NCBI GenBank assembly: GCA_040219515.1
Contig: JAVJSI010000016.1
Span: forward strand, 125,390 to 189,389
DNA: 64,000 bases
Reading direction: 5' to 3'
Source: Acidimicrobiales bacterium
Lineage (GTDB): Bacteria; Actinomycetota; Acidimicrobiia; Acidimicrobiales; Aldehydirespiratoraceae
In this document: positions 1 to 64,000 of the stretch, piece after piece
How the letters are laid out: each line of letters begins with the position of its first letter
Numbering within the stretch: position 1 is the first letter of the stretch
Program-made: the position numbers and the translations under genes
Notes under the pieces: model-generated
What the model was told of the DNA's origin: nothing
The model's database searches: none
What the model saw: the letters and a program-made list of their open reading frames with translations, nothing else

Positions 1-698
1 AGGTCGGCGTCGAGCTTGTCGAAGACCGGTTCGCCCAGACCGGCGGGGACGCGCCGGGCGACACAGGCGACCACGCCGCCGAGCGAGTCGCCGTTGCGGC
101 GCGCCTGCTCGATCGCACCGGTCATTTCGGCAGCAGCGGCCGGATCGGGACAGCGGGTGGGGTCGGCCTCGACGTCGGCGAGCGAGACGGCGGCGCCGTC
201 GACCGAGGCGTCGATGGTGCCCACCGACTGGACCCAGGCGAGCACCTCGATGCCGGCGACCTGGGCCAGGAGCTTGCGGGCAACGGCAGCCGCAGCGACT
301 CGGCCGATGGTTTCGCGGGCGCTGGCCCGACCACCGCCGGCCCAGTTGCGGAAGCCGTACTTGGCGTCGTAGGTGAAGTCGGCGTGGGACGGGCGGTAGA
401 CGTCCTTCAGATGGTCGTAGGCGCCGCTGTTGTGGTCCTTGTTGCGCACGAGCACGGCCAGGGGGGTGCCGGTGGTGTAGCCCTCGAACACGCCGGAGAG
501 GATCTCGGCCCGGTCGGCCTCGTCGCGCTGGGTGACCAGACGGCTCTGGCCGGGACGTCGCCGATCGAGGTCGGCCTGGATCTCCTCGACGCTGATCGGG
601 AGGCGAGGTGGAACCCCGTCGATGACCACGCCGACGCCGCCACCGTGGGACTCGCCGAAGGTGCTGAGGCGGAAAAGGGTGCCGAAGGAGCTGGACAT
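1..698 (-). CDS. aroC: Chorismate synthase, 3' end missing at window edge
   Basis: Converts 5-enolpyruvylshikimate-3-phosphate to chorismate, the last common step of aromatic amino-acid synthesis, using reduced FMN. Reading the minus strand from ATG at 698 gives [19 protein letters not shown], the family N-terminus with the GESHG motif. Further in are DRRRPGQS and [14 protein letters not shown], then [13 protein letters not shown], all classic AroC signatures. The frame stays open to base 1, about 232 residues of an expected 360-400, so the gene is truncated only by the window. A -10-like TACACT (707-712, minus strand) ends 8 nt before the ATG, suggesting a leaderless or nearly leaderless mRNA. 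It runs in the same direction as glpD upstream. Confidence 0.96.
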
Positions 699-737
699 CG
701 ACTCGAAGTGTACGGCCCCGAGATGCCGGGACCGGGG

Positions 738-2489
738 CTATTCGGGGTGGTCGACGTCGATCAGGCCGCGGGCGTCGACGGCTCGTCGTCGCAACGCGTC
801 GGCCGACGCATCGTCGGGGGCGTCGTTGGCGGCTCGTTCCGCGTGGACGCGACGGTTCCAGGCTGTGATCTCGTCGCGCTCGCGCACGGCGTCCCAACCG
901 AGTTCGCGAGCCATCAGACCCGCCGCCGCGGCGGCGATGTCCGTGCCCCGTTCCTCGGCTTCGATCGAGATCCGCAGGCGGCGGGCGAGGACGTCCTCGA
1001 GGTGCAGGGCACCCTCGTGGCGCGCCGCATGGACGACCTCGGCCGCCAGGTAGAGATCGCCGAGCACCGTGGCGAACGCCGGGTCTTCGTCGATGATCTC
1101 GAGCACGTCGGGCACGCGGCTGCCGTGGCGCCAGAGCAGCCGGGTGACCAGCGGCTCGGGCAACGCATGGTGGCGCGCGATCTCCGCGGCCCGGGTCGAC
1201 CAGCCCGCCCAGCCCTCGCTGCCGACCACGGTGACGTCCTCCGTGCACGATGGCGGCACGCGATGGTCGAGGCCTTCGGCGACCATGTCGATCGTGTCGG
1301 CCGCCATCACCCGGTAGGTCGTGTACTTGCCGCCGGCGATCGAGATGAGACCCGGCACCGGCTGCGCCACTGCGTGTTCACGGCTGATCTTCGTGGTGTC
1401 GTCGTCGGTTTCGCCGCTGACCAGGGGACGCAGGCCGGCGTAGACCCCGACGATGTCGTCCTCGGTGAGCGGACGTTCGAGGGCGGCGTTGGCCTGATCG
1501 AGGATGTAGTCGATGTCGGCCTGTGACGCGGCCGGGTGGGCGCGGTCGAACTCCCAGTCGGTGTCGGTCGTGCCGATGAGCCAGTGCACGCCCCACGGGA
1601 TGATGAAGAGCACGCTGCGGGGGGTCTTCAGGACGATGCCGCTGTCGCTCTCGATGCACGCACGGGGCACGACGATGTGGACACCCTTGGCGGCCCGCAC
1701 CGTCAGACCCGCAGGCCCGGCCATGTCCTGGATGTCGTCGATCCACACGCCGGTGGCGTTGACCACCTTCTTCGCCCTACACGTGACCGTGGCGTCCGAT
1801 TCGAGGTCGATGAGTTCGGCGCCGATCACGGTCGGCTGCTCGGCGTCGGGGTCGAACACGAGACCGGTGACCTGGGTGCTGGTGGCGATCGCCGCGCCAT
1901 GGCGAGCCGCCGTGCGCGCAACGGCGAGCGTGTGGCGGGCGTCGTCGATCTGCGCGTCGGAGTAGACGATGCCGCCGATGAGCGACGAGCGCCGTAAGCC
2001 CGGCACGAGCTCGAGCGCCTTCTGACGGGAGAGGTGGCGATGGCGGGGGAGCGGGTTCTTTCCGGTCCAGGCGAGCAGGTCGTAGAGCAGCACTCCGGCG
2101 CCGTAGTAGAGGCGCTGCCAGATGCGATGCGTGAGCGGGATCAGGAACGTGACCGGGCGCACGAGGTGCGGACAGACCTTCTTCGTGAGCAGCCCCCGCT
2201 CGTGGAGTGCCTCGCGCACCAGGGCGAAGTCGCGCTGTTCGAGGTAGCGCAGGCCGCCGTGGAGGAGCTTCGACGAGCGGCTGGACGTGCCGCTGGCGAT
2301 GTCTCGCTGTTCGACGAGGGCCACACGAAGACCGCGGGTGGCGGCGTCGAGCGCGCAGCCGACGCCGGTGATGCCGCCCCCGATGACGAGCACGTCGAAC
2401 TCTTCGTCTCGGAGGCGATCCAGATCTCGCGCACGCTGGCGGGGCCCGAGGGAGCCGGGCACCGGCGTGCCAGACGTGGGGTCGGGCAT
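738..2489 (-). CDS. glpD: FAD-dependent glycerol-3-phosphate dehydrogenase
   Basis: Oxidises glycerol-3-phosphate to dihydroxyacetone phosphate and passes electrons to the membrane quinone pool. The 583-residue product has the FAD dinucleotide-binding motif near residue 37 (VIGGGITGVGCALDA) and the family stretch SSRSSKLLHGGLRYLEQ. A GLRPLV...ISREHAV segment and IAGGKYTTYRVMA also match, followed by the C-terminal helical domain of GlpD/GlpA proteins. Length is typical. The ATG at 2489 lies 6 nt after a TAGGCT -10 hexamer that shares two bases with the -10 of the divergent acyl-CoA synthetase gene, so a leaderless transcript is likely. No glpF or glpK is adjacent. Confidence 0.95.
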   Translation of the reverse strand: MPDPTSGTPVPGSLGPRQRARDLDRLRDEEFDVLVIGGGITGVGCALDAATRGLRVALVEQRDIASGTSSRSSKLLHGGLRYLEQRDFALVREALHERGLLTKKVCPHLVRPVTFLIPLTHRIWQRLYYGAGVLLYDLLAWTGKNPLPRHRHLSRQKALELVPGLRRSSLIGGIVYSDAQIDDARHTLAVARTAARHGAAIATSTQVTGLVFDPDAEQPTVIGAELIDLESDATVTCRAKKVVNATGVWIDDIQDMAGPAGLTVRAAKGVHIVVPRACIESDSGIVLKTPRSVLFIIPWGVHWLIGTTDTDWEFDRAHPAASQADIDYILDQANAALERPLTEDDIVGVYAGLRPLVSGETDDDTTKISREHAVAQPVPGLISIAGGKYTTYRVMAADTIDMVAEGLDHRVPPSCTEDVTVVGSEGWAGWSTRAAEIARHHALPEPLVTRLLWRHGSRVPDVLEIIDEDPAFATVLGDLYLAAEVVHAARHEGALHLEDVLARRLRISIEAEERGTDIAAAAAGLMARELGWDAVRERDEITAWNRRVHAERAANDAPDDASADALRRRAVDARGLIDVDHPE

Positions 2490-2495
2490 GTCCAG

Positions 2496-2505
2496 AGCCT
2501 ACGCT
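2496..2505. promoter_or_regulatory. Shared two-way promoter: glpD / acyl-CoA synthetase
   Basis: AGCCTACGCT reads as TAGGCT to the left (6 nt before the glpD ATG) and TACGCT to the right (8 nt before the synthetase ATG), sharing TA at 2500-2501. The two start codons are only 24 bp apart. Confidence 0.75.
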
Positions 2506-2513
2506 GCGCTGCT

Positions 2514-4157
2514 ATGGCCCGGACCCAGCTCGTCTCCACCGACGCGGTGAACTTCGCCACGATCTGGGAAGGCATCGCCGATGCTCTGCCCGACAAGCCG
2601 GCGGCCGCCCACGGCCGTGAGGTGCACGACTGGGCCACGTTCGAGGCGCGAGCGGCCCGCATCGCGGGAGCGCTCGACGCAGCCGGCGTCGGAGCCGACG
2701 ACAAGGTTGCCATCTTCCTCTTCAACGGGTTCGAGTACGAGGAGGCACAGTTCGCGGCGTTCAAACAACGGGCGGTGCCGTGCAACGTGAACTATCGCTA
2801 TCTCGCCGACGAGCTCGTCTACCTCCTCGAGAACGCCGATGCGCAGGTGCTCTTCTTCGACCACACCCTGGCCGATCGTGTGGCCGAGGCCCGCTCCCGG
2901 TGCCCGGAGGTTGCCCTGTGGGTGCAGGTCGGTGGCGGCGAGTTGCTCGACGGTGCCGTGGCCTACGACGACCTGCTCGCCTCGCACGAGCCGGCCCCTC
3001 GGATCGAGCGATCGGGTGGCGACCTCTGGTTCCTCTACACGGGTGGGACGACCGGTAGTCCGAAGGCCGTCATGTGGCCCCACGATCAGATGATCGGCAA
3101 CATGAAGGCCCAGTATTCCGTGCTCGATCGCGACATCCCGACCGGTGCGGCCGAGGCGATCGAGGGTGCGGTCGCCCTCCACGCCCGTCATCGCACCACC
3201 CGGCTGCTGGCTGCGGCACCACTGATGCACGGCACGTCGGGCATCAGCGCCCTGCACACGCTGACCCAGGGCGGAATGGTGGCGACGTTGGCCGGGCGGA
3301 GTTTCGACGCCGACGAGCTGTGGACCACCGTCGCCGAACACCGGCTGACGATGCTGACGATCGTGGGCGAGGCGTTCGCCCGGCCGATGCTCGAGGCGCT
3401 CGACCGGGCCGAGGCGGCCGGACGACCCCATGACCTGTCGAGTGTGTTCCAGATCATGTCGTCTGGGGTCATGTGGTCGAAGGAATCCAAGCAGGCATTC
3501 CTGGCCCACAAACCGATGACGCTGCTCGACTCCCTCGGCTCGAGCGAGTCGGTCGGTCAGGCCACCCAGATCACCCGCAGGAGCGAACCGGTGTTGAACA
3601 CCGGGCGGTTCTCGCTCGGACCGACCACGCAGGTCATCACCGACGACGGGCGAATGGTCGAGCCCGGCTCCGGCGACATCGGTCGGCTGGCGAACAAGGG
3701 TGCCAACCCGCTCGGCTACTACAAGGATCCGCAGAAGACCGAAGAGACGTTCCCGACCATCAACGGCATCCGCTGGTCGATCCCGGGTGACTACGCGACG
3801 GTCGAAGCCGACGGCACGATCACGCTTCTGGGCCGTGGCTCGGTCTGCATCAACTCCGGCGGCGAGAAGATCTATCCCGAGGAGGTCGAGGAGGCGGTGA
3901 AGACCCACCCGGCCATCGCCGACTGCAATGTCGTGGGCCTGCCCGACGAGCGCTGGGGCCAATCGGTCAACGCGGTGGTCGCCATTCGGGAGGGCTTCGT
4001 CGTCGAGGACCACGAGATCATCGCCCATGCCCGCACCCGGATCGCCGCCTACAAGGCGCCCAAGCGGATCCTGCGGGTCAGCGACTTCGTGCGCAGCCCC
4101 AACGGCAAGCCCGACTACAAGTGGGCACAGGCGACCGCGGCATCGCTCGTCGACTGA
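2514..4157 (+). CDS. Acyl-CoA synthetase (AMP-binding, FadD family)
   Basis: Activates a carboxylic acid to its CoA thioester through an acyl-adenylate. The 547-residue product carries the phosphate-binding A3 motif (FLYTGGTTGSPKAVMWPH), DSLGSSESVGQ, and a C-terminal GRGSVCINSGGEKIYPEEVEE / NGKPDYKW region including the catalytic Lys. The frame is open upstream to 2034, but that stretch is antisense to glpD. The ATG at 2514 gives the usual N-terminus and is preceded at 8 nt by TACGCT. The family resembles mycobacterial FadD-type acyl-CoA synthetases acting on bulky or steroid acids; the substrate cannot be fixed from sequence. It is monocistronic and convergent with mtr, 1 bp apart. Confidence 0.9.
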   Translation: MARTQLVSTDAVNFATIWEGIADALPDKPAAAHGREVHDWATFEARAARIAGALDAAGVGADDKVAIFLFNGFEYEEAQFAAFKQRAVPCNVNYRYLADELVYLLENADAQVLFFDHTLADRVAEARSRCPEVALWVQVGGGELLDGAVAYDDLLASHEPAPRIERSGGDLWFLYTGGTTGSPKAVMWPHDQMIGNMKAQYSVLDRDIPTGAAEAIEGAVALHARHRTTRLLAAAPLMHGTSGISALHTLTQGGMVATLAGRSFDADELWTTVAEHRLTMLTIVGEAFARPMLEALDRAEAAGRPHDLSSVFQIMSSGVMWSKESKQAFLAHKPMTLLDSLGSSESVGQATQITRRSEPVLNTGRFSLGPTTQVITDDGRMVEPGSGDIGRLANKGANPLGYYKDPQKTEETFPTINGIRWSIPGDYATVEADGTITLLGRGSVCINSGGEKIYPEEVEEAVKTHPAIADCNVVGLPDERWGQSVNAVVAIREGFVVEDHEIIAHARTRIAAYKAPKRILRVSDFVRSPNGKPDYKWAQATAASLVD

Positions 4158-4158
4158 G

Positions 4159-5508
4159 CTACAGCTCGAGGAGCGCCTGTTCGAGCACTTCGGGCAGGGC
4201 GGGGTGGATGTAGTACATGCCCGCCGCCATCTGATCGACGGTGAGACCGAAGACCATGCCCTGGATCAGCTGCTGCACGAGCGTGGGTGCCTGCGGACCC
4301 ATGATGTGGGCACCGAGTAGGAGCCGGGTGTCGTTGTCCATGATGAGCTTGCAGATGCTCTCGGAGTCCTCCATGGCCCAGCCGTAGGCCGCGGATCCGT
4401 AGTCCTGCACGTGCGCGGTGAAGTTCAGGTTCTGGGCCTCGCACTCCTGTTCGGTGAGGCCGACCGAGCCGATCTGGGGGTCGCCGAACACGGCGGACGG
4501 GATCAGCTCGTGGTTCATCTTCCGCAGCTGGTCGGCGTGGGTGATGTTGTGGGCGACGACCTTCGCCTCGTGGTTGGCCACGTGCTTGAGCTGCACCGGA
4601 TTGCTGATGTCGCCGAGCGCCCAGATGCCGTCGGCGGTGGTGCGCCCGTACTCGTCGGTGATGACATAACCGGCGCCATCGAGCTCGACCCCCGTGTGCT
4701 CGACGCCGAGTTGACTGCCGTTGGGGATTCGACCGGTCGCCACCAGGATCTCGTCGCCCTCGATCGTCTCGCCCGACCCGAGCTGCACCACGAGCTCGCC
4801 GCTTTCTCGCCGGACCTCCTCGATGGCGGCCCCGTAGTGGGTCGGGAAGCGACGGCCGTAGATCTCGGTGATGCGGCGGCTGATGTCGTGGTCCTGGTCG
4901 CGCAGCATCGTCGTACCCCGGAGGAGATAGGTGACCTCGCTGCCGAATGACCCGAAGACGCTGCCGAGTTCCGCGGCGATGTAGCCGCCACCGAGCACGA
5001 GCAGTCGCTCCGGTAGCTCCTCGACCCGCATGATCGTGTCGGAGGTGTGGAATCCCGCGGCGTCGAGCCCGGCGATCGGCGGTATGAGCGAGCGGGCGCC
5101 GGCCGCGAGGACGATCGTGTCGGCGGTGATCACCTGGTCACCTACCTGGAGCTGCTTCGGGCCGACGAAGCGGGCGTCGTGCGGGAATACCGTGACGTTG
5201 TCGAGGCTCCTGCGGTACTCCTCGCCGCCGGCGGCGATGGGGTCGATCCGGCCGAACACCCGGTCGCGGATGGCGGGCCAGTCGACACCCTCGAAGCGCG
5301 TGTGGACACCGAGCTCGGGGCCCCTCTTCGCGATCTCGGCTGTCTCGGCCGCGTAGACGAACATCTTCGAGGGGATACAGCCGACATTGAGGCACGTGCC
5401 GCCGAACAGCCCCCGTTCGACCAGCGCGATGTTCCAGCCATCGTGCTCGGGGCCGATGATCGAGTTGCCCGAACCGGCGCCGATGATGATCAGATCGAAT
5501 CGTTGCAC
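4159..5508 (-). CDS. mtr: Mycothione reductase
   Basis: NADPH-dependent flavoenzyme that reduces mycothiol disulfide, keeping the actinobacterial thiol pool reduced. The 449-residue product starts IIIGAGSGNSI, the Mtr-specific variant of the FAD motif, followed by the redox-active disulfide GGTCLNVGCIPSKMFVYAAE. A second nucleotide-binding fold (LLVLGGGYIAAELGSVF) and the C-terminal dimer motif with catalytic His-Glu (YYIHPALPEVLEQALL) complete the pyridine-nucleotide disulfide reductase architecture. Mtr is preferred over lipoamide dehydrogenase because of GSGNSI and the strong resemblance to the mycobacterial protein along its length. The start is GTG, 6 nt after TAGCCT, which overlaps the -10 of the divergent gene. 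In Streptomyces and Mycobacterium this gene belongs to the SigR/SigH thiol-stress regulon. Confidence 0.93.
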   Translation of the reverse strand: MQRFDLIIIGAGSGNSIIGPEHDGWNIALVERGLFGGTCLNVGCIPSKMFVYAAETAEIAKRGPELGVHTRFEGVDWPAIRDRVFGRIDPIAAGGEEYRRSLDNVTVFPHDARFVGPKQLQVGDQVITADTIVLAAGARSLIPPIAGLDAAGFHTSDTIMRVEELPERLLVLGGGYIAAELGSVFGSFGSEVTYLLRGTTMLRDQDHDISRRITEIYGRRFPTHYGAAIEEVRRESGELVVQLGSGETIEGDEILVATGRIPNGSQLGVEHTGVELDGAGYVITDEYGRTTADGIWALGDISNPVQLKHVANHEAKVVAHNITHADQLRKMNHELIPSAVFGDPQIGSVGLTEQECEAQNLNFTAHVQDYGSAAYGWAMEDSESICKLIMDNDTRLLLGAHIMGPQAPTLVQQLIQGMVFGLTVDQMAAGMYYIHPALPEVLEQALLEL

Positions 5509-5514
5509 GGCCGC

Positions 5515-5524
5515 AGGCTAGCTT
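5515..5524. promoter_or_regulatory. Shared two-way promoter: mtr / binding lipoprotein
   Basis: AGGCTAGCTT gives TAGCCT to the left (6 nt before the mtr GTG) and TAGCTT to the right (6 nt before the ATG at 5531), sharing TA at 5519-5520 in a 22-bp gap. Confidence 0.75.
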
Positions 5525-5530
5525 CGCGAC

Positions 5531-6946
5531 ATGACGCATCTACGTGGGCAATGGCGTTTCCTGCTGGTCTGCGTCGTCGCGACGGCAACCCTCGCGACGG
5601 CGTGCGGGAGCGGGGACGACCCCTCGGCGACCGGCGAGGTCGATGACGTCGATCTCGACTCGGATTCGTCCGACAGCGGCGGTGAGGACACCAGCGATCC
5701 GGCGACGGCCGAGGACGCGAGTGGGGACGAGACGGAGGCGGACGACTCCACCACCACCGAGCCGCTCGAGCTGACCGACTCGTTTCGCGGGGTGACGGCC
5801 ACCACGATCAAGGTCGGCGTGGTCGCACCGGATCTCGAGGCGCTTCAGGGACTCGTCGACCTCGACCACGGATCCTACGAGGCCGCGTATCGTGCGCTCT
5901 TCGAAGAGGTGAACGCCAACGGTGGGATCAACGGCCGCGAGGTCGAGGTGGTCTTCGAGCCGTTCCTGCCCGTCGGCACCGAGGCGATGGACACCATCTG
6001 TGCGCGGCTCACCCAGGACGAGGAGGTGTTCGCGGTCGTCGGCGATCTGCAGAACGACGGGCCGCTCTGCTACACCGAGCTGAGCGACACCGCGGTCGTG
6101 GGCAGTACCCAGAACGACGATCGGGTCGCCGCGTCCGCCGCACCCTGGTTCAGCGCATTCCGCAACAGCGACAACGTGACCGAGACGATCATCCGCGGCT
6201 TCGACGCCGAAGGGATCTTCGACGGAGAGACAGTCGGCGTGGTGGCGGGTGCCGCCGACCAGGATGCGGTCGAGGCGAAGGCCCTTCCGTTGCTCGACGA
6301 GTTGGGCGTCGATGTGGTGGATGTCGCGTTCATCGAGGCGTCGCCGCTCGACACCGTGGCCGCGGAGGCCGAGACGTCGCTGATCGCCGAGAAGCAGGAG
6401 TCCGAGGGCGTCACCCTCGCATTGGCGATCGGTGCGAGCTCGCCCATCTACGCCGGTGGCCTCGAGCAGGTCAGCTACCGCCCGCAGGTTGCGGCGACCT
6501 CGCTCTCGTCATTGCGAGGCTACATCCGCGATCGTGGCGGGAGGGATCTCTCGGTCCTGGAGGGCGCCGTGGCCGGCAACACCGCGGAGCAGCTGGGCTG
6601 GTGGGACGATCCCGCTGTGCAGGACTGCATCGCCACGGTGGAGGCAGCCGGAGAACCGACGATCCTCGACCCGAACACCCGGCTGCCCGACGAGCCCGAG
6701 AACCTCGTCTCGGTGGCAGCTGCGTGCCGCAACATCGCGTTGTTCGTGGCGATCGCGACTGCGGCCGGCGCCGACCTCACCAACGACACCTTCCGAGCCG
6801 CCGGCGAGGGGTTGGGTGAGTTCCACGTGCCGGGGCTCGGCCCGGGGACCTACAGCGCGACTACGCCCGACGGTCGGGTTCCCGTCTACTTCTTCGAGTG
6901 GGACGCGGCCATCGACGATCTGAGTTCCGACGGCACCACGTTGTGA
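5531..6946 (+). CDS. Branched-chain amino acid-type ABC substrate-binding lipoprotein
   Basis: Secreted ligand-binding protein of the type 1 periplasmic-binding fold (LivJ/Peripla_BP_6 class). The 471-residue product has a hydrophobic leader ending in a lipobox-like LATAC with Cys at residue 25, then a Ser/Thr/Asp/Glu-rich linker of roughly 55 residues to reach across the envelope. The binding domain starts around residue 90 with TTIKVGVVAPDLEALQG and includes ANGGINGREVEVVFEPF, typical of the family. No permease or ATPase genes are nearby, so it is an orphan receptor here; the ligand is unknown. The following gene starts inside its stop codon (GTGA), so the two are probably translationally coupled. 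Confidence 0.85.
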   Translation: MTHLRGQWRFLLVCVVATATLATACGSGDDPSATGEVDDVDLDSDSSDSGGEDTSDPATAEDASGDETEADDSTTTEPLELTDSFRGVTATTIKVGVVAPDLEALQGLVDLDHGSYEAAYRALFEEVNANGGINGREVEVVFEPFLPVGTEAMDTICARLTQDEEVFAVVGDLQNDGPLCYTELSDTAVVGSTQNDDRVAASAAPWFSAFRNSDNVTETIIRGFDAEGIFDGETVGVVAGAADQDAVEAKALPLLDELGVDVVDVAFIEASPLDTVAAEAETSLIAEKQESEGVTLALAIGASSPIYAGGLEQVSYRPQVAATSLSSLRGYIRDRGGRDLSVLEGAVAGNTAEQLGWWDDPAVQDCIATVEAAGEPTILDPNTRLPDEPENLVSVAAACRNIALFVAIATAAGADLTNDTFRAAGEGLGEFHVPGLGPGTYSATTPDGRVPVYFFEWDAAIDDLSSDGTTL

Positions 6947-8430
6947 GTGACGTGTTCGCTCATCGGGCGTTCATGCTCGATGTCAGCCGAGACCGCGTGC
7001 CGACCAACGACACGCTCGATTGGCTCGTCGGTGTGCTCGCCGCGACCGGCTTCAACGAGCTCCAGCTCTACGTGGAGCACACGTTCGACTATGTCGGTCA
7101 CGACGCGGTCTGGGCGGCGGCGTCGCCGCTCACCCACGACGACATGGGCCGGCTCGACGAACGATGCCAAGCCGCCGGCGTGACCCTCGTCGCGAACATG
7201 AACGGCTTCGGCCACATGGGGCGCTGGTTGGCGCTCGACAAGTATCGCGACCGGGCCGAGTGTCCGGATGGATTCGACAGCCTCTTCGGCGGCGGCCAGA
7301 GCCCACCGTCCTGCTTCGCGCCGACCGTGGAGAACGCGGCGCTCGCGGTCGAACTCGCTCGCGACATGGCGTCAGTCGTGCGTGAGCGGCGAATCCACAT
7401 CGGCGGCGACGAGCCGTTCGAACTCGGCGACGGGGTGTCCGCGGCCGACGTCGCCGCCCGTGGGCGCGACGAGGTCTATCTCGAGCACCTGCGGCGCATC
7501 ATCGAGCCGTTGCAGGCCGAGGGATTCGAGATCATGTTCTGGGCCGACCTCTTCCGGCGCGACCCCTCGCTCATTCCGAGGATCCCCGCGGGGGCAGTAC
7601 CGGTCGTCTGGAACTACGAGGCACCGGCCGAGTTCAGCTGGCTCGACTTCCTCGAACCCGAGTTCGTCGAACGCCTCGGCCTGCCCGACGACGCCAATCT
7701 CGGTTTCGCCGCCCATGCTCGCCAGTTCGTCGATGCCGGTGAGCCCTTCTGGGTCGCGCCGGGCACCTCGACCTGGAACACGGTGATCGGACGCAACCCG
7801 AACGCGGCGGCCAACATCGCCGACGCCGTGGCCGTGGGCGGCGCCAACCACTCGCCCGGGTTCCTGTTGACCGACTGGGGCGATGGCGGTCACTGGCAGC
7901 CGTTGGCCGTGTCGTTGCCGTCGATCGTTCGGGGAGGAGCCGCCGCCACCACCGGAATCGTGCCCGACGACGTCACGGTCTGGTCGGTGATCGACCGCGT
8001 GCTCGGCTGCGACCGTGGCATCGGGGAACTCGTCGACCGACTCGGCGACATCGCCGAGTCGATCGGCGTGAGCTCGCCCAACGGCTCGGCGTTGTCGGCC
8101 GCGCTCGGGGGATCCGCGATGCCCGTGTTGGGGACCGCCGACCCCGACGGGATCGAGGCTGCGCACGCCCTGCTCGTCGACGCGATCGCCCGATTCGACG
8201 ACGGGTCGATCGGCGGCGAACGGGGCGAAATTGTCGCCGCCGAGATGGCTGCGGCGTGTCGGCTCGCGTTGCACGGCCTCGTCCGTGTCGCTGCCGACCA
8301 CGGTGTGGACACCGGCGTGCCGCCGACGCTGGGCACCTTCGAGGGGGCAATCGTGGCCCAACGGGCGGCCTGGTTGCTGAGCAGCCGGCCCGGTGGTCTC
8401 GACGATTCGCTGGCCAAGCTGCGCCGCTGA
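6943..8430 (+). CDS. GH20-like beta-N-acetylhexosaminidase-related protein
   Basis: A (beta/alpha)8-barrel hydrolase-like protein. The best signature is RIHIGGDEPFELG, matching the H-x-GGDE motif in which Asp-Glu form the catalytic pair of family 20 hexosaminidases. ELQLYVEHTFDY and a barrel-end TDWGDGGHWQP also fit. There is no secretion signal in the 495-residue product, so a cytoplasmic role on imported amino-sugar glycosides is plausible. The GTG at 6943 overlaps the preceding stop as GTGA and begins the conserved part directly; an upstream in-frame ATG lies within the binding-protein gene. The pairing with a binding protein suggests oligosaccharide use, but this is inference. Confidence 0.72.
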   Translation: MSDVFAHRAFMLDVSRDRVPTNDTLDWLVGVLAATGFNELQLYVEHTFDYVGHDAVWAAASPLTHDDMGRLDERCQAAGVTLVANMNGFGHMGRWLALDKYRDRAECPDGFDSLFGGGQSPPSCFAPTVENAALAVELARDMASVVRERRIHIGGDEPFELGDGVSAADVAARGRDEVYLEHLRRIIEPLQAEGFEIMFWADLFRRDPSLIPRIPAGAVPVVWNYEAPAEFSWLDFLEPEFVERLGLPDDANLGFAAHARQFVDAGEPFWVAPGTSTWNTVIGRNPNAAANIADAVAVGGANHSPGFLLTDWGDGGHWQPLAVSLPSIVRGGAAATTGIVPDDVTVWSVIDRVLGCDRGIGELVDRLGDIAESIGVSSPNGSALSAALGGSAMPVLGTADPDGIEAAHALLVDAIARFDDGSIGGERGEIVAAEMAAACRLALHGLVRVAADHGVDTGVPPTLGTFEGAIVAQRAAWLLSSRPGGLDDSLAKLRR

Positions 8431-8481
8431 CCGGGCCGTCGCCGCGCCGAGCGCTCGGCGCGGAAGAACTACCGTTTCCGC

Positions 8482-8718
8482 ATGGTTTCGGAGCCGACAA
8501 CCGAGGAGGTCCCGGCGGACATCGAGCATCCGTTGTGGAGGAATGTCGCCGGAGTGGCTGGGCTTCTGGTGGCGCTGACCGTGGCCCTCGTCGTCCTGAC
8601 CGCGCTTCTGGGCTGGCTGTTGATGGAGAGTCGGTCGTGGAACGAGCGCAATGACCCGGTCGACGTCGGCCAGGAACGGGGGAGTGTCGACCCGGCACTA
8701 GTGTCCGGGAATGGCTGA
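8482..8718 (+). CDS. Small single-pass membrane protein, unknown
   Basis: A 78-residue product with one strongly hydrophobic segment (about residues 23-47, rich in Val/Leu/Ala) between a short acidic N-terminus and a polar tail. I do not recognise the family. Support for a real gene is a TACCGT hexamer at 8470-8475 ending 6 nt before the ATG, the same spacing seen at many neighbours, and its 8-bp overlap with the MaoC gene. It could be a membrane anchor or merely a spacer ORF. Confidence 0.55.
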
Positions 8719-9178
8719 ACGTCCGGTGCCGGGAAAGTGGTTCGAGGAACTCGCCGTCGGGCTCGTGATACCGCACGCACTGCGCCGCACGGTGACCGAA
8801 GCCGACAATGTCGGCTTCTCCACGATGACGATGAATCCGGCCTGGCTGCACCTCGACTTCGACTACGCAACCAACGAGACCGAGTTCGGTCGGCCGCTGG
8901 TGAACTCGTTGTTGACGCTCGGCATCGTCGTCGGCATCTCGGTCCACGAGACGACCCTCGGCACGACGGTGGCCAACCTCGGATTCGACAAGGTCGACTT
9001 CCCGGCCCCGCTGTTCCACGGCGACACGATCCGCGTGGAGACCGAGGTGGTGGCGGCTCGCGAGTCGTCCAGCCGACCGGGTCAGGGCATCGTCACCTTC
9101 GAGCATCGTGGGTTCAACCAGGAGGACTCCCTGGTGTGCCGGGCCCGGCGCAACGCGTTGATGCTGCGCCGCCCCTGA
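8711..9178 (+). CDS. MaoC-family (R)-specific enoyl-CoA hydratase/dehydratase
   Basis: Hot-dog-fold dehydratase of 155 residues acting on an acyl-CoA. It has the [11 protein letters not shown]-terminus and [20 protein letters not shown] in the place of the hydratase motif, plus a [17 protein letters not shown] segment found in MaoC and mesaconyl-CoA hydratase-like proteins. It ends 2 bp before the convergent CitE-like lyase gene and close to an acyl-CoA dehydrogenase. The same trio (FadE19, MaoC-like Rv2499c, CitE-like Rv2498c) occurs in the leucine-catabolic locus of M. tuberculosis. TAGTGT at 8699-8704 ends 6 nt before the ATG, so it may have its own leaderless promoter inside the upstream ORF. 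Confidence 0.85.
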
Positions 9179-9180
9179 AC

Positions 9181-10023
9181 TCAGTCGGCCAGGGAGAGCA
9201 GGCGCCGCGCTTGACGGGCCACCGGCTCGTCGACCATCTGACCCTCGAAGTCGATTGCCGCGACGCCACCGGCCGAGGCGGTCTCGTAGGCGTCGAGCAG
9301 GCGGCGAGCCCGGTCCACGGCCTCGACCGAGGGCGTGAATGCCGCATTGGCGATGCTGACCTGGGCCGGGTGGATGCAGAGCTTGCCCGCGTAGCCCATG
9401 GCCAGGGCCTGCTCGGCCTCTCGTCGCGACCGGTCGTCGTCGCGGAAGTCGGCGACCACCTGGTCGAGGGTGGGGACCTCGGCCAATCGACCGGCCAGGA
9501 CGACGAGGCTGCGGGCGATGTGGACCTCGTCGTTGGACGACGTGCGGGAACCGCCCATGTCGGCGATGAAGTCCTCGGCCCCGAAGTAGGCGGCGGCGAC
9601 GACCGGGTGCGCGAGCGTGAGCCGCGCGTCGGCTACGCCCAGCGCCGTTTCGATCCCGGCGATCACGGCGAGGTCGGCCCGTCCGGCCGACGCCAGGGCC
9701 TCGCGGACCTGGTCCAAACCCTCCCGCGTCTCGATCTTCGGGACGACGACGGCGGCCAGGCCGTCGGGCAGCCCGGCGATGTCGTCGGCGAACCATTCCG
9801 TGCTCGGATCGTTGACCCGAACGGCGACCGCCGCCCGGCTCTCGACGGTCGCCATGAGCTCGGGCAGCGCCACCCGGGCGCTCTGCTTGGCCCCGATCGG
9901 GGTGGCGTCCTCGAGGTCGATGGCGATCAGGTCGGCGCCACTGTTCGGCATCTTGGCCACGAGGTCGGGTCGCACGGCCGGCGCGAAGAGCAGCGAGCGA
10001 AGTCGAGCGGGCAGCATCGTCAC
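9181..10023 (-). CDS. CitE-like CoA-ester lyase (HpcH/HpaI aldolase family)
   Basis: TIM-barrel lyase that cleaves beta-hydroxyacyl-CoA esters such as malyl-, citramalyl- or 3-hydroxy-3-methylglutaryl-CoA. The 280-residue product begins RSLLFAPAVRPDLVAKMP and has DLIAIDLEDA (metal-binding Asp/Glu), VRVNDP, VVVPKIET and GYAGKLCIHPAQV, all family hallmarks. GTG at 10023 overlaps the dehydrogenase stop as GTGA; an ATG two codons later is the alternative. Citrate-lyase alpha and gamma subunits are absent, so it is a stand-alone lyase. Context with MaoC and acyl-CoA dehydrogenase favours a role in branched acyl-CoA (leucine-type) breakdown, by analogy with Rv2498c. Confidence 0.88.
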   Translation of the reverse strand: MTMLPARLRSLLFAPAVRPDLVAKMPNSGADLIAIDLEDATPIGAKQSARVALPELMATVESRAAVAVRVNDPSTEWFADDIAGLPDGLAAVVVPKIETREGLDQVREALASAGRADLAVIAGIETALGVADARLTLAHPVVAAAYFGAEDFIADMGGSRTSSNDEVHIARSLVVLAGRLAEVPTLDQVVADFRDDDRSRREAEQALAMGYAGKLCIHPAQVSIANAAFTPSVEAVDRARRLLDAYETASAGGVAAIDFEGQMVDEPVARQARRLLSLAD

Positions 10024-11177
10024 GCGTTTCCGAGTCGCTTGGCGACCTCTTCGAGCATGACCTCGGTGGCGCCGCCGCCGATGGGAAGGATGCGAGCGTC
10101 GCGGCTCATGCGCTCGACCGTGGTCTCGCGCATGTAGCCCATGCCACCGTGGAACTGCACACAGTCGTACATGACCTCGTTGATCATCTCGCAGGCCCAC
10201 GCCTTGAGGCCGGAGGTCTCCCGGACCGGGTCGATGCCCTGCTCGGCGAGCCACGCGCAGTGGTACATCGAGGCCCGAGCGGCGTCGACCTGGGCCTGGC
10301 GCATGGCGAGCCGTTGCCGAATGGCACCGAGGTCGAACAGGTGTCCGCCGAAGGCCGAGCGGTCCTTCGTGTATTCGACGGTGATGTCGATCGCTCGCTG
10401 GGCGGCCCCGATGCCCATGCCCACCAGGACCAGTCGCTCGTTCTGGAAGTTCTGCATCGTCTGGTAGAAACCGCGGTGCACGGTGCCCAGCAGCTGTTCG
10501 TCGCCGACCCACACGTCGTCGAGACGGAGCTCGGCGGTGTCGGAACAACGCCATCCGGTCTTGTCGAGTGTGTTGGCGACGGAGAAGCCCTCGGTGCCCT
10601 TCTCGACCAGGAACATCGAGATGCCGTAGCGGTCGTCGGGCTGGGTACGGGCGGCGATGATGGTCATGTCGCCGTAGGCCGCGTTGGTGATGAACATCTT
10701 CGATCCGTTGATGCGCCACCCGTCGCCGTCCTTGTCGGCCCGGGTGCGGATGCCGGCGACGTCGGACCCGGCGTCGGGTTCGGTCACCCCGATCGACAGG
10801 ATGCATTTCCCGGCGAGTACATCGGGGAGATATCGGGTGAGCTGGTCGTCGGAACCGGAGTTGAGCAGATGGGGGAGCGCCATGTCGGTGTGGTCCAGCA
10901 CCGTCACGTCGAAGCCTGCGTAGGTCGACGAGCCGAGCGCTTCGGCGAAGGTGAGGGAGGCGAGAGGACCGAGGCCCAAACCCCCCTGATCTTCCGGTAC
11001 CCGGAGGCCGAACATGCCCAGTGCGCCCATCTTCTGGAGCACGTCGCGGGGCACGAACCCGTCGAGCTCCCACTGCGCGGCCTGGGGCACGACCTCGTTG
11101 GCCACGAAGTCGAGGGTCTGTTGGTGGAGGGCGCTGAGGTCGTCGTCGAGCTGGGCGACGTTCGGAACGGAACTCAT
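10020..11177 (-). CDS. Acyl-CoA dehydrogenase
   Basis: FAD enzyme introducing the alpha,beta double bond into an acyl-CoA. The 385-residue product shows the FAD/substrate signature SIGVTEPDAGSDVAGIRT, NGSKMFITNAAYGD, a GWRCSDTAEL segment and the C-terminal FHGGMGYMRETTVERMSRDARILPIGGGATEV. The frame extends upstream, but ATG 11177 gives the normal N-terminus and is 7 nt from TACGCT (11185-11190, minus strand). A perfect 14-bp palindrome lies just upstream of that -10. The gene is coupled to the CitE-like lyase by GTGA overlap. Substrate class is not decided by the sequence; isovaleryl- or citronellyl-type is possible. Confidence 0.92.
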   Translation of the reverse strand: MSSVPNVAQLDDDLSALHQQTLDFVANEVVPQAAQWELDGFVPRDVLQKMGALGMFGLRVPEDQGGLGLGPLASLTFAEALGSSTYAGFDVTVLDHTDMALPHLLNSGSDDQLTRYLPDVLAGKCILSIGVTEPDAGSDVAGIRTRADKDGDGWRINGSKMFITNAAYGDMTIIAARTQPDDRYGISMFLVEKGTEGFSVANTLDKTGWRCSDTAELRLDDVWVGDEQLLGTVHRGFYQTMQNFQNERLVLVGMGIGAAQRAIDITVEYTKDRSAFGGHLFDLGAIRQRLAMRQAQVDAARASMYHCAWLAEQGIDPVRETSGLKAWACEMINEVMYDCVQFHGGMGYMRETTVERMSRDARILPIGGGATEVMLEEVAKRLGNA

Positions 11178-11191
11178 GGGGAGCAGCGTAG

Positions 11192-11205
11192 GCCTGACGT
11201 CAGGC
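11192..11205. promoter_or_regulatory. Perfect palindrome at the acyl-CoA dehydrogenase promoter
   Basis: GCCTGACGTCAGGC (14 bp, no mismatch) sits directly upstream of the minus-strand -10 TACGCT (11185-11190), between the -10 and -35 positions, and covers the stop codon of the oxidoreductase gene. Confidence 0.6.
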
Positions 11206-14200
11206 TGACGCGAGCCGCTCGAGGGTCGCCCGGAAGCGTTCGACGTTCGCCATCTTGACGCCCTCGTAGCCGCGGACGAGATCGGCGGCCTCGGCGATGG
11301 CGAGCGCGCGTCCGACATCGTCGGGGGTCGGTGCGGCGCCGAGCGCATCGGTGATCGCGGTGAGGTACTCCTCGGGTAGCGCCCGTTCTATGCGGCGCAC
11401 CTCGGCCCGGCCGAAGGGGTCGAGCGGGGTGCCGCGAAGGCGCTTCGCCTTCGCCAGGAGCCTGAACGCCGGTTGCCAGCGGGTGTTGATCGACAGCTTC
11501 GAGCTGCGACCGAGTGCCCGCAGGGTGGGGGGATGCAGTCGCCATGCGACCTTGTCGCCCGGTGCGGCGACTTCGTCGACCGCTCGGTGGCCGTCGGGAT
11601 CGAGCATCAGGCGAGCCACCTCGTACTCGTCCTTGTAGGCCATCAGCTTGAAGAGGCCCTCGGCGGTCGCGTCCAGCAGCTCGGGCGAACCCGCCACGGC
11701 GTCGACCGCCTCGAGCGCGCCGAGGAATCGTCCGGCCAGGCGCTGGTTCTGGAAGGCGATGAGCTCGGCCGTGTTGCGAGTGATCATCTCAGCCCGCGAC
11801 GCGTCACCCCTCGCGAGCTCCTGGATCCGCTTCTCGAGCCCGGCCGGCACCACGGGCGACGGCCTCGGGACGACACGGTGTCGGGCGGCGTCCACGACGG
11901 TGGGATCGGCGACCTGCCATCGACCCCAGCGAAAGGACGCCAGGTTGAGGTCGACAGCCACGCCGTTCAGCTCGATCGCGTGCTCGAGCGACTCGGGGGC
12001 GATCGGCAGGAGGCCGGCCTGTACGGCCATCCCGATGACGAAGATGTTCGCACCGACGGAGTCGCCCACCAGGTCGCCGCAGATCGTGGCGGCGTCGGCC
12101 CAGTGCCGGGCCCCGTCCCGGGTGCCCTCGTCGATGCGCCGGAGCAGGTGTTCGGTCGACGGCATCTCGGTCTCGGGGCGGGCGATCTTCGCGCCGGGCG
12201 GGGTGAGCGCGAGCGAGCCGACGACCGAGGTGCGGCTCGGATCGGTGGCGTCGAGCCCGCTCCACGAGGAGGCGACGAGGAGATCGAACGCCAGGAGCAG
12301 GTCGGCCTGACCGGCGCCGACGCGGCTGCTGCCCGGGAGCGTACCGTGGGCGATCCGGACGTCGGAGACGACGGGCCCGGCTTTCTGTGACAGCCCGATC
12401 TGGTCGAGGCCGAGCACCTCGGCGCCCTCGAACATCGCGGCGGTGCCGAGCAGCTGCGAGACGGTGACCACGCCGGTGCCTCCGATGCCGGTGATGTGGA
12501 CGCTGACATCGTCGGCGGTCCGCGGCGAGGGTGCCGGTGGCTCAGGCGGTTGCGGCAGGGCCGCGGAGGGTGCGGCGGCGCGCCGGGGCCGCCACCAGCG
12601 CGACGGCCGGGTGGTGATCGAGATGAACGCAGGGCAGTCGCCTTCGAGACACGACAGGTCGAGATTGCAGCTGTCCTGGTCGATCGTGGTCTTGCGGCCG
12701 AACTCGGTGTCGAGGGGTTGGACCGAGAGGCAGTTGGATACCCGGGCGCAGTCGCCACAGCCCTCACACACCCGATGATTGATGACCACGCGGGTGGGTG
12801 GCATGGCCACCTTTCCCCGCTTGCGATCGCGACGGGCCTCCGCTGCGCAGCGTTGGTCGTGGATGAGCACGGTGACGCCCCGGACGCCGGCCAGGGCCCG
12901 CTGCGCGTCGTCCAGCCGCGTACGGTCCCACACGTCGACCTCCGGCGGCAGTCGCATCGCCCGGGCCCGATCGGGATCCTCACTGGTGACGATGACGCGC
13001 TTGACACCCTGGGCGAGCAGCTGCCGGCACACCCGGGGGAGCTCGATGCGGCCGGTCGGATCCTGCCCGCCGGTCATGGCCACGGCGCCGTTCCACAGGA
13101 GCTTGTAGGTCATGTTGGCGTCGGCCGCGATGGCAGCGGTGATGGCGAGCTGACCGGAGTGGAAGAACGTGCCGTCGCCGAGGTTTTGCACCATGTGCGG
13201 CGTGTCGACGAAGGGCGCCATCCCGATCCACTGGGTGCCCTCGTTGCCCATGCACGTGATGCCGGCGATGTCGCCGTAGCGCTCGTCGTCGCCGAGGAGC
13301 ACCATCGTGTGGCACCCGATGCCCGCCCCGACGAGCGTGCCCGGCTCGACCACCGTGCTGCGATTGTGGGGGCAACCGGAACAGAAGTACGGGGTGCGAG
13401 AGACGGCCAGCGGGATGCGCTCCCGGGTCGGCGGCTCGGTGCGCAGACGGCCGCCGAGTCGCTCCTGGAGCTCGGTGCGCAGAACCGGGATGATCTCGTC
13501 TGCGTGCAGCGCCCCGGATGCCGGCACCAGCAACTTCTCGAACTCGTCGGCTCGCCCGACCACGGTGGGGTGATGGCTGGCGTTGTAGAGCGCGTCCTTC
13601 ACGAGCGACTCGACGTTGGGGGTCTTCTCCTCGATCACGAGGATGCGCTCGAGTCCGCGGGCGAACGTCCGGATGGTGGACACGTTGAACGGAATCGGCA
13701 TGCCCAGTTTGAGGAGTCGGATGCCGGCGCTCTCGATGTCGGCGTCGGTCTCGAGCCCGATGCGACGGAGCGCCTCGCGGAGCTCCCGGTAGGTGATGCC
13801 CGATGCGACGATGCCGATCCAGGCGTCGCTCGGATCGATCGTCACGTGATTGAGACGGTTGACCGCGGCGTACTCGAGAGCCAGCGGCGCGCGGACCTCG
13901 ATGATCTCGCGTTCGATGTCGAGCGAGGTCGGGGTGAGCAGCACGCCGTTGGGCCGGTGGGCATAGGTTCGGCCGTCGATGGTCGGGATCACCGGCGTGA
14001 CGCGATCGGGATCGAGATCGACGGTGCTCGAGCCGTCGGCGACATCGGCCACGATCTTCAGGCTGACCCACAGCCCGGTGGCTCGGCTGAGCGCGATGGC
14101 GTGACGACCGAGGTCGAGCGCCTCTTCGGGGTCACCGGGATAGAGCACGGGGATGTGGAGCGACGCCAACACCCCTGCCGAGGTCGACGGCAGCGTCGAG

Positions 14201-14658
14201 GACTTGGCGGCCGGGTCGTCGCCGACGAGGGCGACGGCGCCGCCCAGGGGGTCGCTTCCCGCGAACGCGGCATGACGCAGCGCATCGGCGGCACGATCGA
14301 CGCCGGGCGCCTTGCCGTACCAGAGTCCGAGCACCCCGTCGTAGCGGGTGTCGGGACGCGTCGATGCCAGCTGGCTTCCCATGACCGCAGTGGCGGCGTA
14401 CTCCTCGTTGACGGAGGGTCGGAGCACGACCGGGAGGTCGGCTGCCTCCTTGGCAGCCGCCGCGAGCGCGCTGTCGAGTCCACCGAGCGGTGAGCCCGGG
14501 TAGCCGGCGGCGAACGCTGCGGTCCGAAGGCCGTTGCGTCGGTCGACGCGGAGTTGCTCCACCGGGAGCCGCGCGAGGGCCTGGATGCCGGTCATGAACA
14601 CGGTGCCGGCGTCGTGCGTGTAGCGATCGCTCAGTCGGTAGGTGTCGGCGTCGGTCAC
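11200..14658 (-). CDS. Fused indolepyruvate/2-oxoacid:ferredoxin oxidoreductase
   Basis: Oxidatively decarboxylates an aryl or branched 2-oxoacid to its CoA ester with reduction of ferredoxin. The 1152-residue chain is the single-polypeptide form. It opens with a pyrimidine-binding domain (AAGYPGSPLGGLD, RPSVNEEYAATAVMGSQ), followed by a TPP-binding domain (PYFCSGCPHNRS ... GNEGTQWIGMAPF, GDGTFFHSG). A cysteine-rich 4Fe-4S region (CEGCGDCARVSNC, then CNLDLSCLEGDCP) comes next, and a gamma-type domain starts near ITGIGGTGVVTVSQ. GTG start with an upstream GGAAGG. It may feed the acyl-CoA genes that follow by producing isovaleryl- or arylacetyl-CoA; that link is inference from adjacency. Confidence 0.9.
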   Translation of the reverse strand: MTDADTYRLSDRYTHDAGTVFMTGIQALARLPVEQLRVDRRNGLRTAAFAAGYPGSPLGGLDSALAAAAKEAADLPVVLRPSVNEEYAATAVMGSQLASTRPDTRYDGVLGLWYGKAPGVDRAADALRHAAFAGSDPLGGAVALVGDDPAAKSSTLPSTSAGVLASLHIPVLYPGDPEEALDLGRHAIALSRATGLWVSLKIVADVADGSSTVDLDPDRVTPVIPTIDGRTYAHRPNGVLLTPTSLDIEREIIEVRAPLALEYAAVNRLNHVTIDPSDAWIGIVASGITYRELREALRRIGLETDADIESAGIRLLKLGMPIPFNVSTIRTFARGLERILVIEEKTPNVESLVKDALYNASHHPTVVGRADEFEKLLVPASGALHADEIIPVLRTELQERLGGRLRTEPPTRERIPLAVSRTPYFCSGCPHNRSTVVEPGTLVGAGIGCHTMVLLGDDERYGDIAGITCMGNEGTQWIGMAPFVDTPHMVQNLGDGTFFHSGQLAITAAIAADANMTYKLLWNGAVAMTGGQDPTGRIELPRVCRQLLAQGVKRVIVTSEDPDRARAMRLPPEVDVWDRTRLDDAQRALAGVRGVTVLIHDQRCAAEARRDRKRGKVAMPPTRVVINHRVCEGCGDCARVSNCLSVQPLDTEFGRKTTIDQDSCNLDLSCLEGDCPAFISITTRPSRWWRPRRAAAPSAALPQPPEPPAPSPRTADDVSVHITGIGGTGVVTVSQLLGTAAMFEGAEVLGLDQIGLSQKAGPVVSDVRIAHGTLPGSSRVGAGQADLLLAFDLLVASSWSGLDATDPSRTSVVGSLALTPPGAKIARPETEMPSTEHLLRRIDEGTRDGARHWADAATICGDLVGDSVGANIFVIGMAVQAGLLPIAPESLEHAIELNGVAVDLNLASFRWGRWQVADPTVVDAARHRVVPRPSPVVPAGLEKRIQELARGDASRAEMITRNTAELIAFQNQRLAGRFLGALEAVDAVAGSPELLDATAEGLFKLMAYKDEYEVARLMLDPDGHRAVDEVAAPGDKVAWRLHPPTLRALGRSSKLSINTRWQPAFRLLAKAKRLRGTPLDPFGRAEVRRIERALPEEYLTAITDALGAAPTPDDVGRALAIAEAADLVRGYEGVKMANVERFRATLERLASA

Positions 14659-14680
14659 TCTCGGCCTTCCTGGTCGACGG

Positions 14681-14697
14681 CAGGGTTTTCAGCCCTG
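14681..14697. promoter_or_regulatory. Inverted repeat between divergent IOR and SnoaL genes
   Basis: CAGGG ... CCCTG with a 7-nt centre lies in the 67-bp gap between the oxidoreductase start (14658) and the SnoaL operon start (14726). It sits just upstream of the TACCTT hexamer (14712-14717). A shared repressor site is possible; no matching factor is in the window. Confidence 0.3.
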
Positions 14698-14725
14698 TCC
14701 GAGTATGGCACTACCTTCGTGAGCG

Positions 14726-15205
14726 ATGGCTGCGACCCCGAACGACACTGCCGCGAGGAACGCTGCCGACATCGAAGCGATCCGCCGGCTCAAGGCCCGC
14801 TACTTCCGCCTGCTCGACCAGAAACGGTGGGACGACTGGCGCGACGTGTTCGTCCGCGATGTCGAGATCCTCACACCCGACGACACGGGCGACCCGAATC
14901 CGATCGTCGGGCGTGACCGCTTCGTCGACGGCCTGGCCGAGATGCTGGCGACGGTCACGACGGTGCACCACGGTCACATGGTCGAGATCGAGGTCGACGG
15001 CGACGTTGCCACCGGCATCTGGTCGATGGAGGACCATCTCTTCTGGCCGCCCGAGATCGGGCTCGGCCACATGTGGGGCACCGGTTGGTACGAAGAGGAC
15101 TATCGCCGAGACGACGACGGCGAGTGGCGCATCGCCAGGATGTATCTCCGTCGGATCCGAGTGGAATCCGACGGCAAGCAGATGTTCCCCAGGGAGGGCG
15201 AATGA
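14726..15205 (+). CDS. SnoaL-like (NTF2 fold) protein
   Basis: A 159-residue cone-shaped alpha+beta barrel protein of the SnoaL_4 type, the family of steroid/polyketide cyclases, isomerases and bile-acid dehydratases. Visible features are IEAIRRLKARYFRLLDQKRWDDWRDVF with the family's early Tyr/Asp pair, then VHHGHMVEIEVDGDVATGIWSMED and a terminal GEWRIARMYLRRIRVE. It starts at ATG 14726, 8 nt after TACCTT, and is the first of four genes joined by ATGA/GTGA overlaps, so it heads an operon. The reaction is unknown; its companions (VOC, sulfotransferase, second SnoaL) suggest a polycyclic or lipid substrate. Confidence 0.82.
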   Translation: MAATPNDTAARNAADIEAIRRLKARYFRLLDQKRWDDWRDVFVRDVEILTPDDTGDPNPIVGRDRFVDGLAEMLATVTTVHHGHMVEIEVDGDVATGIWSMEDHLFWPPEIGLGHMWGTGWYEEDYRRDDDGEWRIARMYLRRIRVESDGKQMFPREGE

Positions 15206-15678
15206 GCGAGAGTTCCACACGTCAGCGCGGCGTCAACCGGGTGGTGATGGCCGTTCGTGACATCGATGCCGGTCGGGCGTTCTACGAGAAGCTGCTCGGC
15301 TGCACCTTCCACCATGGCAACGACGAGGAGGCGGCCGCATTCGGCGTGCGGATGCTGTTCAGCTGGGACGGTGGCATCGAGCTCGTCGCGCCGATCGAGG
15401 GTCGTGACAGCTACATCGGAAAGATCGTCGACGAGCGGGGTGAAGGCATCATCGGCGTCGTCTGGGCGGTGGCCGACGCCGACGCCTCGAAGGCGGCCGG
15501 CGAGGAGCTCGGCGTCACCACGTTCCACACACTCGACTACTCACAGGCGCAGATCGACGCCGACCTCCAGGGCCGGTTCCGGCGCTACTACGAGCACTTC
15601 ATGGGGGGCCCCGACACGCCGCTGGGCGATGCCTCGGTGCTCGTCGGCGAGTTCGACATTGCCGACGAGCCGTCGTGA
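15202..15678 (+). CDS. VOC-family (glyoxalase/dioxygenase superfamily) protein
   Basis: A 158-residue protein with the beta-alpha-beta-beta-beta modules of the vicinal oxygen chelate fold, beginning VNRVVMAVRDIDAGRAFYEKLLGCTF. The segment FSWDGGIELVAPIEG may supply one metal ligand (Glu), but the usual His at the first position is not clear, so it may be a non-catalytic or isomerase-type member. ATG 15202 overlaps the preceding stop (ATGA), and its own stop overlaps the sulfotransferase start (GTGA). Function is not assigned beyond the fold. Confidence 0.78.
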   Translation: MSESSTRQRGVNRVVMAVRDIDAGRAFYEKLLGCTFHHGNDEEAAAFGVRMLFSWDGGIELVAPIEGRDSYIGKIVDERGEGIIGVVWAVADADASKAAGEELGVTTFHTLDYSQAQIDADLQGRFRRYYEHFMGGPDTPLGDASVLVGEFDIADEPS

Positions 15679-16970
15679 GCAGGCCTGCCGCCGTCCGAAT
15701 CCACGACCTCGTCGCCCCCGAGTTCACGCCGGAGATCGCCGCCGCCTTCGACATGGTGGCGCCGCTGGCCGAGGCGCTCGACTGGTCACCCGACGCGATC
15801 CTCGGTCAGGCCACGGCCGAGACCGGCCTCGACGACTTCGGCGACGATCTGCACGTCGCGCCGCTGGCCGTGCTCTCGACCGCCCTGCGCGACGAGGCCG
15901 AGCTGTCCACGCTGGGTCAGCTCTCGAATCACGCAACGCTGGTCGGCCACGCCCGCCAGAAGCTTCTGGTCGAGGACCTGTTGCGTCGCCATCCCGAGAT
16001 CCACGAGATCGAGATCGAACGCCCGGTCGTCATCGCCGGTCAGGGGCGCACCGGCACGACCCATCTCCACAACCTGATGTCGAGCGACCGTTCGTTTCGC
16101 ACGATGCCGTACTGGGAGAGCCTCGAACCGGTGCCGCCGCGCGAGGAGCAGGACCTCGATCTCGGTACCGACTATCGGTCGGACCCGCGCTACCAGCGCT
16201 GCGCCGAAACGCTCGCCGGCCTCAACGAGGCCCTGCCGTACTTCAAGCGCATGCACGACATGTATCCCGAGCACGTGCACGAGGAGATCGCGCTGCTGGC
16301 GATCGTCCACGGCGGCATGGCCCCCGAGACGATGGCGGTCATGCCGACGTGGCGCGACTGGTACCTGGCCAGCGATCAGACGCCGCAGTACGAGTTCATG
16401 AAGACCGTGCTCAAGGCGATGACGTTCCTGGCCCGCGGCACCGAACGCAACGGGGGCCGGTGGCTGCTGAAGTCGCCGCAACACGTCGAACGACTGCGGG
16501 AACTGATCACCGTGTTCCCCGATGCGACCGTCGTGTGCACGCACCGCGATCCGGTGGCGGTGGCGAAGTCGATGTCGACCATGCTCGCCTACACGTCACG
16601 GATGAGCCGCGACCCGACGAAGCTGGTCGACGTCGGCCGCTACTGGATCGACCGTATGGGCACCATGTTCCAGGGCATGGCCGATCAGCGCGAGCTCGTG
16701 CCGGCCGATCAGTCCATCGACGTGAAGTTCCACGAGTTCATGGCCGACGACATCGCGACCGTGCGGCGCATCTACGAGCTGGCCGACCATCGCTGGGACG
16801 ACACCACCGAGGCGGGCATGCACGACTACATGGCGGACCACCCGCGGGGTGTCCACGGCAGCGTGACCTATCACATCGAGGAGGACTTCGGCGTCGACAC
16901 CGCCGAGCTGGCCCGGGACCTCGCGTTCTACGTCGAACGCTTCGATGTCCGAGTCGAAGGGGACCGATGA
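15675..16970 (+). CDS. PAPS-dependent sulfotransferase (Sulfotransfer_3 type)
   Basis: Probably transfers sulfate from PAPS to a hydroxyl of a lipid or sterol-like acceptor. The 431-residue product has the 5'-phosphosulfate loop VVIAGQGRTGTTHLHNLM near residue 117 and the 3'-phosphate-binding region ATVVCTHRDPVAVAKSM, followed by LKSPQHVERL-type contacts. It begins with GTG overlapping the VOC stop. Related proteins (for example Rv3529c) lie in the KstR cholesterol cluster of mycobacteria, which agrees with the catabolic context here; whether this family member sulfates or has been recruited otherwise is open. Confidence 0.85.
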   Translation: MSRPAAVRIHDLVAPEFTPEIAAAFDMVAPLAEALDWSPDAILGQATAETGLDDFGDDLHVAPLAVLSTALRDEAELSTLGQLSNHATLVGHARQKLLVEDLLRRHPEIHEIEIERPVVIAGQGRTGTTHLHNLMSSDRSFRTMPYWESLEPVPPREEQDLDLGTDYRSDPRYQRCAETLAGLNEALPYFKRMHDMYPEHVHEEIALLAIVHGGMAPETMAVMPTWRDWYLASDQTPQYEFMKTVLKAMTFLARGTERNGGRWLLKSPQHVERLRELITVFPDATVVCTHRDPVAVAKSMSTMLAYTSRMSRDPTKLVDVGRYWIDRMGTMFQGMADQRELVPADQSIDVKFHEFMADDIATVRRIYELADHRWDDTTEAGMHDYMADHPRGVHGSVTYHIEEDFGVDTAELARDLAFYVERFDVRVEGDR

Positions 16971-17353
16971 CGACAGCCGACGAGTCCAAGGCCGCGCTGG
17001 CGCGTTGGTACGACGAGATGTGGTTCCAGAAGAACTTCGCGCTGGTGCCCGAGTGTGTCGGCCCGATCTACACGCGTCACGAGGCCGGCGGCACGCGCAC
17101 GATCGCGGCCGAGCAGTACCGGGACTTCCTCCAGTCCGCGATGACCGACGTGCAGATCACCGACGGCCGCTATCGGCTCATCGCCGAGGACGACCATGTC
17201 GTGGCGATCGGGTCGTGGTCCTTCAACGGTCAGCAGTGGGACTGGGTCCAGGCGTTCCGCGTCGAACACGGAAAGCTGGTCGAGACCTGGCTCTCCGGTA
17301 TCGGCACCGACACCATGTGGTCCCCCGACGCCATCCGCCCCACCCCCTCCTGA
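16967..17353 (+). CDS. SnoaL-like polyketide-cyclase family protein
   Basis: A 128-residue NTF2-fold protein: LARWYDEMWFQKNFALVPECVGPIYTRHEAGG followed by the YRDFLQSAMTDVQITDGRYRLIAEDDHVVAIGSWSF strand pattern and a C-terminal FRVEHGKLVETW typical of SnoaL proteins. It is the last gene of the 14726-17353 operon (ATGA overlap with the sulfotransferase). A long hairpin element follows and may terminate both this operon and the convergent luciferase-like gene. Confidence 0.82.
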   Translation: MTTADESKAALARWYDEMWFQKNFALVPECVGPIYTRHEAGGTRTIAAEQYRDFLQSAMTDVQITDGRYRLIAEDDHVVAIGSWSFNGQQWDWVQAFRVEHGKLVETWLSGIGTDTMWSPDAIRPTPS

Positions 17354-17370
17354 GGTCCCCCCCCACCCCC

Positions 17371-17422
17371 GCAAATTGAGGCGAGTTGACCACCGCGAAG
17401 GTGGTCAACTCGCACCAAGTTC
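17371..17422. repeat. Hairpin family 1, copy 1 (bidirectional terminator-like)
   Basis: Perfect 14-bp inverted repeat GCGAGTTGACCACC (17381-17394) / GGTGGTCAACTCGC (17400-17413) around the loop GCGAA. An outer AAATTG / CAAGTT pairing has one mismatch. It fills the 89-bp gap between two convergent genes. Two further copies are at 19559 and 55305. Confidence 0.9.
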
Positions 17423-17442
17423 GTCGAGGGGCGGCGGCGTGA

Positions 17443-18648
17443 TCAGACGGCGATGGTGAATTCGGGCGGCACGGCCTGGTTCACGATGGGGTCGACCTCG
17501 CCGTTGAACATCGGGAACTTCGGCGTGGCCGCTTCGCGCATGCGAGTGGTCGAGTGGACCGGGTCCTTGTCGAACTCGGGGATCACGTACTTGCCGAAGG
17601 TCTCGATCATCTCGATGGTCTGCTCGTGCGTGTAGCCCTCGTCGGGGGTGCCGAACGCGACCTGGTCGCAACCGACCTTCTCGTAGGCCTGCACCTGCTC
17701 GCACACCTCTTCGGGATTGCCACACAGCATGTAGCCCTCGCGGATGGCGTAGTCGAGCGTGTCGTCGTCGAGCTCGAAGCGGTTCGTGGGGCTCGGCCAC
17801 ACAATGGCGTCGGGGCTTTGCGGCATCGAGTCGTGGTACAGGTTGACCATGGTCACCCGGTAGCCACGCAGGTTGCGCTTGGCCATCGCTCGGGCCTCTT
17901 CGCGGTCCTCGAGACAGATGACGGCGTTGGTCATCATCACGTTGTTGTTCTGGTACTGGCCGATCGGGTCGGTGACGTTCTCGGCCGCTTCCTTGTAGGC
18001 CTCGACGCGACCCTTGAGGTTGTGGATCGGCTCGAAGTTGAACGCGATCGCACCGATGCCGTGTCCGCCGGCCTTGGCGAAGGTCGCGGGGTTGCCACAG
18101 GCGACCCACATGGGCGGGTGACCCTTGCCATAGGGCTTGGGGAGGATGTTGTGGGGCTTGGGCACCGAGAAGTGCTCGCCTTCGAAGGAGTAGTCCTTTT
18201 GCTCCCACATACGGGGAATCTCGTGGGCGACCTCGTCCCACATCGACTTGGTGACCGAGAGTTCGGTGCCGCCGAAGGTGGCGACCTCGTGGCTGCCGGC
18301 GCCACGCCCGGTGCCGAACTCGAACCGACCCTCGGAAAGGTGGTCCATCATCGCGGCGCGCTCGGCGATGCGAACGGGGTGCTCCTTGGTGGTGGGGAAG
18401 GAGGTGATCGCGGAGCCGACGTGGATGCGCTCGGTCTTGGCCGCCACGTAGCCCATGAACGGGTAGGGAGCCGACATGTGGCTGTACTCGGTCAGCGCAT
18501 GGTGCTCGCCGAACCAGGTGTACTTCCAGTTGAACCTGTCCGCATGGATCGCGTACTCGGCCTCGCGCATGAGCATGAGATGCTCAGAGTCGGGGTCGTG
18601 GGCGGCGGGACCCGGCAGATAGCCGTTGAAGAAGAGACCGAACTCCAT
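17443..18648 (-). CDS. LLM-class (luciferase-like) flavin/F420-dependent oxidoreductase
   Basis: A 401-residue luciferase-like TIM-barrel monooxygenase or F420 reductase. It shows MEFGLFFNGYLPGP, WFGEHHALTEYSHMSAP (the conserved EHH of alkanal monooxygenase-like proteins), RIHVGSAITSFPTTKEHPVRIAERAAMMDHLSEGRFEFGTGRGAG, and a late CGNPEEVCEQVQAYEKVGCDQV. ATG 18648 has a good ribosome-binding site (TAGGAG, 8 nt). A TAATCT -10 and a KstR-like palindrome lie upstream, so it is probably controlled by a lipid/steroid-responsive repressor. A luciferase-like gene (Rv3520c) also sits in the mycobacterial cholesterol cluster, though sequence type alone does not identify the substrate. Confidence 0.87.
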   Translation of the reverse strand: MEFGLFFNGYLPGPAAHDPDSEHLMLMREAEYAIHADRFNWKYTWFGEHHALTEYSHMSAPYPFMGYVAAKTERIHVGSAITSFPTTKEHPVRIAERAAMMDHLSEGRFEFGTGRGAGSHEVATFGGTELSVTKSMWDEVAHEIPRMWEQKDYSFEGEHFSVPKPHNILPKPYGKGHPPMWVACGNPATFAKAGGHGIGAIAFNFEPIHNLKGRVEAYKEAAENVTDPIGQYQNNNVMMTNAVICLEDREEARAMAKRNLRGYRVTMVNLYHDSMPQSPDAIVWPSPTNRFELDDDTLDYAIREGYMLCGNPEEVCEQVQAYEKVGCDQVAFGTPDEGYTHEQTIEMIETFGKYVIPEFDKDPVHSTTRMREAATPKFPMFNGEVDPIVNQAVPPEFTIAV

Positions 18649-18666
18649 GGGTTGCTCCTAGGAAAC

Positions 18667-18680
18667 TAGAACGTGTTCTG
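18667..18680. promoter_or_regulatory. KstR-like operator
   Basis: TAGAACGTGTTCTG fits the mycobacterial KstR consensus TnnAACnnGTTnnA at all but the last position. With flanks the arms extend to AACtAGAAC / GTTCTgGTT. It overlaps the transcription start expected from the minus-strand TAATCT at 18687-18692 and lies 18 bp before the luciferase-like start codon. Confidence 0.55.
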
Positions 18681-18717
18681 GTTTTGAGATTAGCAGGGAA
18701 TTCGCCATGACTGCAGA

Positions 18718-19527
18718 TCAGGTGCCGGTGAAGTTCGGGGTGCGCTTCTCGGCGAAGGCCTTGGGGCCCTCCTTGGCGTCATTGCTGGCGAAGACGGCCT
18801 GGCCGTACTCCCACTCGTGGCGAAGTGCGTCGTCGAGCTCCATGCCGTCGCACTCGTGGAGGGTGCGGGTGATGGCGGCCGTGGAGAGCGGCCCGTTCGC
18901 CGCCACCACCTGGGCGATCTCGAGCGCCTTCTCGAGGGCAGACCCGTCGGGGACGACATGGCCGATCAGGCCGATGTCCTTCGCCTCCTGGGCGGGGAGG
19001 TGCTTGCCGGTCAGCAGGATCTCGGCGGCCTGGGTGTAGGGGATCTGGCGGGGGAGTCGCACCGCCGAACCGCCCATCGGATAGAGCGACCAGCGCGCCT
19101 CGCTCACCCCGAAGCGGGCGCTCTCACCGGCCACACGGATCTCCATGGCCTGGAGCAGTTCGGTCCCGCCCGCGATCGCCACGCCCTCGACCGCCGCCAC
19201 GATGGGCTTGGTCGGGCGGTAGTGGCGGAACAACGCCTTGTAGACGATGTCGGGGTCCTCGGCCATGCGGGCCGCCGTGTCCAGGGGATCGCCGTCCTTC
19301 GCGTCGCCGGCCATGGCCCGCAGGTCGGCACCGGCGCAGAAGTTGCCACCCGCGCCGGTCACGACGATGCAGCGGATGTCGGGATCGTTCGACGCTTCCT
19401 CGTAGGCGTCGTACATCCGGATCAACATCGCGCCCGAGAGCGCGTTGAATCGCTCGGGCCGGTTCATCGTCAGGATCAGGACGTGACCGTCCCGCTCCAC
19501 CAACAGGTCGTGGTTCTCGTCACCCAT
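18718..19527 (-). CDS. Enoyl-CoA hydratase/isomerase (crotonase family)
   Basis: A 269-residue crotonase, hydrating or isomerising an enoyl-CoA. Oxyanion-hole segments are visible: NRPERFNALSGAML with GAGGNFCAGADLRAMAG, and VEGVAIAGGTELLQAMEIRVAG, followed by SEARWSLYPMGGSAVRLPRQI where the second catalytic Glu would lie. ATG 19527 is 8 nt after TAGGTT (19536-19541, minus strand), implying its own leaderless promoter downstream of the gcvP hairpin. It resembles mycobacterial EchA proteins used for bulky acyl-CoAs; the exact step is not set. The luciferase-like gene follows on the same strand after 69 bp that hold a separate promoter. Confidence 0.88.
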   Translation of the reverse strand: MGDENHDLLVERDGHVLILTMNRPERFNALSGAMLIRMYDAYEEASNDPDIRCIVVTGAGGNFCAGADLRAMAGDAKDGDPLDTAARMAEDPDIVYKALFRHYRPTKPIVAAVEGVAIAGGTELLQAMEIRVAGESARFGVSEARWSLYPMGGSAVRLPRQIPYTQAAEILLTGKHLPAQEAKDIGLIGHVVPDGSALEKALEIAQVVAANGPLSTAAITRTLHECDGMELDDALRHEWEYGQAVFASNDAKEGPKAFAEKRTPNFTGT

Positions 19528-19558
19528 GACCCCGAAACCTAGGCCCCCCTCCCCCCAA

Positions 19559-19616
19559 CCCCGAAATTGATGGAGTTGACCACCGCGGAGGTGGCCAGCG
19601 GGCATCAATTTCGGGG
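19559..19616. repeat. Hairpin family 1, copy 2
   Basis: Outer arms are perfect here: CCCCGAAATTGATG (19559-19572) / CATCAATTTCGGGG (19603-19616). The inner GAGTTGACCACC (19573-19584), loop GCGGA and GGTGGCCAGCGGG show decay on the right side. It lies just past the gcvP stop and before the crotonase promoter, so it probably ends gcvP transcription. Confidence 0.88.
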
Positions 19617-19634
19617 GTGGGGGCGGGGGACAGG

Positions 19635-22544
<2,910 letters not shown>

Positions 22545-22565
22545 GGGAAACTCCGGGGTCGAGAG

Positions 22566-22782
22566 CGAGGTTTCCCCGCTCGGTCCGGAGGCCTGAGAGC
22601 TTCACGTCGTCCGGCGGACCGGTCGGCGCTTTCCCCTTCGGCGGGTGCCCGACCTGGCGGCCGACACCACTCTCCCGAGACGCCCACGCAGTGGCGGTCG
22701 GGGATGCCTGAGAGGTTCCCGGGGAGGTTGCTCCTTCGGCGGATGCCCGGCCCCGAAGGTTCGGTCATCGCTCTCCCGCCGC
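22566..22782 (-). ncRNA. Tandem glycine riboswitch in the gcvP leader
   Basis: Read on the minus strand, two aptamers follow each other. Aptamer 1 has GGGAGAG (about 22772-22778), CCGCCGAAGGAGCAA (22728-22742) and TCTCAGGCATCC (22702-22713). Aptamer 2 repeats GGGAGAG (22670-22676), CCGCCGAAGGGGAAA (about 22630-22643) and CTCTCAGG (22592-22598). These are the conserved blocks of the glycine aptamer (GGAGAG, GCCGAAGGNGCAA, CTCAGG), and tandem glycine aptamers normally sit before gcv genes. The likely -10 TATCTT is at 22802-22807. The second aptamer departs from the usual GCAA as GAAA. Confidence 0.93.
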
Positions 22783-22807
22783 TGCAGACGACGTGAAGAG
22801 AAAGATA

Positions 22808-23608
22808 TCAGGCCACTTCGGAGATGATCGCCACCATGCTGACCGCGTTCACGAGTGCATGGGCCAGGATCGAGGCTGCGATCCGGCCGGTGACCAACCG
22901 GCCCACCCCGAAAGCGAGCCCGATCGCGAACAGGATCGGGAATCGCGAGGGCTCGAAATGGAAGGCCGCGAAGCCCGCACTGGTGATCAGCAGCGTCACG
23001 ATGTTGTTGATGCCCCGCTTCTCCAGCGCGCTCCAGAACAGGCCGCGAAAAAGGAGTTCCTCCACCAGCGGAACGAGGGTCGAGCCGAGTACCGCGAAGG
23101 CGAGGATCCACACCGTGATCCCGGTGCCCTCACCGGAATCGATGGCGAGATCGGCGGCGGCCGCGGACGGTGCCTCGCCGCCGAGGGCGATCATGATCAG
23201 CAGGGTCGCGATCGCCATGATCCAGGCGCCGACCAGCAGGCCGAAACCGACGAGCAGGTCCTGGCGGCGGGCTTGCAGCCGGAAGTCGGCGGTCAGGCCG
23301 GCGCCTCGCCGTCGGGCGAGCCACGTGAGGTAGGCGAGCGCGGCCATCGGCGGCACTGTGAGAACGCCCGGGAGCCATGGGCCCTCGAGCGTGCTGTCGA
23401 CGTCACCGCCGAGCGCGAGGAGGCCGATGCCGGTGCCCACGACGATGTAGAGCACCAGGGTGAGAACGACCTCGCCGAGTCCCCATCGCGACACCGAGTG
23501 GTCGTAGGTGTTGGTGACGACGCGCGGGCCCGAGGAGGCCGGCGCGGGGCGCGGGGGTGGCGGTGGGAGGCGCGGAGGGCGGGGCGGCGGAGGTGGCAGG
23601 GGGGCCAT
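22808..23608 (-). CDS. CPBP-family intramembrane metalloprotease
   Basis: A 266-residue polytopic protein of the CAAX protease/bacteriocin-processing (Abi) group. The Pro-rich cytoplasmic N-terminus of about 25 residues is followed by several hydrophobic segments. The motif PLVEELLFRGLFWSAL carries the EExxxR signature, with later conserved positions in SAGFAAFHFEP and ASILAHALVNAVSM (H-x3-N). These motifs place Glu-Glu and two His at the membrane-embedded zinc site. ATG 23608 is 9 nt from TACGCT (23618-23623, minus strand). Its substrate is unknown. The stop codon abuts the riboswitch promoter. Confidence 0.85.
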   Translation of the reverse strand: MAPLPPPPPRPPRLPPPPPRPAPASSGPRVVTNTYDHSVSRWGLGEVVLTLVLYIVVGTGIGLLALGGDVDSTLEGPWLPGVLTVPPMAALAYLTWLARRRGAGLTADFRLQARRQDLLVGFGLLVGAWIMAIATLLIMIALGGEAPSAAAADLAIDSGEGTGITVWILAFAVLGSTLVPLVEELLFRGLFWSALEKRGINNIVTLLITSAGFAAFHFEPSRFPILFAIGLAFGVGRLVTGRIAASILAHALVNAVSMVAIISEVA

Positions 23609-23685
23609 GCCCCCGCCAGCGTAGGACCACCCCGGCGGGTATCAGTGGCGCGCGCCAGCGCCGAAACGCGCGACGGGGGACCGCG

Positions 23686-24813
23686 CTACGGGTGGAGCGC
23701 GCCGCCGTCGGGCAGGCCCATCTTCTCGAACGGGCCGAAGAAGCCGTGTTCGTAGAGGCCGTAGCCGGTGCGTCCGTTGTAGGTGAACTCGCCGACCGAG
23801 TCGACGACGCCGTACTGGGCCATCGGTCGGATCTCGTCGACGTCGAGTTCGAGGGCCTGGACGACCTCGTTCTCGCCCTGCCACATGCCGTGTCGCCAGT
23901 CCTCGTCCATGCCGTAGCCGGTCCCGATCGAGATGAAGTTCGTGAGCAGCGGCTTGCACTCGACGGTGATCGGACCTTCCGGTGCGTCCGGGAAGGTGAT
24001 GCGGCTGCCGCTGAGCAGGCGGGTGCCGGAGATCATGTCGTGGTCCCATTGCGGGTGGCCCAGCCATTCCGGCTCGCGAGCCGGGTCCTTCCAGACCCGC
24101 ATCGCTTCCTCGAGCGGCCGGTCTTCCGACGGCTCCTCGTGGCACATGTAGATGATCGAGTGATCGCCGAAGTCCATCGGCATGTAGTTCCACATGCCGG
24201 CCATGGTATTGAGCGACTGGCGGATGCCGTCGGGCTGCTTCTCGCCGACGGGGCGGACACCCCAGCTGCGGTCCCGCGAGCCACCACAGTGCGACGGGTC
24301 GACGGCGATCTCCTCGCCGGCGATGGTGATCTGGCCCTCCCAACGTCCGCACTGGGCGAACCGCTGGGTGTCGAACATGACGGTGCCACGGCTGCGGATG
24401 TACTGGCGCGGCTCCTCGAACGCCGGATGCGAGCCGGTCCAGGTGATGTCCATGGAGATGTTCGCGTCATTGGGCTCGACGACCACCCGGAGCTTGTGCA
24501 GCGGCTCGATGATCTCGATGCGGAACGGGCCGACGGAGATGTCCATCCGATCCTCGAGCGGCTTCGATGCCCGCATGATGCGCTGCGTGCCACCACGGGT
24601 CACCGCCAGGAACGCGTCGGTCGTGCCCAGGTTCGGATACACCCCCAGTCCGAAGATGGCGAAGTAGTCGTCGGAGCTCGGATGGAGGTTGAAGTAGTAG
24701 CGGTCGTAGAAGTTGCGATCGCTGGTGGCGACGTGGCGGATGTACTCCGATGTCTGGTGTACCGGGAAGTCGTCCCAGCTCGAGATGCTCTGGTTGTACT
24801 GGCTGGCGTTCAT
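23686..24813 (-). CDS. Conserved AttH-like/DUF7064-type protein, function unknown
   Basis: A 375-residue soluble protein without a signal peptide. Visible signatures are FDTQRFAQCGRWEGQITIAG, VDPSHCGGSRDRSWGVRPVG and a C-terminal YGVVDSVGEFTYNGRTGYGLYEHGFFGPFEKMG. Proteins of this shape have two lipocalin-like beta-barrel halves related to carotenoid hydratase/AttH and are common in actinobacteria that use steroids and terpenoids; the family name is given with caution. ATG 24813 is 8 nt after TACGGT (24822-24827, minus strand). It is divergent from the DUF35-thiolase-EchA20 operon and shares a control region with two palindromes. The function is not known. Confidence 0.7.
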   Translation of the reverse strand: MNASQYNQSISSWDDFPVHQTSEYIRHVATSDRNFYDRYYFNLHPSSDDYFAIFGLGVYPNLGTTDAFLAVTRGGTQRIMRASKPLEDRMDISVGPFRIEIIEPLHKLRVVVEPNDANISMDITWTGSHPAFEEPRQYIRSRGTVMFDTQRFAQCGRWEGQITIAGEEIAVDPSHCGGSRDRSWGVRPVGEKQPDGIRQSLNTMAGMWNYMPMDFGDHSIIYMCHEEPSEDRPLEEAMRVWKDPAREPEWLGHPQWDHDMISGTRLLSGSRITFPDAPEGPITVECKPLLTNFISIGTGYGMDEDWRHGMWQGENEVVQALELDVDEIRPMAQYGVVDSVGEFTYNGRTGYGLYEHGFFGPFEKMGLPDGGALHP

Positions 24814-24824
24814 GGTGGGCGACC

Positions 24825-24852
24825 GTAACCGTTACTCTGACGGTGCGTCAGA
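24825..24852. promoter_or_regulatory. Divergent control region with two palindromes
   Basis: GTAAC-C-GTTAC (24825-24835) overlaps the minus-strand -10. TCTGACG-GTG-CGTCAGA (24836-24852, 7-bp arms) overlaps the 3' half of the plus-strand TACTCT (24833-24838). Their position makes both good repressor sites, TetR-type by look, for the thiolase operon and its divergent neighbour. Confidence 0.55.
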
Positions 24853-24867
24853 TCCCAGAGGAGCCCC

Positions 24868-25311
24868 GTGACGAAGCAGCGAGTACCCGTGGTCGAAGGC
24901 ATGTTCACGATGGACGATGAGCCGTGCCTCATCGGCGGCAAGGTACCGGGCCGCGAGACGTACTTCTTTCCGAAGCACGTCGCCGGTGGTGATCCTGCGG
25001 CGCTGGGTGCCGAACTCGAGGAGGTGCTGCTCTCGCGTACCGGGCGGGTGTGGTCCTACACCTCCTCCGACTATCAGCCACCGCCCCCCTTCGTGGCCAA
25101 CACCGACCCCTACGTGCCGATCACCGTTGCGGCGGTCGAGCTCGAGAAGGAACAGATGGTGGTGCTCGGCCAGTGCGTCGCCGGCGTCACGCCCGGCGAT
25201 CTCTCGGTCGGCACCGAGGTCGAGCTGGTGGTCGACACGCTCTACGAGGACGACGACACCGAATACATGGTCTGGAAGTGGAAGCCCGTGCACACAGAGG
25301 AGAACGGCTGA
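24868..25311 (+). CDS. DUF35 OB-fold protein, partner of lipid-transfer thiolase
   Basis: A 147-residue protein of the DUF35/ChsH2-C type, which binds lipid-transfer thiolases and passes acyl-CoA between enzymes in steroid side-chain degradation. CLIGGKVPGRETYFFPK corresponds to the rubredoxin-like zinc ribbon, and GRVWSYTSSDYQPPPPFVANTDPYVPITVAAVELE to the OB fold, ending in MVWKWKP. The zinc ribbon has lost three of four cysteines. GTG start with GAGGAG 5 nt upstream. Its stop overlaps the thiolase start (TGATG), so the two should be made together. Confidence 0.82.
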   Translation: MTKQRVPVVEGMFTMDDEPCLIGGKVPGRETYFFPKHVAGGDPAALGAELEEVLLSRTGRVWSYTSSDYQPPPPFVANTDPYVPITVAAVELEKEQMVVLGQCVAGVTPGDLSVGTEVELVVDTLYEDDDTEYMVWKWKPVHTEENG

Positions 25312-26498
25312 TGGAAGAGATCGCGATTCTCGGCGTGGGCATGCACCCCTGGGGCAAGTGGGGACGCAACTTCACGGAGTACGGCACGGCGGCGGCCCGC
25401 GAGGCGCTCGCCGACGCCGGCGTCGACTGGAACGACGTGGGCTTCGTGTCCGGGGCCATCACGGTGCGATGTGGCTATCCCGGCTACGTCGCCGGCTCCA
25501 CGTTCGCCCAGCAGCTCGGCTTCAACGGCGCGCAGGTCGCGTCGTCCTACGCGGCGTGCGCCTCCGGGGCCACCGCGCTGCAGGTCGCCCGCGGCCAGAT
25601 CCTGTCGGGGGCCACCGACGTGGCACTCATCGTGGGTGCCGACACCACGCCCAAGGGCTTCCTCGCGCCGAGCGAGGGTGACCGCCCCGACGACATGGAC
25701 TGGCTGCGATTCAAGCTCGTGGGCGCCACCAACCCCGTGTACTTCGGACTCCAGGCCCGCCGACGCATGGACGTCCACGGCGCCACGCAGGAGGACTTCG
25801 CCCGGGTGAAGGTGAAGAACTCCCGCCACTCGGTCCACAACCCGCGGGCCCGGTTCACCAAGGAATACGACATCGACGACGTGATGAACTCGCCCGTCGT
25901 GTCCGACCCGCTGCGGCTCCTGGACATCTGCGCAACGTCCGACGGGGGCGCCGCCATCGTCGTGTCGTCGATGGAGTACGCGAAAGCCCACGGCCATGTC
26001 GACCCGGTACGGGTGGCCGGCATCTCCACCGTCACGCCGACGTTTCCCGACACCATCATCGACCTGCCCTACATCGCCACCGACTCCGCGGGCGCCACCA
26101 GTCGTCCCGAGCGTGGATTCAAGCAGTCGATCGGCGACCGGGTGTATGCCGAGGCCGGTGTGGGCCCCGACGACGTCGACGTCGCCGAGGTCTACGACCT
26201 GTCGTCGGCCCTCGAGCTCGATTGGTACGAGCAACTCGGCTTCTGCGCCGAGGGCGACGCCGAGAAGTTGCTCAACGACGGTGTCACCACCATCGGTGGG
26301 CGGCTTCCGGTCAATCCGTCCGGCGGACTCGGCGCGTTCGGCGAAGCAGTGCCCGCCCAGGCCATCGCCCAGGTGTGCGAACTCACGTGGCAGCTGCGGG
26401 GCCAGGCCGACGGCCGCCAGGTCGAGGGCGCCAGGGTGGGGATCACCGCCAACCAGGGCCTGTTCGGTCACGGCTCGTCGGTGCTGGTGCGCAGGTGA
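25311..26498 (+). CDS. Thiolase-fold lipid-transfer protein (Ltp/SCP-x thiolase)
   Basis: A 395-residue thiolase of the acetyl-CoA acetyltransferase-like group used for branched or steroid acyl-CoAs, either thiolytic or retro-aldol. It has IAILGVGMHPWGKWG at the start, the active-site Cys in SYAACASGATALQVARGQI, RMDVHGATQEDFARVKVKN, SDPLRLLDICATSDGGAA and the NPSGGLGAFGEAVPAQ segment. The usual C-terminal Cys loop is replaced by ANQGLFGHGSSVL, as in Ltp-type enzymes. Coupled to the DUF35 gene in front and to the crotonase behind (GTGA). Confidence 0.88.
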   Translation: MEEIAILGVGMHPWGKWGRNFTEYGTAAAREALADAGVDWNDVGFVSGAITVRCGYPGYVAGSTFAQQLGFNGAQVASSYAACASGATALQVARGQILSGATDVALIVGADTTPKGFLAPSEGDRPDDMDWLRFKLVGATNPVYFGLQARRRMDVHGATQEDFARVKVKNSRHSVHNPRARFTKEYDIDDVMNSPVVSDPLRLLDICATSDGGAAIVVSSMEYAKAHGHVDPVRVAGISTVTPTFPDTIIDLPYIATDSAGATSRPERGFKQSIGDRVYAEAGVGPDDVDVAEVYDLSSALELDWYEQLGFCAEGDAEKLLNDGVTTIGGRLPVNPSGGLGAFGEAVPAQAIAQVCELTWQLRGQADGRQVEGARVGITANQGLFGHGSSVLVRR

Positions 26499-27262
26499 CC
26501 ATCCACGAGACCGTCAACGACGACGGCGTGCTCGAGCTGGTCATGGACAACCCCAAGGTCAACGCGTTGCCGATCGCCGACACCCGGCGCATCGCCGAGG
26601 TGCTCGAGGGCGTCCGTCATCGGCCCGAGATCACGGCCGTCATCCTCACCGCCACCGGCCGGGGGTTCTCGGCCGGCGTCGACATCAAGGAGATGCAGGC
26701 CATGGAGGGCAACGAGGGCATCCTCGGGGTCAACCAGGCGTGCTTTGATGCCTTCCGGGCCGTCTACGAGTGCGCGGTGCCCGTGATCTGCGCGGTCAAC
26801 GACTTCTGCCTGGGCACCGGAATCGGTCTGGCCGGCAGCGCCGACATCGTCGTCGCGGCCGAGGGAGTTCGCTTCGGGCTGCCCGAGATCGACAACGGCG
26901 CGCTCGGGGCGGCCACCCACCTGGGGCGACTCGTGCCCGAGAAGCACCTTCGGTGGATGCTCTACAGCTGCGAGCCGGTCGAGGCGGAGAAGCTCGAGGA
27001 GTGGGGAACCGTTCTTCGGGTGGTGCCGCTCGAAGACCTGATGGACACCGCTCGCGGGGTCGCCCGGGTGATCGCATCGAAGCATCCGGTGGTGATGCGC
27101 GCGGCGAAACGTTCGCTCATCGGTATCGACGACGACCCGAGCCGCAGCTACCGCTACGAGCAGGGGTTCACCTTCGAACTCAACCTCCACGGACTCGGCG
27201 AAGAGGCACGGGCGGCGTTCGTCAAGGGCGAACGAGAGCGCAACGCCGCCGCCGGCGATTAG
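26495..27262 (+). CDS. echA20: EchA20-like crotonase (steroid ring-opening type)
   Basis: A 255-residue crotonase strongly resembling mycobacterial EchA20 (Rv3550). Shared landmarks are GRGFSAGVDIKEMQ, FDAFRAVYECAVPVICAVN, FGLPEIDNGALGAATHL, SRLVP-like GRLVPEKHLR and the C-terminal YRYEQGFTFELNLHGLGEE. EchA20 hydrolytically opens a cyclic 1,3-diketone during cholesterol C/D-ring breakdown. The crotonase fold is certain; the specific role follows from this close similarity and was not tested by alignment. GTG 26495 overlaps the thiolase stop. It is convergent with the anti-sigma gene, overlapping it by 4 bp. Confidence 0.85.
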   Translation: MTIHETVNDDGVLELVMDNPKVNALPIADTRRIAEVLEGVRHRPEITAVILTATGRGFSAGVDIKEMQAMEGNEGILGVNQACFDAFRAVYECAVPVICAVNDFCLGTGIGLAGSADIVVAAEGVRFGLPEIDNGALGAATHLGRLVPEKHLRWMLYSCEPVEAEKLEEWGTVLRVVPLEDLMDTARGVARVIASKHPVVMRAAKRSLIGIDDDPSRSYRYEQGFTFELNLHGLGEEARAAFVKGERERNAAAGD

Positions 27263-27531
27263 TCGCCACGACCGTTGATCTCCGCGCCGAACGCGTGCAG
27301 TCGCTCGATGGTCGCCGCGTCGACGGCGGGCATCTTCGCGGCGAGCGAGGTCTTGATCGCCCGGTAGGTGGTGAGCTCGAGGCCGCAAGCCCGGCACGCG
27401 TCGAGGTGGGCCGCGATCTTCTCGGCGAAGTCGGCGTCGACATCGTCGTCGAGATAGCTCTGCAGGACGCGGCCGACCTCGCGGCAGTCGACCTCGGGCA
27501 GATGGCGGCGGGTCCACCGTCGTCGGATCAC
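27259..27531 (-). CDS. Zinc-binding anti-sigma factor (RsrA/ZAS type)
   Basis: A 90-residue protein with DCREVGRVLQSYLDDDVD followed by AAHLDACRACGLE, giving an early Cys plus H-x3-C-x2-C, the zinc/disulfide centre of RsrA-type redox anti-sigma factors. Such proteins hold their ECF sigma factor until oxidation releases zinc. GTG 27531 overlaps the sigma-factor stop (GTGA), so the pair is translated in step, which is typical of a sigma and its antagonist. It is the natural partner of the gene just upstream. Confidence 0.85.
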   Translation of the reverse strand: MIRRRWTRRHLPEVDCREVGRVLQSYLDDDVDADFAEKIAAHLDACRACGLELTTYRAIKTSLAAKMPAVDAATIERLHAFGAEINGRGD

Positions 27532-28088
27532 GTCGGTCGTCCGTTCGCGTAGGCGCCACTGTCCTCGAGATGCCTGCGGATGCGGGAGCGGGCACGGTGG
27601 AGCCGGCTCATGATGGTGCCGGTCGGGACACCGAGGATCTCGGCGGCCTCGGCGTAGGAGAGGCCCTGGATGTCGACCAGTTCGACCACGCTGCGGAACT
27701 TCGCGGGTAGCGCGTCGACCGCCTTCTCCACCGCGGCGTCGTACTGCGACTCGACCACGATGCCCTCGGGTCCGGTCTCGTCGGCGTGCTCGTCGGCCAG
27801 GCGGGCCATCGCAGCGTCGGGATCGCGCAGCAACTCGGGTCGCTTCCTCCGCACCCGATTGATCTGGGCATTGCGCATGATGGTGAGGAGCCAGGCCCGA
27901 GGATGACGACCGTCGAAGCGCAGGATCGCCCGATAGGCCCGCAGCATGGTGTCCTGCACCAGGTCCTCGGCATCGGTCGGGTTGCGGGTGATGGAGCGGG
28001 CGACGCGGTAGAGCACCTCGACCTCGGGCACGACGTAGCGGTCGAACGCCGCCTTCTGTGCCTTCTCGTCGACCGCCGGTTCGGACAT
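27528..28088 (-). CDS. ECF sigma factor, SigR/SigH-like
   Basis: A 186-residue group 4 sigma factor. Region 2 reads [30 protein letters not shown], then [21 protein letters not shown]. Region 4 reads [48 protein letters not shown]. These are close to SigR of Streptomyces and SigE/SigH-type factors, which direct disulfide-stress genes. ATG 28088 (not the earlier in-frame codon at 28106) gives the usual start and lies 8 nt after TAGTTT (28097-28102, minus strand). With the mycothiol system in this genome, a thiol-stress role is the leading idea. Confidence 0.9.
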
Positions 28089-28132
28089 GTGTGGGGAAAC
28101 TACCAATCGCCGCCGGGGGAGGGGCGGCGCCA

Positions 28133-28158
28133 GGAATGCCTGGTCGCAACGGCGGGTT
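28133..28158 (+). promoter_or_regulatory. Putative ECF-type (GGAAT-N18-GTT) promoter
   Basis: GGAAT at 28133-28137, an 18-nt spacer, then GTT at 28156-28158. This matches the SigR/SigH consensus GGGAAT-N18-GTT except for the first G. The start of transcription would fall near 28166, almost on the ATG of the zinc-finger gene at 28168, so the mRNA would be leaderless. The sigma gene is divergent next door. Confidence 0.5.
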
Positions 28159-28167
28159 CATGCGCGT

Positions 28168-28371
28168 ATGAAGCGGTTCCATCGTGTCCGTTGGGCCTCG
28201 GCTCTCGAAGCCCTGCTGGACGACGAGCTCGACCCCCGTCGACTGGGGCGGGTGCTCGCGCATCTCCAGGACTGTCCCGAGTGCCTGGCCGAGCTCGAGG
28301 CGCTGGTCCGCCTCCGGCAGTCGCTTCGACGTCTGGCCCACACCCGTCGCCCGCTAGCGTCGGTCGAGTGA
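28168..28371 (+). CDS. Small zf-HC2 zinc-finger protein
   Basis: A 67-residue, Arg/Leu-rich protein with [33 protein letters not shown], containing H-x3-C-x2-C as in anti-sigma zinc fingers. It lacks the early extra Cys of the downstream RsrA-like protein and any membrane part. It is head to head with the ECF sigma gene and its stop overlaps the haemoglobin start (GTGA). It could be a second antagonist of the same sigma factor or of another one. Confidence 0.75.
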
Positions 28372-28766
28372 CCGAGCCCGGCGAACCCACGCGTGTGCAC
28401 GACCTCGTCGGCAGTGACTTCTTCGCCGATCTGGTCGAGGCCTTCTACGAGGGTGTGGAAACCGACGAGGTGTTGCGGCCGATGTATCCCGCCGACCTCG
28501 CCGGTGCCAAGGCTCGCCTCGCGATGTTCCTGGTGCAGTACTGGGGAGGTCCTTCCACCTACAGCGAGCACCGTGGGCATCCGCGGCTGCGGATGCGTCA
28601 CATGCCGTTCACGGTCGACACGGCGGCGCGCGATGCGTGGCTGCGGCACATGCGCGCCGCGCTGGCGAGAACCGCGGAACGACGCGAGACGCCGGCCGCG
28701 GTGGTCGAATTGGTCGACGACTATTTCGTCCGGTCGGCGGAATTTCTCCGCAACGCCGAGGACTGA
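28368..28766 (+). CDS. Group II truncated haemoglobin (trHbO/GlbO)
   Basis: A 132-residue 2-on-2 globin that binds oxygen or detoxifies NO and peroxide. [29 protein letters not shown] opens the fold, and [29 protein letters not shown] holds the Tyr-Trp pair and the proximal His region of group [13 protein letters not shown] carries the conserved Trp of the G helix. GTG 28368 overlaps the zinc-finger stop. A TAGCGT hexamer at 28355-28360 could provide an internal leaderless promoter, so it may be expressed both with and without the zinc-finger gene. Confidence 0.9.
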
Positions 28767-28951
28767 CCCTCACGGAGAGTGTGTCATTTGCCGCTCTTTG
28801 TCGACTTCTGACCACACTCGGGCGAGATTTCAGGCCAAACTGGGTACACCAGACCCCCGAAATGCTTGACTCGCGGTCCGATTTCGAGTCGCGTGTCATT
28901 CACAAGCCCGCGAAAGCCGTGGATTTCAACAACGCAGTACAGGAGTGCAAC

Positions 28952-29227
28952 ATGAACAAGGGTGAACTCATCGCCGCAATGGCCGAGGCCGCAGACGTCA
29001 GCCAGAAGGACGCCGGCGCCTGCCTCGACGCCATGTTCGAGACCATCGCCGCGCAGGTGAGCAGTGGCAACGAGGTCGCGATCACCGGCTGGCTGAAGGC
29101 GGAGAAGGCGAAGACCTCGGCCCGAACCGGCCGCAACCCCCAGACCGGTCAGCCCATCCAGGTGCCCGCCGGTACTCGAACCAAGCTGACCGTCGGCTCC
29201 AAGCTGAAGGCAGCGGGCAAGAGCTGA
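28952..29227 (+). CDS. hup: HU-family DNA-binding protein
   Basis: A 91-residue nucleoid protein that bends DNA. It starts MNKGELIAAMAEAADVSQKDA and has the arm motif ARTGRNPQTGQPIQVPAGTRTKLTVGSKLK. There is no lysine-rich C-terminal tail like that of mycobacterial HupB, so it is the short HU form. AGGAG lies 6 nt before the ATG, showing a leadered, strongly translated mRNA unlike many neighbours. The 185-bp upstream gap holds TTGACT about 85 bp before the start and an inverted GACTCG / CGAGTC. A strong terminator follows. Confidence 0.94.
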   Translation: MNKGELIAAMAEAADVSQKDAGACLDAMFETIAAQVSSGNEVAITGWLKAEKAKTSARTGRNPQTGQPIQVPAGTRTKLTVGSKLKAAGKS

Positions 29228-29252
29228 TCCTCGCCTCGGCGAAGACTCTCTG

Positions 29253-29280
29253 ACCGGGAGCGGCCACGGCCGCTCCCGGT
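29253..29280 (+). terminator. Rho-independent terminator of HU
   Basis: ACCGGGAGCGGCC and GGCCGCTCCCGGT form a 13-bp stem with a very short loop, followed by TCGTCGTTTT. It lies 25 bp after the HU stop. Confidence 0.85.
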
Positions 29281-29345
29281 TCGTCGTTTTGGCGCTGGTC
29301 CGTCGTTGGTCTCGGCGATGAGGGCGGGGCGCTATCTTCGGCGCC

Positions 29346-29774
29346 ATGAGCCTCCCCGATCCGATCGACGTCCTTCCGCATCGCGACCCGTTCCTGTTCG
29401 TCGACGAGATCACGGCGATCACGCCGGGAGCGTCGGCGTCGGGGCTGTGGCGGCTCTCCGGTGACGAGGCGTTCTTCGCCGGCCACTTCCCCGGACGGCC
29501 GACCCTGCCGGGCGTGCTGATGTGCGAGGCGATCGCCCAGGTCGGCGCGTTCGCCGTGCTCACCGACGAACGCTATGCCGGCAAGCTCCCGCTCTTCGGC
29601 GGGCTCGACAAGGCCCGCTTCCGTCGCCAGGTCGTGCCGGGCGACACCCTGGAGATCGACGTGACGATGACCCGCATGTCGGCGAGGGCCGGCAAGGGCG
29701 AGGGCCGGGCCACGGTGAATGGTGAGCTGGCGACCAGTTGCGAGCTGATGTTCGTCATCGTCGACGCCCAATAG
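29346..29774 (+). CDS. fabZ: 3-hydroxyacyl-ACP dehydratase (FabZ-like)
   Basis: Hot-dog-fold dehydratase of 142 residues for the elongation cycle of type II fatty-acid synthesis. VLPHRDPFLFVDEI carries the catalytic His, and GHFPGRPTLPGVLMCEAIAQVGAF the Glu-containing helix. ATG 29346 is 7 nt after TATCTT (29333-29338), a leaderless arrangement. It is convergent with, and 15 bp from, the fabD-fabF operon, which lacks its own dehydratase, so it probably completes that pathway. Confidence 0.92.
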   Translation: MSLPDPIDVLPHRDPFLFVDEITAITPGASASGLWRLSGDEAFFAGHFPGRPTLPGVLMCEAIAQVGAFAVLTDERYAGKLPLFGGLDKARFRRQVVPGDTLEIDVTMTRMSARAGKGEGRATVNGELATSCELMFVIVDAQ

Positions 29775-29789
29775 GGCTTCGTCGGCGCC

Positions 29790-30965
29790 TCAGGAGGGCG
29801 GGGCGAGGACGATGGTGCCGTTGTGGCCGCCGAAGCCGAAGCTGTTGGACAGCGACGGGCCGGGGGTCCATGGGCGGGGCTCGCCGACGACCAGGTCGAT
29901 GGGCGGCATGTCGGGGTCCATGCGCTCGTGGCCCGCGGTGGGGGGAATGAGGCCCTTCTGCATCGCCACGAGGACCGCGACCGCCTCGAGCGCCCCGGCA
30001 CCGCCTAGGGCGTGCCCGGTCACGCCCTTCGTGGACGTGACGGCGGGACCGGGGAGGCCGAAGACTTTGGCGACGGCGGCCGCCTCGGCCGCGTCGTTCT
30101 TGTCGGTGGAGGTGCCGTGGGCGTTGATGTGGACGACGTCGCCGGCCGTGATGCCCGCGTCGGCCATGGCGATCTGCATGCAGTTGATGGCGCCGGAGCC
30201 GCCGGGGGCGGGCGCGGTGATGTGGTGGGCATCGGCGGTCGACGCCGAGCCGAGCACCTCGCCGAGGATGGTGGCGCCACGAGCGACAGCTCGGTCCCAC
30301 TCCTCGAGCACGAGGATGCCGGCGCCCTCGGCCATGACGAAACCGTCGCGGTCGGCATCGAAGGGCCGACTCACGCCGGAGTTCGACAGCGCCGTCATGT
30401 TGCTGAAACCGGCGGTGGCGGTGAGCGTGAACGGGGCCTCGCTGCCACCGGCGAGCACCGCGTCGCAGCGACCGTCGGCGATCATTCGGGCGCCGTTGCC
30501 GATGGCATGGGTGCCGGCCGCGCAGGCGGTGACGGTGTTCTCACAGGGCCCCTGCCATCCGTAGCGCATCGACAACGTGGCGGCCGCAGCGTTGGCCATC
30601 ATCATCGGCACGAGGAACGGCGACACCCGCCGCTCGCCCTTCTCGATGCGGACCTCGATCTGCCCCTCGAGGGTCTGGATGCCGCCCACGCCGGTGCCGA
30701 CGAAGGTACCGCGACGGACCGGGTCGGCATCGATCTCGCCGGCTTGGGCCATCGCCTGCTCGGCCGCAGCCAGGGCGAACTGGGAGAAGCGGTCGCTGCG
30801 CCGCGCCTCCTTGGGATTGTCGAAGTAGGGCGTCGGGTCGAAGTCGTCGAGTATGCGCGGGCCCACGGGCGCAGGCGAACACAGACCCTCGAAGAACGCA
30901 TCGACGCCGATGCCGCACGGGGCGACGACGCCGATGCCGGTGACGGCGACTCGACGTCCCTGCAT
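29790..30965 (-). CDS. fabF: Beta-ketoacyl-ACP synthase II
   Basis: Condensing enzyme that extends acyl-ACP with malonyl-ACP. The 391-residue product has RRVAVTGIGVVAPCGIG at the start, the nucleophile in TVTACAAGTHAIGNGARM, and the two catalytic His regions in INAHGTSTDKNDAAE and TSTKGVTGHALGGAGALEAV. The C-terminal NSFGFGGHNGTIVL is also typical. ATG 30965 overlaps the acpP stop (TGATG). Last gene of the fab operon. Confidence 0.96.
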   Translation of the reverse strand: MQGRRVAVTGIGVVAPCGIGVDAFFEGLCSPAPVGPRILDDFDPTPYFDNPKEARRSDRFSQFALAAAEQAMAQAGEIDADPVRRGTFVGTGVGGIQTLEGQIEVRIEKGERRVSPFLVPMMMANAAAATLSMRYGWQGPCENTVTACAAGTHAIGNGARMIADGRCDAVLAGGSEAPFTLTATAGFSNMTALSNSGVSRPFDADRDGFVMAEGAGILVLEEWDRAVARGATILGEVLGSASTADAHHITAPAPGGSGAINCMQIAMADAGITAGDVVHINAHGTSTDKNDAAEAAAVAKVFGLPGPAVTSTKGVTGHALGGAGALEAVAVLVAMQKGLIPPTAGHERMDPDMPPIDLVVGEPRPWTPGPSLSNSFGFGGHNGTIVLAPPS

Positions 30966-31195
30966 CAGAGCTTGGACTCGACCAGCGAGAAGGCGCCCTG
31001 GATGGTGGTCACACCCTCGAGCTCTTCTTCTTCGACGTTGACGTCGAACTCTTCCTCGAGCGCCATGACGAGCTCGACGAGATCGAGGCTGTCGGCGTCG
31101 AGGCTCTCGAACGTGGCCTCGGGGACGATCTTGTCCTCGTCGACGGAAAGCACGTCGACGGCGCATTTCTTGAAGCGATCGAAGTTGTCACTCAC
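30965..31195 (-). CDS. acpP: Acyl carrier protein
   Basis: A 76-residue acidic four-helix carrier. The phosphopantetheine Ser lies in LDADSLDLVELVMALEEEF. The GTG start at 31195 gives MSDNFDRFKK and has GGGAG about 9 nt upstream. Its position between fabG and fabF is standard for type II fatty-acid synthase operons. Confidence 0.95.
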   Translation of the reverse strand: MSDNFDRFKKCAVDVLSVDEDKIVPEATFESLDADSLDLVELVMALEEEFDVNVEEEELEGVTTIQGAFSLVESKL

Positions 31196-31262
31196 TGGGG
31201 TTCTCCCTGTTGTTCGGAATGGGGTTGTGCGGAATGGGTCGAGGCTAGTCAGGTCGGCCTGA

Positions 31263-31982
31263 TCAGCCCATGGAAAGGCCGCCGTCGACGGGGAGCACGG
31301 TACCCGTGATGTATCCCGCGTCCTCGGATGCGAGGAAGGCGATGGCGGCCGCGATCTCGTCGGTGGCACCCAGCCGTCCGGCGGGAACCATGGCGAGCAT
31401 CGCGGCCCGCTGGTCGTCGGTCAGCGCCGCGAGCATGTCGGTTTCGATCGGGCCCGGCGCGACCACGTTGACCGTCACGTTGCGGCTGGCGAACTCCTTG
31501 GCCAGGGAGCGGGCGAGGCCGACCAGGCCGGCCTTGGACGCGGCGTAGTTGGCTTGACCGGCCTGGCCGCCGAGGCCCACGACCGAGGAGACGAAGACCA
31601 TGCGGCCCCAGCGGGCCCGCATCATGCCCTTCACCGCCCGCTTGGCAACCCGGAAGCCGCCGGTGAGGTTCGCGTCGAGGACGTCGGTGAAGTCGTCGTC
31701 GCCCATGCGGAGCACGAGTCCGTCCTTCGTGATGCCGGCGTTGCTCACGAGGATCTCGACCGCGCCGAGTGTGGACTCGATCTCGGCGAAAGCGGCATCG
31801 ACCGACGCGCTGTCGGTGACATCGCACTTCACGACGGTGAGCCCGTCGGCGTCGGCGGCCTCACCGCTGCGGGCGGTGATGGCCACCGCGTGGCCGGCCG
31901 CCTGGAAACGCTTGGCCGTGGCCAGGCCGATTCCTCGGTTGCCGCCGGTCACCAGGACGACACGGGATGGGGTTTCGGTCAT
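31263..31982 (-). CDS. fabG: 3-oxoacyl-ACP reductase
   Basis: NADPH-dependent short-chain reductase of 239 residues. LVTGGNRGIGLATAKRF binds the cofactor, LVSNAGITKDGLVLRM follows, and the Ser-Tyr-Lys triad is in VFVSSVVGLGGQAGQANYAASKAG. The ITGTVLPVDGGLSMG ending is typical. Its place between fabH and acpP and the ITKDGL motif argue for fatty-acid synthesis rather than another SDR role. Confidence 0.93.
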   Translation of the reverse strand: MTETPSRVVLVTGGNRGIGLATAKRFQAAGHAVAITARSGEAADADGLTVVKCDVTDSASVDAAFAEIESTLGAVEILVSNAGITKDGLVLRMGDDDFTDVLDANLTGGFRVAKRAVKGMMRARWGRMVFVSSVVGLGGQAGQANYAASKAGLVGLARSLAKEFASRNVTVNVVAPGPIETDMLAALTDDQRAAMLAMVPAGRLGATDEIAAAIAFLASEDAGYITGTVLPVDGGLSMG

Positions 31983-32021
31983 GGCGTCAGTCTCGTTCGC
32001 GTTCGTTTCGGACCGGCACGT

Positions 32022-32942
32022 CTACCACCGCACCACGATCGAGCCCCAGGCCATGCCGGCGCCGAAGCCCGACATGAGCACGATGGCGCCGGGTTCGAGT
32101 ACGCCGTCGTCGCGGGCCTTGGCCATGGCGAGCGGAATCGATGCGCCCGACGTGTTGCCGGTGGATTCGAGCACGTTGTGGGTCTTCGACATCGGGATGC
32201 CGATGCGCTGACACACGGCCTCGATGATGCGGATGTTGGCCTGGTGGGGGAGCACGACGTCGACCTCGTCGGGCGACACGCCGGCCTTGGCCAGCACGTT
32301 CTCGACCGACTGGGCGACGGCCCGCACGGCCTTCTTGAAGACCTCTCGGCCCTCCATCTGGATGTAGCCGTCGTGGTCGCAGTAGAGGATGGACTGGAGG
32401 TTGCCGTCGGCACCGAGATCGAAGGCCAGCATCTCGCCCTGGTCGTGCTTCTCCATCACGACGGCGGCCGCGCCGTCGCCGAAGAGGATCGCCGTGCCCC
32501 GGTCGGTCCAGTCCGTGATGGTGGACATGGCGTCGCTGCCGATGAGCAGCACGCGGTCGGGGCCGCTGGGCGCCTGCATCATGCCGTAGGCGCTGACGTA
32601 GCCATAGGTGAACCCGGCGCAGACGGCATTGACGTCGAACGCGCCACAGGTGAGGCCGAGGCCGGACTGCACGACGGCCGAGGTGGCCGGGAAGCGCTGG
32701 TCGGGGGTGGTGGTGCAGAGGATGAGGAGATCGATGGCATCGGGCGGGAGATCGGCGGCCTTCAGGGCGTTCGCGCCGGCCTCGATGGCCATCTCCGACG
32801 TCACCCCGCCGACATGGCGCGCACCGATGCCCGCACGGGCGCGGATCCACGCGTCGGAGGTGTCCATGGTCGCCGAGAGGTCGTCGTTGGTGACGATCTT
32901 CTCCGGCAGCGCAGTCCCGATACCGTTGACACGGATGGTCAT
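32022..32942 (-). CDS. fabH: Beta-ketoacyl-ACP synthase III
   Basis: Starts fatty-acid chains by condensing an acyl-CoA with malonyl-ACP. The 306-residue product has the nucleophilic Cys in VNAVCAGFTYGY, His in LPHQANIRIIEAV and Asn in STGNTSGASIPLA, the full FabH triad. ATG 32942 overlaps the fabD stop (ATGA). It is the second gene of the operon. Confidence 0.95.
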   Translation of the reverse strand: MTIRVNGIGTALPEKIVTNDDLSATMDTSDAWIRARAGIGARHVGGVTSEMAIEAGANALKAADLPPDAIDLLILCTTTPDQRFPATSAVVQSGLGLTCGAFDVNAVCAGFTYGYVSAYGMMQAPSGPDRVLLIGSDAMSTITDWTDRGTAILFGDGAAAVVMEKHDQGEMLAFDLGADGNLQSILYCDHDGYIQMEGREVFKKAVRAVAQSVENVLAKAGVSPDEVDVVLPHQANIRIIEAVCQRIGIPMSKTHNVLESTGNTSGASIPLAMAKARDDGVLEPGAIVLMSGFGAGMAWGSIVVRW

Positions 32943-34117
32943 TGGCGCGTGCGCAGCCAGGCGATGGGCTGACGAGATCCGACCCGTTCGCCTTCGAGTG
33001 CGAGCACTCCCACGATCTCGCCGGCGAACGAGCTGACGACGTCGTTGGTGCCGACCGTGCCGATCACGTCGCCGACGTCGATCGTCATCCCGGGCTCGAC
33101 ACCCGTGCGCAGCGCGAAGACGCCGGTGGCGGGGGAGACGACGAGGCGCTCGGTGGCGAAGAGGTGCTCGCCCTCGAGAACCTTCGCTTCGATCTGGGGC
33201 AGGCGGGCCAGCTTCTCGAGCGTGCTGTCGAGATCGGCCGGCGTGGCGATGTTGATGCGATGCCCGGTCTTCACGGTGCGCTTGACGAGACCGGTGAGCA
33301 CGGTGCCGGGCCCGAGTTCGACATAGGTGTTGAAGCCGTCGGCCTCGAGATTGCGCAACGTCTGTCGCCAGCGCACAGGCGAGCAGAGCTGGGCGCCGAG
33401 GAGATCGGGCCAGTCGGCGGCCTCGGCATGGGCCGCGCCGTCGACGTTGGCGTAGACGGGCTGTTCGGGGGCGCGGAACTCGACCTGATCGATGGCCTTG
33501 CGGAGGCGATCGCGCGCCGGCGCCATGAGCGGGGTGTGGAACGCGCCACCCACCGGCAGACGCATGGCCCGTTTCGCGCCGAGCTCCTTGGCGATCTCGC
33601 ACGCCCGATCGAGATCGTCGGGCACGCCGGCGATCACGACTTGACCGGGTGCGTTGTAGTTGGCGATCCAGACGTCGCCCGCGGCGCGCTGGCAGGCGAT
33701 GTCGACCTGGTCGTCGTCGAGGGCCAGGAGCGCCGCCATGGTGCCGTGCTGCTCATCGGCGGCCGACTGCATCGCGTCGCCGCGCTCGTTGACGAGTCGG
33801 ACGGCGTCGCTGAAGTCGAGCGCACCGGCGGCGGTCAGCGCGGAGTACTCCCCGAGGCTGTGCCCGGCATGGGCCGCGGCCTCGCCACCGACGCGACTGA
33901 CGGCATCGAGCACCACCATCGAGGTGACGAACGTGGCCAACTGGGCATTGCGGGTCATCGTGAGTTCGTCGGCGTCGGTGTCGAGGAGCAGCGCGGCGAC
34001 GTCCCGGTTGGCCGCGTCGGACGCCTCCTCGACGAGCTCCCACGAGGGATGGTCGGCCCACGCCGAACCCATCCCCGGTGCTTGGGAGCCCTGGCCCGGA
34101 TAGGTGAAGACGATCAT
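32939..34117 (-). CDS. fabD: Malonyl-CoA:ACP transacylase with C-terminal biotinyl-like domain
   Basis: Residues 1-305 form a normal malonyl transferase: YPGQGSQAPGMG, the nucleophile Ser87 in HAGHSLGEYSAL, and His194 in GGAFHTPLMAP. Residues about 308-392 are extra. SPATGVFALRTGVEPGMTIDVGDVIGTV and FAGEIVGVLALEGERVGSRQPIAWL follow the beta pattern of a biotinyl/lipoyl carrier domain. GTNDV (356-360) stands where the modified lysine motif AMKM would be, so it cannot be biotinylated. ATG 34117 starts the conserved MIVFTYPGQGS and heads the operon; in-frame codons further upstream are not supported. No TANNNT lies close to this start. Confidence 0.93.
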   Translation of the reverse strand: MIVFTYPGQGSQAPGMGSAWADHPSWELVEEASDAANRDVAALLLDTDADELTMTRNAQLATFVTSMVVLDAVSRVGGEAAAHAGHSLGEYSALTAAGALDFSDAVRLVNERGDAMQSAADEQHGTMAALLALDDDQVDIACQRAAGDVWIANYNAPGQVVIAGVPDDLDRACEIAKELGAKRAMRLPVGGAFHTPLMAPARDRLRKAIDQVEFRAPEQPVYANVDGAAHAEAADWPDLLGAQLCSPVRWRQTLRNLEADGFNTYVELGPGTVLTGLVKRTVKTGHRINIATPADLDSTLEKLARLPQIEAKVLEGEHLFATERLVVSPATGVFALRTGVEPGMTIDVGDVIGTVGTNDVVSSFAGEIVGVLALEGERVGSRQPIAWLRTRQ

Positions 34118-34197
34118 GAGGGGGTGCTTCCAACGGCGGTCATCGGCATTCTGACCCACATGTTCGCAGTTGGTTTCGTTACCCGCCGGTAATGCCT

Positions 34198-34213
34198 CGT
34201 GACCTCGGTCACG
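34198..34213. promoter_or_regulatory. Palindrome upstream of fabD
   Basis: CGTGACC-TC-GGTCACG, with perfect 7-bp arms, lies about 80 bp before the fabD start and across the stop codon of the small gene at 34209. It may be an operator for the fab operon or a weak terminator for the small gene. Confidence 0.4.
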
Positions 34214-34355
34214 CGCCGTTCTGGCTGGGGTCGCCCGGGCGCGGCCAGTCGTCGAGGTCGGCCTCGTGGCGACGAATCGAGATTTCCCGTACCGCGCCGA
34301 ACAACGCGAGGAGAATCAGCAGTCGAACGATTCGCGAACGGGTGCCGGGGCTCAT
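34209..34355 (-). CDS. Small membrane protein, 48 residues
   Basis: ATG at 34355 opens a 48-residue frame: MSPGTRSRIVRLLILLALFG, then a basic-acidic tail ending PRPGDPSQNGA. A single hydrophobic stretch of about 12 residues follows a positively charged start. It is too short to appear in a usual gene call. The support is TAGCCT (34363-34368, minus strand) 7 nt before the ATG, paired with the tRNA promoter. I do not recognise the family. Confidence 0.55.
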   Translation of the reverse strand: MSPGTRSRIVRLLILLALFGAVREISIRRHEADLDDWPRPGDPSQNGA

Positions 34356-34362
34356 GTCGACA

Positions 34363-34372
34363 AGGCTACGCT
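34363..34372. promoter_or_regulatory. Shared two-way promoter: small protein / tRNA-Leu
   Basis: AGGCTACGCT reads as -10 TAGCCT to the left and TACGCT to the right, overlapping at the TA of 34367-34368. The right start would lie near 34379, about 10 nt before the tRNA. Confidence 0.7.
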
Positions 34373-34388
34373 GCGCGGACGACACCCC

Positions 34389-34472
34389 GCCCGGGTGGTG
34401 GAATTGGCAGACACGACGGACTCAAAATCCGTTGCTCTCACGAGCGTGCGGGTTCAAGTCCCGCCCCGGGCA
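34389..34472 (+). tRNA. tRNA-Leu (anticodon CAA)
   Basis: The acceptor stem GCCCGGG / CCCGGGC pairs perfectly. GTGGTGGAATTGGCAGAC gives a class II D-arm, CTCAAAA the anticodon loop with CAA, then a long variable arm and GGGTTCAAGTCCC as the T-arm. The discriminator is A, and CCA is not encoded. Confidence 0.97.
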
Positions 34473-34509
34473 CCGTTTGACCGGGCGTGTGGAGCCGGGC
34501 TCGCTGCGG

Positions 34510-35139
34510 TCAGAACGAGTAGTGGTTCAACGCGATCTCGGCGGAGAGTTCCTCTGCGACGATGCCGGCCTGTTCGGCGGTGTAGAAGTCGCGATAGTGA
34601 CGCCGGTCGGTCCGGTACTCGCCCTTGGCCCGAGCGCCCAGATCGCCGTCGAAGGAGATGCCGACCGCGGCGAACACCTCGCCGAGACCGTTGTGCAGGT
34701 CCTCGTAGCGGACGACGCGGTCGACGAGCACCCGTCGGCGATCATCGGGGTCGGTGTAGGACAAGTGGTTCCGGTAGAAGTCGCGACGGTCCAGGAACTC
34801 CTCCCACCGCAGTGACGGTTCATTTCGACTCTTCCGCATGAAGTAAGTCGACACGACCTGGTCCCAAGGGTTGCGATCGACGCAGAACGACGTGTACTCC
34901 CGCCAGATGTCGGCCCCCAGCGAGGTGCGCAGCGTGCTGGCGGGCAGATGATTGCGGAAGCCGGGCCCGTTGCCGGGTGTGGACTCGAAGTTGCGCGCCT
35001 CGTGCCCGTCGACCGGCGGATTGATGGGCGTCACGATGGCGTCGGGGCCGACTCGCCCAGCCAGGAACAGCTCGATGCTGGTGCCTGCCGTCTTGTAGGT
35101 CTTCACGAAGATCAGACGGTGCTGATGCGAAACGATCAT
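34510..35139 (-). CDS. Sulfotransferase family 2-like protein
   Basis: A 209-residue cytoplasmic protein with RLIFVKTYKTAGTSIELFL as the PAPS 5'-phosphosulfate loop and YTSFCVDRNPWDQVVSTYF as the 3'-phosphate-binding region, as in heparan/chondroitin-type sulfotransferases. Such genes are often tied to surface polysaccharide decoration. ATG 35139 starts right at the conserved part; the longer frame upstream is not needed. No relation to the large sulfotransferase at 15675 beyond the fold. Confidence 0.8.
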   Translation of the reverse strand: MIVSHQHRLIFVKTYKTAGTSIELFLAGRVGPDAIVTPINPPVDGHEARNFESTPGNGPGFRNHLPASTLRTSLGADIWREYTSFCVDRNPWDQVVSTYFMRKSRNEPSLRWEEFLDRRDFYRNHLSYTDPDDRRRVLVDRVVRYEDLHNGLGEVFAAVGISFDGDLGARAKGEYRTDRRHYRDFYTAEQAGIVAEELSAEIALNHYSF

Positions 35140-35183
35140 CGCGCGAGTTAAGCATCTGCCGACAGCCGTGGGATGCTGCGCCG

Positions 35184-35615
35184 ATGTCCACGCGCGCCGT
35201 CTCCCGCTCCCGAACCATCCAGGCCTCACCCGAGGCGATCTTCGCGATCCTCTCGAGCCCGGCAGGACACACCCGCATCGACGGGTCCGACACGGTGCGA
35301 GGCGCGATGGAGGGGCCCGATCCGCTCGCACTCGGCGACCGCTTCCGCATGGACATGAAGATGGGCGTGCCCTACAAGATCTGGTCGAAGGTCGTGGAGT
35401 TCGAGCAGGACCGCCTGATCGCGTGGGCCCACAAGGGCAAGCACCGGTGGCGTTTCGAGCTCGAGCCGGTCGGCGAGGCGACGCTGGTCACCCAGACCTT
35501 CGATTGGTCGACCGCCGTCATCCCGAAGGCGATCGAGCTCATGGGTTACCCCGAGAAGCACCCGGCCGCGATGGAAGCCACCCTGGCTCGGCTGGCCGTC
35601 GAAGTCGAGAGCTGA
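35184..35615 (+). CDS. SRPBCC-family protein (polyketide cyclase/START-like)
   Basis: A 143-residue helix-grip protein: AVSRSRTIQASPEAIFAILSSPAGHTRIDGS is the usual opening, followed by KMGVPYKIWSKVVEFEQDRLIAWAHKGKHRWRFELEPVGEATLVTQTFDW. The fold makes a ligand cavity for lipids or aromatics. The ligand and role are unknown. It is convergent with the next gene, 6 bp apart. Confidence 0.83.
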   Translation: MSTRAVSRSRTIQASPEAIFAILSSPAGHTRIDGSDTVRGAMEGPDPLALGDRFRMDMKMGVPYKIWSKVVEFEQDRLIAWAHKGKHRWRFELEPVGEATLVTQTFDWSTAVIPKAIELMGYPEKHPAAMEATLARLAVEVES

Positions 35616-35621
35616 ACGCCG

Positions 35622-36095
35622 TCAGTCCAGGCCCGGCGCGTCGTTGACCCGGGCCGCGGCGAAGTCGAGGATGCGGTCGACCTCGGGTCCATCGCACGTC
35701 AGCTTCCATGTCCATGCCGTGGCGACGACCGGCGCCGGCAGCGCCTCGGCCGGGGCCAACACGGCGGCGAGGTCGGTCTGGTCGACGATGGCGCGCAACG
35801 GGTCGACGTCGACGCCATCGGTGTACTGCACGACGACACCGCCGGCCTCGAGCACTCGGACCTGCGCCGCAGGGGTGACGGGTGCCGCGAACTCACCCGA
35901 CACCGACGGCCCTGACAGGTGCGGCCCCGACGTGGGTGGGTCGGTGAGGAACACGGCTGCCTCGGCGTCCAGGACGTGCTGGATGCTCAGCGGATCGAGC
36001 GGCTCGCGCACCTCGACGCAACCCGAGCCGTCGCTGCCCCGGCCGCAGGCGGTCATCACCACCGTCGAGAGGAGCAAAGCGGCCAACAAACGCAT
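35622..36095 (-). CDS. DUF3105-like lipoprotein
   Basis: A 157-residue exported lipoprotein. LLAALLLSTVVMTACGRG is a lipoprotein signal with Cys near residue 17. DPPTSGPHLSGPSVSGEF resembles the PPTSGPH hallmark of DUF3105 proteins, whose function is unknown. ATG 36095 is preferred over GTG 36101 because it lies exactly 6 nt after TAGGCT (36102-36107, minus strand), the spacing seen at other genes here. Confidence 0.75.
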   Translation of the reverse strand: MRLLAALLLSTVVMTACGRGSDGSGCVEVREPLDPLSIQHVLDAEAAVFLTDPPTSGPHLSGPSVSGEFAAPVTPAAQVRVLEAGGVVVQYTDGVDVDPLRAIVDQTDLAAVLAPAEALPAPVVATAWTWKLTCDGPEVDRILDFAAARVNDAPGLD

Positions 36096-36101
36096 CGGCA
36101 C

Positions 36102-36111
36102 AGCCTAAGGT
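36102..36111. promoter_or_regulatory. Shared two-way promoter: DUF3105 lipoprotein / coiled-coil gene
   Basis: AGCCTAAGGT gives TAGGCT to the left and TAAGGT to the right, each exactly 6 nt from its ATG (36095 and 36118), sharing TA at 36106-36107. Confidence 0.75.
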
Positions 36112-36117
36112 GGCTGC

Positions 36118-36420
36118 ATGTCCAGTTCCGGCGCGAATGCCCAGGTCGAGCGCAAGCTCCGCAAGGTCGGCGACCAGCTCCGTTCGTTGCGTGACGACCT
36201 CCGGGTCACCGAGGAGCACCTGCAGCAGCTCGCGGGCGAGGAGGACGACGCCCGGATCCGGGCTCTCGTGTCGGAAACGCCGGTGGCCGAGAAGGAACAC
36301 CGCAAGGCGAGCCGCCATGCCGACCGATTGCGCGTCTCTCGCGACAAGGCCGTTGCGAAGATCGCCGAGCTCGAGCAGCTACAGGACGACCTGCTCGACC
36401 GGCTCACCGCCAACACGTGA
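36118..36420 (+). CDS. Coiled-coil protein of unknown function
   Basis: A 100-residue, charged, almost entirely helical protein (ERKLRKVGDQLRSLRDDLRVTEEHLQQLAGEEDDARIR, later DKAVAKIAELEQLQDDLLDRL) with heptad-like spacing. No catalytic motif. TAAGGT (36106-36111) ends 6 nt before the ATG, and the stop overlaps the ANTAR regulator start (GTGA), so they form one unit. Its place before a PdtaR-like regulator suggests a structural or partner role, but this is unproven. Confidence 0.75.
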   Translation: MSSSGANAQVERKLRKVGDQLRSLRDDLRVTEEHLQQLAGEEDDARIRALVSETPVAEKEHRKASRHADRLRVSRDKAVAKIAELEQLQDDLLDRLTANT

Positions 36421-36998
36421 CGCCACCGATCCGGGTGGTCGTCGCCGAGGACGAGGCGATCATCCGTCTCGACCTGGTCGAGACCCTGACGGCCGAGGGA
36501 TACGACGTGGTGGCCGACACCGGCCGCGGCGACGACGCAGTGGAGCTGGTTGCCACCTTCGCGCCCGACGTTGCCCTATTCGACGTGAAGATGCCCGGCA
36601 TCGACGGCATCGAGGCGACCCGGGCCATCAGCGACGGCAATCGAACGGCGGTGGTGTTGCTCACTGCCTTCAGCGATCGCGAGCTCGTCGAGCAGGCGGC
36701 CGATGCCGGGGCGATGGCGTATCTCGTCAAGCCCTACCAGCGGGCGGAGCTCGTGCCGGCGATCGAGACGGCCCTGGCCCGATTCCGGGAGCGCCGAGCC
36801 CTCGAGGCGAAGGTCGGGGATCTCACCGGCCAGCTCGAGGTTCGCAAGCTGATCGACCGGGCCAAGGGGCGGCTGATCGACTCCCACGGCCTCTCCGAGG
36901 GGGACGCATTCCGCTTTCTGCAGCAGCAGGCGATGTCGGGTCGACGGACCATGGCCGACGTCGCCGAAGAGGTGCTCGCCGGCACGCTCACGCCCTGA
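36417..36998 (+). CDS. pdtaR: ANTAR-domain response regulator (PdtaR-like)
   Basis: A receiver domain (VVVAEDEAIIRLDLVETL, phospho-Asp in PDVALFDVKMPGIDG, Lys in AYLVKPYQRAEL) is joined to a C-terminal ANTAR RNA-binding domain (LIDRAKGRLIDSHGLSEGDAFRFLQQQAMSGRRTMADVA). ANTAR regulators bind two-hairpin RNAs to relieve termination. In M. tuberculosis pdtaR (Rv1626) also lies a short distance from polA and rpsA, so the assignment rests on architecture and gene order. Its sensor kinase is not in the window. Confidence 0.9.
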   Translation: MTPPIRVVVAEDEAIIRLDLVETLTAEGYDVVADTGRGDDAVELVATFAPDVALFDVKMPGIDGIEATRAISDGNRTAVVLLTAFSDRELVEQAADAGAMAYLVKPYQRAELVPAIETALARFRERRALEAKVGDLTGQLEVRKLIDRAKGRLIDSHGLSEGDAFRFLQQQAMSGRRTMADVAEEVLAGTLTP

Positions 36999-37022
36999 GA
37001 TCCAGCGCTAGGGTCGCCGGCA

Positions 37023-39677
37023 ATGGCAAAAGTGATGCTCATCGACGGGAACTCGCTCACCTATCGCGCGTTCTTCGCCCTCCCGACCGACATGGCCACC
37101 GCTTCGGGGCAGGTCACGAATGCGGTCTTCGGCTTCACGTCGATGCTGATCAACCTGATCAAGGACCATCACCCCGATCACATCGGTGTGGCATTCGACC
37201 GGCCGGAGCCGACGTTTCGCCACGAGATGACGCCGACCTACAAGGCCCAGCGCGAGTCGGCGCCCGACATCCTCCGCCAACAGATGGGGCTCGTGCGGGA
37301 AGTGCTCGAGGCGCTGAAGATCCCCTCGGTCGAAGTCGTGGGTTTCGAGGCCGACGACATCATCGCCACGCTCGCCACCCAGGGCCGCGACCGGGGTGAC
37401 GACGTCATCGTCGTCACCGGCGACCGCGACAGCTACCAACTGGTGGAGGACCCCCACGTGAAGGTGCTCTACAACAAGCGGGGCGTCTCCGACTACGCGT
37501 TCTACGACGAGGCCGGCATTCTCGAACGCACCGGGGTCACGCCGTCGAACTATGTCGAATACGCCGCGATGCGCGGTGACAACTCCGACAATCTGCCCGG
37601 CGTGCCCGGGGTGGGTGAGAAGACCGCGGCCAAGCTGATCAACGAACGGGGCGGGATCGACGGCATCTACGCCGCGCTCGACGAGCTGACGCCGAAGCTG
37701 CGCGAGAACCTGGCCGCCAACGAGGCCAACGTGCGCAACAACGTCGAGATGATGGTGCTGGTCCGCGACGTCGAACTCGACGTGACGATCGACGACCTGA
37801 ACAAGGGCGACCACGACTCCGACGAGGTGCGCAAGCTCTTCGACTTCCTCGAATTCCGCACCCTTCACGACCGACTCGCCGAAGCGCTCGGGGCCGAGGC
37901 CGGGCCTGCGGCCGAGGTGCTCGAAGCCGAGATCACGACCTTCGCCACCGCCGACGACGCGATCGCGGCCATGCGCCAGACGGCCAAGGGATCCAGCGTC
38001 CTTGCGCTGGCCGTTCCCGAGACCGGTATCGACGACGGTCTCGCCTTCGTGATCGATGGCGAGGCCGCCGAGGTCGGGTTCGTGCCACCGGGCGTCATCA
38101 CCGATGAGGCCGTGCTCGCTGCGTTACGCGAAATGCTCGGCCCCGACGGTCGCCCGGTGGCGATGCACGGCGCCAAGGCCACGGCCCGTCGGCTGCTCGA
38201 CCTCGGCGTCGACATGCGCGACCTGCGCGTCGACACACAGCTGGCCGCGTACCTGCTGAATCCGGCCGACAATCGCTACGACCTGGGCGAACTCCTCTAT
38301 CAGTACGCCGGTCTGGAGCTGCCGCAGTCGGGACCGCCCGACGGCCAGCTCGACCTCGACGGCGGTCAGGAGGACCCCGCGGCCGGACCGTGCCGTGCCG
38401 CGCTGGCGGTCGACCGGCTCGTCGGCCCGATCGTCGAGGCGATGACGGCCCAGGGGTCGGTGGCGCTGCACGACGACCTCGAGATCCCCCTCGTGCGCGT
38501 GCTGGCGCGGATGGAACAGCGCGGCATCGGCGTCGATCCGGCAGTCCTGATCAAGATTCGCGACGAACTCACCGCCGAGACCGAGGGTCTCCGGGCCGCG
38601 GTGATCGCCGAGGCCGGCCACGACTTCAACGTGAACTCCACCAAGCAGCTCCGAGAGGTGCTCTTCGACGAGCTGGGGCTCACGCCGGGAAAGAAGACCA
38701 AGACCGGCTTCAGCACCGATGCCCAGTCGCTGGAGAAGATGCGCGGCGAGCACCCGATCGTCGACCACCTGCTCGCCTATCGCGAAATAGAGAAGCTGCG
38801 TTCGACCTACGGGCAGGGTCTGGTGGCCGAGGTGGGGGAGGGCGACCGCATTCGGGCCACGTTCAACCAGACCGTGGCGCGCACCGGTCGCCTGAGCTCG
38901 GATCAGCCCAACCTCCACAACATCCCGGTGCGCTCCGAGCGGGGTCGGGTGTTCCGCACGGCCTTCGTGGCCCCGCCCGGCCACAAGTTGTTGATCGCCG
39001 ACTACGACCAGATCGAGCTACGGTGCATCGCCCACCTGGCCGAGGACCCCGGCCTGATCGAGGCGTTCGACGCCGGCGACGACATCCACACGGCGACGGC
39101 GGCGAAGATCTTCGGCATCGACCCCGCCGATGTCCACGTCGAGGAACGGTCGAAGGCGAAGATGGTGTCCTACGGACTCGCCTACGGCATGGAGGCCTAC
39201 GGGCTCGCCCAGCGGCTCAACATCGCAGTATCGGAGGCGTCGGAGATCCTCGAGTCGTACTTCGAGGCGTTCCCGTCGGTGAAGCAGTACATGGACGACA
39301 CCGTCGAACAGGCCCGGGAACGGGGCTATACCGAGACGTTGTTCGGTCGACGCCGGCAGATCCCCGAGCTGTCGTCGGGCAACCGGCAGATCCGCCAGGC
39401 CGGCGAGCGTCAGGCCATGAACGCCGGGATCCAGGGGCTCGCCGCCGACATCTTCAAGGTCGCCCTCGTGCGGCTCGACCAGGCCATCGACGACGAGGGC
39501 CTCGACAGCCGCATCGTCCTCCAGGTCCACGACGAGATCATCCTCGAGACCCCCGACGCCGAAGTCGAGCGGGCCTCGGTGCTCACCCGTGAGGTCATGC
39601 GGGACGCGTTCGACCTCCGCGTCCCCCTCGAGATCGACCTCCAGGTCGCCGACACCTGGGCCGACGCCAAGGGTTGA
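37023..39677 (+). CDS. polA: DNA polymerase I
   Basis: Repair and Okazaki-fragment polymerase of 884 residues. Residues 1 to about 290 are the 5'-3' exonuclease (MLIDGNSLTYRAFFAL, VVTGDRDSYQLV, AAMRGDNSDNLPGVPGVGEKTA). The middle domain lacks the acidic proofreading residues, as in mycobacteria. The polymerase domain has TGRLSSDQPNLHNIPVR, LIADYDQIELR, the O-helix RSKAKMVSYGLAYGM and LQVHDEIILE. The Tyr in the O-helix is the type that accepts dideoxynucleotides. ATG 37023 is 8 nt after TAGGGT (37009-37014). Confidence 0.98.
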   Translation: MAKVMLIDGNSLTYRAFFALPTDMATASGQVTNAVFGFTSMLINLIKDHHPDHIGVAFDRPEPTFRHEMTPTYKAQRESAPDILRQQMGLVREVLEALKIPSVEVVGFEADDIIATLATQGRDRGDDVIVVTGDRDSYQLVEDPHVKVLYNKRGVSDYAFYDEAGILERTGVTPSNYVEYAAMRGDNSDNLPGVPGVGEKTAAKLINERGGIDGIYAALDELTPKLRENLAANEANVRNNVEMMVLVRDVELDVTIDDLNKGDHDSDEVRKLFDFLEFRTLHDRLAEALGAEAGPAAEVLEAEITTFATADDAIAAMRQTAKGSSVLALAVPETGIDDGLAFVIDGEAAEVGFVPPGVITDEAVLAALREMLGPDGRPVAMHGAKATARRLLDLGVDMRDLRVDTQLAAYLLNPADNRYDLGELLYQYAGLELPQSGPPDGQLDLDGGQEDPAAGPCRAALAVDRLVGPIVEAMTAQGSVALHDDLEIPLVRVLARMEQRGIGVDPAVLIKIRDELTAETEGLRAAVIAEAGHDFNVNSTKQLREVLFDELGLTPGKKTKTGFSTDAQSLEKMRGEHPIVDHLLAYREIEKLRSTYGQGLVAEVGEGDRIRATFNQTVARTGRLSSDQPNLHNIPVRSERGRVFRTAFVAPPGHKLLIADYDQIELRCIAHLAEDPGLIEAFDAGDDIHTATAAKIFGIDPADVHVEERSKAKMVSYGLAYGMEAYGLAQRLNIAVSEASEILESYFEAFPSVKQYMDDTVEQARERGYTETLFGRRRQIPELSSGNRQIRQAGERQAMNAGIQGLAADIFKVALVRLDQAIDDEGLDSRIVLQVHDEIILETPDAEVERASVLTREVMRDAFDLRVPLEIDLQVADTWADAKG

Positions 39678-39709
39678 CCCCATACCTCGTCGCTCTGGGA
39701 AACCGCGTC

Positions 39710-39758
39710 GTTCTGGTGGACTATTCGTGCGAAATCCGCACAAATAGTCCACCAGAAC
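39710..39758. repeat. Hairpin family 2, copy A
   Basis: A 22-bp stem begins GTTCTGGTGGACTATT (39710) and closes with AATAGTCCACCAGAAC (ending 39758). It has a 5-nt loop at 39732-39736 and a single C/A mismatch. It lies 33 bp after polA and 48 bp before the AbiEi/DUF559 gene. No T-run follows, so it is not a classic terminator. Confidence 0.92.
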
Positions 39759-39806
39759 CACGGGGTCACACGAGCGCTGTCACACCGGGTTGGTAGCCCG
39801 GTCGCC

Positions 39807-40748
39807 ATGGCGACGGAACGTGACGAGATGGTGTGGGAGCTGGCTGGACGACAGCACGGAACGGTCGCGCGAAGGCAGCTGCGCGAGATCGGGTTCGATG
39901 CGGGAGCGATCGGCAGGCGGAGACGGGACGGTCAGCTGCTCGAGGTGGGCGACGGGGTGTTCCGTGTGGCGGGCGCGCCCGAGACCGAACGGGCTGCGCT
40001 CAGTGCCGCCATGTTGGAGGCGGGTCCCACCGCAGTGGTCTCCCACCCTTCGGCCGCTGCCCTCTGGGGCGTGCCGGGCTTCACCGCACTGCCCGCGGGG
40101 GTGACCGCTCCCGGCCGACCCGGCAAGGGAGGGCGTCCGAGACTCGCGACGGTGCATCAGCCGCGCTGCCTGCTCGACTGGCACTGGGTCGACGTCGACG
40201 GACTCCGGGTCACCACGCCGACGCGAACGCTCTTCGATCTGGCCGGCCTCCGGTGGGTCCATCCCAAGCGGGTGGGACGGGCGCTCGACCGCCTGTGGGC
40301 GCAGGGCAGAGTCGACCATCGGTCCCTGCGGCGGATGCTCGACTGCCTGGCGAAGCGGGGACGACCGGGAATCACCCTCATGCGCGAACACATCAACGCC
40401 AGAGGGGAGGACTATCGCCCGCCGGAGTCGGGCGCCGAGGGGCGTTTCCGCGAGTTGGCAGTGTCGTGGGGCCATCGATCGTTCGAGCAGCAGCGTGACC
40501 TGGGAGATGAGAACCGGTGGATCGGCCGCGTCGATTTCGTCGACATGGAGGCCGGCATCGTCGTCGAGATCGACCCGGCACCGTTCCACTCCTCACTGCT
40601 CGACGTCGCCCACGACACCGCACGACGCGAACGGCTGCGAGCAGCGGGGCTGCAGGTCATCTCGGTCACGGAACGAGAGCTGTTCCACGCTCCCGCCGAG
40701 CTGCGTCAGCTCCTCGCCGCCGCCTACCGGCAGTCCCGCGCCGCCTGA
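39807..40748 (+). CDS. AbiEi antitoxin-like domain fused to DUF559 endonuclease domain
   Basis: A 313-residue protein. Residues 1 to about 70 (WELAGRQHGTVARRQLREIGFDAGAIGRRRRDGQLLEVGDGVFRVAG) form the winged-helix AbiEi_4-type domain, and VVSHPSAAALWGVPG continues the AbiEi-like region. The C-terminal part, from about residue 200, is DUF559 of the Vsr/PD-(D/E)XK fold: GRVDFVDMEAGIVVEIDPAPFHSS, then DTARRERLRAAGLQVISVTERELF. The Asp and Glu expected for metal binding are kept. No AbiEii toxin gene is adjacent, so it is not a plain type IV toxin-antitoxin pair. It is bracketed by two related hairpins. Confidence 0.85.
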   Translation: MATERDEMVWELAGRQHGTVARRQLREIGFDAGAIGRRRRDGQLLEVGDGVFRVAGAPETERAALSAAMLEAGPTAVVSHPSAAALWGVPGFTALPAGVTAPGRPGKGGRPRLATVHQPRCLLDWHWVDVDGLRVTTPTRTLFDLAGLRWVHPKRVGRALDRLWAQGRVDHRSLRRMLDCLAKRGRPGITLMREHINARGEDYRPPESGAEGRFRELAVSWGHRSFEQQRDLGDENRWIGRVDFVDMEAGIVVEIDPAPFHSSLLDVAHDTARRERLRAAGLQVISVTERELFHAPAELRQLLAAAYRQSRAA

Positions 40749-40750
40749 AA

Positions 40751-40811
40751 CCCGCCGTTCTGGTGGACCAATTGCGCGTCAGGCGCACGAATGGTCCACC
40801 AGAACGACGGG
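40751..40811. repeat. Hairpin family 2, copy B
   Basis: Arms GTTCTGGTGGACCA (40757-40770) / TGGTCCACCAGAAC (40792-40805) are perfect and extend outward to 40751 and 40811 with one mismatch. An inner GCGC / GCGC caps the loop GTCAG. It begins 2 bp after the DUF559 stop. The core GTTCTGGTGGAC is shared with copy A. Confidence 0.9.
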
Positions 40812-40832
40812 GGTGAACGGGAGAATCGGGGA

Positions 40833-41570
40833 GTGAGCGACAGGGGGCACTGGTTCGAGGAGTTGGCCGACCACATGGGTCCCGCGTACCTGCGCTACTC
40901 GTTCACGAAGGGAACCCGACGGGAGATCGACGCGCTGGTCGAACGGCTCGGCCTGGCGCCCGGCATTCGGGTGCTCGACGTGGGGTGCGGGCCCGGTCGC
41001 CATGCCAACGAGCTCGGACGGCGTGGCTACGACGTGCACGGCGTGGACATCAGTGAGACGTTTCTCGAGGTCGCCCGCAACGAGGCCCCCGCCGGCGTCA
41101 CGTACTCGCGAGAGGATGCCCGCGACCTGCCCTTTCGCGTGGAATTCGACCTGGTCATCTCGATCTGCCAGGGGGCCTTCGGCCTTGCCGGCGGCCCGGC
41201 GGCGGGGGAGCGGCTCGACCCGGACCTGGAGATCCTCGCCGGCATGGCCCGCGCCCTGAAGCCCGGCGGCACGCTCGTCTTCACGGCGTTCAGTGCCTAT
41301 CTCCAGGTGGCAAACCTCGTCGAGGGCAACGACTTCGACGCTCTCCGCGGCGTGCATCGCGAATCCACGGAGATCCGCGACGCCGAGGGCAACGTCGCCG
41401 GGACCGACCTGTGGACCACCTGCTTCACGCCTCGGGAACTGCGCCTGATGTGCGCCGCCGTCGGGCTCGAGGTGCGTTCGCTCGACGCGGTCGAACCGGG
41501 GAAGTGGACGGCACGTCCTCCCGATGTCGAGTCGCCGGAGTTTCTCGTGATCGCCACGGCTAGCCTTTGA
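40833..41570 (+). CDS. SAM-dependent methyltransferase
   Basis: A 245-residue class I methyltransferase: RVLDVGCGPGRHANELGRRGYDVHGVDISETFLEVARN holds motifs I and II for SAM binding, then YSREDARDLPF and ALKPGGTLVFTAFS. The acceptor is not predictable. GTG 40833 is used; the frame upstream reads through hairpin copy B. It is set between the DUF559 gene and rpsA. Confidence 0.88.
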   Translation: MSDRGHWFEELADHMGPAYLRYSFTKGTRREIDALVERLGLAPGIRVLDVGCGPGRHANELGRRGYDVHGVDISETFLEVARNEAPAGVTYSREDARDLPFRVEFDLVISICQGAFGLAGGPAAGERLDPDLEILAGMARALKPGGTLVFTAFSAYLQVANLVEGNDFDALRGVHRESTEIRDAEGNVAGTDLWTTCFTPRELRLMCAAVGLEVRSLDAVEPGKWTARPPDVESPEFLVIATASL

Positions 41571-41639
41571 AGGCTGTCTTCCTGACAGGGCACTGTGGTC
41601 CGATACCGCCGCGTCAACCCGATTCCCGAGAAAAAGTAC

Positions 41640-43076
41640 ATGACTGACACCTCCCTCGAAGAGACCCAATTCGGGACCTTCGATGCCGAAGGCAACTACA
41701 CCCCTCGCCAGATCATCGACACCGACCTCGGTGGCGTCGACATCGAAGAGGCCTACACCAGCACCATGGTGCTGGTGGAAGACGGGCAGCTCGTCACGGG
41801 CACCGTCGTCAGGGTCGACCAGGACGAGGTCCTGCTCGACATCGGCTACAAGTCCGAAGGCGTGATCCCGAGCCGTGAACTCTCGATTCGCAACGACGTC
41901 GACCCCAACGAGGTCGTGTCGATGGGCGAGTCGATCGAAGCGCTCGTCATCACCAAGGAAGACAAGGAAGGGCGTCTCGTCCTCTCCAAGAAGCGTGCGC
42001 AGTACGAGCGCGCGTGGGGCAAGATCGAAGAGATCAAGGAAGCCGAGGGCATGGTCAAGGGCCCGGTGATCGAAGTCGTCAAGGGCGGCCTCATCATCGA
42101 CATCGGTCTCCGCGGCTTCCTCCCGGCGTCGCTCGTGGAGCTCCGTCGTGTCCGCGACCTCCAGCCCTACGTCGGCAAGGAGCTCGAGGCCAAGATCATC
42201 GAGCTCGACAAGAACCGCAACAATGTCGTGCTCTCGCGTCGTGCGTGGCTCGAGGAGACCCAGAAGGAACAGCGCGAAGCGTTCCTCGACGATCTCAAGC
42301 CGGGCGAGAAGCGCACCGGTGTCGTCTCGTCGGTCGTCAACTTCGGCGCCTTCGTCGACCTGGGCGGCATGGACGGTCTCGTCCACGTCTCCGAGCTGTC
42401 GTGGAAGCACGTCGACCACCCGAGCTCGGTCGTCACCGTCGGTGACGAGATCGAGGTCGAGGTGCTCGAGGTCGATCTCGACCGTGAGCGCATCAGCCTC
42501 TCGCTGAAGGCGACGCAGCAGGATCCGTGGCAGGAGTTCGCCGGATCGCACCGCGTGGGCGAACTCGTCTACGGCCGGGTCACCAAGCTCGTGCCGTTCG
42601 GTTCGTTCGTCCAGGTGGGCGACGGCATCGAGGGCCTCGTGCACATCTCCGAGATGTCGGCACACCACGTCGACCTCCCTGAGCAGGTCGTCACCCCGGG
42701 CGAGGAGCTGTGGGTCAAAATCATCGATCTCGACCTCCAGCGCCGTCGCATCAGCCTGTCGATCAAGCAGGCCGCCGAGGGTGGCCAGGTTGCCGCCGAG
42801 TACCAGGAGCACTTCGGTGATCATGCGTACGACGCCGAGGGCAACTACATGGGCGACGACACCAGCTCCGAGGGCCAGCAGGCCTGGGAGGAGTACTACG
42901 CGGAGGCCGGCGAAGATGCGCCGGTGCCCGGTACGACCGAGACCGGAACCGACGAGCACGGCAACGAGATCGAGTACGAGTACGTCGAAGAAGAGGTCGA
43001 AGTGGTCGAGGAAGTCCCGGTGGCCGAGGCGGCTGCCGAGGGCACCGAGGCCGAGGAATCGACCGAGGAAACCTGA
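41640..43076 (+). CDS. rpsA: 30S ribosomal protein S1
   Basis: A 478-residue protein with four S1 RNA-binding repeats. The first is GQLVTGTVVRVDQDEVLLDIGYKSEGVIPSREL, the second lies near KGPVIEVVKGGLIIDIGLRGFLPASLVE, the third has GVVSSVVNFGAFVDLGGMDGLVHVSELSW and the fourth GRVTKLVPFGSFVQVGDGIEGLVHISEM. The C-terminal acidic tail is Glu/Val-rich and unstructured. Four repeats are usual for actinobacteria (E. coli has six). ATG 41640 has no clear ribosome-binding site. Two small hairpins (AGCCTT/AAGGCT, CTGTC/GACAG) lie across the methyltransferase stop, upstream. Confidence 0.97.
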   Translation: MTDTSLEETQFGTFDAEGNYTPRQIIDTDLGGVDIEEAYTSTMVLVEDGQLVTGTVVRVDQDEVLLDIGYKSEGVIPSRELSIRNDVDPNEVVSMGESIEALVITKEDKEGRLVLSKKRAQYERAWGKIEEIKEAEGMVKGPVIEVVKGGLIIDIGLRGFLPASLVELRRVRDLQPYVGKELEAKIIELDKNRNNVVLSRRAWLEETQKEQREAFLDDLKPGEKRTGVVSSVVNFGAFVDLGGMDGLVHVSELSWKHVDHPSSVVTVGDEIEVEVLEVDLDRERISLSLKATQQDPWQEFAGSHRVGELVYGRVTKLVPFGSFVQVGDGIEGLVHISEMSAHHVDLPEQVVTPGEELWVKIIDLDLQRRRISLSIKQAAEGGQVAAEYQEHFGDHAYDAEGNYMGDDTSSEGQQAWEEYYAEAGEDAPVPGTTETGTDEHGNEIEYEYVEEEVEVVEEVPVAEAAAEGTEAEESTEET

Positions 43077-43080
43077 GCAC

Positions 43081-43136
43081 TCGGCCTCCGGGCCGACACA
43101 CTCCACCGAACGGGCGCCCCAACGGGGCGCCCGTTT
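43081..43136 (+). terminator. rpsA terminator, double hairpin
   Basis: TCGGCC-TCCG-GGCCGA (43081-43096) is followed by AACGGGCGCCCC (43109-43120) / GGGGCGCCCGTT (43124-43135), a 12-bp stem with a 3-nt loop and a short T-run. Confidence 0.85.
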
Positions 43137-43297
43137 CGCGTTCTCATCAAGAACCCACAGCGGAACGCCGTTGAGAGGGAGGCCCCTGACGTCGGTCGCG
43201 CACCGGGACCGAAGTACCGGGCCAAACGCCTCAACTACGAGACGGCGCATCCGACAGGGGGACCGCAGAAGGTCACTCTCTCACCAACGAGGTTCCC
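43137..43297 (+). other. Leader of the Tad island, no gene seen
   Basis: About 160 bp between the rpsA terminator and cpaB. It holds CGGTC/GACCG and CCGG/CCGG pairings around 43190-43225 and must contain the cpaB promoter, but no clear -10/-35 or known riboswitch could be assigned. Confidence 0.4.
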
Positions 43298-44302
43298 GTG
43301 AGTTCCCGGAAGACACTCATCCTTATCGCTGCGATCGGCGTCGGCATCTTTGCCGGCATCGCGTTGCTCAACTACGTACGAGGCATCGAACGCGATGTCT
43401 ACGACGACGCTCAGCCGGTCGAAGTGCTGATCGCAACGGCGGACATCCCCAAGGGAACCCCCGTTGCGCAGGCCCTCGAATCGGTGGAGCGCAGCGAGGT
43501 CCCGCTGAAGATCCGCCCGTCGACGTTCATCTCGCCGGACAACACCGATCCCATCACCGGGCTCGTTGCCGGCGGCGACATCCCTCGCAACCAGATCATC
43601 GTCGCCGGACTCTTCATCGACCCGACGGTCCTGACGCAGTCGCTGCGTGACCAGATCCCCTCGGGCAACGTCGCCTTCTCGATGGAGGTCGACACGATCC
43701 GAGCGGTCGGCGGCTACCTCCAGCCCGGCGACGAGGTGAACCTGATGGTGAACCACGACGGCAGCTGCACCACCGAGGACGCTGCGCCGACACCCGCCGA
43801 GGGCGAGGCGCCGATCGAAGACGGCGCCACCGACCCGGACAACAACTCGTTCGGGGCCACGGTCAGCGACGAGGAGTACTGCACGTTCTCCCAGCCGGCT
43901 CGCTACGTCTACCAGCGGATCGAGATCCTGGCCATCGGCGCCCGTCAGCAGTTGCAGACCGGGGCCGACGGTACCCAGACGGCGCTGACGCCGCAGGGCG
44001 GCACCATCACCTTCATGGTGCCCAACGAGGCCGCTCAGCTCCTCGCTTCGGTCGAACCGTCCGACGTCTACCTGACGTTGCTGCCCGACGACTACGAACT
44101 CGAGCCGCTGCCCGCACTGACCGCCGAGCTGATCGGCAACCGCACACCGGCTGAGATCGCCGGATGTGGCACCCCCTACGGCCCGGACGGCTTCATCGAA
44201 GGCGACAGCGACACCGTCGCCGACGAGTCCGAGAGCGCCGATGCCTTCACCGACTTCATCAATGGCCATTGCGCCCTGATCTGGGCCGAAAGCGGAGAGT
44301 GA
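43298..44302 (+). CDS. cpaB: Flp pilus assembly protein CpaB/RcpC
   Basis: A 334-residue bitopic protein with an N-terminal membrane segment (LILIAAIGVGIFAGIALLNYV) and an SAF domain (VEVLIATADIPKGTPVAQALESVERSEVPLKIRP), the usual CpaB pair. SGNVAFSMEVDTIRAVGGYLQPGDEVNLMV continues the family core. It carries an acidic insert near residues 150-180 and several extracytoplasmic cysteines (in GSCTTED, EEYCTFS, AGCGTPYG, GHCALIW) that could form disulfides. In Tad systems this protein lies on the outside and helps guide the pilus. The start is GTG; first gene of the island. Confidence 0.88.
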   Translation: MSSRKTLILIAAIGVGIFAGIALLNYVRGIERDVYDDAQPVEVLIATADIPKGTPVAQALESVERSEVPLKIRPSTFISPDNTDPITGLVAGGDIPRNQIIVAGLFIDPTVLTQSLRDQIPSGNVAFSMEVDTIRAVGGYLQPGDEVNLMVNHDGSCTTEDAAPTPAEGEAPIEDGATDPDNNSFGATVSDEEYCTFSQPARYVYQRIEILAIGARQQLQTGADGTQTALTPQGGTITFMVPNEAAQLLASVEPSDVYLTLLPDDYELEPLPALTAELIGNRTPAEIAGCGTPYGPDGFIEGDSDTVADESESADAFTDFINGHCALIWAESGE

Positions 44303-44307
44303 CCCCG

Positions 44308-45591
44308 ATGTCGAGCTTCTTCACCGACGACACCAGCGCCGACGCGGCCCCCGCGCTCGGAGCTGAGGGCGAATCGTTGGTCCCGGAAACGGCCGCCTCG
44401 GCGGACGGCTTCCGGGGCTCGACCGCCACTCCCTCGGTCAACCTCGTGGTCATCGAACCGGATGATGTTGCCCGAAACCGCATCGTTGCTGCGTTGGGCA
44501 GCGATGTCAGCCACTTCCCGCTGGTCGAGGATCTGATCCCCTACCTCAACGGCGAGCCGATCGTGATGGTCCTCGGCCCGAGCTGTGCCGTCGACGGCAC
44601 GCTCAACACGGTCGAACGCGTCATCCAGGCTCATCGTGAGATCGGGGCGATCCTGGTCGCCGAGGAACTCACGACCAATCTCCTCCAGCAGGCGCTGCGA
44701 TCCGGCGTCAAGGACGTCCTCGCGTCGCCCGCCGACGGCCAGCAGCTCACCGAGGCCATCGGCCGAGTCACGTCCAACCTGGCATCGGTGCCCTCGGCAC
44801 CGGTGGCGGGCGACGAGCTCTTCGAGGACGACGGCGAGCTCGGCCAGGTCATCACGGTCTTCTCGACCAAGGGTGGCGCCGGCAAGTCCATGATCGCCAC
44901 GAACCTCGGGGTCACGCTGGCCCAGCGATCGGACAAGCCGGTCTGCCTGGTCGACGCCGATCTGCAGTTCGGCGACATCGCGGTGATGCTCAAGCTCTCG
45001 CCGCAGCACACCATCGTCGACGCGGTCAGCTCACTCGACCGCCTCGACGCGAGCCTCCTGCAGAACCTCCTGGTGACGCACGAGTCCTCGGGCCTGCTGA
45101 TCCTTCCCGCACCGCTCGAGCCGGCATTCGCCGACCAGATCGGTGCCACGGAAATGATGCAGATCGTGGAAGTGCTCCGTCGCTTCTGCTCGCACGTCAT
45201 CGTCGACACCCCCGCCTACTTCAACGACGTGGTGCTCGGAATGATCGAGATCAGTGACGAGGTCCTCCTCGTCGCCGGTATGGACATCCCGAACATCAAG
45301 AACGTGAAGATCGGCCTGCAGACCCTGCGCCTGCTGAACACGCCGATGGAGAAGCTCCATCTCGTGCTGAACCGGGCCAACTCGAAGGTGAAGCTCGATG
45401 TCACCGAGGTCGAGCGCACGCTCCAGGTGAGCGCCGACATCCTGATCCCGAGCGACATCGTCGTACCCCAATCGGTCAACCGGGGGGTGCCGGTGGTCCA
45501 GAGCGCACCGCGCTCGGGCGTCGCCAAGTCGCTCGAGGATCTCGCCTCGATGTTCCTACCCGTCGCTGGCGGCAAGGGCCGCAAGAAGTAG
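44308..45591 (+). CDS. cpaE: Tad pilus ATPase/localisation protein CpaE/TadZ
   Basis: A 427-residue protein with an atypical receiver domain (NLVVIEPDDVARNRIVAAL ... LRSGVKDVLASPADGQQLTEAIG) followed by a MinD/ParA-type ATPase (VFSTKGGAGKSMIATNLGV deviant Walker A, CLVDADLQFGDIAVML, VIVDTPAYFND). TadZ proteins place the Tad machine in the cell. ATG 44308 is preferred because GGAG stands about 11 nt upstream; GTG 44299 overlapping the cpaB stop is the alternative. Confidence 0.9.
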   Translation: MSSFFTDDTSADAAPALGAEGESLVPETAASADGFRGSTATPSVNLVVIEPDDVARNRIVAALGSDVSHFPLVEDLIPYLNGEPIVMVLGPSCAVDGTLNTVERVIQAHREIGAILVAEELTTNLLQQALRSGVKDVLASPADGQQLTEAIGRVTSNLASVPSAPVAGDELFEDDGELGQVITVFSTKGGAGKSMIATNLGVTLAQRSDKPVCLVDADLQFGDIAVMLKLSPQHTIVDAVSSLDRLDASLLQNLLVTHESSGLLILPAPLEPAFADQIGATEMMQIVEVLRRFCSHVIVDTPAYFNDVVLGMIEISDEVLLVAGMDIPNIKNVKIGLQTLRLLNTPMEKLHLVLNRANSKVKLDVTEVERTLQVSADILIPSDIVVPQSVNRGVPVVQSAPRSGVAKSLEDLASMFLPVAGGKGRKK

Positions 45592-45697
45592 CCCCCACGA
45601 AATCGCACTACCCGGCCCGGCGTCATGCGCCGGCCACCTGATACCGCACTGAATCCGAACCCCACATCCGGCACTGCTCGGGAGGAATGCAGCAATC

Positions 45698-47137
45698 ATG
45701 AGTCTCTACAAGCGTCTCCACGAGGTCCAGCAGGGTTCCGACGACGGCGGTGGCGCCGCGCCTGCCGCCGGCGGCTCGGCCGGTGGACCCCCCGGCGGTC
45801 TGGCCGCTGCGACCGCAGCGAAGGCCGGCGGTGCGGCGGCGCGCCGTGACCCGGTGCTCGACGAGCTCCGGCAGCGGATCCACCACAGCCTGATCGAGGA
45901 ACTCGGTCCGATCCTCTACGACAGCCGGCTCTCCGAAGAGGACCTCCGCAAGAAGGTCCACGAGCAGCTGCACCAGGCCCTCGCCCTCGAGCGGGCACCG
46001 CTGTCGGCGTCGGACAAGGCCCAGCTGATCCAGGACGTCTCCGATGACATCCTCGGCTACGGACCCATCGACCCACTGCTGCGAGACGACGATGTCTCGG
46101 AAATCATGGTCAACGGTCCCGACTCGGTCTACGTCGAACGCAACGGCAAGCTGACCAAGGACCCGGTGACCTTCGTCGACGAGGCGCACCTGCGCCGCAT
46201 CATCGACAAGATCGTCGGCCAGGTCGGTCGTCGCATCGACGAGTCGACGCCGATGTGCGACGCCCGTCTTCCCGACGGCTCCCGTGTGAACGCCATCATC
46301 CACCCCCTCACCATCGGTGGACCGTTCCTCACCATTCGTAAGTTCAAGGCCGATCCGCTGCAGGTCGACGACCTCATCCGGTTCGGCACGATGGACGCCA
46401 ACGCCGCCCGCTTCCTGCAGGCCTGCGTGGTCGGTCGTCTCAACATCATCGTCTCCGGTGGTACCGGTACCGGTAAGACCACGACGCTCAACGTCATGTC
46501 GTCCTTCATCCCCGAGACCGAGCGCATCGTCACGGTCGAGGATGCGAAGGAACTCCAGCTCCACCAGGACCACGTCCTCTGCATGGAGACCCGTCCGCCG
46601 AACATCGAGGGTCGCGGAGCGGTCACCATCCGTGACCTCGTCAAGAACTCGCTGCGTATGCGCCCCGACCGCATCGTCGTCGGTGAGTGTCGTGCCGGCG
46701 AGGCGCTCGACATGCTCCAGGCGATGAACACGGGCCACGACGGCTCGCTCACCACGGTCCACGCCAACACGCCGCGAGACACGCTCAGCCGTCTCGAGAC
46801 GCTGACCCTCATGGCCGGCTTCGACCTCCCGGTGCGAGCCATCCGTGAGCAGATGGCGTCGGCCATCGACGTGATCGTCCAGATCGCTCGGCTGCGTGAC
46901 GGTTCCCGTCGCATCACCCACATCACCGAGGTACAGGGCATGGAAGGCGACGTGATCACCCTTCAGGACATCTTCCTGTTCGACTTCAGCGCCGGTGTCG
47001 ACGACAACGGCCGCTATCGGGGGATTCTCAAGCCCACCGGGATCCGTCCGAAGTTCGCTGAGAAGCTCACCGCCGAAGGCATCCGCCTCGGCCCGGAGAC
47101 CTTCCAGCCCAACGGCGGGGGCATGGTCGCACAGTGA
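45698..47137 (+). CDS. cpaF: Tad pilus assembly ATPase CpaF/TadA
   Basis: Secretion-type hexameric ATPase that powers pilus extension, 479 residues. After a Gly/Ala-rich N-terminus it has DDILGYGPIDPLLRDDDVSEIMVNG, Walker A NIIVSGGTGTGKTTTLN, an Asp box in ERIVTVEDAKELQL, and RPDRIVVGECRAGEALDMLQAMNTGHDGSLTTVHAN as Walker B and His boxes. ATG 45698 follows a 106-bp gap after cpaE. The stop overlaps the next start (GTGA). Confidence 0.96.
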   Translation: MSLYKRLHEVQQGSDDGGGAAPAAGGSAGGPPGGLAAATAAKAGGAAARRDPVLDELRQRIHHSLIEELGPILYDSRLSEEDLRKKVHEQLHQALALERAPLSASDKAQLIQDVSDDILGYGPIDPLLRDDDVSEIMVNGPDSVYVERNGKLTKDPVTFVDEAHLRRIIDKIVGQVGRRIDESTPMCDARLPDGSRVNAIIHPLTIGGPFLTIRKFKADPLQVDDLIRFGTMDANAARFLQACVVGRLNIIVSGGTGTGKTTTLNVMSSFIPETERIVTVEDAKELQLHQDHVLCMETRPPNIEGRGAVTIRDLVKNSLRMRPDRIVVGECRAGEALDMLQAMNTGHDGSLTTVHANTPRDTLSRLETLTLMAGFDLPVRAIREQMASAIDVIVQIARLRDGSRRITHITEVQGMEGDVITLQDIFLFDFSAGVDDNGRYRGILKPTGIRPKFAEKLTAEGIRLGPETFQPNGGGMVAQ

Positions 47138-49101
47138 GCAACTTCCTCCACCCCTCACCGGGCCGGAAGCGGTCCCGCGGTGTGGCGGCGCTGCTGACCG
47201 TGGTGCTGCTCCTCGCGGGCTTGCTCCAGGTCTCGATCGCCGCCGCCCAGGACGACACCGAAGCCGCACCGGTCACGCCGCCGGAGCTGTTGCTCGTCGA
47301 CACCGTCGACCTCGACGGGTCGTACGTGCTCGTGCGCTCCGGCGAGGCGCCGACCGAGGTCGGCGTGAAGATCGGCGGCCAGGATGCCGAAACGAGCGCG
47401 CCCCGGGCGATCGCCCAGACGACGCTGCCCATCCAGACCGCCATCGTGATCGACAACAGCGGCGCCAGCGACGAGTACCTGCCGTCCTTCCTCGAGGCGG
47501 CCTCGGCCTACATCGCCAACGCCGGCGAAAACGAGGAGATCCAGGTCTGGACCAGCGGTGGCGCCCCGCGCCTCCGTGTCGGTCTGAACAACGACCACGA
47601 ACGCACCGGCGGAATCGTCGATTCGATCGTGACCGCGGCGGGCGGCAGCCTGCTCTACGACTCCATTCGTGGGGCTGCGCTCGAGCTCGAGGGCACCGGA
47701 CCCGGCACGACCAACGTCATCGTCTTCGCCGGTGCCATCGACGGCGGTTCGGTCGCAACGGCGAGCGGTGCCCGCGGTGCCGTCCAGGCGGCCGATGCAT
47801 CCGCCTTCGCCGTGGCGTCGACCGAGACCGTGGTCGGAGCCATGCAGGCGCTGGTCCAGTCCACCTACGGCGGGGCGTTCGCGGCCACCGACGTGCCGGA
47901 GGAGATCGCCGGCTACGGCGCCTCTGTCTCGCAGGTCGTCAACAGCACGTGGATGATCCCCTTCACGTCCGAAACGCTGGCGGAGAACAACCAGATCGCG
48001 TTGACACTCGACGACACGACGATCCGGGCCACCTACGCCCCGGGCTCGACGAGTGCCGGCACGGCGCTGGCGCCTTTCGTCGAACTCGGCGCCACGGGCG
48101 TGCCGGGCTTCGGCTTCTTCGACGGCGATGCCGGACGACTGGTCGGCTTGTTGTTCGGGGCGCTCGCCGCCGGCCTCGGCGCCTTCGCAGTGGTCCAGCT
48201 GGTGCAGAAGGACGAGTCCACGCTGACCAGCGTGCTGCAGGCCTACAACGATCCCCACAGCAACGCGGCGGCCGCGGAAGCGGACGAGGCCGCGTCGGGG
48301 AACACGCTTCTCAAGCGGGCGTACGAGCTCACCGAGGGCCTGGCCGAACGCCAGGGTTTCCTGACCCGGCTCGAGTCGACGCTCGAGCGCGCGGACCTGC
48401 CGCTGCGCGGCGGCGAGGCGCTCACCGCCGCCGCCGGAATCTTCGCGGCCTTCATCGTCTTCGGCTTCTTCTTCACCGGCTCGCTGCCCGGCATGCTCGT
48501 CTTCGCCGTCATGGGCGGACTCTTCCCGGGCTTCTTCGTGCGCTTCAAGGCGTCGCGCCGGCAGAAGGCGTTCATGTCGCAGCTGCCCGACACGTTGAAT
48601 CTCCTGTCGTCGACCCTGAAGGCCGGCTACTCGTTCCTCCAGGGTGTCGAGGCGGTCTCGAAGGAGATCGAGGATCCCATGGGCAGCGAGCTCCGGCGCA
48701 TCGTCACCGAAGCCCAGCTCGGTCGGCCTCTCGAGGACGCCATGGATGCCTCGGCCGAACGCATGGACTCGCCGGACTTCGCCTGGGCCGTCATGGCCGT
48801 GAAGATCCAGCGCGAGGTCGGCGGCAACCTGTCCGAGCTCCTGCTGACGGTCGCCGACACCATGACCGAACGTGAGCGCCTCCGCCGTGACGTCGCCACG
48901 CTGACTGCCGAAGGAAAGATGAGCGCCATCGTGCTCGGACTCCTCCCGATGGGCCTCGGCGCCGCCATGTGGGCCATCAACCCCGAATACATCGAAACGC
49001 TCTTCACCGACGGACTCGGAAAGGTGCTGCTGGGTGGTTCCATCATCGCGGCACTCGTCGGGTTCGCATGGATGAAGAAGATCATCGCCATCGAGATCTG
49101 A
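47134..49101 (+). CDS. tadB: TadB platform protein with N-terminal VWA-like domain
   Basis: At 655 residues it is about twice the length of TadB. Residues 1-39 look like a signal peptide ending SIAAAQ. About 95-300 resemble a von Willebrand A fold (PIQTAIVIDNSGASDEYLPSFLEAA; the MIDAS is DNSGAS rather than DxSxS). A membrane segment follows at about 334-357. From about 385 onward is a T2SF/TadB domain (LPDTLNLLSSTLKAGYSFLQGVEAVSKEI, AVMAVKIQREVGGNLSELLL) with more membrane spans. The same polypeptide thus joins an exported sensor-like domain to the inner-membrane platform. Confidence 0.88.
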   Translation: MSNFLHPSPGRKRSRGVAALLTVVLLLAGLLQVSIAAAQDDTEAAPVTPPELLLVDTVDLDGSYVLVRSGEAPTEVGVKIGGQDAETSAPRAIAQTTLPIQTAIVIDNSGASDEYLPSFLEAASAYIANAGENEEIQVWTSGGAPRLRVGLNNDHERTGGIVDSIVTAAGGSLLYDSIRGAALELEGTGPGTTNVIVFAGAIDGGSVATASGARGAVQAADASAFAVASTETVVGAMQALVQSTYGGAFAATDVPEEIAGYGASVSQVVNSTWMIPFTSETLAENNQIALTLDDTTIRATYAPGSTSAGTALAPFVELGATGVPGFGFFDGDAGRLVGLLFGALAAGLGAFAVVQLVQKDESTLTSVLQAYNDPHSNAAAAEADEAASGNTLLKRAYELTEGLAERQGFLTRLESTLERADLPLRGGEALTAAAGIFAAFIVFGFFFTGSLPGMLVFAVMGGLFPGFFVRFKASRRQKAFMSQLPDTLNLLSSTLKAGYSFLQGVEAVSKEIEDPMGSELRRIVTEAQLGRPLEDAMDASAERMDSPDFAWAVMAVKIQREVGGNLSELLLTVADTMTERERLRRDVATLTAEGKMSAIVLGLLPMGLGAAMWAINPEYIETLFTDGLGKVLLGGSIIAALVGFAWMKKIIAIEI

Positions 49102-49108
49102 GGACATC

Positions 49109-50038
49109 GTGATCGAGCTTTCTCCCCTTGTTGCATCTGCCCTTCTCGGCGGCGGTGTCGCGCTCGCCATCTGGGCGGTCGCATCGCAAGCCCACGAGAA
49201 GTCAGTGGTGCGCGACTCCCTGCGGGCCCTCGACGACTACGAGGTCGAGTCGGTCCGCGACCAGGAACTCCTGAATCCGCTGGCTCAGCGCGCGTTCCTC
49301 CCGATTCTCGGAGCGCTCACAAATGTCGGTCGGCGGTTGACGCCGGTCGGCTACGTCGACGGCGTGCGCCACAAGTTCGTGCTGTCGGGACGCCCCTCGG
49401 CTCAACAGATCGACCGCTTCCTCGCGATCCGCGTCGTCACCGTGGTCCTCGTGCCAGCCGCGTTCTGGTTCTGGTACATCTGGAACCCGCTCGGCCGGTC
49501 CGGCATCACCCAGCTCGGCGGCTGCGGACTGTTCGTCCTGGCGCTTCTGCTGGGGCCCGACGCCAAGCTGAACCGGGCGGTCGAGGACCGTCAGAAGAGT
49601 GTGCTCAAGGGGCTGCCCGACGTCATCGACCTGCTTGTGATCTCGGTGGAGGCCGGCCTCGGCTTCGAGCAGGCGCTCCAGCGAACGATCGCTGCGGTGC
49701 CGGGTGCCCTCAGCGAGGAGTTCAACCGGATGCTCGGCGAGGTTCGGGCCGGTTCGACCCGGTCGGAGTCGATGCGAGCCATGGACGCCCGTATCGAGGT
49801 GCCCGAGATCCGCAGCTTCGTACTCGCCATCCTCCAGGCCGACACGTTCGGTGTCTCCATCGGTCGCGTGCTCCGCTCGCAGGCCGAGGAGATGCGCATC
49901 AAGCGCCGCCAGATCGCGCAGGAGAAGGCCGGCAAGGCCCCGGTGAAGATGCTCATCCCGATGGTGTTCTGCATCTTTCCGGCCCTGTTCACCGTGGTGC
50001 TCGGTCCGGCCGCCATCCGGATCATGAACAACTTCTGA
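49109..50038 (+). CDS. tadC: Tad platform protein TadC
   Basis: A 309-residue polytopic T2SF-domain protein: LPDVIDLLVISVEAGLGFEQALQRTI, then EVPEIRSFVLAILQADTFGVSIGRVLRSQAEEMRIKRRQIAQEKAGKAPVKMLIPMVFCIFPALF. These are the hallmark helices of the GspF-like platform. GTG start 7 bp after the TadB stop. It probably forms a heteromeric platform with the VWA-TadB protein. Confidence 0.93.
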   Translation: MIELSPLVASALLGGGVALAIWAVASQAHEKSVVRDSLRALDDYEVESVRDQELLNPLAQRAFLPILGALTNVGRRLTPVGYVDGVRHKFVLSGRPSAQQIDRFLAIRVVTVVLVPAAFWFWYIWNPLGRSGITQLGGCGLFVLALLLGPDAKLNRAVEDRQKSVLKGLPDVIDLLVISVEAGLGFEQALQRTIAAVPGALSEEFNRMLGEVRAGSTRSESMRAMDARIEVPEIRSFVLAILQADTFGVSIGRVLRSQAEEMRIKRRQIAQEKAGKAPVKMLIPMVFCIFPALFTVVLGPAAIRIMNNF

Positions 50039-50069
50039 GCCGGTCGGCTCCCACATCTCGAGGGCGAGC

Positions 50070-51542
50070 ATGACCATCACCGAGTCGACCGACACGCCGC
50101 CCACCGGAGTGGTCGACGATGACCCGTCGACGTCGCGACGCGCTTCCCGCGCCCGTCTCGATCTGGGTGTCTTCGTCGGCCTCGCCTCGGCGCTGATCGG
50201 CCTCGGGTTCGGCGCGAGCCGGATCTCGGACAACAGCTTCCTCACGCATCTCGCGACCGGCCGGGAGATGCTCGACACCGGCATCGTCCGTCAGGACGTC
50301 TTCACATGGACGTCGGCCGGCGAGTCGGTCGTGGTCCAGTCGTGGCTGGCATCGCTCGTCTACGGACTCGTCGACGAGGTCGCCGGCTTCCATGGCCTCC
50401 GCCTGCTCACTGCGCTCCTCGGTGCAGTGCTCGCCGCGCTGGCGTGGCACCTCACCCGCTCGTCGTCGTCGCTGCTCACCCGCGTCGCGATCATGTTGCC
50501 CTTCCTCGCGATCGGTCATGTGAGCTGGACCGAGCGTCCGCTCCTGTTCGCGTTCGTGTTCTTCGCGGCGATGATGCTGGCCGTCGAGGGCGACGCCCGG
50601 GCCCGGTGGATGTTCGTGATCGGGGCCCTGTGGATCAACGTTCACGGCAGTTGGCCGTTGGCGCTCGTCTATCTGGCCGCGCGAGCGGCCGGCGGGGCGA
50701 TCGATCGAGACGACGTGCGGGCCGAACTTCGGATCTTCGTCACCATGGGCCTCGGAATGCTGGTCGGTGGTGTGGTCAATCCCTACGGTCCGGCGATGCT
50801 GCTCTTCCCGCTCGACCTGTTGGGCCGCCAAGAGGTGCTCTCGAACATCGTCGAGTGGCAATCACCGTCGTTCGACTCACTGTGGACCCGGGCGTTCCTG
50901 TTGCTGAGTCTCGCTGCGATCGCGGCGCTGGTGCGCAGTGGTCGGTGGCGCGACGCGTTCCCGACGATGATCTTCCTGGCCGCTGCGCTCGCCGGCCAGC
51001 GCAACATCGCGTTGGCGAGCCTGGTGATGCTGCCCGTCGCGGCGCGCGGGTTGCCCGCGCTCGGCCCGCTCAGGGCCGACCGCACCAGCGACGCGATCCG
51101 CCTCGGGTGCGTCGCCGCCGCCGTCATGCTGATCGTGCTCCCGGCCCTGGCCCTCGGGCGCTCGCAGGTCGATGTCGATCGCTACCCGGAGGATGCGTTC
51201 ACTGCCATGGAGGACGACCTCGGTCTCGTGCCGGGGGAGACCCGGATCATCCACCAGGACTTCGTGGGCAACTATCTCGATCTGCGCTACGGCGACGCCG
51301 GCGCCACCTGGATCGACGATCGGTTCGAGCTCCACGACGCCTCGCTGGTCGAGGACTACCTCGATCTGCTCGACGGCGCCCCGCGGTGGCAGGAGGTACT
51401 CGATCGCTACGACGCGGAGGCCATCGTCTGGCCCCGCGACGGTGTGCTCGTCGAGCTCGCGACCGAGGTCGCCGACTGGAAGGAGGTGTGGAGTGACGAT
51501 GATTGGATCGTGCTCTGCGCCCCGGACCATGCGGCCTGCTGA
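50070..51542 (+). CDS. Polytopic membrane protein, GT-C-like, unknown
   Basis: A 490-residue protein with about ten hydrophobic segments and a C-terminal soluble part. Conserved-looking pieces are ISDNSFLTHLATGREML, SWLASLVYGLVDEVAGFHGLRLL, ALWINVHGSWPLALVYL and VNPYGPAMLLFPLDLLG. The layout resembles GT-C glycosyltransferases or oligosaccharyltransferase-like proteins, with an early acidic residue in an outside loop. Its place between tadC and the sensor kinase invites the idea of pilin glycosylation; there is no direct evidence. Confidence 0.65.
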   Translation: MTITESTDTPPTGVVDDDPSTSRRASRARLDLGVFVGLASALIGLGFGASRISDNSFLTHLATGREMLDTGIVRQDVFTWTSAGESVVVQSWLASLVYGLVDEVAGFHGLRLLTALLGAVLAALAWHLTRSSSSLLTRVAIMLPFLAIGHVSWTERPLLFAFVFFAAMMLAVEGDARARWMFVIGALWINVHGSWPLALVYLAARAAGGAIDRDDVRAELRIFVTMGLGMLVGGVVNPYGPAMLLFPLDLLGRQEVLSNIVEWQSPSFDSLWTRAFLLLSLAAIAALVRSGRWRDAFPTMIFLAAALAGQRNIALASLVMLPVAARGLPALGPLRADRTSDAIRLGCVAAAVMLIVLPALALGRSQVDVDRYPEDAFTAMEDDLGLVPGETRIIHQDFVGNYLDLRYGDAGATWIDDRFELHDASLVEDYLDLLDGAPRWQEVLDRYDAEAIVWPRDGVLVELATEVADWKEVWSDDDWIVLCAPDHAAC

Positions 51543-51608
51543 CCGGCGATGGCCGGCCGAATGCCTTGCCAACTCTCGACAACTGCCGATGGGTGACCCG
51601 TGGATCTC

Positions 51609-53423
51609 ATGAGTGACCTCACGACGCCGTCGAAGGCGTCATCGGCCGACGCAGCACGTCTGCGCCGGCCGTCGAGTCATCGGGCGTCCTCCTGGTTGCG
51701 CCCGCTGGCCCGCATCGGTCGGGCCAGCGATGGCTACGAGACCTCGACCCCGGGGCCGACGATCCCCGACCGCGTCGACCGCGTCGCCGCGTTCGCGCCC
51801 GCCATCCTGGCCATCCGGTGGGGCATGACCGCCGTGTCGCTGGCGCTCTCGGCTTCGGCGTTCGTGAACTCCGACTGGGAGATCGTGCTCTGGTGCACGA
51901 CCCTGGTCAGCTACACGGTCATCCGCACCATCAGCCCCCTTCGCTACACCGGCGACCTCCGCTCGCTCGCCCAGGTCATTCTCGAGATCGGGCTCCACGT
52001 CGGCGCGGTCGCCGCCACCGACTACTGGGAATCGCCCTTCGTCTTCTCGCTGATGACGGCGATCATCGTCGCCGGCTTCGCCCGCGGCTTCGGCTTCGGT
52101 CTGCGCATCGCCATCGGCGCAGCGCTCGCGATCAGCTTGGGCGACGCCGCGCAGCCCGGGTACGAACTCCAGGATCTCCGCATCACCCTGCAGTGGTCGG
52201 CGGTGCTGCTCCTCGTCGGTGTGGTCGCCGGCTACGCCCGCCGCATCAGCGGTGAGGCCGACCACCAACACTCGCTCGCGCTCGACCGACTGGATCGGCT
52301 GTCGGACGCCAACGCACTGCTGTTCTCCCTGCACCGGGTGGCGCAGACACTGCCGGCGTCGCTCGACCTCGCCGATGTGCTCGACACCACCGTCGCCCGC
52401 CTCCGGGGACTCGTCGACTTCGACGCCGTCGCCATCCTGGTGTTCGACGACACCGACGCCAGTTGGCAGGTGATCCGCCGTGAGGGCGCAGTGTTGCCGT
52501 CACGACTCGGGCCGACCGAACTGCCGCGGCCGCTGATGGACGCGATGTCGAGCAATCGCATGATCGAGGAGCCCGACCTGTCGCAGCCGCGTGGGCCCGG
52601 CATCTCGCCGACCTCGTCGTCGGGCATCTACACGGTCCTGCCGGCACGCGGTTCGATCATCGGCCTTCTTGCGGTGGAGTCACGTCAGCCCAATGCCTTC
52701 GGCCGTCGCGACGTCGAACTGCTGAACGGATTCGTCGAACCCGTCGCCCTCGCCATCGACAATGCGCGCTGGTTCAGCCGGCTTCGCACGGTCGGCGCCG
52801 ACGAGGAACGCACCCGCATCGCCCGCGACCTCCACGACAACATCGGCCAGTCCCTCGCGTACCTCGCCTTCGAACTCGACCGTTTGGTGAGCAAGGAGAA
52901 CAAGGGCGAGGAACTCGGCGCGTCGCTCGAACAGCTGCGGGGCGATCTTCGTGGCGTCATCGGCGAGGTGCGCGACACGCTCTACGACCTACGTACCGAT
53001 GTGTCGGATCAGCTCGAGATCGGCGAGGTCCTCGAACAGTTCAGTGCCCGACTGATGGAGCGCACCGACCTCGACATCCGTGTCTACGCCGACCGCAGCG
53101 GCAACCGCCTGCCGCTGCTCCAGGAACGAGAGATGTGGCGCATCGCGCAGGAGGCACTCGTCAATGTCGAGCGCCACGCCGAGGCCCGGGGCGTGGCCGT
53201 GCGGTGGCGCTGCGACGGCGAAGCCGGCGCGCTCGAGATCGCCGACGACGGCAAGGGCTTCCCGGCCGGCAAGGCCGGGCGCCTCGACTCCTACGGGATC
53301 ATGGGCATGCGCGAGCGGGCGTCATCAATCGGCGCCACGCTCGAAGTGCACTCCGAAGAGGGCCGCGGAACGGTCGTGCGCTGCTTCCTGCCCGCCGATC
53401 GCAACGCCGGTCGTCGACCATGA
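51609..53423 (+). CDS. Membrane histidine kinase with GAF domain (NarL-partner type)
   Basis: A 604-residue kinase. Several N-terminal membrane segments (about residues 60-210) are followed by a GAF domain (RVAQTLPASLDLADVLDTTVARLRGLVDFDAVAILVF). A HisKA_3 helix has the phospho-His in ERTRIARDLHDNIGQSLAYLAFELD, and HATPase_c shows EALVNVERHAEARGVAV and IADDGKGFPAGKAG. ATG 51609 is chosen; GTG 51600 in the same frame is possible. The cognate regulator follows after 160 bp. Position in the Tad island suggests control of piliation. Confidence 0.9.
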   Translation: MSDLTTPSKASSADAARLRRPSSHRASSWLRPLARIGRASDGYETSTPGPTIPDRVDRVAAFAPAILAIRWGMTAVSLALSASAFVNSDWEIVLWCTTLVSYTVIRTISPLRYTGDLRSLAQVILEIGLHVGAVAATDYWESPFVFSLMTAIIVAGFARGFGFGLRIAIGAALAISLGDAAQPGYELQDLRITLQWSAVLLLVGVVAGYARRISGEADHQHSLALDRLDRLSDANALLFSLHRVAQTLPASLDLADVLDTTVARLRGLVDFDAVAILVFDDTDASWQVIRREGAVLPSRLGPTELPRPLMDAMSSNRMIEEPDLSQPRGPGISPTSSSGIYTVLPARGSIIGLLAVESRQPNAFGRRDVELLNGFVEPVALAIDNARWFSRLRTVGADEERTRIARDLHDNIGQSLAYLAFELDRLVSKENKGEELGASLEQLRGDLRGVIGEVRDTLYDLRTDVSDQLEIGEVLEQFSARLMERTDLDIRVYADRSGNRLPLLQEREMWRIAQEALVNVERHAEARGVAVRWRCDGEAGALEIADDGKGFPAGKAGRLDSYGIMGMRERASSIGATLEVHSEEGRGTVVRCFLPADRNAGRRP

Positions 53424-53482
53424 CCGGCGCCGAATCGACCGCCGCTCGTCACGCTGCGTGGGCGCGTCGGGCCGGGATACCT

Positions 53483-53498
53483 AATGAACCGGGTCATT
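53483..53498. promoter_or_regulatory. Near-palindrome before the response regulator
   Basis: AATGAACCGGGTCATT pairs at 7 of 8 positions and lies about 85 bp before the regulator start, in the 160-bp kinase-regulator gap. It is a candidate autoregulatory site. Confidence 0.35.
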
Positions 53499-53583
53499 CG
53501 ACCGATGGAAAGTCGGGCCGGAGAGGGCCCTTGGACACACGACGATCATTCCGGTCGTCGCGATATCGAGGAAATCAGGCACG

Positions 53584-54228
53584 ATGACCATTCGATTGAT
53601 GCTCGCCGATGACCACCGGATGCTCCGGGAGGGACTCAGCCGCTCCATGTCGGAGCACGGATTCGACGTCGTGGGCGAAGCCCGCGACGGTCTCGAGGCG
53701 GTGAACATGGCGTACGCCCTCACCCCCGACGTGGTCCTCATGGACGTGTCGATGCCCGAGATGGACGGTGTCGAAGCATGTCGGCAGGTGCGGGCCTCGG
53801 TGCCCGGCACCAAGGTCGTCATGTTGACGATGCACGCCGATCAGGACGTGCTCGCCAACGCCATCCGGGCCGGCGCCTGCGGCTACCTCGTCAAGGACTG
53901 CTCGACCGAGGAGATCGCCGATGCCGTGCGCATGGCCTCCAACGGTGACACTGCGCTCTCTCCGCAGCTCGCCGCCTCGATGCTCGACGAAGTCCGCAAG
54001 CTCGACATGGCGCCGTCTCGTGAGGACCGCATCGTCACGAAGCGCGAAGAGGAAGTGCTGCAGCTCATCGCCGACGGCTGCTCGACCTCCGAGGTCGCCG
54101 AACAGATGTACATCAGCCAGAAGACGGTGAAGAACCACCTGGCCTCGATCTACCAGAAGCTCGACGCCCGGGATCGCACGCAAGCCGTGCTCCAGGCGGT
54201 CCGTATGGGGATCGTCTCGCTCGAGTAG
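53584..54228 (+). CDS. NarL/LuxR-type response regulator
   Basis: A 214-residue regulator: receiver domain with ADDHRMLREGL, phospho-Asp in PDVVLMDVSMPEMDG, CGYLVKDCSTEE, and a LuxR-type helix-turn-helix (VTKREEEVLQLIADGCSTSEVAEQMYISQKTVKNHLASIYQKL). The pair with the HisKA_3 kinase upstream is standard. The Flp pilin gene starts 117 bp downstream with its own gap, so it is the nearest candidate target. Confidence 0.93.
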   Translation: MTIRLMLADDHRMLREGLSRSMSEHGFDVVGEARDGLEAVNMAYALTPDVVLMDVSMPEMDGVEACRQVRASVPGTKVVMLTMHADQDVLANAIRAGACGYLVKDCSTEEIADAVRMASNGDTALSPQLAASMLDEVRKLDMAPSREDRIVTKREEEVLQLIADGCSTSEVAEQMYISQKTVKNHLASIYQKLDARDRTQAVLQAVRMGIVSLE

Positions 54229-54345
54229 TCCCGCCGGTCCGATGCACGAACCTGACTCGAGAATTGGGCCGAATGGTCTATGCAGGGTCCGACTCGGCCT
54301 GACGAAAACGCATATGACGAGTGACACTTCGACCGGAGTCCACCC

Positions 54346-54549
54346 ATGAACCGTCGGCATTCTGACGAAACTCAACGGACCGGCACCGGTGACCGGGGTG
54401 CAACGCTCGTCGAGTACATCCTCGTTGCTTCGCTCGTCCTCCTCGTCGCCCTGGCCGGTGTCTCGGCCGCTGGTGACGGTGAGGGCGACCGTGTCGACGA
54501 GTCCGCGGACCGCGTGGTGATCGCGGGCGGAGGGACGTTCGACGGTTGA
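54346..54549 (+). CDS. flp: Flp-type pilin prepilin
   Basis: A 67-residue prepilin. A charged leader of about 18 residues ends in Gly, followed by ATLVEYILVASLVLLVALAGV, giving the Flp processing site G/ATLVEY with Glu at mature position 5 and a hydrophobic helix. The mature pilin is about 49 residues, typical of Flp. GGAG lies 8 nt before the ATG. No prepilin peptidase (TadV) or TadE/F genes are in the window. A hairpin follows. Confidence 0.88.
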   Translation: MNRRHSDETQRTGTGDRGATLVEYILVASLVLLVALAGVSAAGDGEGDRVDESADRVVIAGGGTFDG

Positions 54550-54597
54550 TCTTCCCGTCGACGCACGTTCACGAGGCGGGGTGCCCTGTGACGTGAG

Positions 54598-54640
54598 GAA
54601 AGCAGGGCTGCTCACGGGTGGTCCTGCTTTCTGCGTTCTG
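54598..54640 (+). terminator. Terminator-like hairpin after flp
   Basis: GAAAGCAGG (54598-54606) / CCTGCTTTC (54623-54631), with a 16-nt loop, lies between flp and coaE. T-rich sequence follows at 54628-54637. Confidence 0.6.
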
Positions 54641-54680
54641 GGGTTCTTTCCTCGACCGGTCGCGGGCTACCGTCCGGCCC

Positions 54681-55316
54681 GTGATCGAGATCGGACTGAC
54701 AGGGGGGATCGGCAGCGGCAAGTCGACCGTGGCCGACGGGTTGGTGGCCCGAGGGGCGGTGCTGATCGACGCCGACCGCATCGTGCGCGAGCTCCAGGAA
54801 CCGGGCGAGCCCGTGTTCGAGGCGATGGTCGAGCGCTGGGGGGAGAAGATCGTCGCCGAGGACGGTTCGCTCGATCGCGCCGCGGTGGCAAGGATCGCGT
54901 TCAGCGACGAGGCCGAGCTGAAGGCCCTGAACGCGATCGTGCACCCGGCGGTGGGCACGGAGATGGTGCGCCGACGCGAGGAGGTCGAGGGCACCGATGC
55001 CGTCGTGCTGCTCGACATTCCGCTGCTCGTGCGCGCCGACGGGCAGTCCATCGCTGATCAGTACGCGAACCTCGCCGGCATCATCGTGGTCGACATCGAC
55101 CCTGCGCTGGCCGTGCAGCGCCTCGTGAAGTTCCGCGGGTTCTCGAAGAAGGACGCCGAGGCCCGGATCAAGAATCAGGCGACCCGGGCGGCCCGGAGGG
55201 CGGTCGCCGATCGCGTGATCGACAACTCGGGCACCCTCGAGGAGCTCGAACCCCAGATCTCGTTCGTCTGGTCCTGGATCACGACCCTGCCCCACCCCAA
55301 AACCCCCCGAAACTGA
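54681..55316 (+). CDS. coaE: Dephospho-CoA kinase
   Basis: Last step of CoA synthesis. The 211-residue product starts IEIGLTGGIGSGKSTVADGL (P-loop), then DADRIVRELQEPGEPVFEAM and ALNAIVHPAVG, and VVLLDIPLLVRADGQ. It lacks the extra C-terminal UPF0157 domain of the mycobacterial enzyme. GTG 54681 is 7 nt after TACCGT (54668-54673). The last codons and the stop lie within hairpin family 1 copy 3, so the tail (TLPHPKTPRN) is coded by the repeat. Confidence 0.95.
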   Translation: MIEIGLTGGIGSGKSTVADGLVARGAVLIDADRIVRELQEPGEPVFEAMVERWGEKIVAEDGSLDRAAVARIAFSDEAELKALNAIVHPAVGTEMVRRREEVEGTDAVVLLDIPLLVRADGQSIADQYANLAGIIVVDIDPALAVQRLVKFRGFSKKDAEARIKNQATRAARRAVADRVIDNSGTLEELEPQISFVWSWITTLPHPKTPRN

Positions 55317-55362
55317 GGCGAGTTGACCACCTGTGCGGTGGTCAACTCCATCAAGTTCGGGG
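55305..55362. repeat. Hairpin family 1, copy 3
   Basis: Inner arms GAGTTGACCACC (55320-55331) / GGTGGTCAACTC (55337-55348) are perfect around TGTGC. Outer CCCCGAAACTGA / TCAAGTTCGGGG carries two mismatches. It includes the coaE stop codon. Confidence 0.9.
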
Positions 55363-55439
55363 TTGGGTGGTGGGGGAGACGTGGGCTTGGGCGGCGAGGG
55401 GAGACGCCGGGTGTCACAGGCCCTCGGTAGGTTGGCGCG

Positions 55440-57485
55440 ATGGCGCCCGTGACCGTTCCCTCCGACCGCACGCCCCTGAAGGTCGTCTCCGGCTTCGTGC
55501 CGGCGGGCGACCAGCCGGCCGCGATCAAGCTGTTGTCCGAGGGGATCGAGCGGGGCGATCGTTTCCAGACGCTGCTCGGCATCACCGGGTCGGGCAAGAG
55601 CGCCACCATCGCGTGGACCATCGAGCAGGTGCAGCGGCCCACCCTGGTCCTCGCCCCCAACAAGTCCCTGGCCGCCCAGCTGGCCAACGAACTCAAGGAG
55701 TTCTTCCCCGAGAACCGGGTCGAGTACTTCGTCAGCTACTACGACTACTACCAGCCCGAGGCCTACATGCCCTCGAGCGACACCTACATCGAAAAGGACT
55801 CCTCGGTCAACGACGAGATCGACCGGTTGCGGCACTCTGCCACCTCGTCGCTGCTGACCCGCCGCGACACCATCGTGGTCGCGTCGGTGTCGTGCATCTA
55901 CGGCCTCGGTTCACCCGAGGAGTACGAGACCCAGCTGCTGGTGGTCCGCAAGGGCGAGGAGCACGACCAGCGATCCATCCTGCGCCGCCTGGTCGACCTC
56001 CAGTACGAACGCAACGACATGAACCTCGTGCGGGGCAAGTTCCGCGTGCGGGGCGACACGATCGAGATCCACCCGGCCTACGACGAGACCGCGGTGCGCG
56101 TCGAGCTCTTCGGTGACGAAGTCGAGCAGATCACCGTGGTCGACCCGCTCACCGGTGAGCGGCTCGACACCCTCGACGAGCTGGTGGTGTTCCCGGCCAC
56201 GCACTACGCCACGAGCGAGCAGCGCATGCAGGCGGCGATCACCCGTATCGAGAAGGAGCTCGGGGAGCAGCTCGCCCAGTTCGAGAATGAGGGCAAGTTG
56301 CTCGAGGCGCAGCGCCTGCGCATGCGCACCGAGTACGACCTCGAGATGATGCAGGAGGTCGGCTACTGCAACGGCATCGAGAACTACTCGGGGCCGATCG
56401 ACGGCCGCGGTCCCGGCGACCCGCCCTACACCCTGATCGACTACTTCCCCGACGACTTCCTGATGGTCATCGACGAGTCCCATGTCGCCGTGCCCCAGCT
56501 CCACGGCCAGTACGAGGGCGACCGCAGCCGCAAGCTCACCCTGATCGAACACGGCTTCCGCCTGCCGTCGGCCGCCGACAACCGGCCCCTGCGCTTCGAA
56601 GAGGTCATGGACCGGCTCAACCAGGTGGTGTTCCTCTCGGCCACCCCCGGGGCCTACGAGCTCGAGCGGTCGACCCAGGTCGTCGAGCAGATCGTGCGCC
56701 CGACCGGCCTGATCGATCCCGAGGTCATCGTCAAGCCCACCAAGGGCCAGATCGACGACATCCAGGAGCTCATCCAAGGGCGGGTCGAACGCCAGGAGCG
56801 GGTGCTCATCACGACACTCACCAAGAAGATGGCCGAGGACCTCACCGACTATCTGCTCGAACTCGGCGTGAAGGTGCGCTACCTCCACAGCGAGGTCGAC
56901 ACCATCCAGCGCATCGAGATCCTCCGCGATCTGCGGCTCGGCGAGTTCGACGTGCTCGTGGGCATCAACCTTCTCCGGGAGGGACTCGACCTGCCCGAGG
57001 TCTCCCTGGTCGCCATTCTCGATGCCGACAAGGAGGGCTTCCTGCGCAGCGAGACCTCGCTCATCCAGATGATCGGACGTGCGGCGCGTAACGTCGCCGG
57101 CCAGGTGGTGATGTACGCCGACCAGATGACCGACTCGATGCAGCGGGCGATCTCGGAGACCATGCGTCGCCGTGGCGTGCAGGAGGCCTACAACGCCGAG
57201 CACGGCATCGACCCCACGTCGATCCGCAAGGAGATCACCGACATCCTCTCGATGATCCGCCCGGCCGCCGACCGGGCGCCGGTGCCCGAAGCGCTGTCCG
57301 AGCTCGGGGCCAAGCGGCGGGCCACCGAGGACCTCAGCGACCTGCCCGAGGACGAGCTGGAGCGCCTCATCCGCACGCTCGAGGGAGAGATGCACGACGC
57401 CGCCGTCGACCTCCGCTTCGAGTACGCGGCCCGCTTGCGCGACGAGATCAAGGACCTCAAGCGCGAGTTGCGCGAGATGCGCTAG
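55440..57485 (+). CDS. uvrB: Excinuclease ABC subunit B
   Basis: Damage-verifying helicase-like subunit of nucleotide excision repair, 681 residues. It has Walker [16 protein letters not shown], the beta-hairpin region [51 protein letters not shown], helicase motifs [30 protein letters not shown] and QMIGRAARN. The C-terminal UVR motif ([31 protein letters not shown]) binds UvrC. ATG 55440 is 6 nt after TAGGTT (55428-55433). No SOS box was seen in front of it. Confidence 0.98.
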
Positions 57486-57524
57486 TGGTCCTCCAGATCC
57501 CGGCCGCCGTGCCGATGGGGGAGC

Positions 57525-59237
57525 GTGCTGACCGACACGCGCCCGACCGCACCATCCGAGGCACCGGAAGCGCCGTCTGGTGCCGTCCGCTGGCTCGAGG
57601 TCGTTGCGGTGCTGGTCCTGGTGCTCGCCGTTGCCCTTCTCGGCGATCCGTCGGCGAACTCCGGGTCCGATGCCGGCGGGAAGCTCGCCACCGTCGAGAA
57701 CATCTCTGACCAGGGCCTGTCCGGCGTCGACCTCGGATACTGGGCGTCGGACGCCGACCCGCTCGGTGACCATCACCCGTTCTACAACACCACGCGCACA
57801 AGCCAGGGCTGGATCCAGGCGACCAGCGCGGTCATGCCGTCGATCTCCTCCGCCGGATCCCGGGTCGGCGGCGACCTCGGTGCGCTGGCGCTGTCGCTGC
57901 TCGCCGTCCCCGTCGGCGCGCTGGCTGCTGCGGCGCTGGCCCGCCAGCTCGGTGCGCCGACCGGTCGCCTCGCATTCTGGGTGATCGGTGCGGCGTCGCC
58001 CCTCACCTTCTACGGCACCGACCAGTGGGAACACGCGCCGGCGCTCGCCGTTGCGCTCTGGACGGTCGTGCTGATCCGGCGTCACCCCACCGGCCGACAG
58101 GCCCTGATCACCGGGGCACTCTTCGGGCTGGCGTTCATCCTGCGCCGCGAGACCGGGGCCCTCCTCGCCCTCGTGTGGCTGTCGGAACTCGCTCGGCCGG
58201 AACTCCGTCGGGACCGGCGCGAACTCGTTCGCCACCTCGTTGCGGCGTCGATCGCCGGGGTTGCGTGCCTGGGCATCGCGTTCGCGACCTACCAGTTCGA
58301 CAAGCAGGTGCTCGGCCAGTCACTCGGCGGGCGGAGCCTCAGTCAGGCGGGCTCGGCCGGCAGCGACCTCGGTGAACGTCTCCACGACGGCGTGCTGACG
58401 ACCATCAGCCTCTACACGGCGCTCGGTCCGGCCGAGATCGTGATGAGCCTCGGGGTATTCGTCGGTCTGGCCCTCGCCGCCCTCGGCTGGCGTCGTGACG
58501 ACGAGTCCCTGACCCGCATCGGCATCGTCCTCGCGGCCGCCTGTGTCGCCATCCGCGTCGTGCTGGTCGGCACCGGCTTCGTCCCCGGCGCCTTCGCCGC
58601 GCTCCCGCTCGCCGCCGCCGCGCCGGTTCTTGCTCGACGCGACGGCCGACGCCTGGTGATCCTCGCCGCACTGGCCGTCGTCGCGGTCGTCGCCACCCAG
58701 TGGACCGGGTCGCTGGCGGCCCAATGGGGTGGACGCTACCTGTTGCTCCCCGCTGCCGTGATGGCCGTGGTCGCGTCGGCCGAGTTCGAACGGCGTGACC
58801 TACGCCACCCCGCCGCGGTGGCTGCGCTGGCCTGCACCGTGGCGATCGCGGCGCTGGGGCTCGTGTGGCACGTCGAGCGAACCAACGGCATCGCCGACAT
58901 CCGTGACGGCGTGCTCGAGATCGCCGGTGACGACATCGTGATCAGCGCCAACGCCCACTTCCCGCGCGAGGTCGCGGCCGATGTGCTCGACCGACGCTGG
59001 CTGCGGGCCGATCGGGCCGACGACGTGGTCGATGCGCTCGCCGTCGCCCGGCAGAGTGCGCCGGGGGAGACCGTCTGGCTCCTGCATCGGGGCACGTGCG
59101 ACGACGAGCCGTGCGGCCGACGGTGGAACGACGCCGCCGGCCATGCCGACCTCGCCGATTGGACCTCCGGTTCGGTCCACGCCGTGCCCTGGTTGGGGGC
59201 GGGAACCTACGTCCTCGAGGAGCTGGTCCCGGCCTGA
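57525..59237 (+). CDS. Polytopic membrane protein, GT-C glycosyltransferase-like
   Basis: A 570-residue protein with an N-terminal membrane anchor, a first outside loop (LSGVDLGYWASDADPLGDHHPFYNT), about ten further hydrophobic segments and a small C-terminal domain with CDDEPCGRRW. The acidic first loop and overall layout fit GT-C enzymes of the ArnT/mannosyltransferase kind, but no motif is decisive. In M. tuberculosis a mannosyltransferase gene also lies between uvrB and uvrA. GTG 57525 has GGGGGA 4 nt before it. Confidence 0.65.
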   Translation: MLTDTRPTAPSEAPEAPSGAVRWLEVVAVLVLVLAVALLGDPSANSGSDAGGKLATVENISDQGLSGVDLGYWASDADPLGDHHPFYNTTRTSQGWIQATSAVMPSISSAGSRVGGDLGALALSLLAVPVGALAAAALARQLGAPTGRLAFWVIGAASPLTFYGTDQWEHAPALAVALWTVVLIRRHPTGRQALITGALFGLAFILRRETGALLALVWLSELARPELRRDRRELVRHLVAASIAGVACLGIAFATYQFDKQVLGQSLGGRSLSQAGSAGSDLGERLHDGVLTTISLYTALGPAEIVMSLGVFVGLALAALGWRRDDESLTRIGIVLAAACVAIRVVLVGTGFVPGAFAALPLAAAAPVLARRDGRRLVILAALAVVAVVATQWTGSLAAQWGGRYLLLPAAVMAVVASAEFERRDLRHPAAVAALACTVAIAALGLVWHVERTNGIADIRDGVLEIAGDDIVISANAHFPREVAADVLDRRWLRADRADDVVDALAVARQSAPGETVWLLHRGTCDDEPCGRRWNDAAGHADLADWTSGSVHAVPWLGAGTYVLEELVPA

Positions 59238-59254
59238 TCGCAGACGGGTGACAA

Positions 59255-59268
59255 CGAACACGTGTTCG
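59255..59268. promoter_or_regulatory. LexA-type SOS box before uvrA
   Basis: CGAACACGTGTTCG is a perfect 14-bp palindrome that fits the actinobacterial/Bacillus SOS box (CGAAC-N4-GTTCG). It lies where the -35 of the uvrA promoter would be, given TAGAGT at 59284-59289. Confidence 0.85.
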
Positions 59269-59295
59269 GCGTCACCGTCCCGATAGAGTGCCGCG

Positions 59296-62142
<2,847 letters not shown>

Positions 62143-62156
62143 CTGATTGGCCCTCT

Positions 62157-63590
62157 ATGGGCCTTGAGAACCATCCGCGGGTGCCGATGGGACCCTATGG
62201 AACGGTTTCGAACGGCCTGTGGGTCGTCCGCCGCAGCAGGGCGCCCCCTGTGCTGACGCGCCGTTTCGCCTTTCTCGTCACCTACGGCGGTATCGCCGCA
62301 GTGGTTCTCGGCCTGTCGAAGGCCCACGCCACGTGGGTCGCCGACCCGTCCTACGACTTCAGCCGTAGCTTTCGGCTTCCGTGGGCCGTGGTGTTCGTCG
62401 GCTTCCTGTCCGCCGCGGCCTACTCGGTCGGCCTGCCCGACGTGCCCCGCAAGCTCCGCCAGATCGTCGCCGCATCGATGACGGCGGTCGGATTCGCCAT
62501 CGCCGCGGTTTCCGCGTCCCAGCTCGTCGTGGGCAGTGCGCTGATGCCGCGCTTCGTGATCGTCGCCTCGGCGGCCGCCCTGGTGCCCTGGTTCACGATG
62601 AGTGCGCTGCTCGCGTCGCGCGGCCATAAGCGGGCCCGTCAGCTGGACCGTGCCGTCGTGATCGGCGCCCAAGAGGACAGCACCTCACTCGTGCACGAAC
62701 TGGACGAATACTCCGAGCGCCCCGGCCGGGTGGTCGCGGTGCTGCATCCCGACGAGGCGATGCCGTCGGCCGCCGACCGGTTCCCGGTGCGCACCGCCGT
62801 CGAGTCACTGGAAGCCACGGTGGTGGTGCTCGATCGTGACGCCCAATCCAGCCAGGCGATCGTGGACCAGGTCGCCCTCCTGCACGAGCGGGGGATTCGG
62901 GTCCGCACGCTTTCGCTGTTCTACGAGCAGTGGCTCGGCAAGCTGCCGATCGGTGAGCTCGAACGGGTGTCGCTCATGTTCGACATCGGCGAGATCCACC
63001 GCCTCCGCTACGGCCGGCTGAAGCGACTGCTCGACCTGTCCGTGGCGGTCATGCTGCTGCCGGCCCTTGCCGTCGCCGTGCCGTTCGTGATGGCCGGGAA
63101 CCTCATCGCCAACCGGGGCCCGCTCTTCTACCACCAGGACCGAGTCGGCAAGAGCGGTGCGGTCTTTCGGATCCACAAGTTCCGGACGATGAGCGGGTCC
63201 GACGCGCCGGCGGTGCCCTCGGAGTGGACCGACGTCGACGACGACCGTGTCACCGGTTTCGGCGCGCTGCTGCGGGCCAGTCACCTCGACGAACTGCCGC
63301 AGATCGTCAACATCCTGCGCGGCGACCTCTCGCTGGTCGGCCCCCGCCCCGAGCAGCCGCACTATGTCGAACAGCTCGCCGCGAAGCTGCCCTACTACGA
63401 GCTTCGTCACCTCGTGCAGCCCGGTCTCACCGGCTGGGCCCAGGTGAAGTTCCGCTACGCCCGCTCCGAGGCCGACGCCCTCGAGAAGCTCCAGTACGAG
63501 TTCTACTACCTGAGGCGACAGGCGCTGGCCGTCGACCTCCGGATCCTCGTTCGCACACTGCGGACGATCGTCCCGATGGGAGGCCACTGA
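62157..63590 (+). CDS. Polyprenyl-phosphate sugar-1-phosphate transferase
   Basis: Starts assembly of an exopolysaccharide repeat unit on undecaprenyl phosphate. The 477-residue product has several N-terminal membrane segments, a Rossmann-like middle (PGRVVAVLHPDEA) and the catalytic domain from about residue 280: KRLLDLSVAVMLLPALAVAVP, FYHQDRVGKSGAVFRIHKFRTM, LRASHLDELPQIVNIL and LSLVGPRPEQPHYVEQL. ATG 62157 lies 14 bp after uvrA; ATG 62187 in frame is a weaker choice. The stop overlaps the next start (TGATG). Confidence 0.92.
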   Translation: MGLENHPRVPMGPYGTVSNGLWVVRRSRAPPVLTRRFAFLVTYGGIAAVVLGLSKAHATWVADPSYDFSRSFRLPWAVVFVGFLSAAAYSVGLPDVPRKLRQIVAASMTAVGFAIAAVSASQLVVGSALMPRFVIVASAAALVPWFTMSALLASRGHKRARQLDRAVVIGAQEDSTSLVHELDEYSERPGRVVAVLHPDEAMPSAADRFPVRTAVESLEATVVVLDRDAQSSQAIVDQVALLHERGIRVRTLSLFYEQWLGKLPIGELERVSLMFDIGEIHRLRYGRLKRLLDLSVAVMLLPALAVAVPFVMAGNLIANRGPLFYHQDRVGKSGAVFRIHKFRTMSGSDAPAVPSEWTDVDDDRVTGFGALLRASHLDELPQIVNILRGDLSLVGPRPEQPHYVEQLAAKLPYYELRHLVQPGLTGWAQVKFRYARSEADALEKLQYEFYYLRRQALAVDLRILVRTLRTIVPMGGH

Positions 63591-64000
63591 TGGCTGTCAC
63601 CGACCATGTCCGACGCGCCGAGGTCACGCCGCCCCGCGAGTCCCGTCCGGCGGAGCCGATCGTCACGATCGCGCTCCCGATGCTGAACGAGAGCCGCTAC
63701 ATCATGGCGTGTCTCGACAGCTTCGCCGCGCAGGACTATCCCCTCGAACTGCTCGACGTGATGGTCATCGACGGGGGCTCCGACGACGGCTGCCGACTCG
63801 TCGTGCAGGCCTACGCCGACGTCAACCCCTGGGTCCGGATCGTCGACAATCCCGAGGGCACGGCCTCGGCCGCCTTCAATCTCGGCATGAACGAGGCCCG
63901 CGGTGAGGTCGTGTGCCTCTTTTCCTCGCACGGCGTCGCCGACCCGAGCTACGTCTCGCGCAGTGTCGCCGCCCTGCACCGCTCGGGCGCGGCCGGTGTG
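63590..64000 (+). CDS. Family 2 glycosyltransferase, 3' end beyond window
   Basis: The first 137 residues of a GT-A glycosyltransferase: VTIALPMLNESRYIMACLDSFAAQDYP, DVMVIDGGSDDGCRLVV and NPEGTASAAFNLGMNEARGEVVCLFSSHG, matching the nucleotide-sugar site of GT2 (ExoM/succinoglycan type). The usual DxD is read here as a Ser-rich SSHG variant. Coupled to the preceding transferase, it continues an exopolysaccharide locus. Confidence 0.9.
   Translation, partial: MAVTDHVRRAEVTPPRESRPAEPIVTIALPMLNESRYIMACLDSFAAQDYPLELLDVMVIDGGSDDGCRLVVQAYADVNPWVRIVDNPEGTASAAFNLGMNEARGEVVCLFSSHGVADPSYVSRSVAALHRSGAAGV

Follow-up and report, generated by a model that had tools for sequence, protein, structure and literature searches.

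The window, a 64-kb stretch of DNA on contig C16 of one genome (G000; 4.02 Mb in 19 contigs), contains an enoyl-CoA hydratase gene followed by the genes for an ECF sigma factor and a co-encoded anti-sigma-like protein, both on the minus strand, a divergent unit encoding a second HxxxCxxC protein and a truncated haemoglobin, and then HU (Table 1). We refer to the sigma factor adjacent to this second protein as sigma-prime, to its co-encoded partner as RsrA2, to the second HxxxCxxC protein as ZF2, and to the locus comprising sigma-prime, RsrA2, and ZF2 as the cassette. The RsrA2 gene overlaps the stop codon of sigma-prime, and the globin gene overlaps that of ZF2, in each case at GTGA. The anatomy of the locus bears out the initial annotation in its view that one sigma factor has two HxxxCxxC proteins, the second of which heads a divergent unit. 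The solved chains nearest to the globin are T. fusca haemoglobin (2bmm, E 3e-32) and HbO (1ngk, E 7e-31), a similarity in keeping with truncated haemoglobin group II. Genes were called with a finder of our own making, which breaks down where the G+C content is low, and many of the gene names used below were assigned by inspection.

Table 1. Features of the sigma-prime/ZF2 locus (positions within the window)
Feature	Position	Strand	Basis
-35 element GGAAT of candidate ZF2 promoter	28133-28137	+	sequence; kept in 13/14 family loci
-10 element GGGTT of candidate ZF2 promoter	28154-28158 (GTT 28156-28158)	+	12/13 family sites GGGTT, 1 GTGTT
ZF2, 67-aa zf-HC2 protein, H5...H32xxxC36xxC39 (HHCC), proposed second anti-sigma	28168-28371	+	Pfam zf-HC2 30.7 bits, cut-off 22.2
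Truncated haemoglobin, HbO-like, 132 aa	28368-28766	+	Pfam Bac_globin 105.2 bits
Sigma-prime, ECF sigma factor, 186 aa	27528-28088	-	Pfam Sigma70_r2 and r4_2; TIGR02947 117 bits
RsrA2, zf-HC2 anti-sigma-like, 90 aa, C16...H42xxxC46xxC49 (CHCC)	27259-27531	-	zf-HC2 28.9 bits, cut-off 22.2

The site upstream of ZF2

The initial annotation had placed a GGAAT-N18-GTT site just 5′ of the ATG at 28168, and this is confirmed in the sequence: GGAAT, 18 bases, GTT, and a further nine bases precede the start codon (28168-28170). Such a spacing suggests that the ZF2 mRNA would be leaderless, with its start site at the ATG itself.

Exact matches to GGAAT-N18-GTT number 41 in the whole genome, both strands included, and many of them lie inside genes, as would be expected if the match before ZF2 were fortuitous. 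However, the probability of a chance match in one given 60-base leader, calculated from those 41, is only ~2 in 10^4, and the motif turned up in 63 of 280,000 shuffled leaders. (A backward-pattern control gave just 2 matches, but it was an unfair one, because TAAGG is rare in the G000 genome.) More telling is the comparison with relatives. A search of 51 family genomes for sigma-prime (E < 1e-70) located its orthologues in 13 of them, at 14 places in all, each of which also has ZF2. In 13 of these 14 loci the site lies within 60 bases 5′ of ZF2, always with N18, and when spacings of 8 to 30 were scanned in all 14 loci none but 18 was found. The first 16 bases of the spacer are poorly conserved across the family sites (mean identity 37%), and the two bases preceding GTT are GG in 12 of the 13 and GT in the other. 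The one locus without it is that of G021, where ZF2 is interrupted by an in-frame TGA and its promoter has decayed, with no intact site left. We consider a chance origin exceedingly remote and rejected it, given the occurrence in 13/14 loci, with N18 only, against a background of poorly conserved spacers; the comparison supports the ZF2 site as a conserved promoter-like element. We also observed a palindrome-like CCAGG-N4-CCTGG that spans the -35 element in the window and was absent from the other family leaders compared.

Which sigma factor would read the site

From its fit to the SigR/SigH consensus, the site had been tentatively ascribed to the adjacent sigma factor. The consensus alone is ambiguous in this respect, because a closer SigR/SigH relative is encoded on another contig, C18, and because other such sites in the genome precede typical SigR targets. 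With the SigH_actino model (TIGR02947, cut-off 251.55) the C18 sigma scores 243 bits, just below the cut-off, against 117 bits for sigma-prime, and it has a canonical RsrA adjoining, the two forming a separate SigR-RsrA pair (L170; G000:C18:109900-113500). Where GGAAT-N18-GTT lies outside genes in G000, it is found, among other places, 5′ of genes for a thioredoxin, cystathionine beta-synthase, a Dps-like ferritin, and an MshA-like glycosyltransferase (the last with an MshA model score below the cut-off) and, by inspection, of trxB, clpB, dnaK, and a rhodanese gene. G027, a genome of the same genus that is without the cassette, retains six of these SigR-type sites. Since these sites persist there, and since the C18 sigma is closer to SigH_actino and adjoins a canonical RsrA, the general GGAAT-N18-GTT regulon is most likely that of the C18 sigma.

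It follows that the C18 sigma might read the ZF2 promoter as well, which would make ZF2 and the globin members of the general thiol-stress regulon. The promoter elements of ZF2 match the SigR consensus, the same motif precedes the stress genes listed above, and the two sigma factors might share recognition. We nevertheless consider it unlikely that the C18 sigma, rather than sigma-prime, is the reader, and three comparisons argue against it.

The first concerns a disulfide-reductase gene (Pyr_redox_2; the nearest NCBIfam models are FAD oxidoreductase, MerA, and lipoamide dehydrogenase, none above cut-off), which in G000 has a leaderless GGAAT-N18-GGTT site. The gene was matched in 39 of the 51 family genomes, from which 30 loci were taken and 29 leaders were readable; in two cassette-bearing genomes, G018 and G025, the leader could not be read. 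A leaderless GGAAT-N18/19-GGTT site precedes the gene in 10 of 11 genomes with a full cassette (eight with N18, two with N19) and in G019, where a partial sigma lies at a contig end. The site was found in none of the 17 readable genomes without the cassette, although 13 of these hold a C18-type, SigR-like sigma. The site therefore goes with the cassette and not with the C18-type sigma. The cassette follows genus lines, so that the 29 genomes are not independent events, and the most telling cases are G027, which belongs to the same genus, has no cassette, and reads GGTC at the corresponding position, and G021, the only full-cassette genome without the disulfide-reductase site and also the one with the broken ZF2 and decayed ZF2 promoter.

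The second comparison concerns the leader of sigma-prime itself. Class-wide, sigma-prime occurs in 37 of 395 genomes, at 40 places; leaving out that of the window, 21 of 39 places have GGAAT-N17..19-GTT just 5′ of sigma-prime, and in 19 of them an in-frame start follows 5-14 bases after GTT. A ZF2-like gene is present at 8 of the 39 places (seven divergent, one downstream), six of them with a leaderless site. A disulfide reductase with a leaderless site lies near sigma-prime at three loci (L274, L276, and L295), and CcdA does likewise at L277. In a phylum sample, sigma-prime was found in 27 of 396 genomes; among 14 further loci outside the class, seven have an own-side site with an in-frame start, and at two (L338 and L340) there is a divergent ZF2 with its own site. 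By inspection, leaderless sites near sigma-prime also precede thioredoxin genes and a glutaredoxin-like gene; those at L271 and L295, a glutaredoxin-like and a thioredoxin-like gene with GGAAT-N18/19-GGGTT, are further likely targets.

In the window's own family, an own-side GGAAT-N17..19-GTT before sigma-prime was found at none of the 14 loci. Just 5′ of sigma-prime (window 28089-28112) there is a block resembling CTAGCAATC (TTGCTAG on the sigma strand), and it recurs in most family leaders; with the GGAAT site absent there, this block may be sigma-prime's own promoter.

The third comparison is that of the -10 region. GGGTT ends 12 of the 13 ZF2 sites and 14 of the 21 own-side sites, but none of 18 SigR-type sites (own-side versus SigR-type, Fisher p = 8e-6), the latter having been hand-picked before recognizable stress genes, 12 from G000 and six from G027. 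The set excludes L001 and L027, which precede other genes, L016, which belongs to the disulfide reductase considered above, L014 and L029, both of which do end in GGGTT, and any site that is intragenic or has no clear gene behind it; L020, the site of trxB, was kept, though the gene finder had called the stretch coding. The signature is an imperfect one. It ends just one of ten disulfide-reductase sites, and the 12 cassette genomes searched contain 52 matches to GGAAT-N16-GGGTT, 12 of them at ZF2 and 40 elsewhere. In the single-contig genome G029, the ZF2 site is the sole match.

On the distribution of the disulfide-reductase and own-side sites, we rejected the C18 SigR relative as the sole reader in our main reading. 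Because the disulfide-reductase site tracks the cassette, we favor sigma-prime as the sigma factor that would read the ZF2 site. What stands of the original ascription is that this class of site tracks sigma-prime by comparison, and, by that comparison only, sigma-prime appears to have GGAAT-N18-GTT target promoters as SigR and SigH do.

History of the ZF2 unit

Seven of the 14 family loci have CcdA directly behind ZF2, and seven have the globin there. The order ZF2-CcdA-TlpA-globin-HU occurs at four loci (L050, L232, L233, and L235), L234 has a ZF2-CcdA-TlpA unit without the globin, and at L033, L236, and L237 the contig ends after CcdA or within TlpA. The globin follows ZF2 in the window, G026, G028 (after a gap of ~340 bases), G029, G020, G021, and the second locus of G034. 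In a relative without the cassette (L052), the 3′ part of tlpA is retained between the hydratase and globin genes. CcdA of the kind found in the ZF2 unit was not found in G000, G026, G028, G029, or G027.

The ancestral operon was probably ZF2-CcdA-TlpA-globin, from which G000 lost ccdA-tlpA. In the light of the tlpA remnant in L052 and the longer operons of relatives, the globin is best read as an old member of the unit whose place directly behind ZF2 results from that loss. We therefore rejected the globin as the defining partner of ZF2, CcdA being its neighbor in half of the family loci. The globin had been taken to point to NO, oxygen, or thiol stress as the signal. As it is probably the last survivor of ZF2-CcdA-TlpA-globin, thiol-disulfide stress is favored and NO or oxygen less so.

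Three further observations bear on the history of these genes. At positions 2290-2946 of L052, a locus from which the cassette has disappeared, an ORF with a macrodomain-like start continues into the 3′ portion of tlpA. G034 has two full cassettes (G034:C16 and G034:C79), both with a site of their own; one includes CcdA-TlpA-globin, the other only the globin. Lastly, at L337 (G020:C36:11658-12485), a CcdA with an in-frame TGA lies behind GGAAT-N16-GGGTT and a short ORF starting MGRR, and this appears to be what is left of a second ZF2-CcdA unit after decay.

ZF2 as a candidate second anti-sigma factor

The Cys, His, Cys, Cys ligands of RsrA2 are invariant in 13/13 family members, so that sigma-prime, like SigR and SigH, has a CHCC anti-sigma-like protein as its neighbor. 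In ZF2, His5, His32, Cys36, and Cys39 are invariant in all 13 intact family members, and none has a Cys at the first place. ZF2 thus carries His where RsrA2 has Cys as the presumed fourth zinc ligand (HHCC versus CHCC). Ten ZF2-like proteins from outside the family have the N-terminal His in every case and HxxxCxxC in nine, bringing the N-terminal His to 23/23. In its HxxxCxxC motif and its zf-HC2 score, ZF2 conforms to a ZAS domain, although His5 and His32 are 27 residues apart in the window's family, against a published distance of 23-26 residues between the fourth ligand and the motif (PMC4960319). One ZF2-like protein (L269) has lost its CxxC part (HLGHYLLC), and is possibly zinc-free, while its gene keeps a leaderless GGAAT-N18-GGGTT.

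Both proteins score below the cut-off of the RsrA model (TIGR03988, 62.5; RsrA2 30.9 bits, ZF2 28.9 bits). A model built on RsrA2 outscores the canonical RsrA model for 22 of 23 ZF2 proteins, the exception being L287, with L279 nearly equal, and a helix-III pattern, [LIVM][KRQ]x[SAH][LIV], is likewise common to 22 of the 23. The AF2 models are of modest confidence: that of RsrA2 has four helices (pLDDT 61.9, a weak model), and that of the window's ZF2 has three and lacks helix 4 (pLDDT 74), one short of the four helices of a ZAS domain. Longer forms of ZF2 have a fourth segment like that of RsrA2 (L037, L038, L039, L041, and L042; L270, L273, and L277). Foldseek and VIA searches with the ZF2 model gave no match. 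In a tree of ZF2, RsrA2, and canonical RsrA, RsrA2 (95/99) and canonical RsrA (99/98) each stand apart, but ZF2 is not resolved as one clade, with long branches and unsettled bootstrap values.

These features bear on whether ZF2 acts on sigma-prime at all. It might be under sigma-prime and yet serve as a zinc or redox accessory of the CcdA-TlpA relay, or as a zinc store, that has kept an anti-sigma-like fold; that seven of the 14 family loci have ZF2 at the head of a CcdA-TlpA operon, that the window's ZF2 has no helix 4, and that L269 has no CxxC part would all fit. We hold this to be doubtful, given that ZF2 is kept in the seven loci where CcdA-TlpA is gone and the globin is next, that it lies beside the sigma in 14/14, that its helix-III pattern is kept and the RsrA2 model preferred (22/23 each), and that the longer forms hold a helix-4 segment resembling that of RsrA2. 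Alternatively, ZF2 could be the anti-sigma factor of another sigma, such as the C18 SigR, through which sigma-prime would act on the general thiol response by cross-talk. ZF2 is without helix 4, the part to which specificity is ascribed, so that its partner could differ, and the L287 protein does score better on canonical RsrA; the preference of 22 of the 23 proteins for the RsrA2 model, and the adjacency of sigma-prime to ZF2 in every one of the 14 family loci, make this quite improbable.

Our preferred reading is that sigma-prime transcribes the ZF2-globin unit and that ZF2 is an HHCC anti-sigma factor that limits the response despite the presence of oxidant; we give this joint explanation a probability of roughly 0.55. 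At rest, sigma-prime would be held by its co-encoded CHCC anti-sigma factor, RsrA2. Once RsrA2 is oxidized, with Cys16 pairing to Cys46 or Cys49 as the RsrA precedent suggests, sigma-prime would be set free and would then make the disulfide reductase and, from the divergent GGAAT-N18-GGGTT promoter, a leaderless ZF2-globin mRNA; in relatives, it would make CcdA, a TlpA-like thioredoxin, and the globin too. Because ZF2 has His in place of the redox cysteine, it could re-bind sigma-prime while the oxidant persists, so that negative feedback would curb or terminate the response.

The elements of this scheme differ in strength. Comparison among genomes supports the promoter, its tie to sigma-prime, the HHCC/CHCC difference, and the likeness of ZF2 to RsrA2, so that the wiring from sigma-prime to ZF2 is well supported. 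Braking by ZF2 is possible, by analogy; its binding to sigma-prime, its redox behavior, the sign and timing of the loop, and the leaderless start are what we infer. ZAS proteins are CHCC or HHCC according to their N-terminal ligand, and it is the CHCC type that senses (PMC4960319). When Cys11 of RsrA is changed to His, zinc is lost and another disulfide forms upon oxidation, yet the sigma factor is not released (PMC4960319). In contrast, RslA, which is HHCC, is reported to be redox-labile, with loss of zinc and weakening on oxidation (PMC2877774). Since the RsrA Cys11His protein stays on its sigma but the HHCC RslA responds to oxidant, an "oxidation-blind" ZF2 is the likelier prediction and not a certain one. 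Helix 4 is also of concern, as RsrA helix-4 double mutants bind sigma >100-fold more weakly (PMC4960319), and most of the predicted sigma contacts and the specificity have been assigned to that helix (PMC7406223). The absence of helix 4 from the window's ZF2, the lability of RslA, the His5 distance of 27, and the preference of L287 for canonical RsrA all count against our explanation, as do the imperfect GGGTT signature, the modest confidence of the AF2 models, and the lack of a Foldseek match for ZF2.

No GGAAT site precedes sigma-prime itself in the window's family, so that only negative feedback would operate there. A bolder proposal, which we put forward tentatively, is that this actinobacterial ECF lineage uses two zinc anti-sigma factors of opposite chemistry, a CHCC sensor co-produced with the sigma and an oxidation-blind HHCC limiter made by the sigma itself, and that the window's family lost the self-activating site (0/14 versus 19/39) but retained that of the limiter, turning a mixed loop into a purely negative, self-terminating one. 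If true, a change in one zinc ligand separates sensing, by the cysteine copy, from shut-off, by the histidine copy, despite oxidant. The RsrA Cys11His result predicts how such a protein would behave, and here nature seems to have built one and kept it beside its sigma. The cassette-less genomes without the disulfide-reductase site provide a natural experiment through which a regulon becomes readable from sequence in uncultured bacteria.

Among known systems, SigR-RsrA of Streptomyces and SigH-RshA of Mycobacterium are alike in having an ECF sigma factor with a co-encoded CHCC zinc anti-sigma factor, GGAAT-N18-GTT promoters, and thiol-redox targets. Sigma-prime differs in that it belongs to a lineage of its own, with a closer SigR relative also encoded in the genome; its proposed target unit includes a further zinc protein, of the HHCC type; and in the window's family the site before its own gene has been lost. 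ChrR of Rhodobacter shares the HHCC type of ZAS zinc site (PMC4960319, PMC2877774). It is, however, the sole anti-sigma factor of its sigma and senses through a cupin domain, whereas ZF2 consists of the zinc domain alone and would be a target of sigma-prime. SigL-RslA of M. tuberculosis likewise has an HHCC anti-sigma factor, with a CPEC motif, but RslA is membrane-bound, co-encoded with its sigma, and the only anti-sigma factor there. Genes under SigL include those for an extracytoplasmic thioredoxin (mpt53) and a CcdA-like protein, and the SigL promoter consensus is unlike that of sigma-prime. Similar to the proposed loop, too, are the SigR feedback loops of actinomycetes, in which a thiol-stress sigma is under negative feedback by its own products; work by Kim from 2009 reportedly deals with an unstable sigma-R isoform and SigR feedback in these bacteria. 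That loop runs through proteolysis and re-reduction of RsrA and is not known to involve a second anti-sigma factor. In a literature search, with most subscription papers outside its reach, we found no account of a CHCC sensor and a sigma-dependent HHCC paralogue beside one sigma factor. The parts (ECF sigma factors, ZAS proteins, and SigR-like promoters) are known in kind, and their combination is new to the literature searched.
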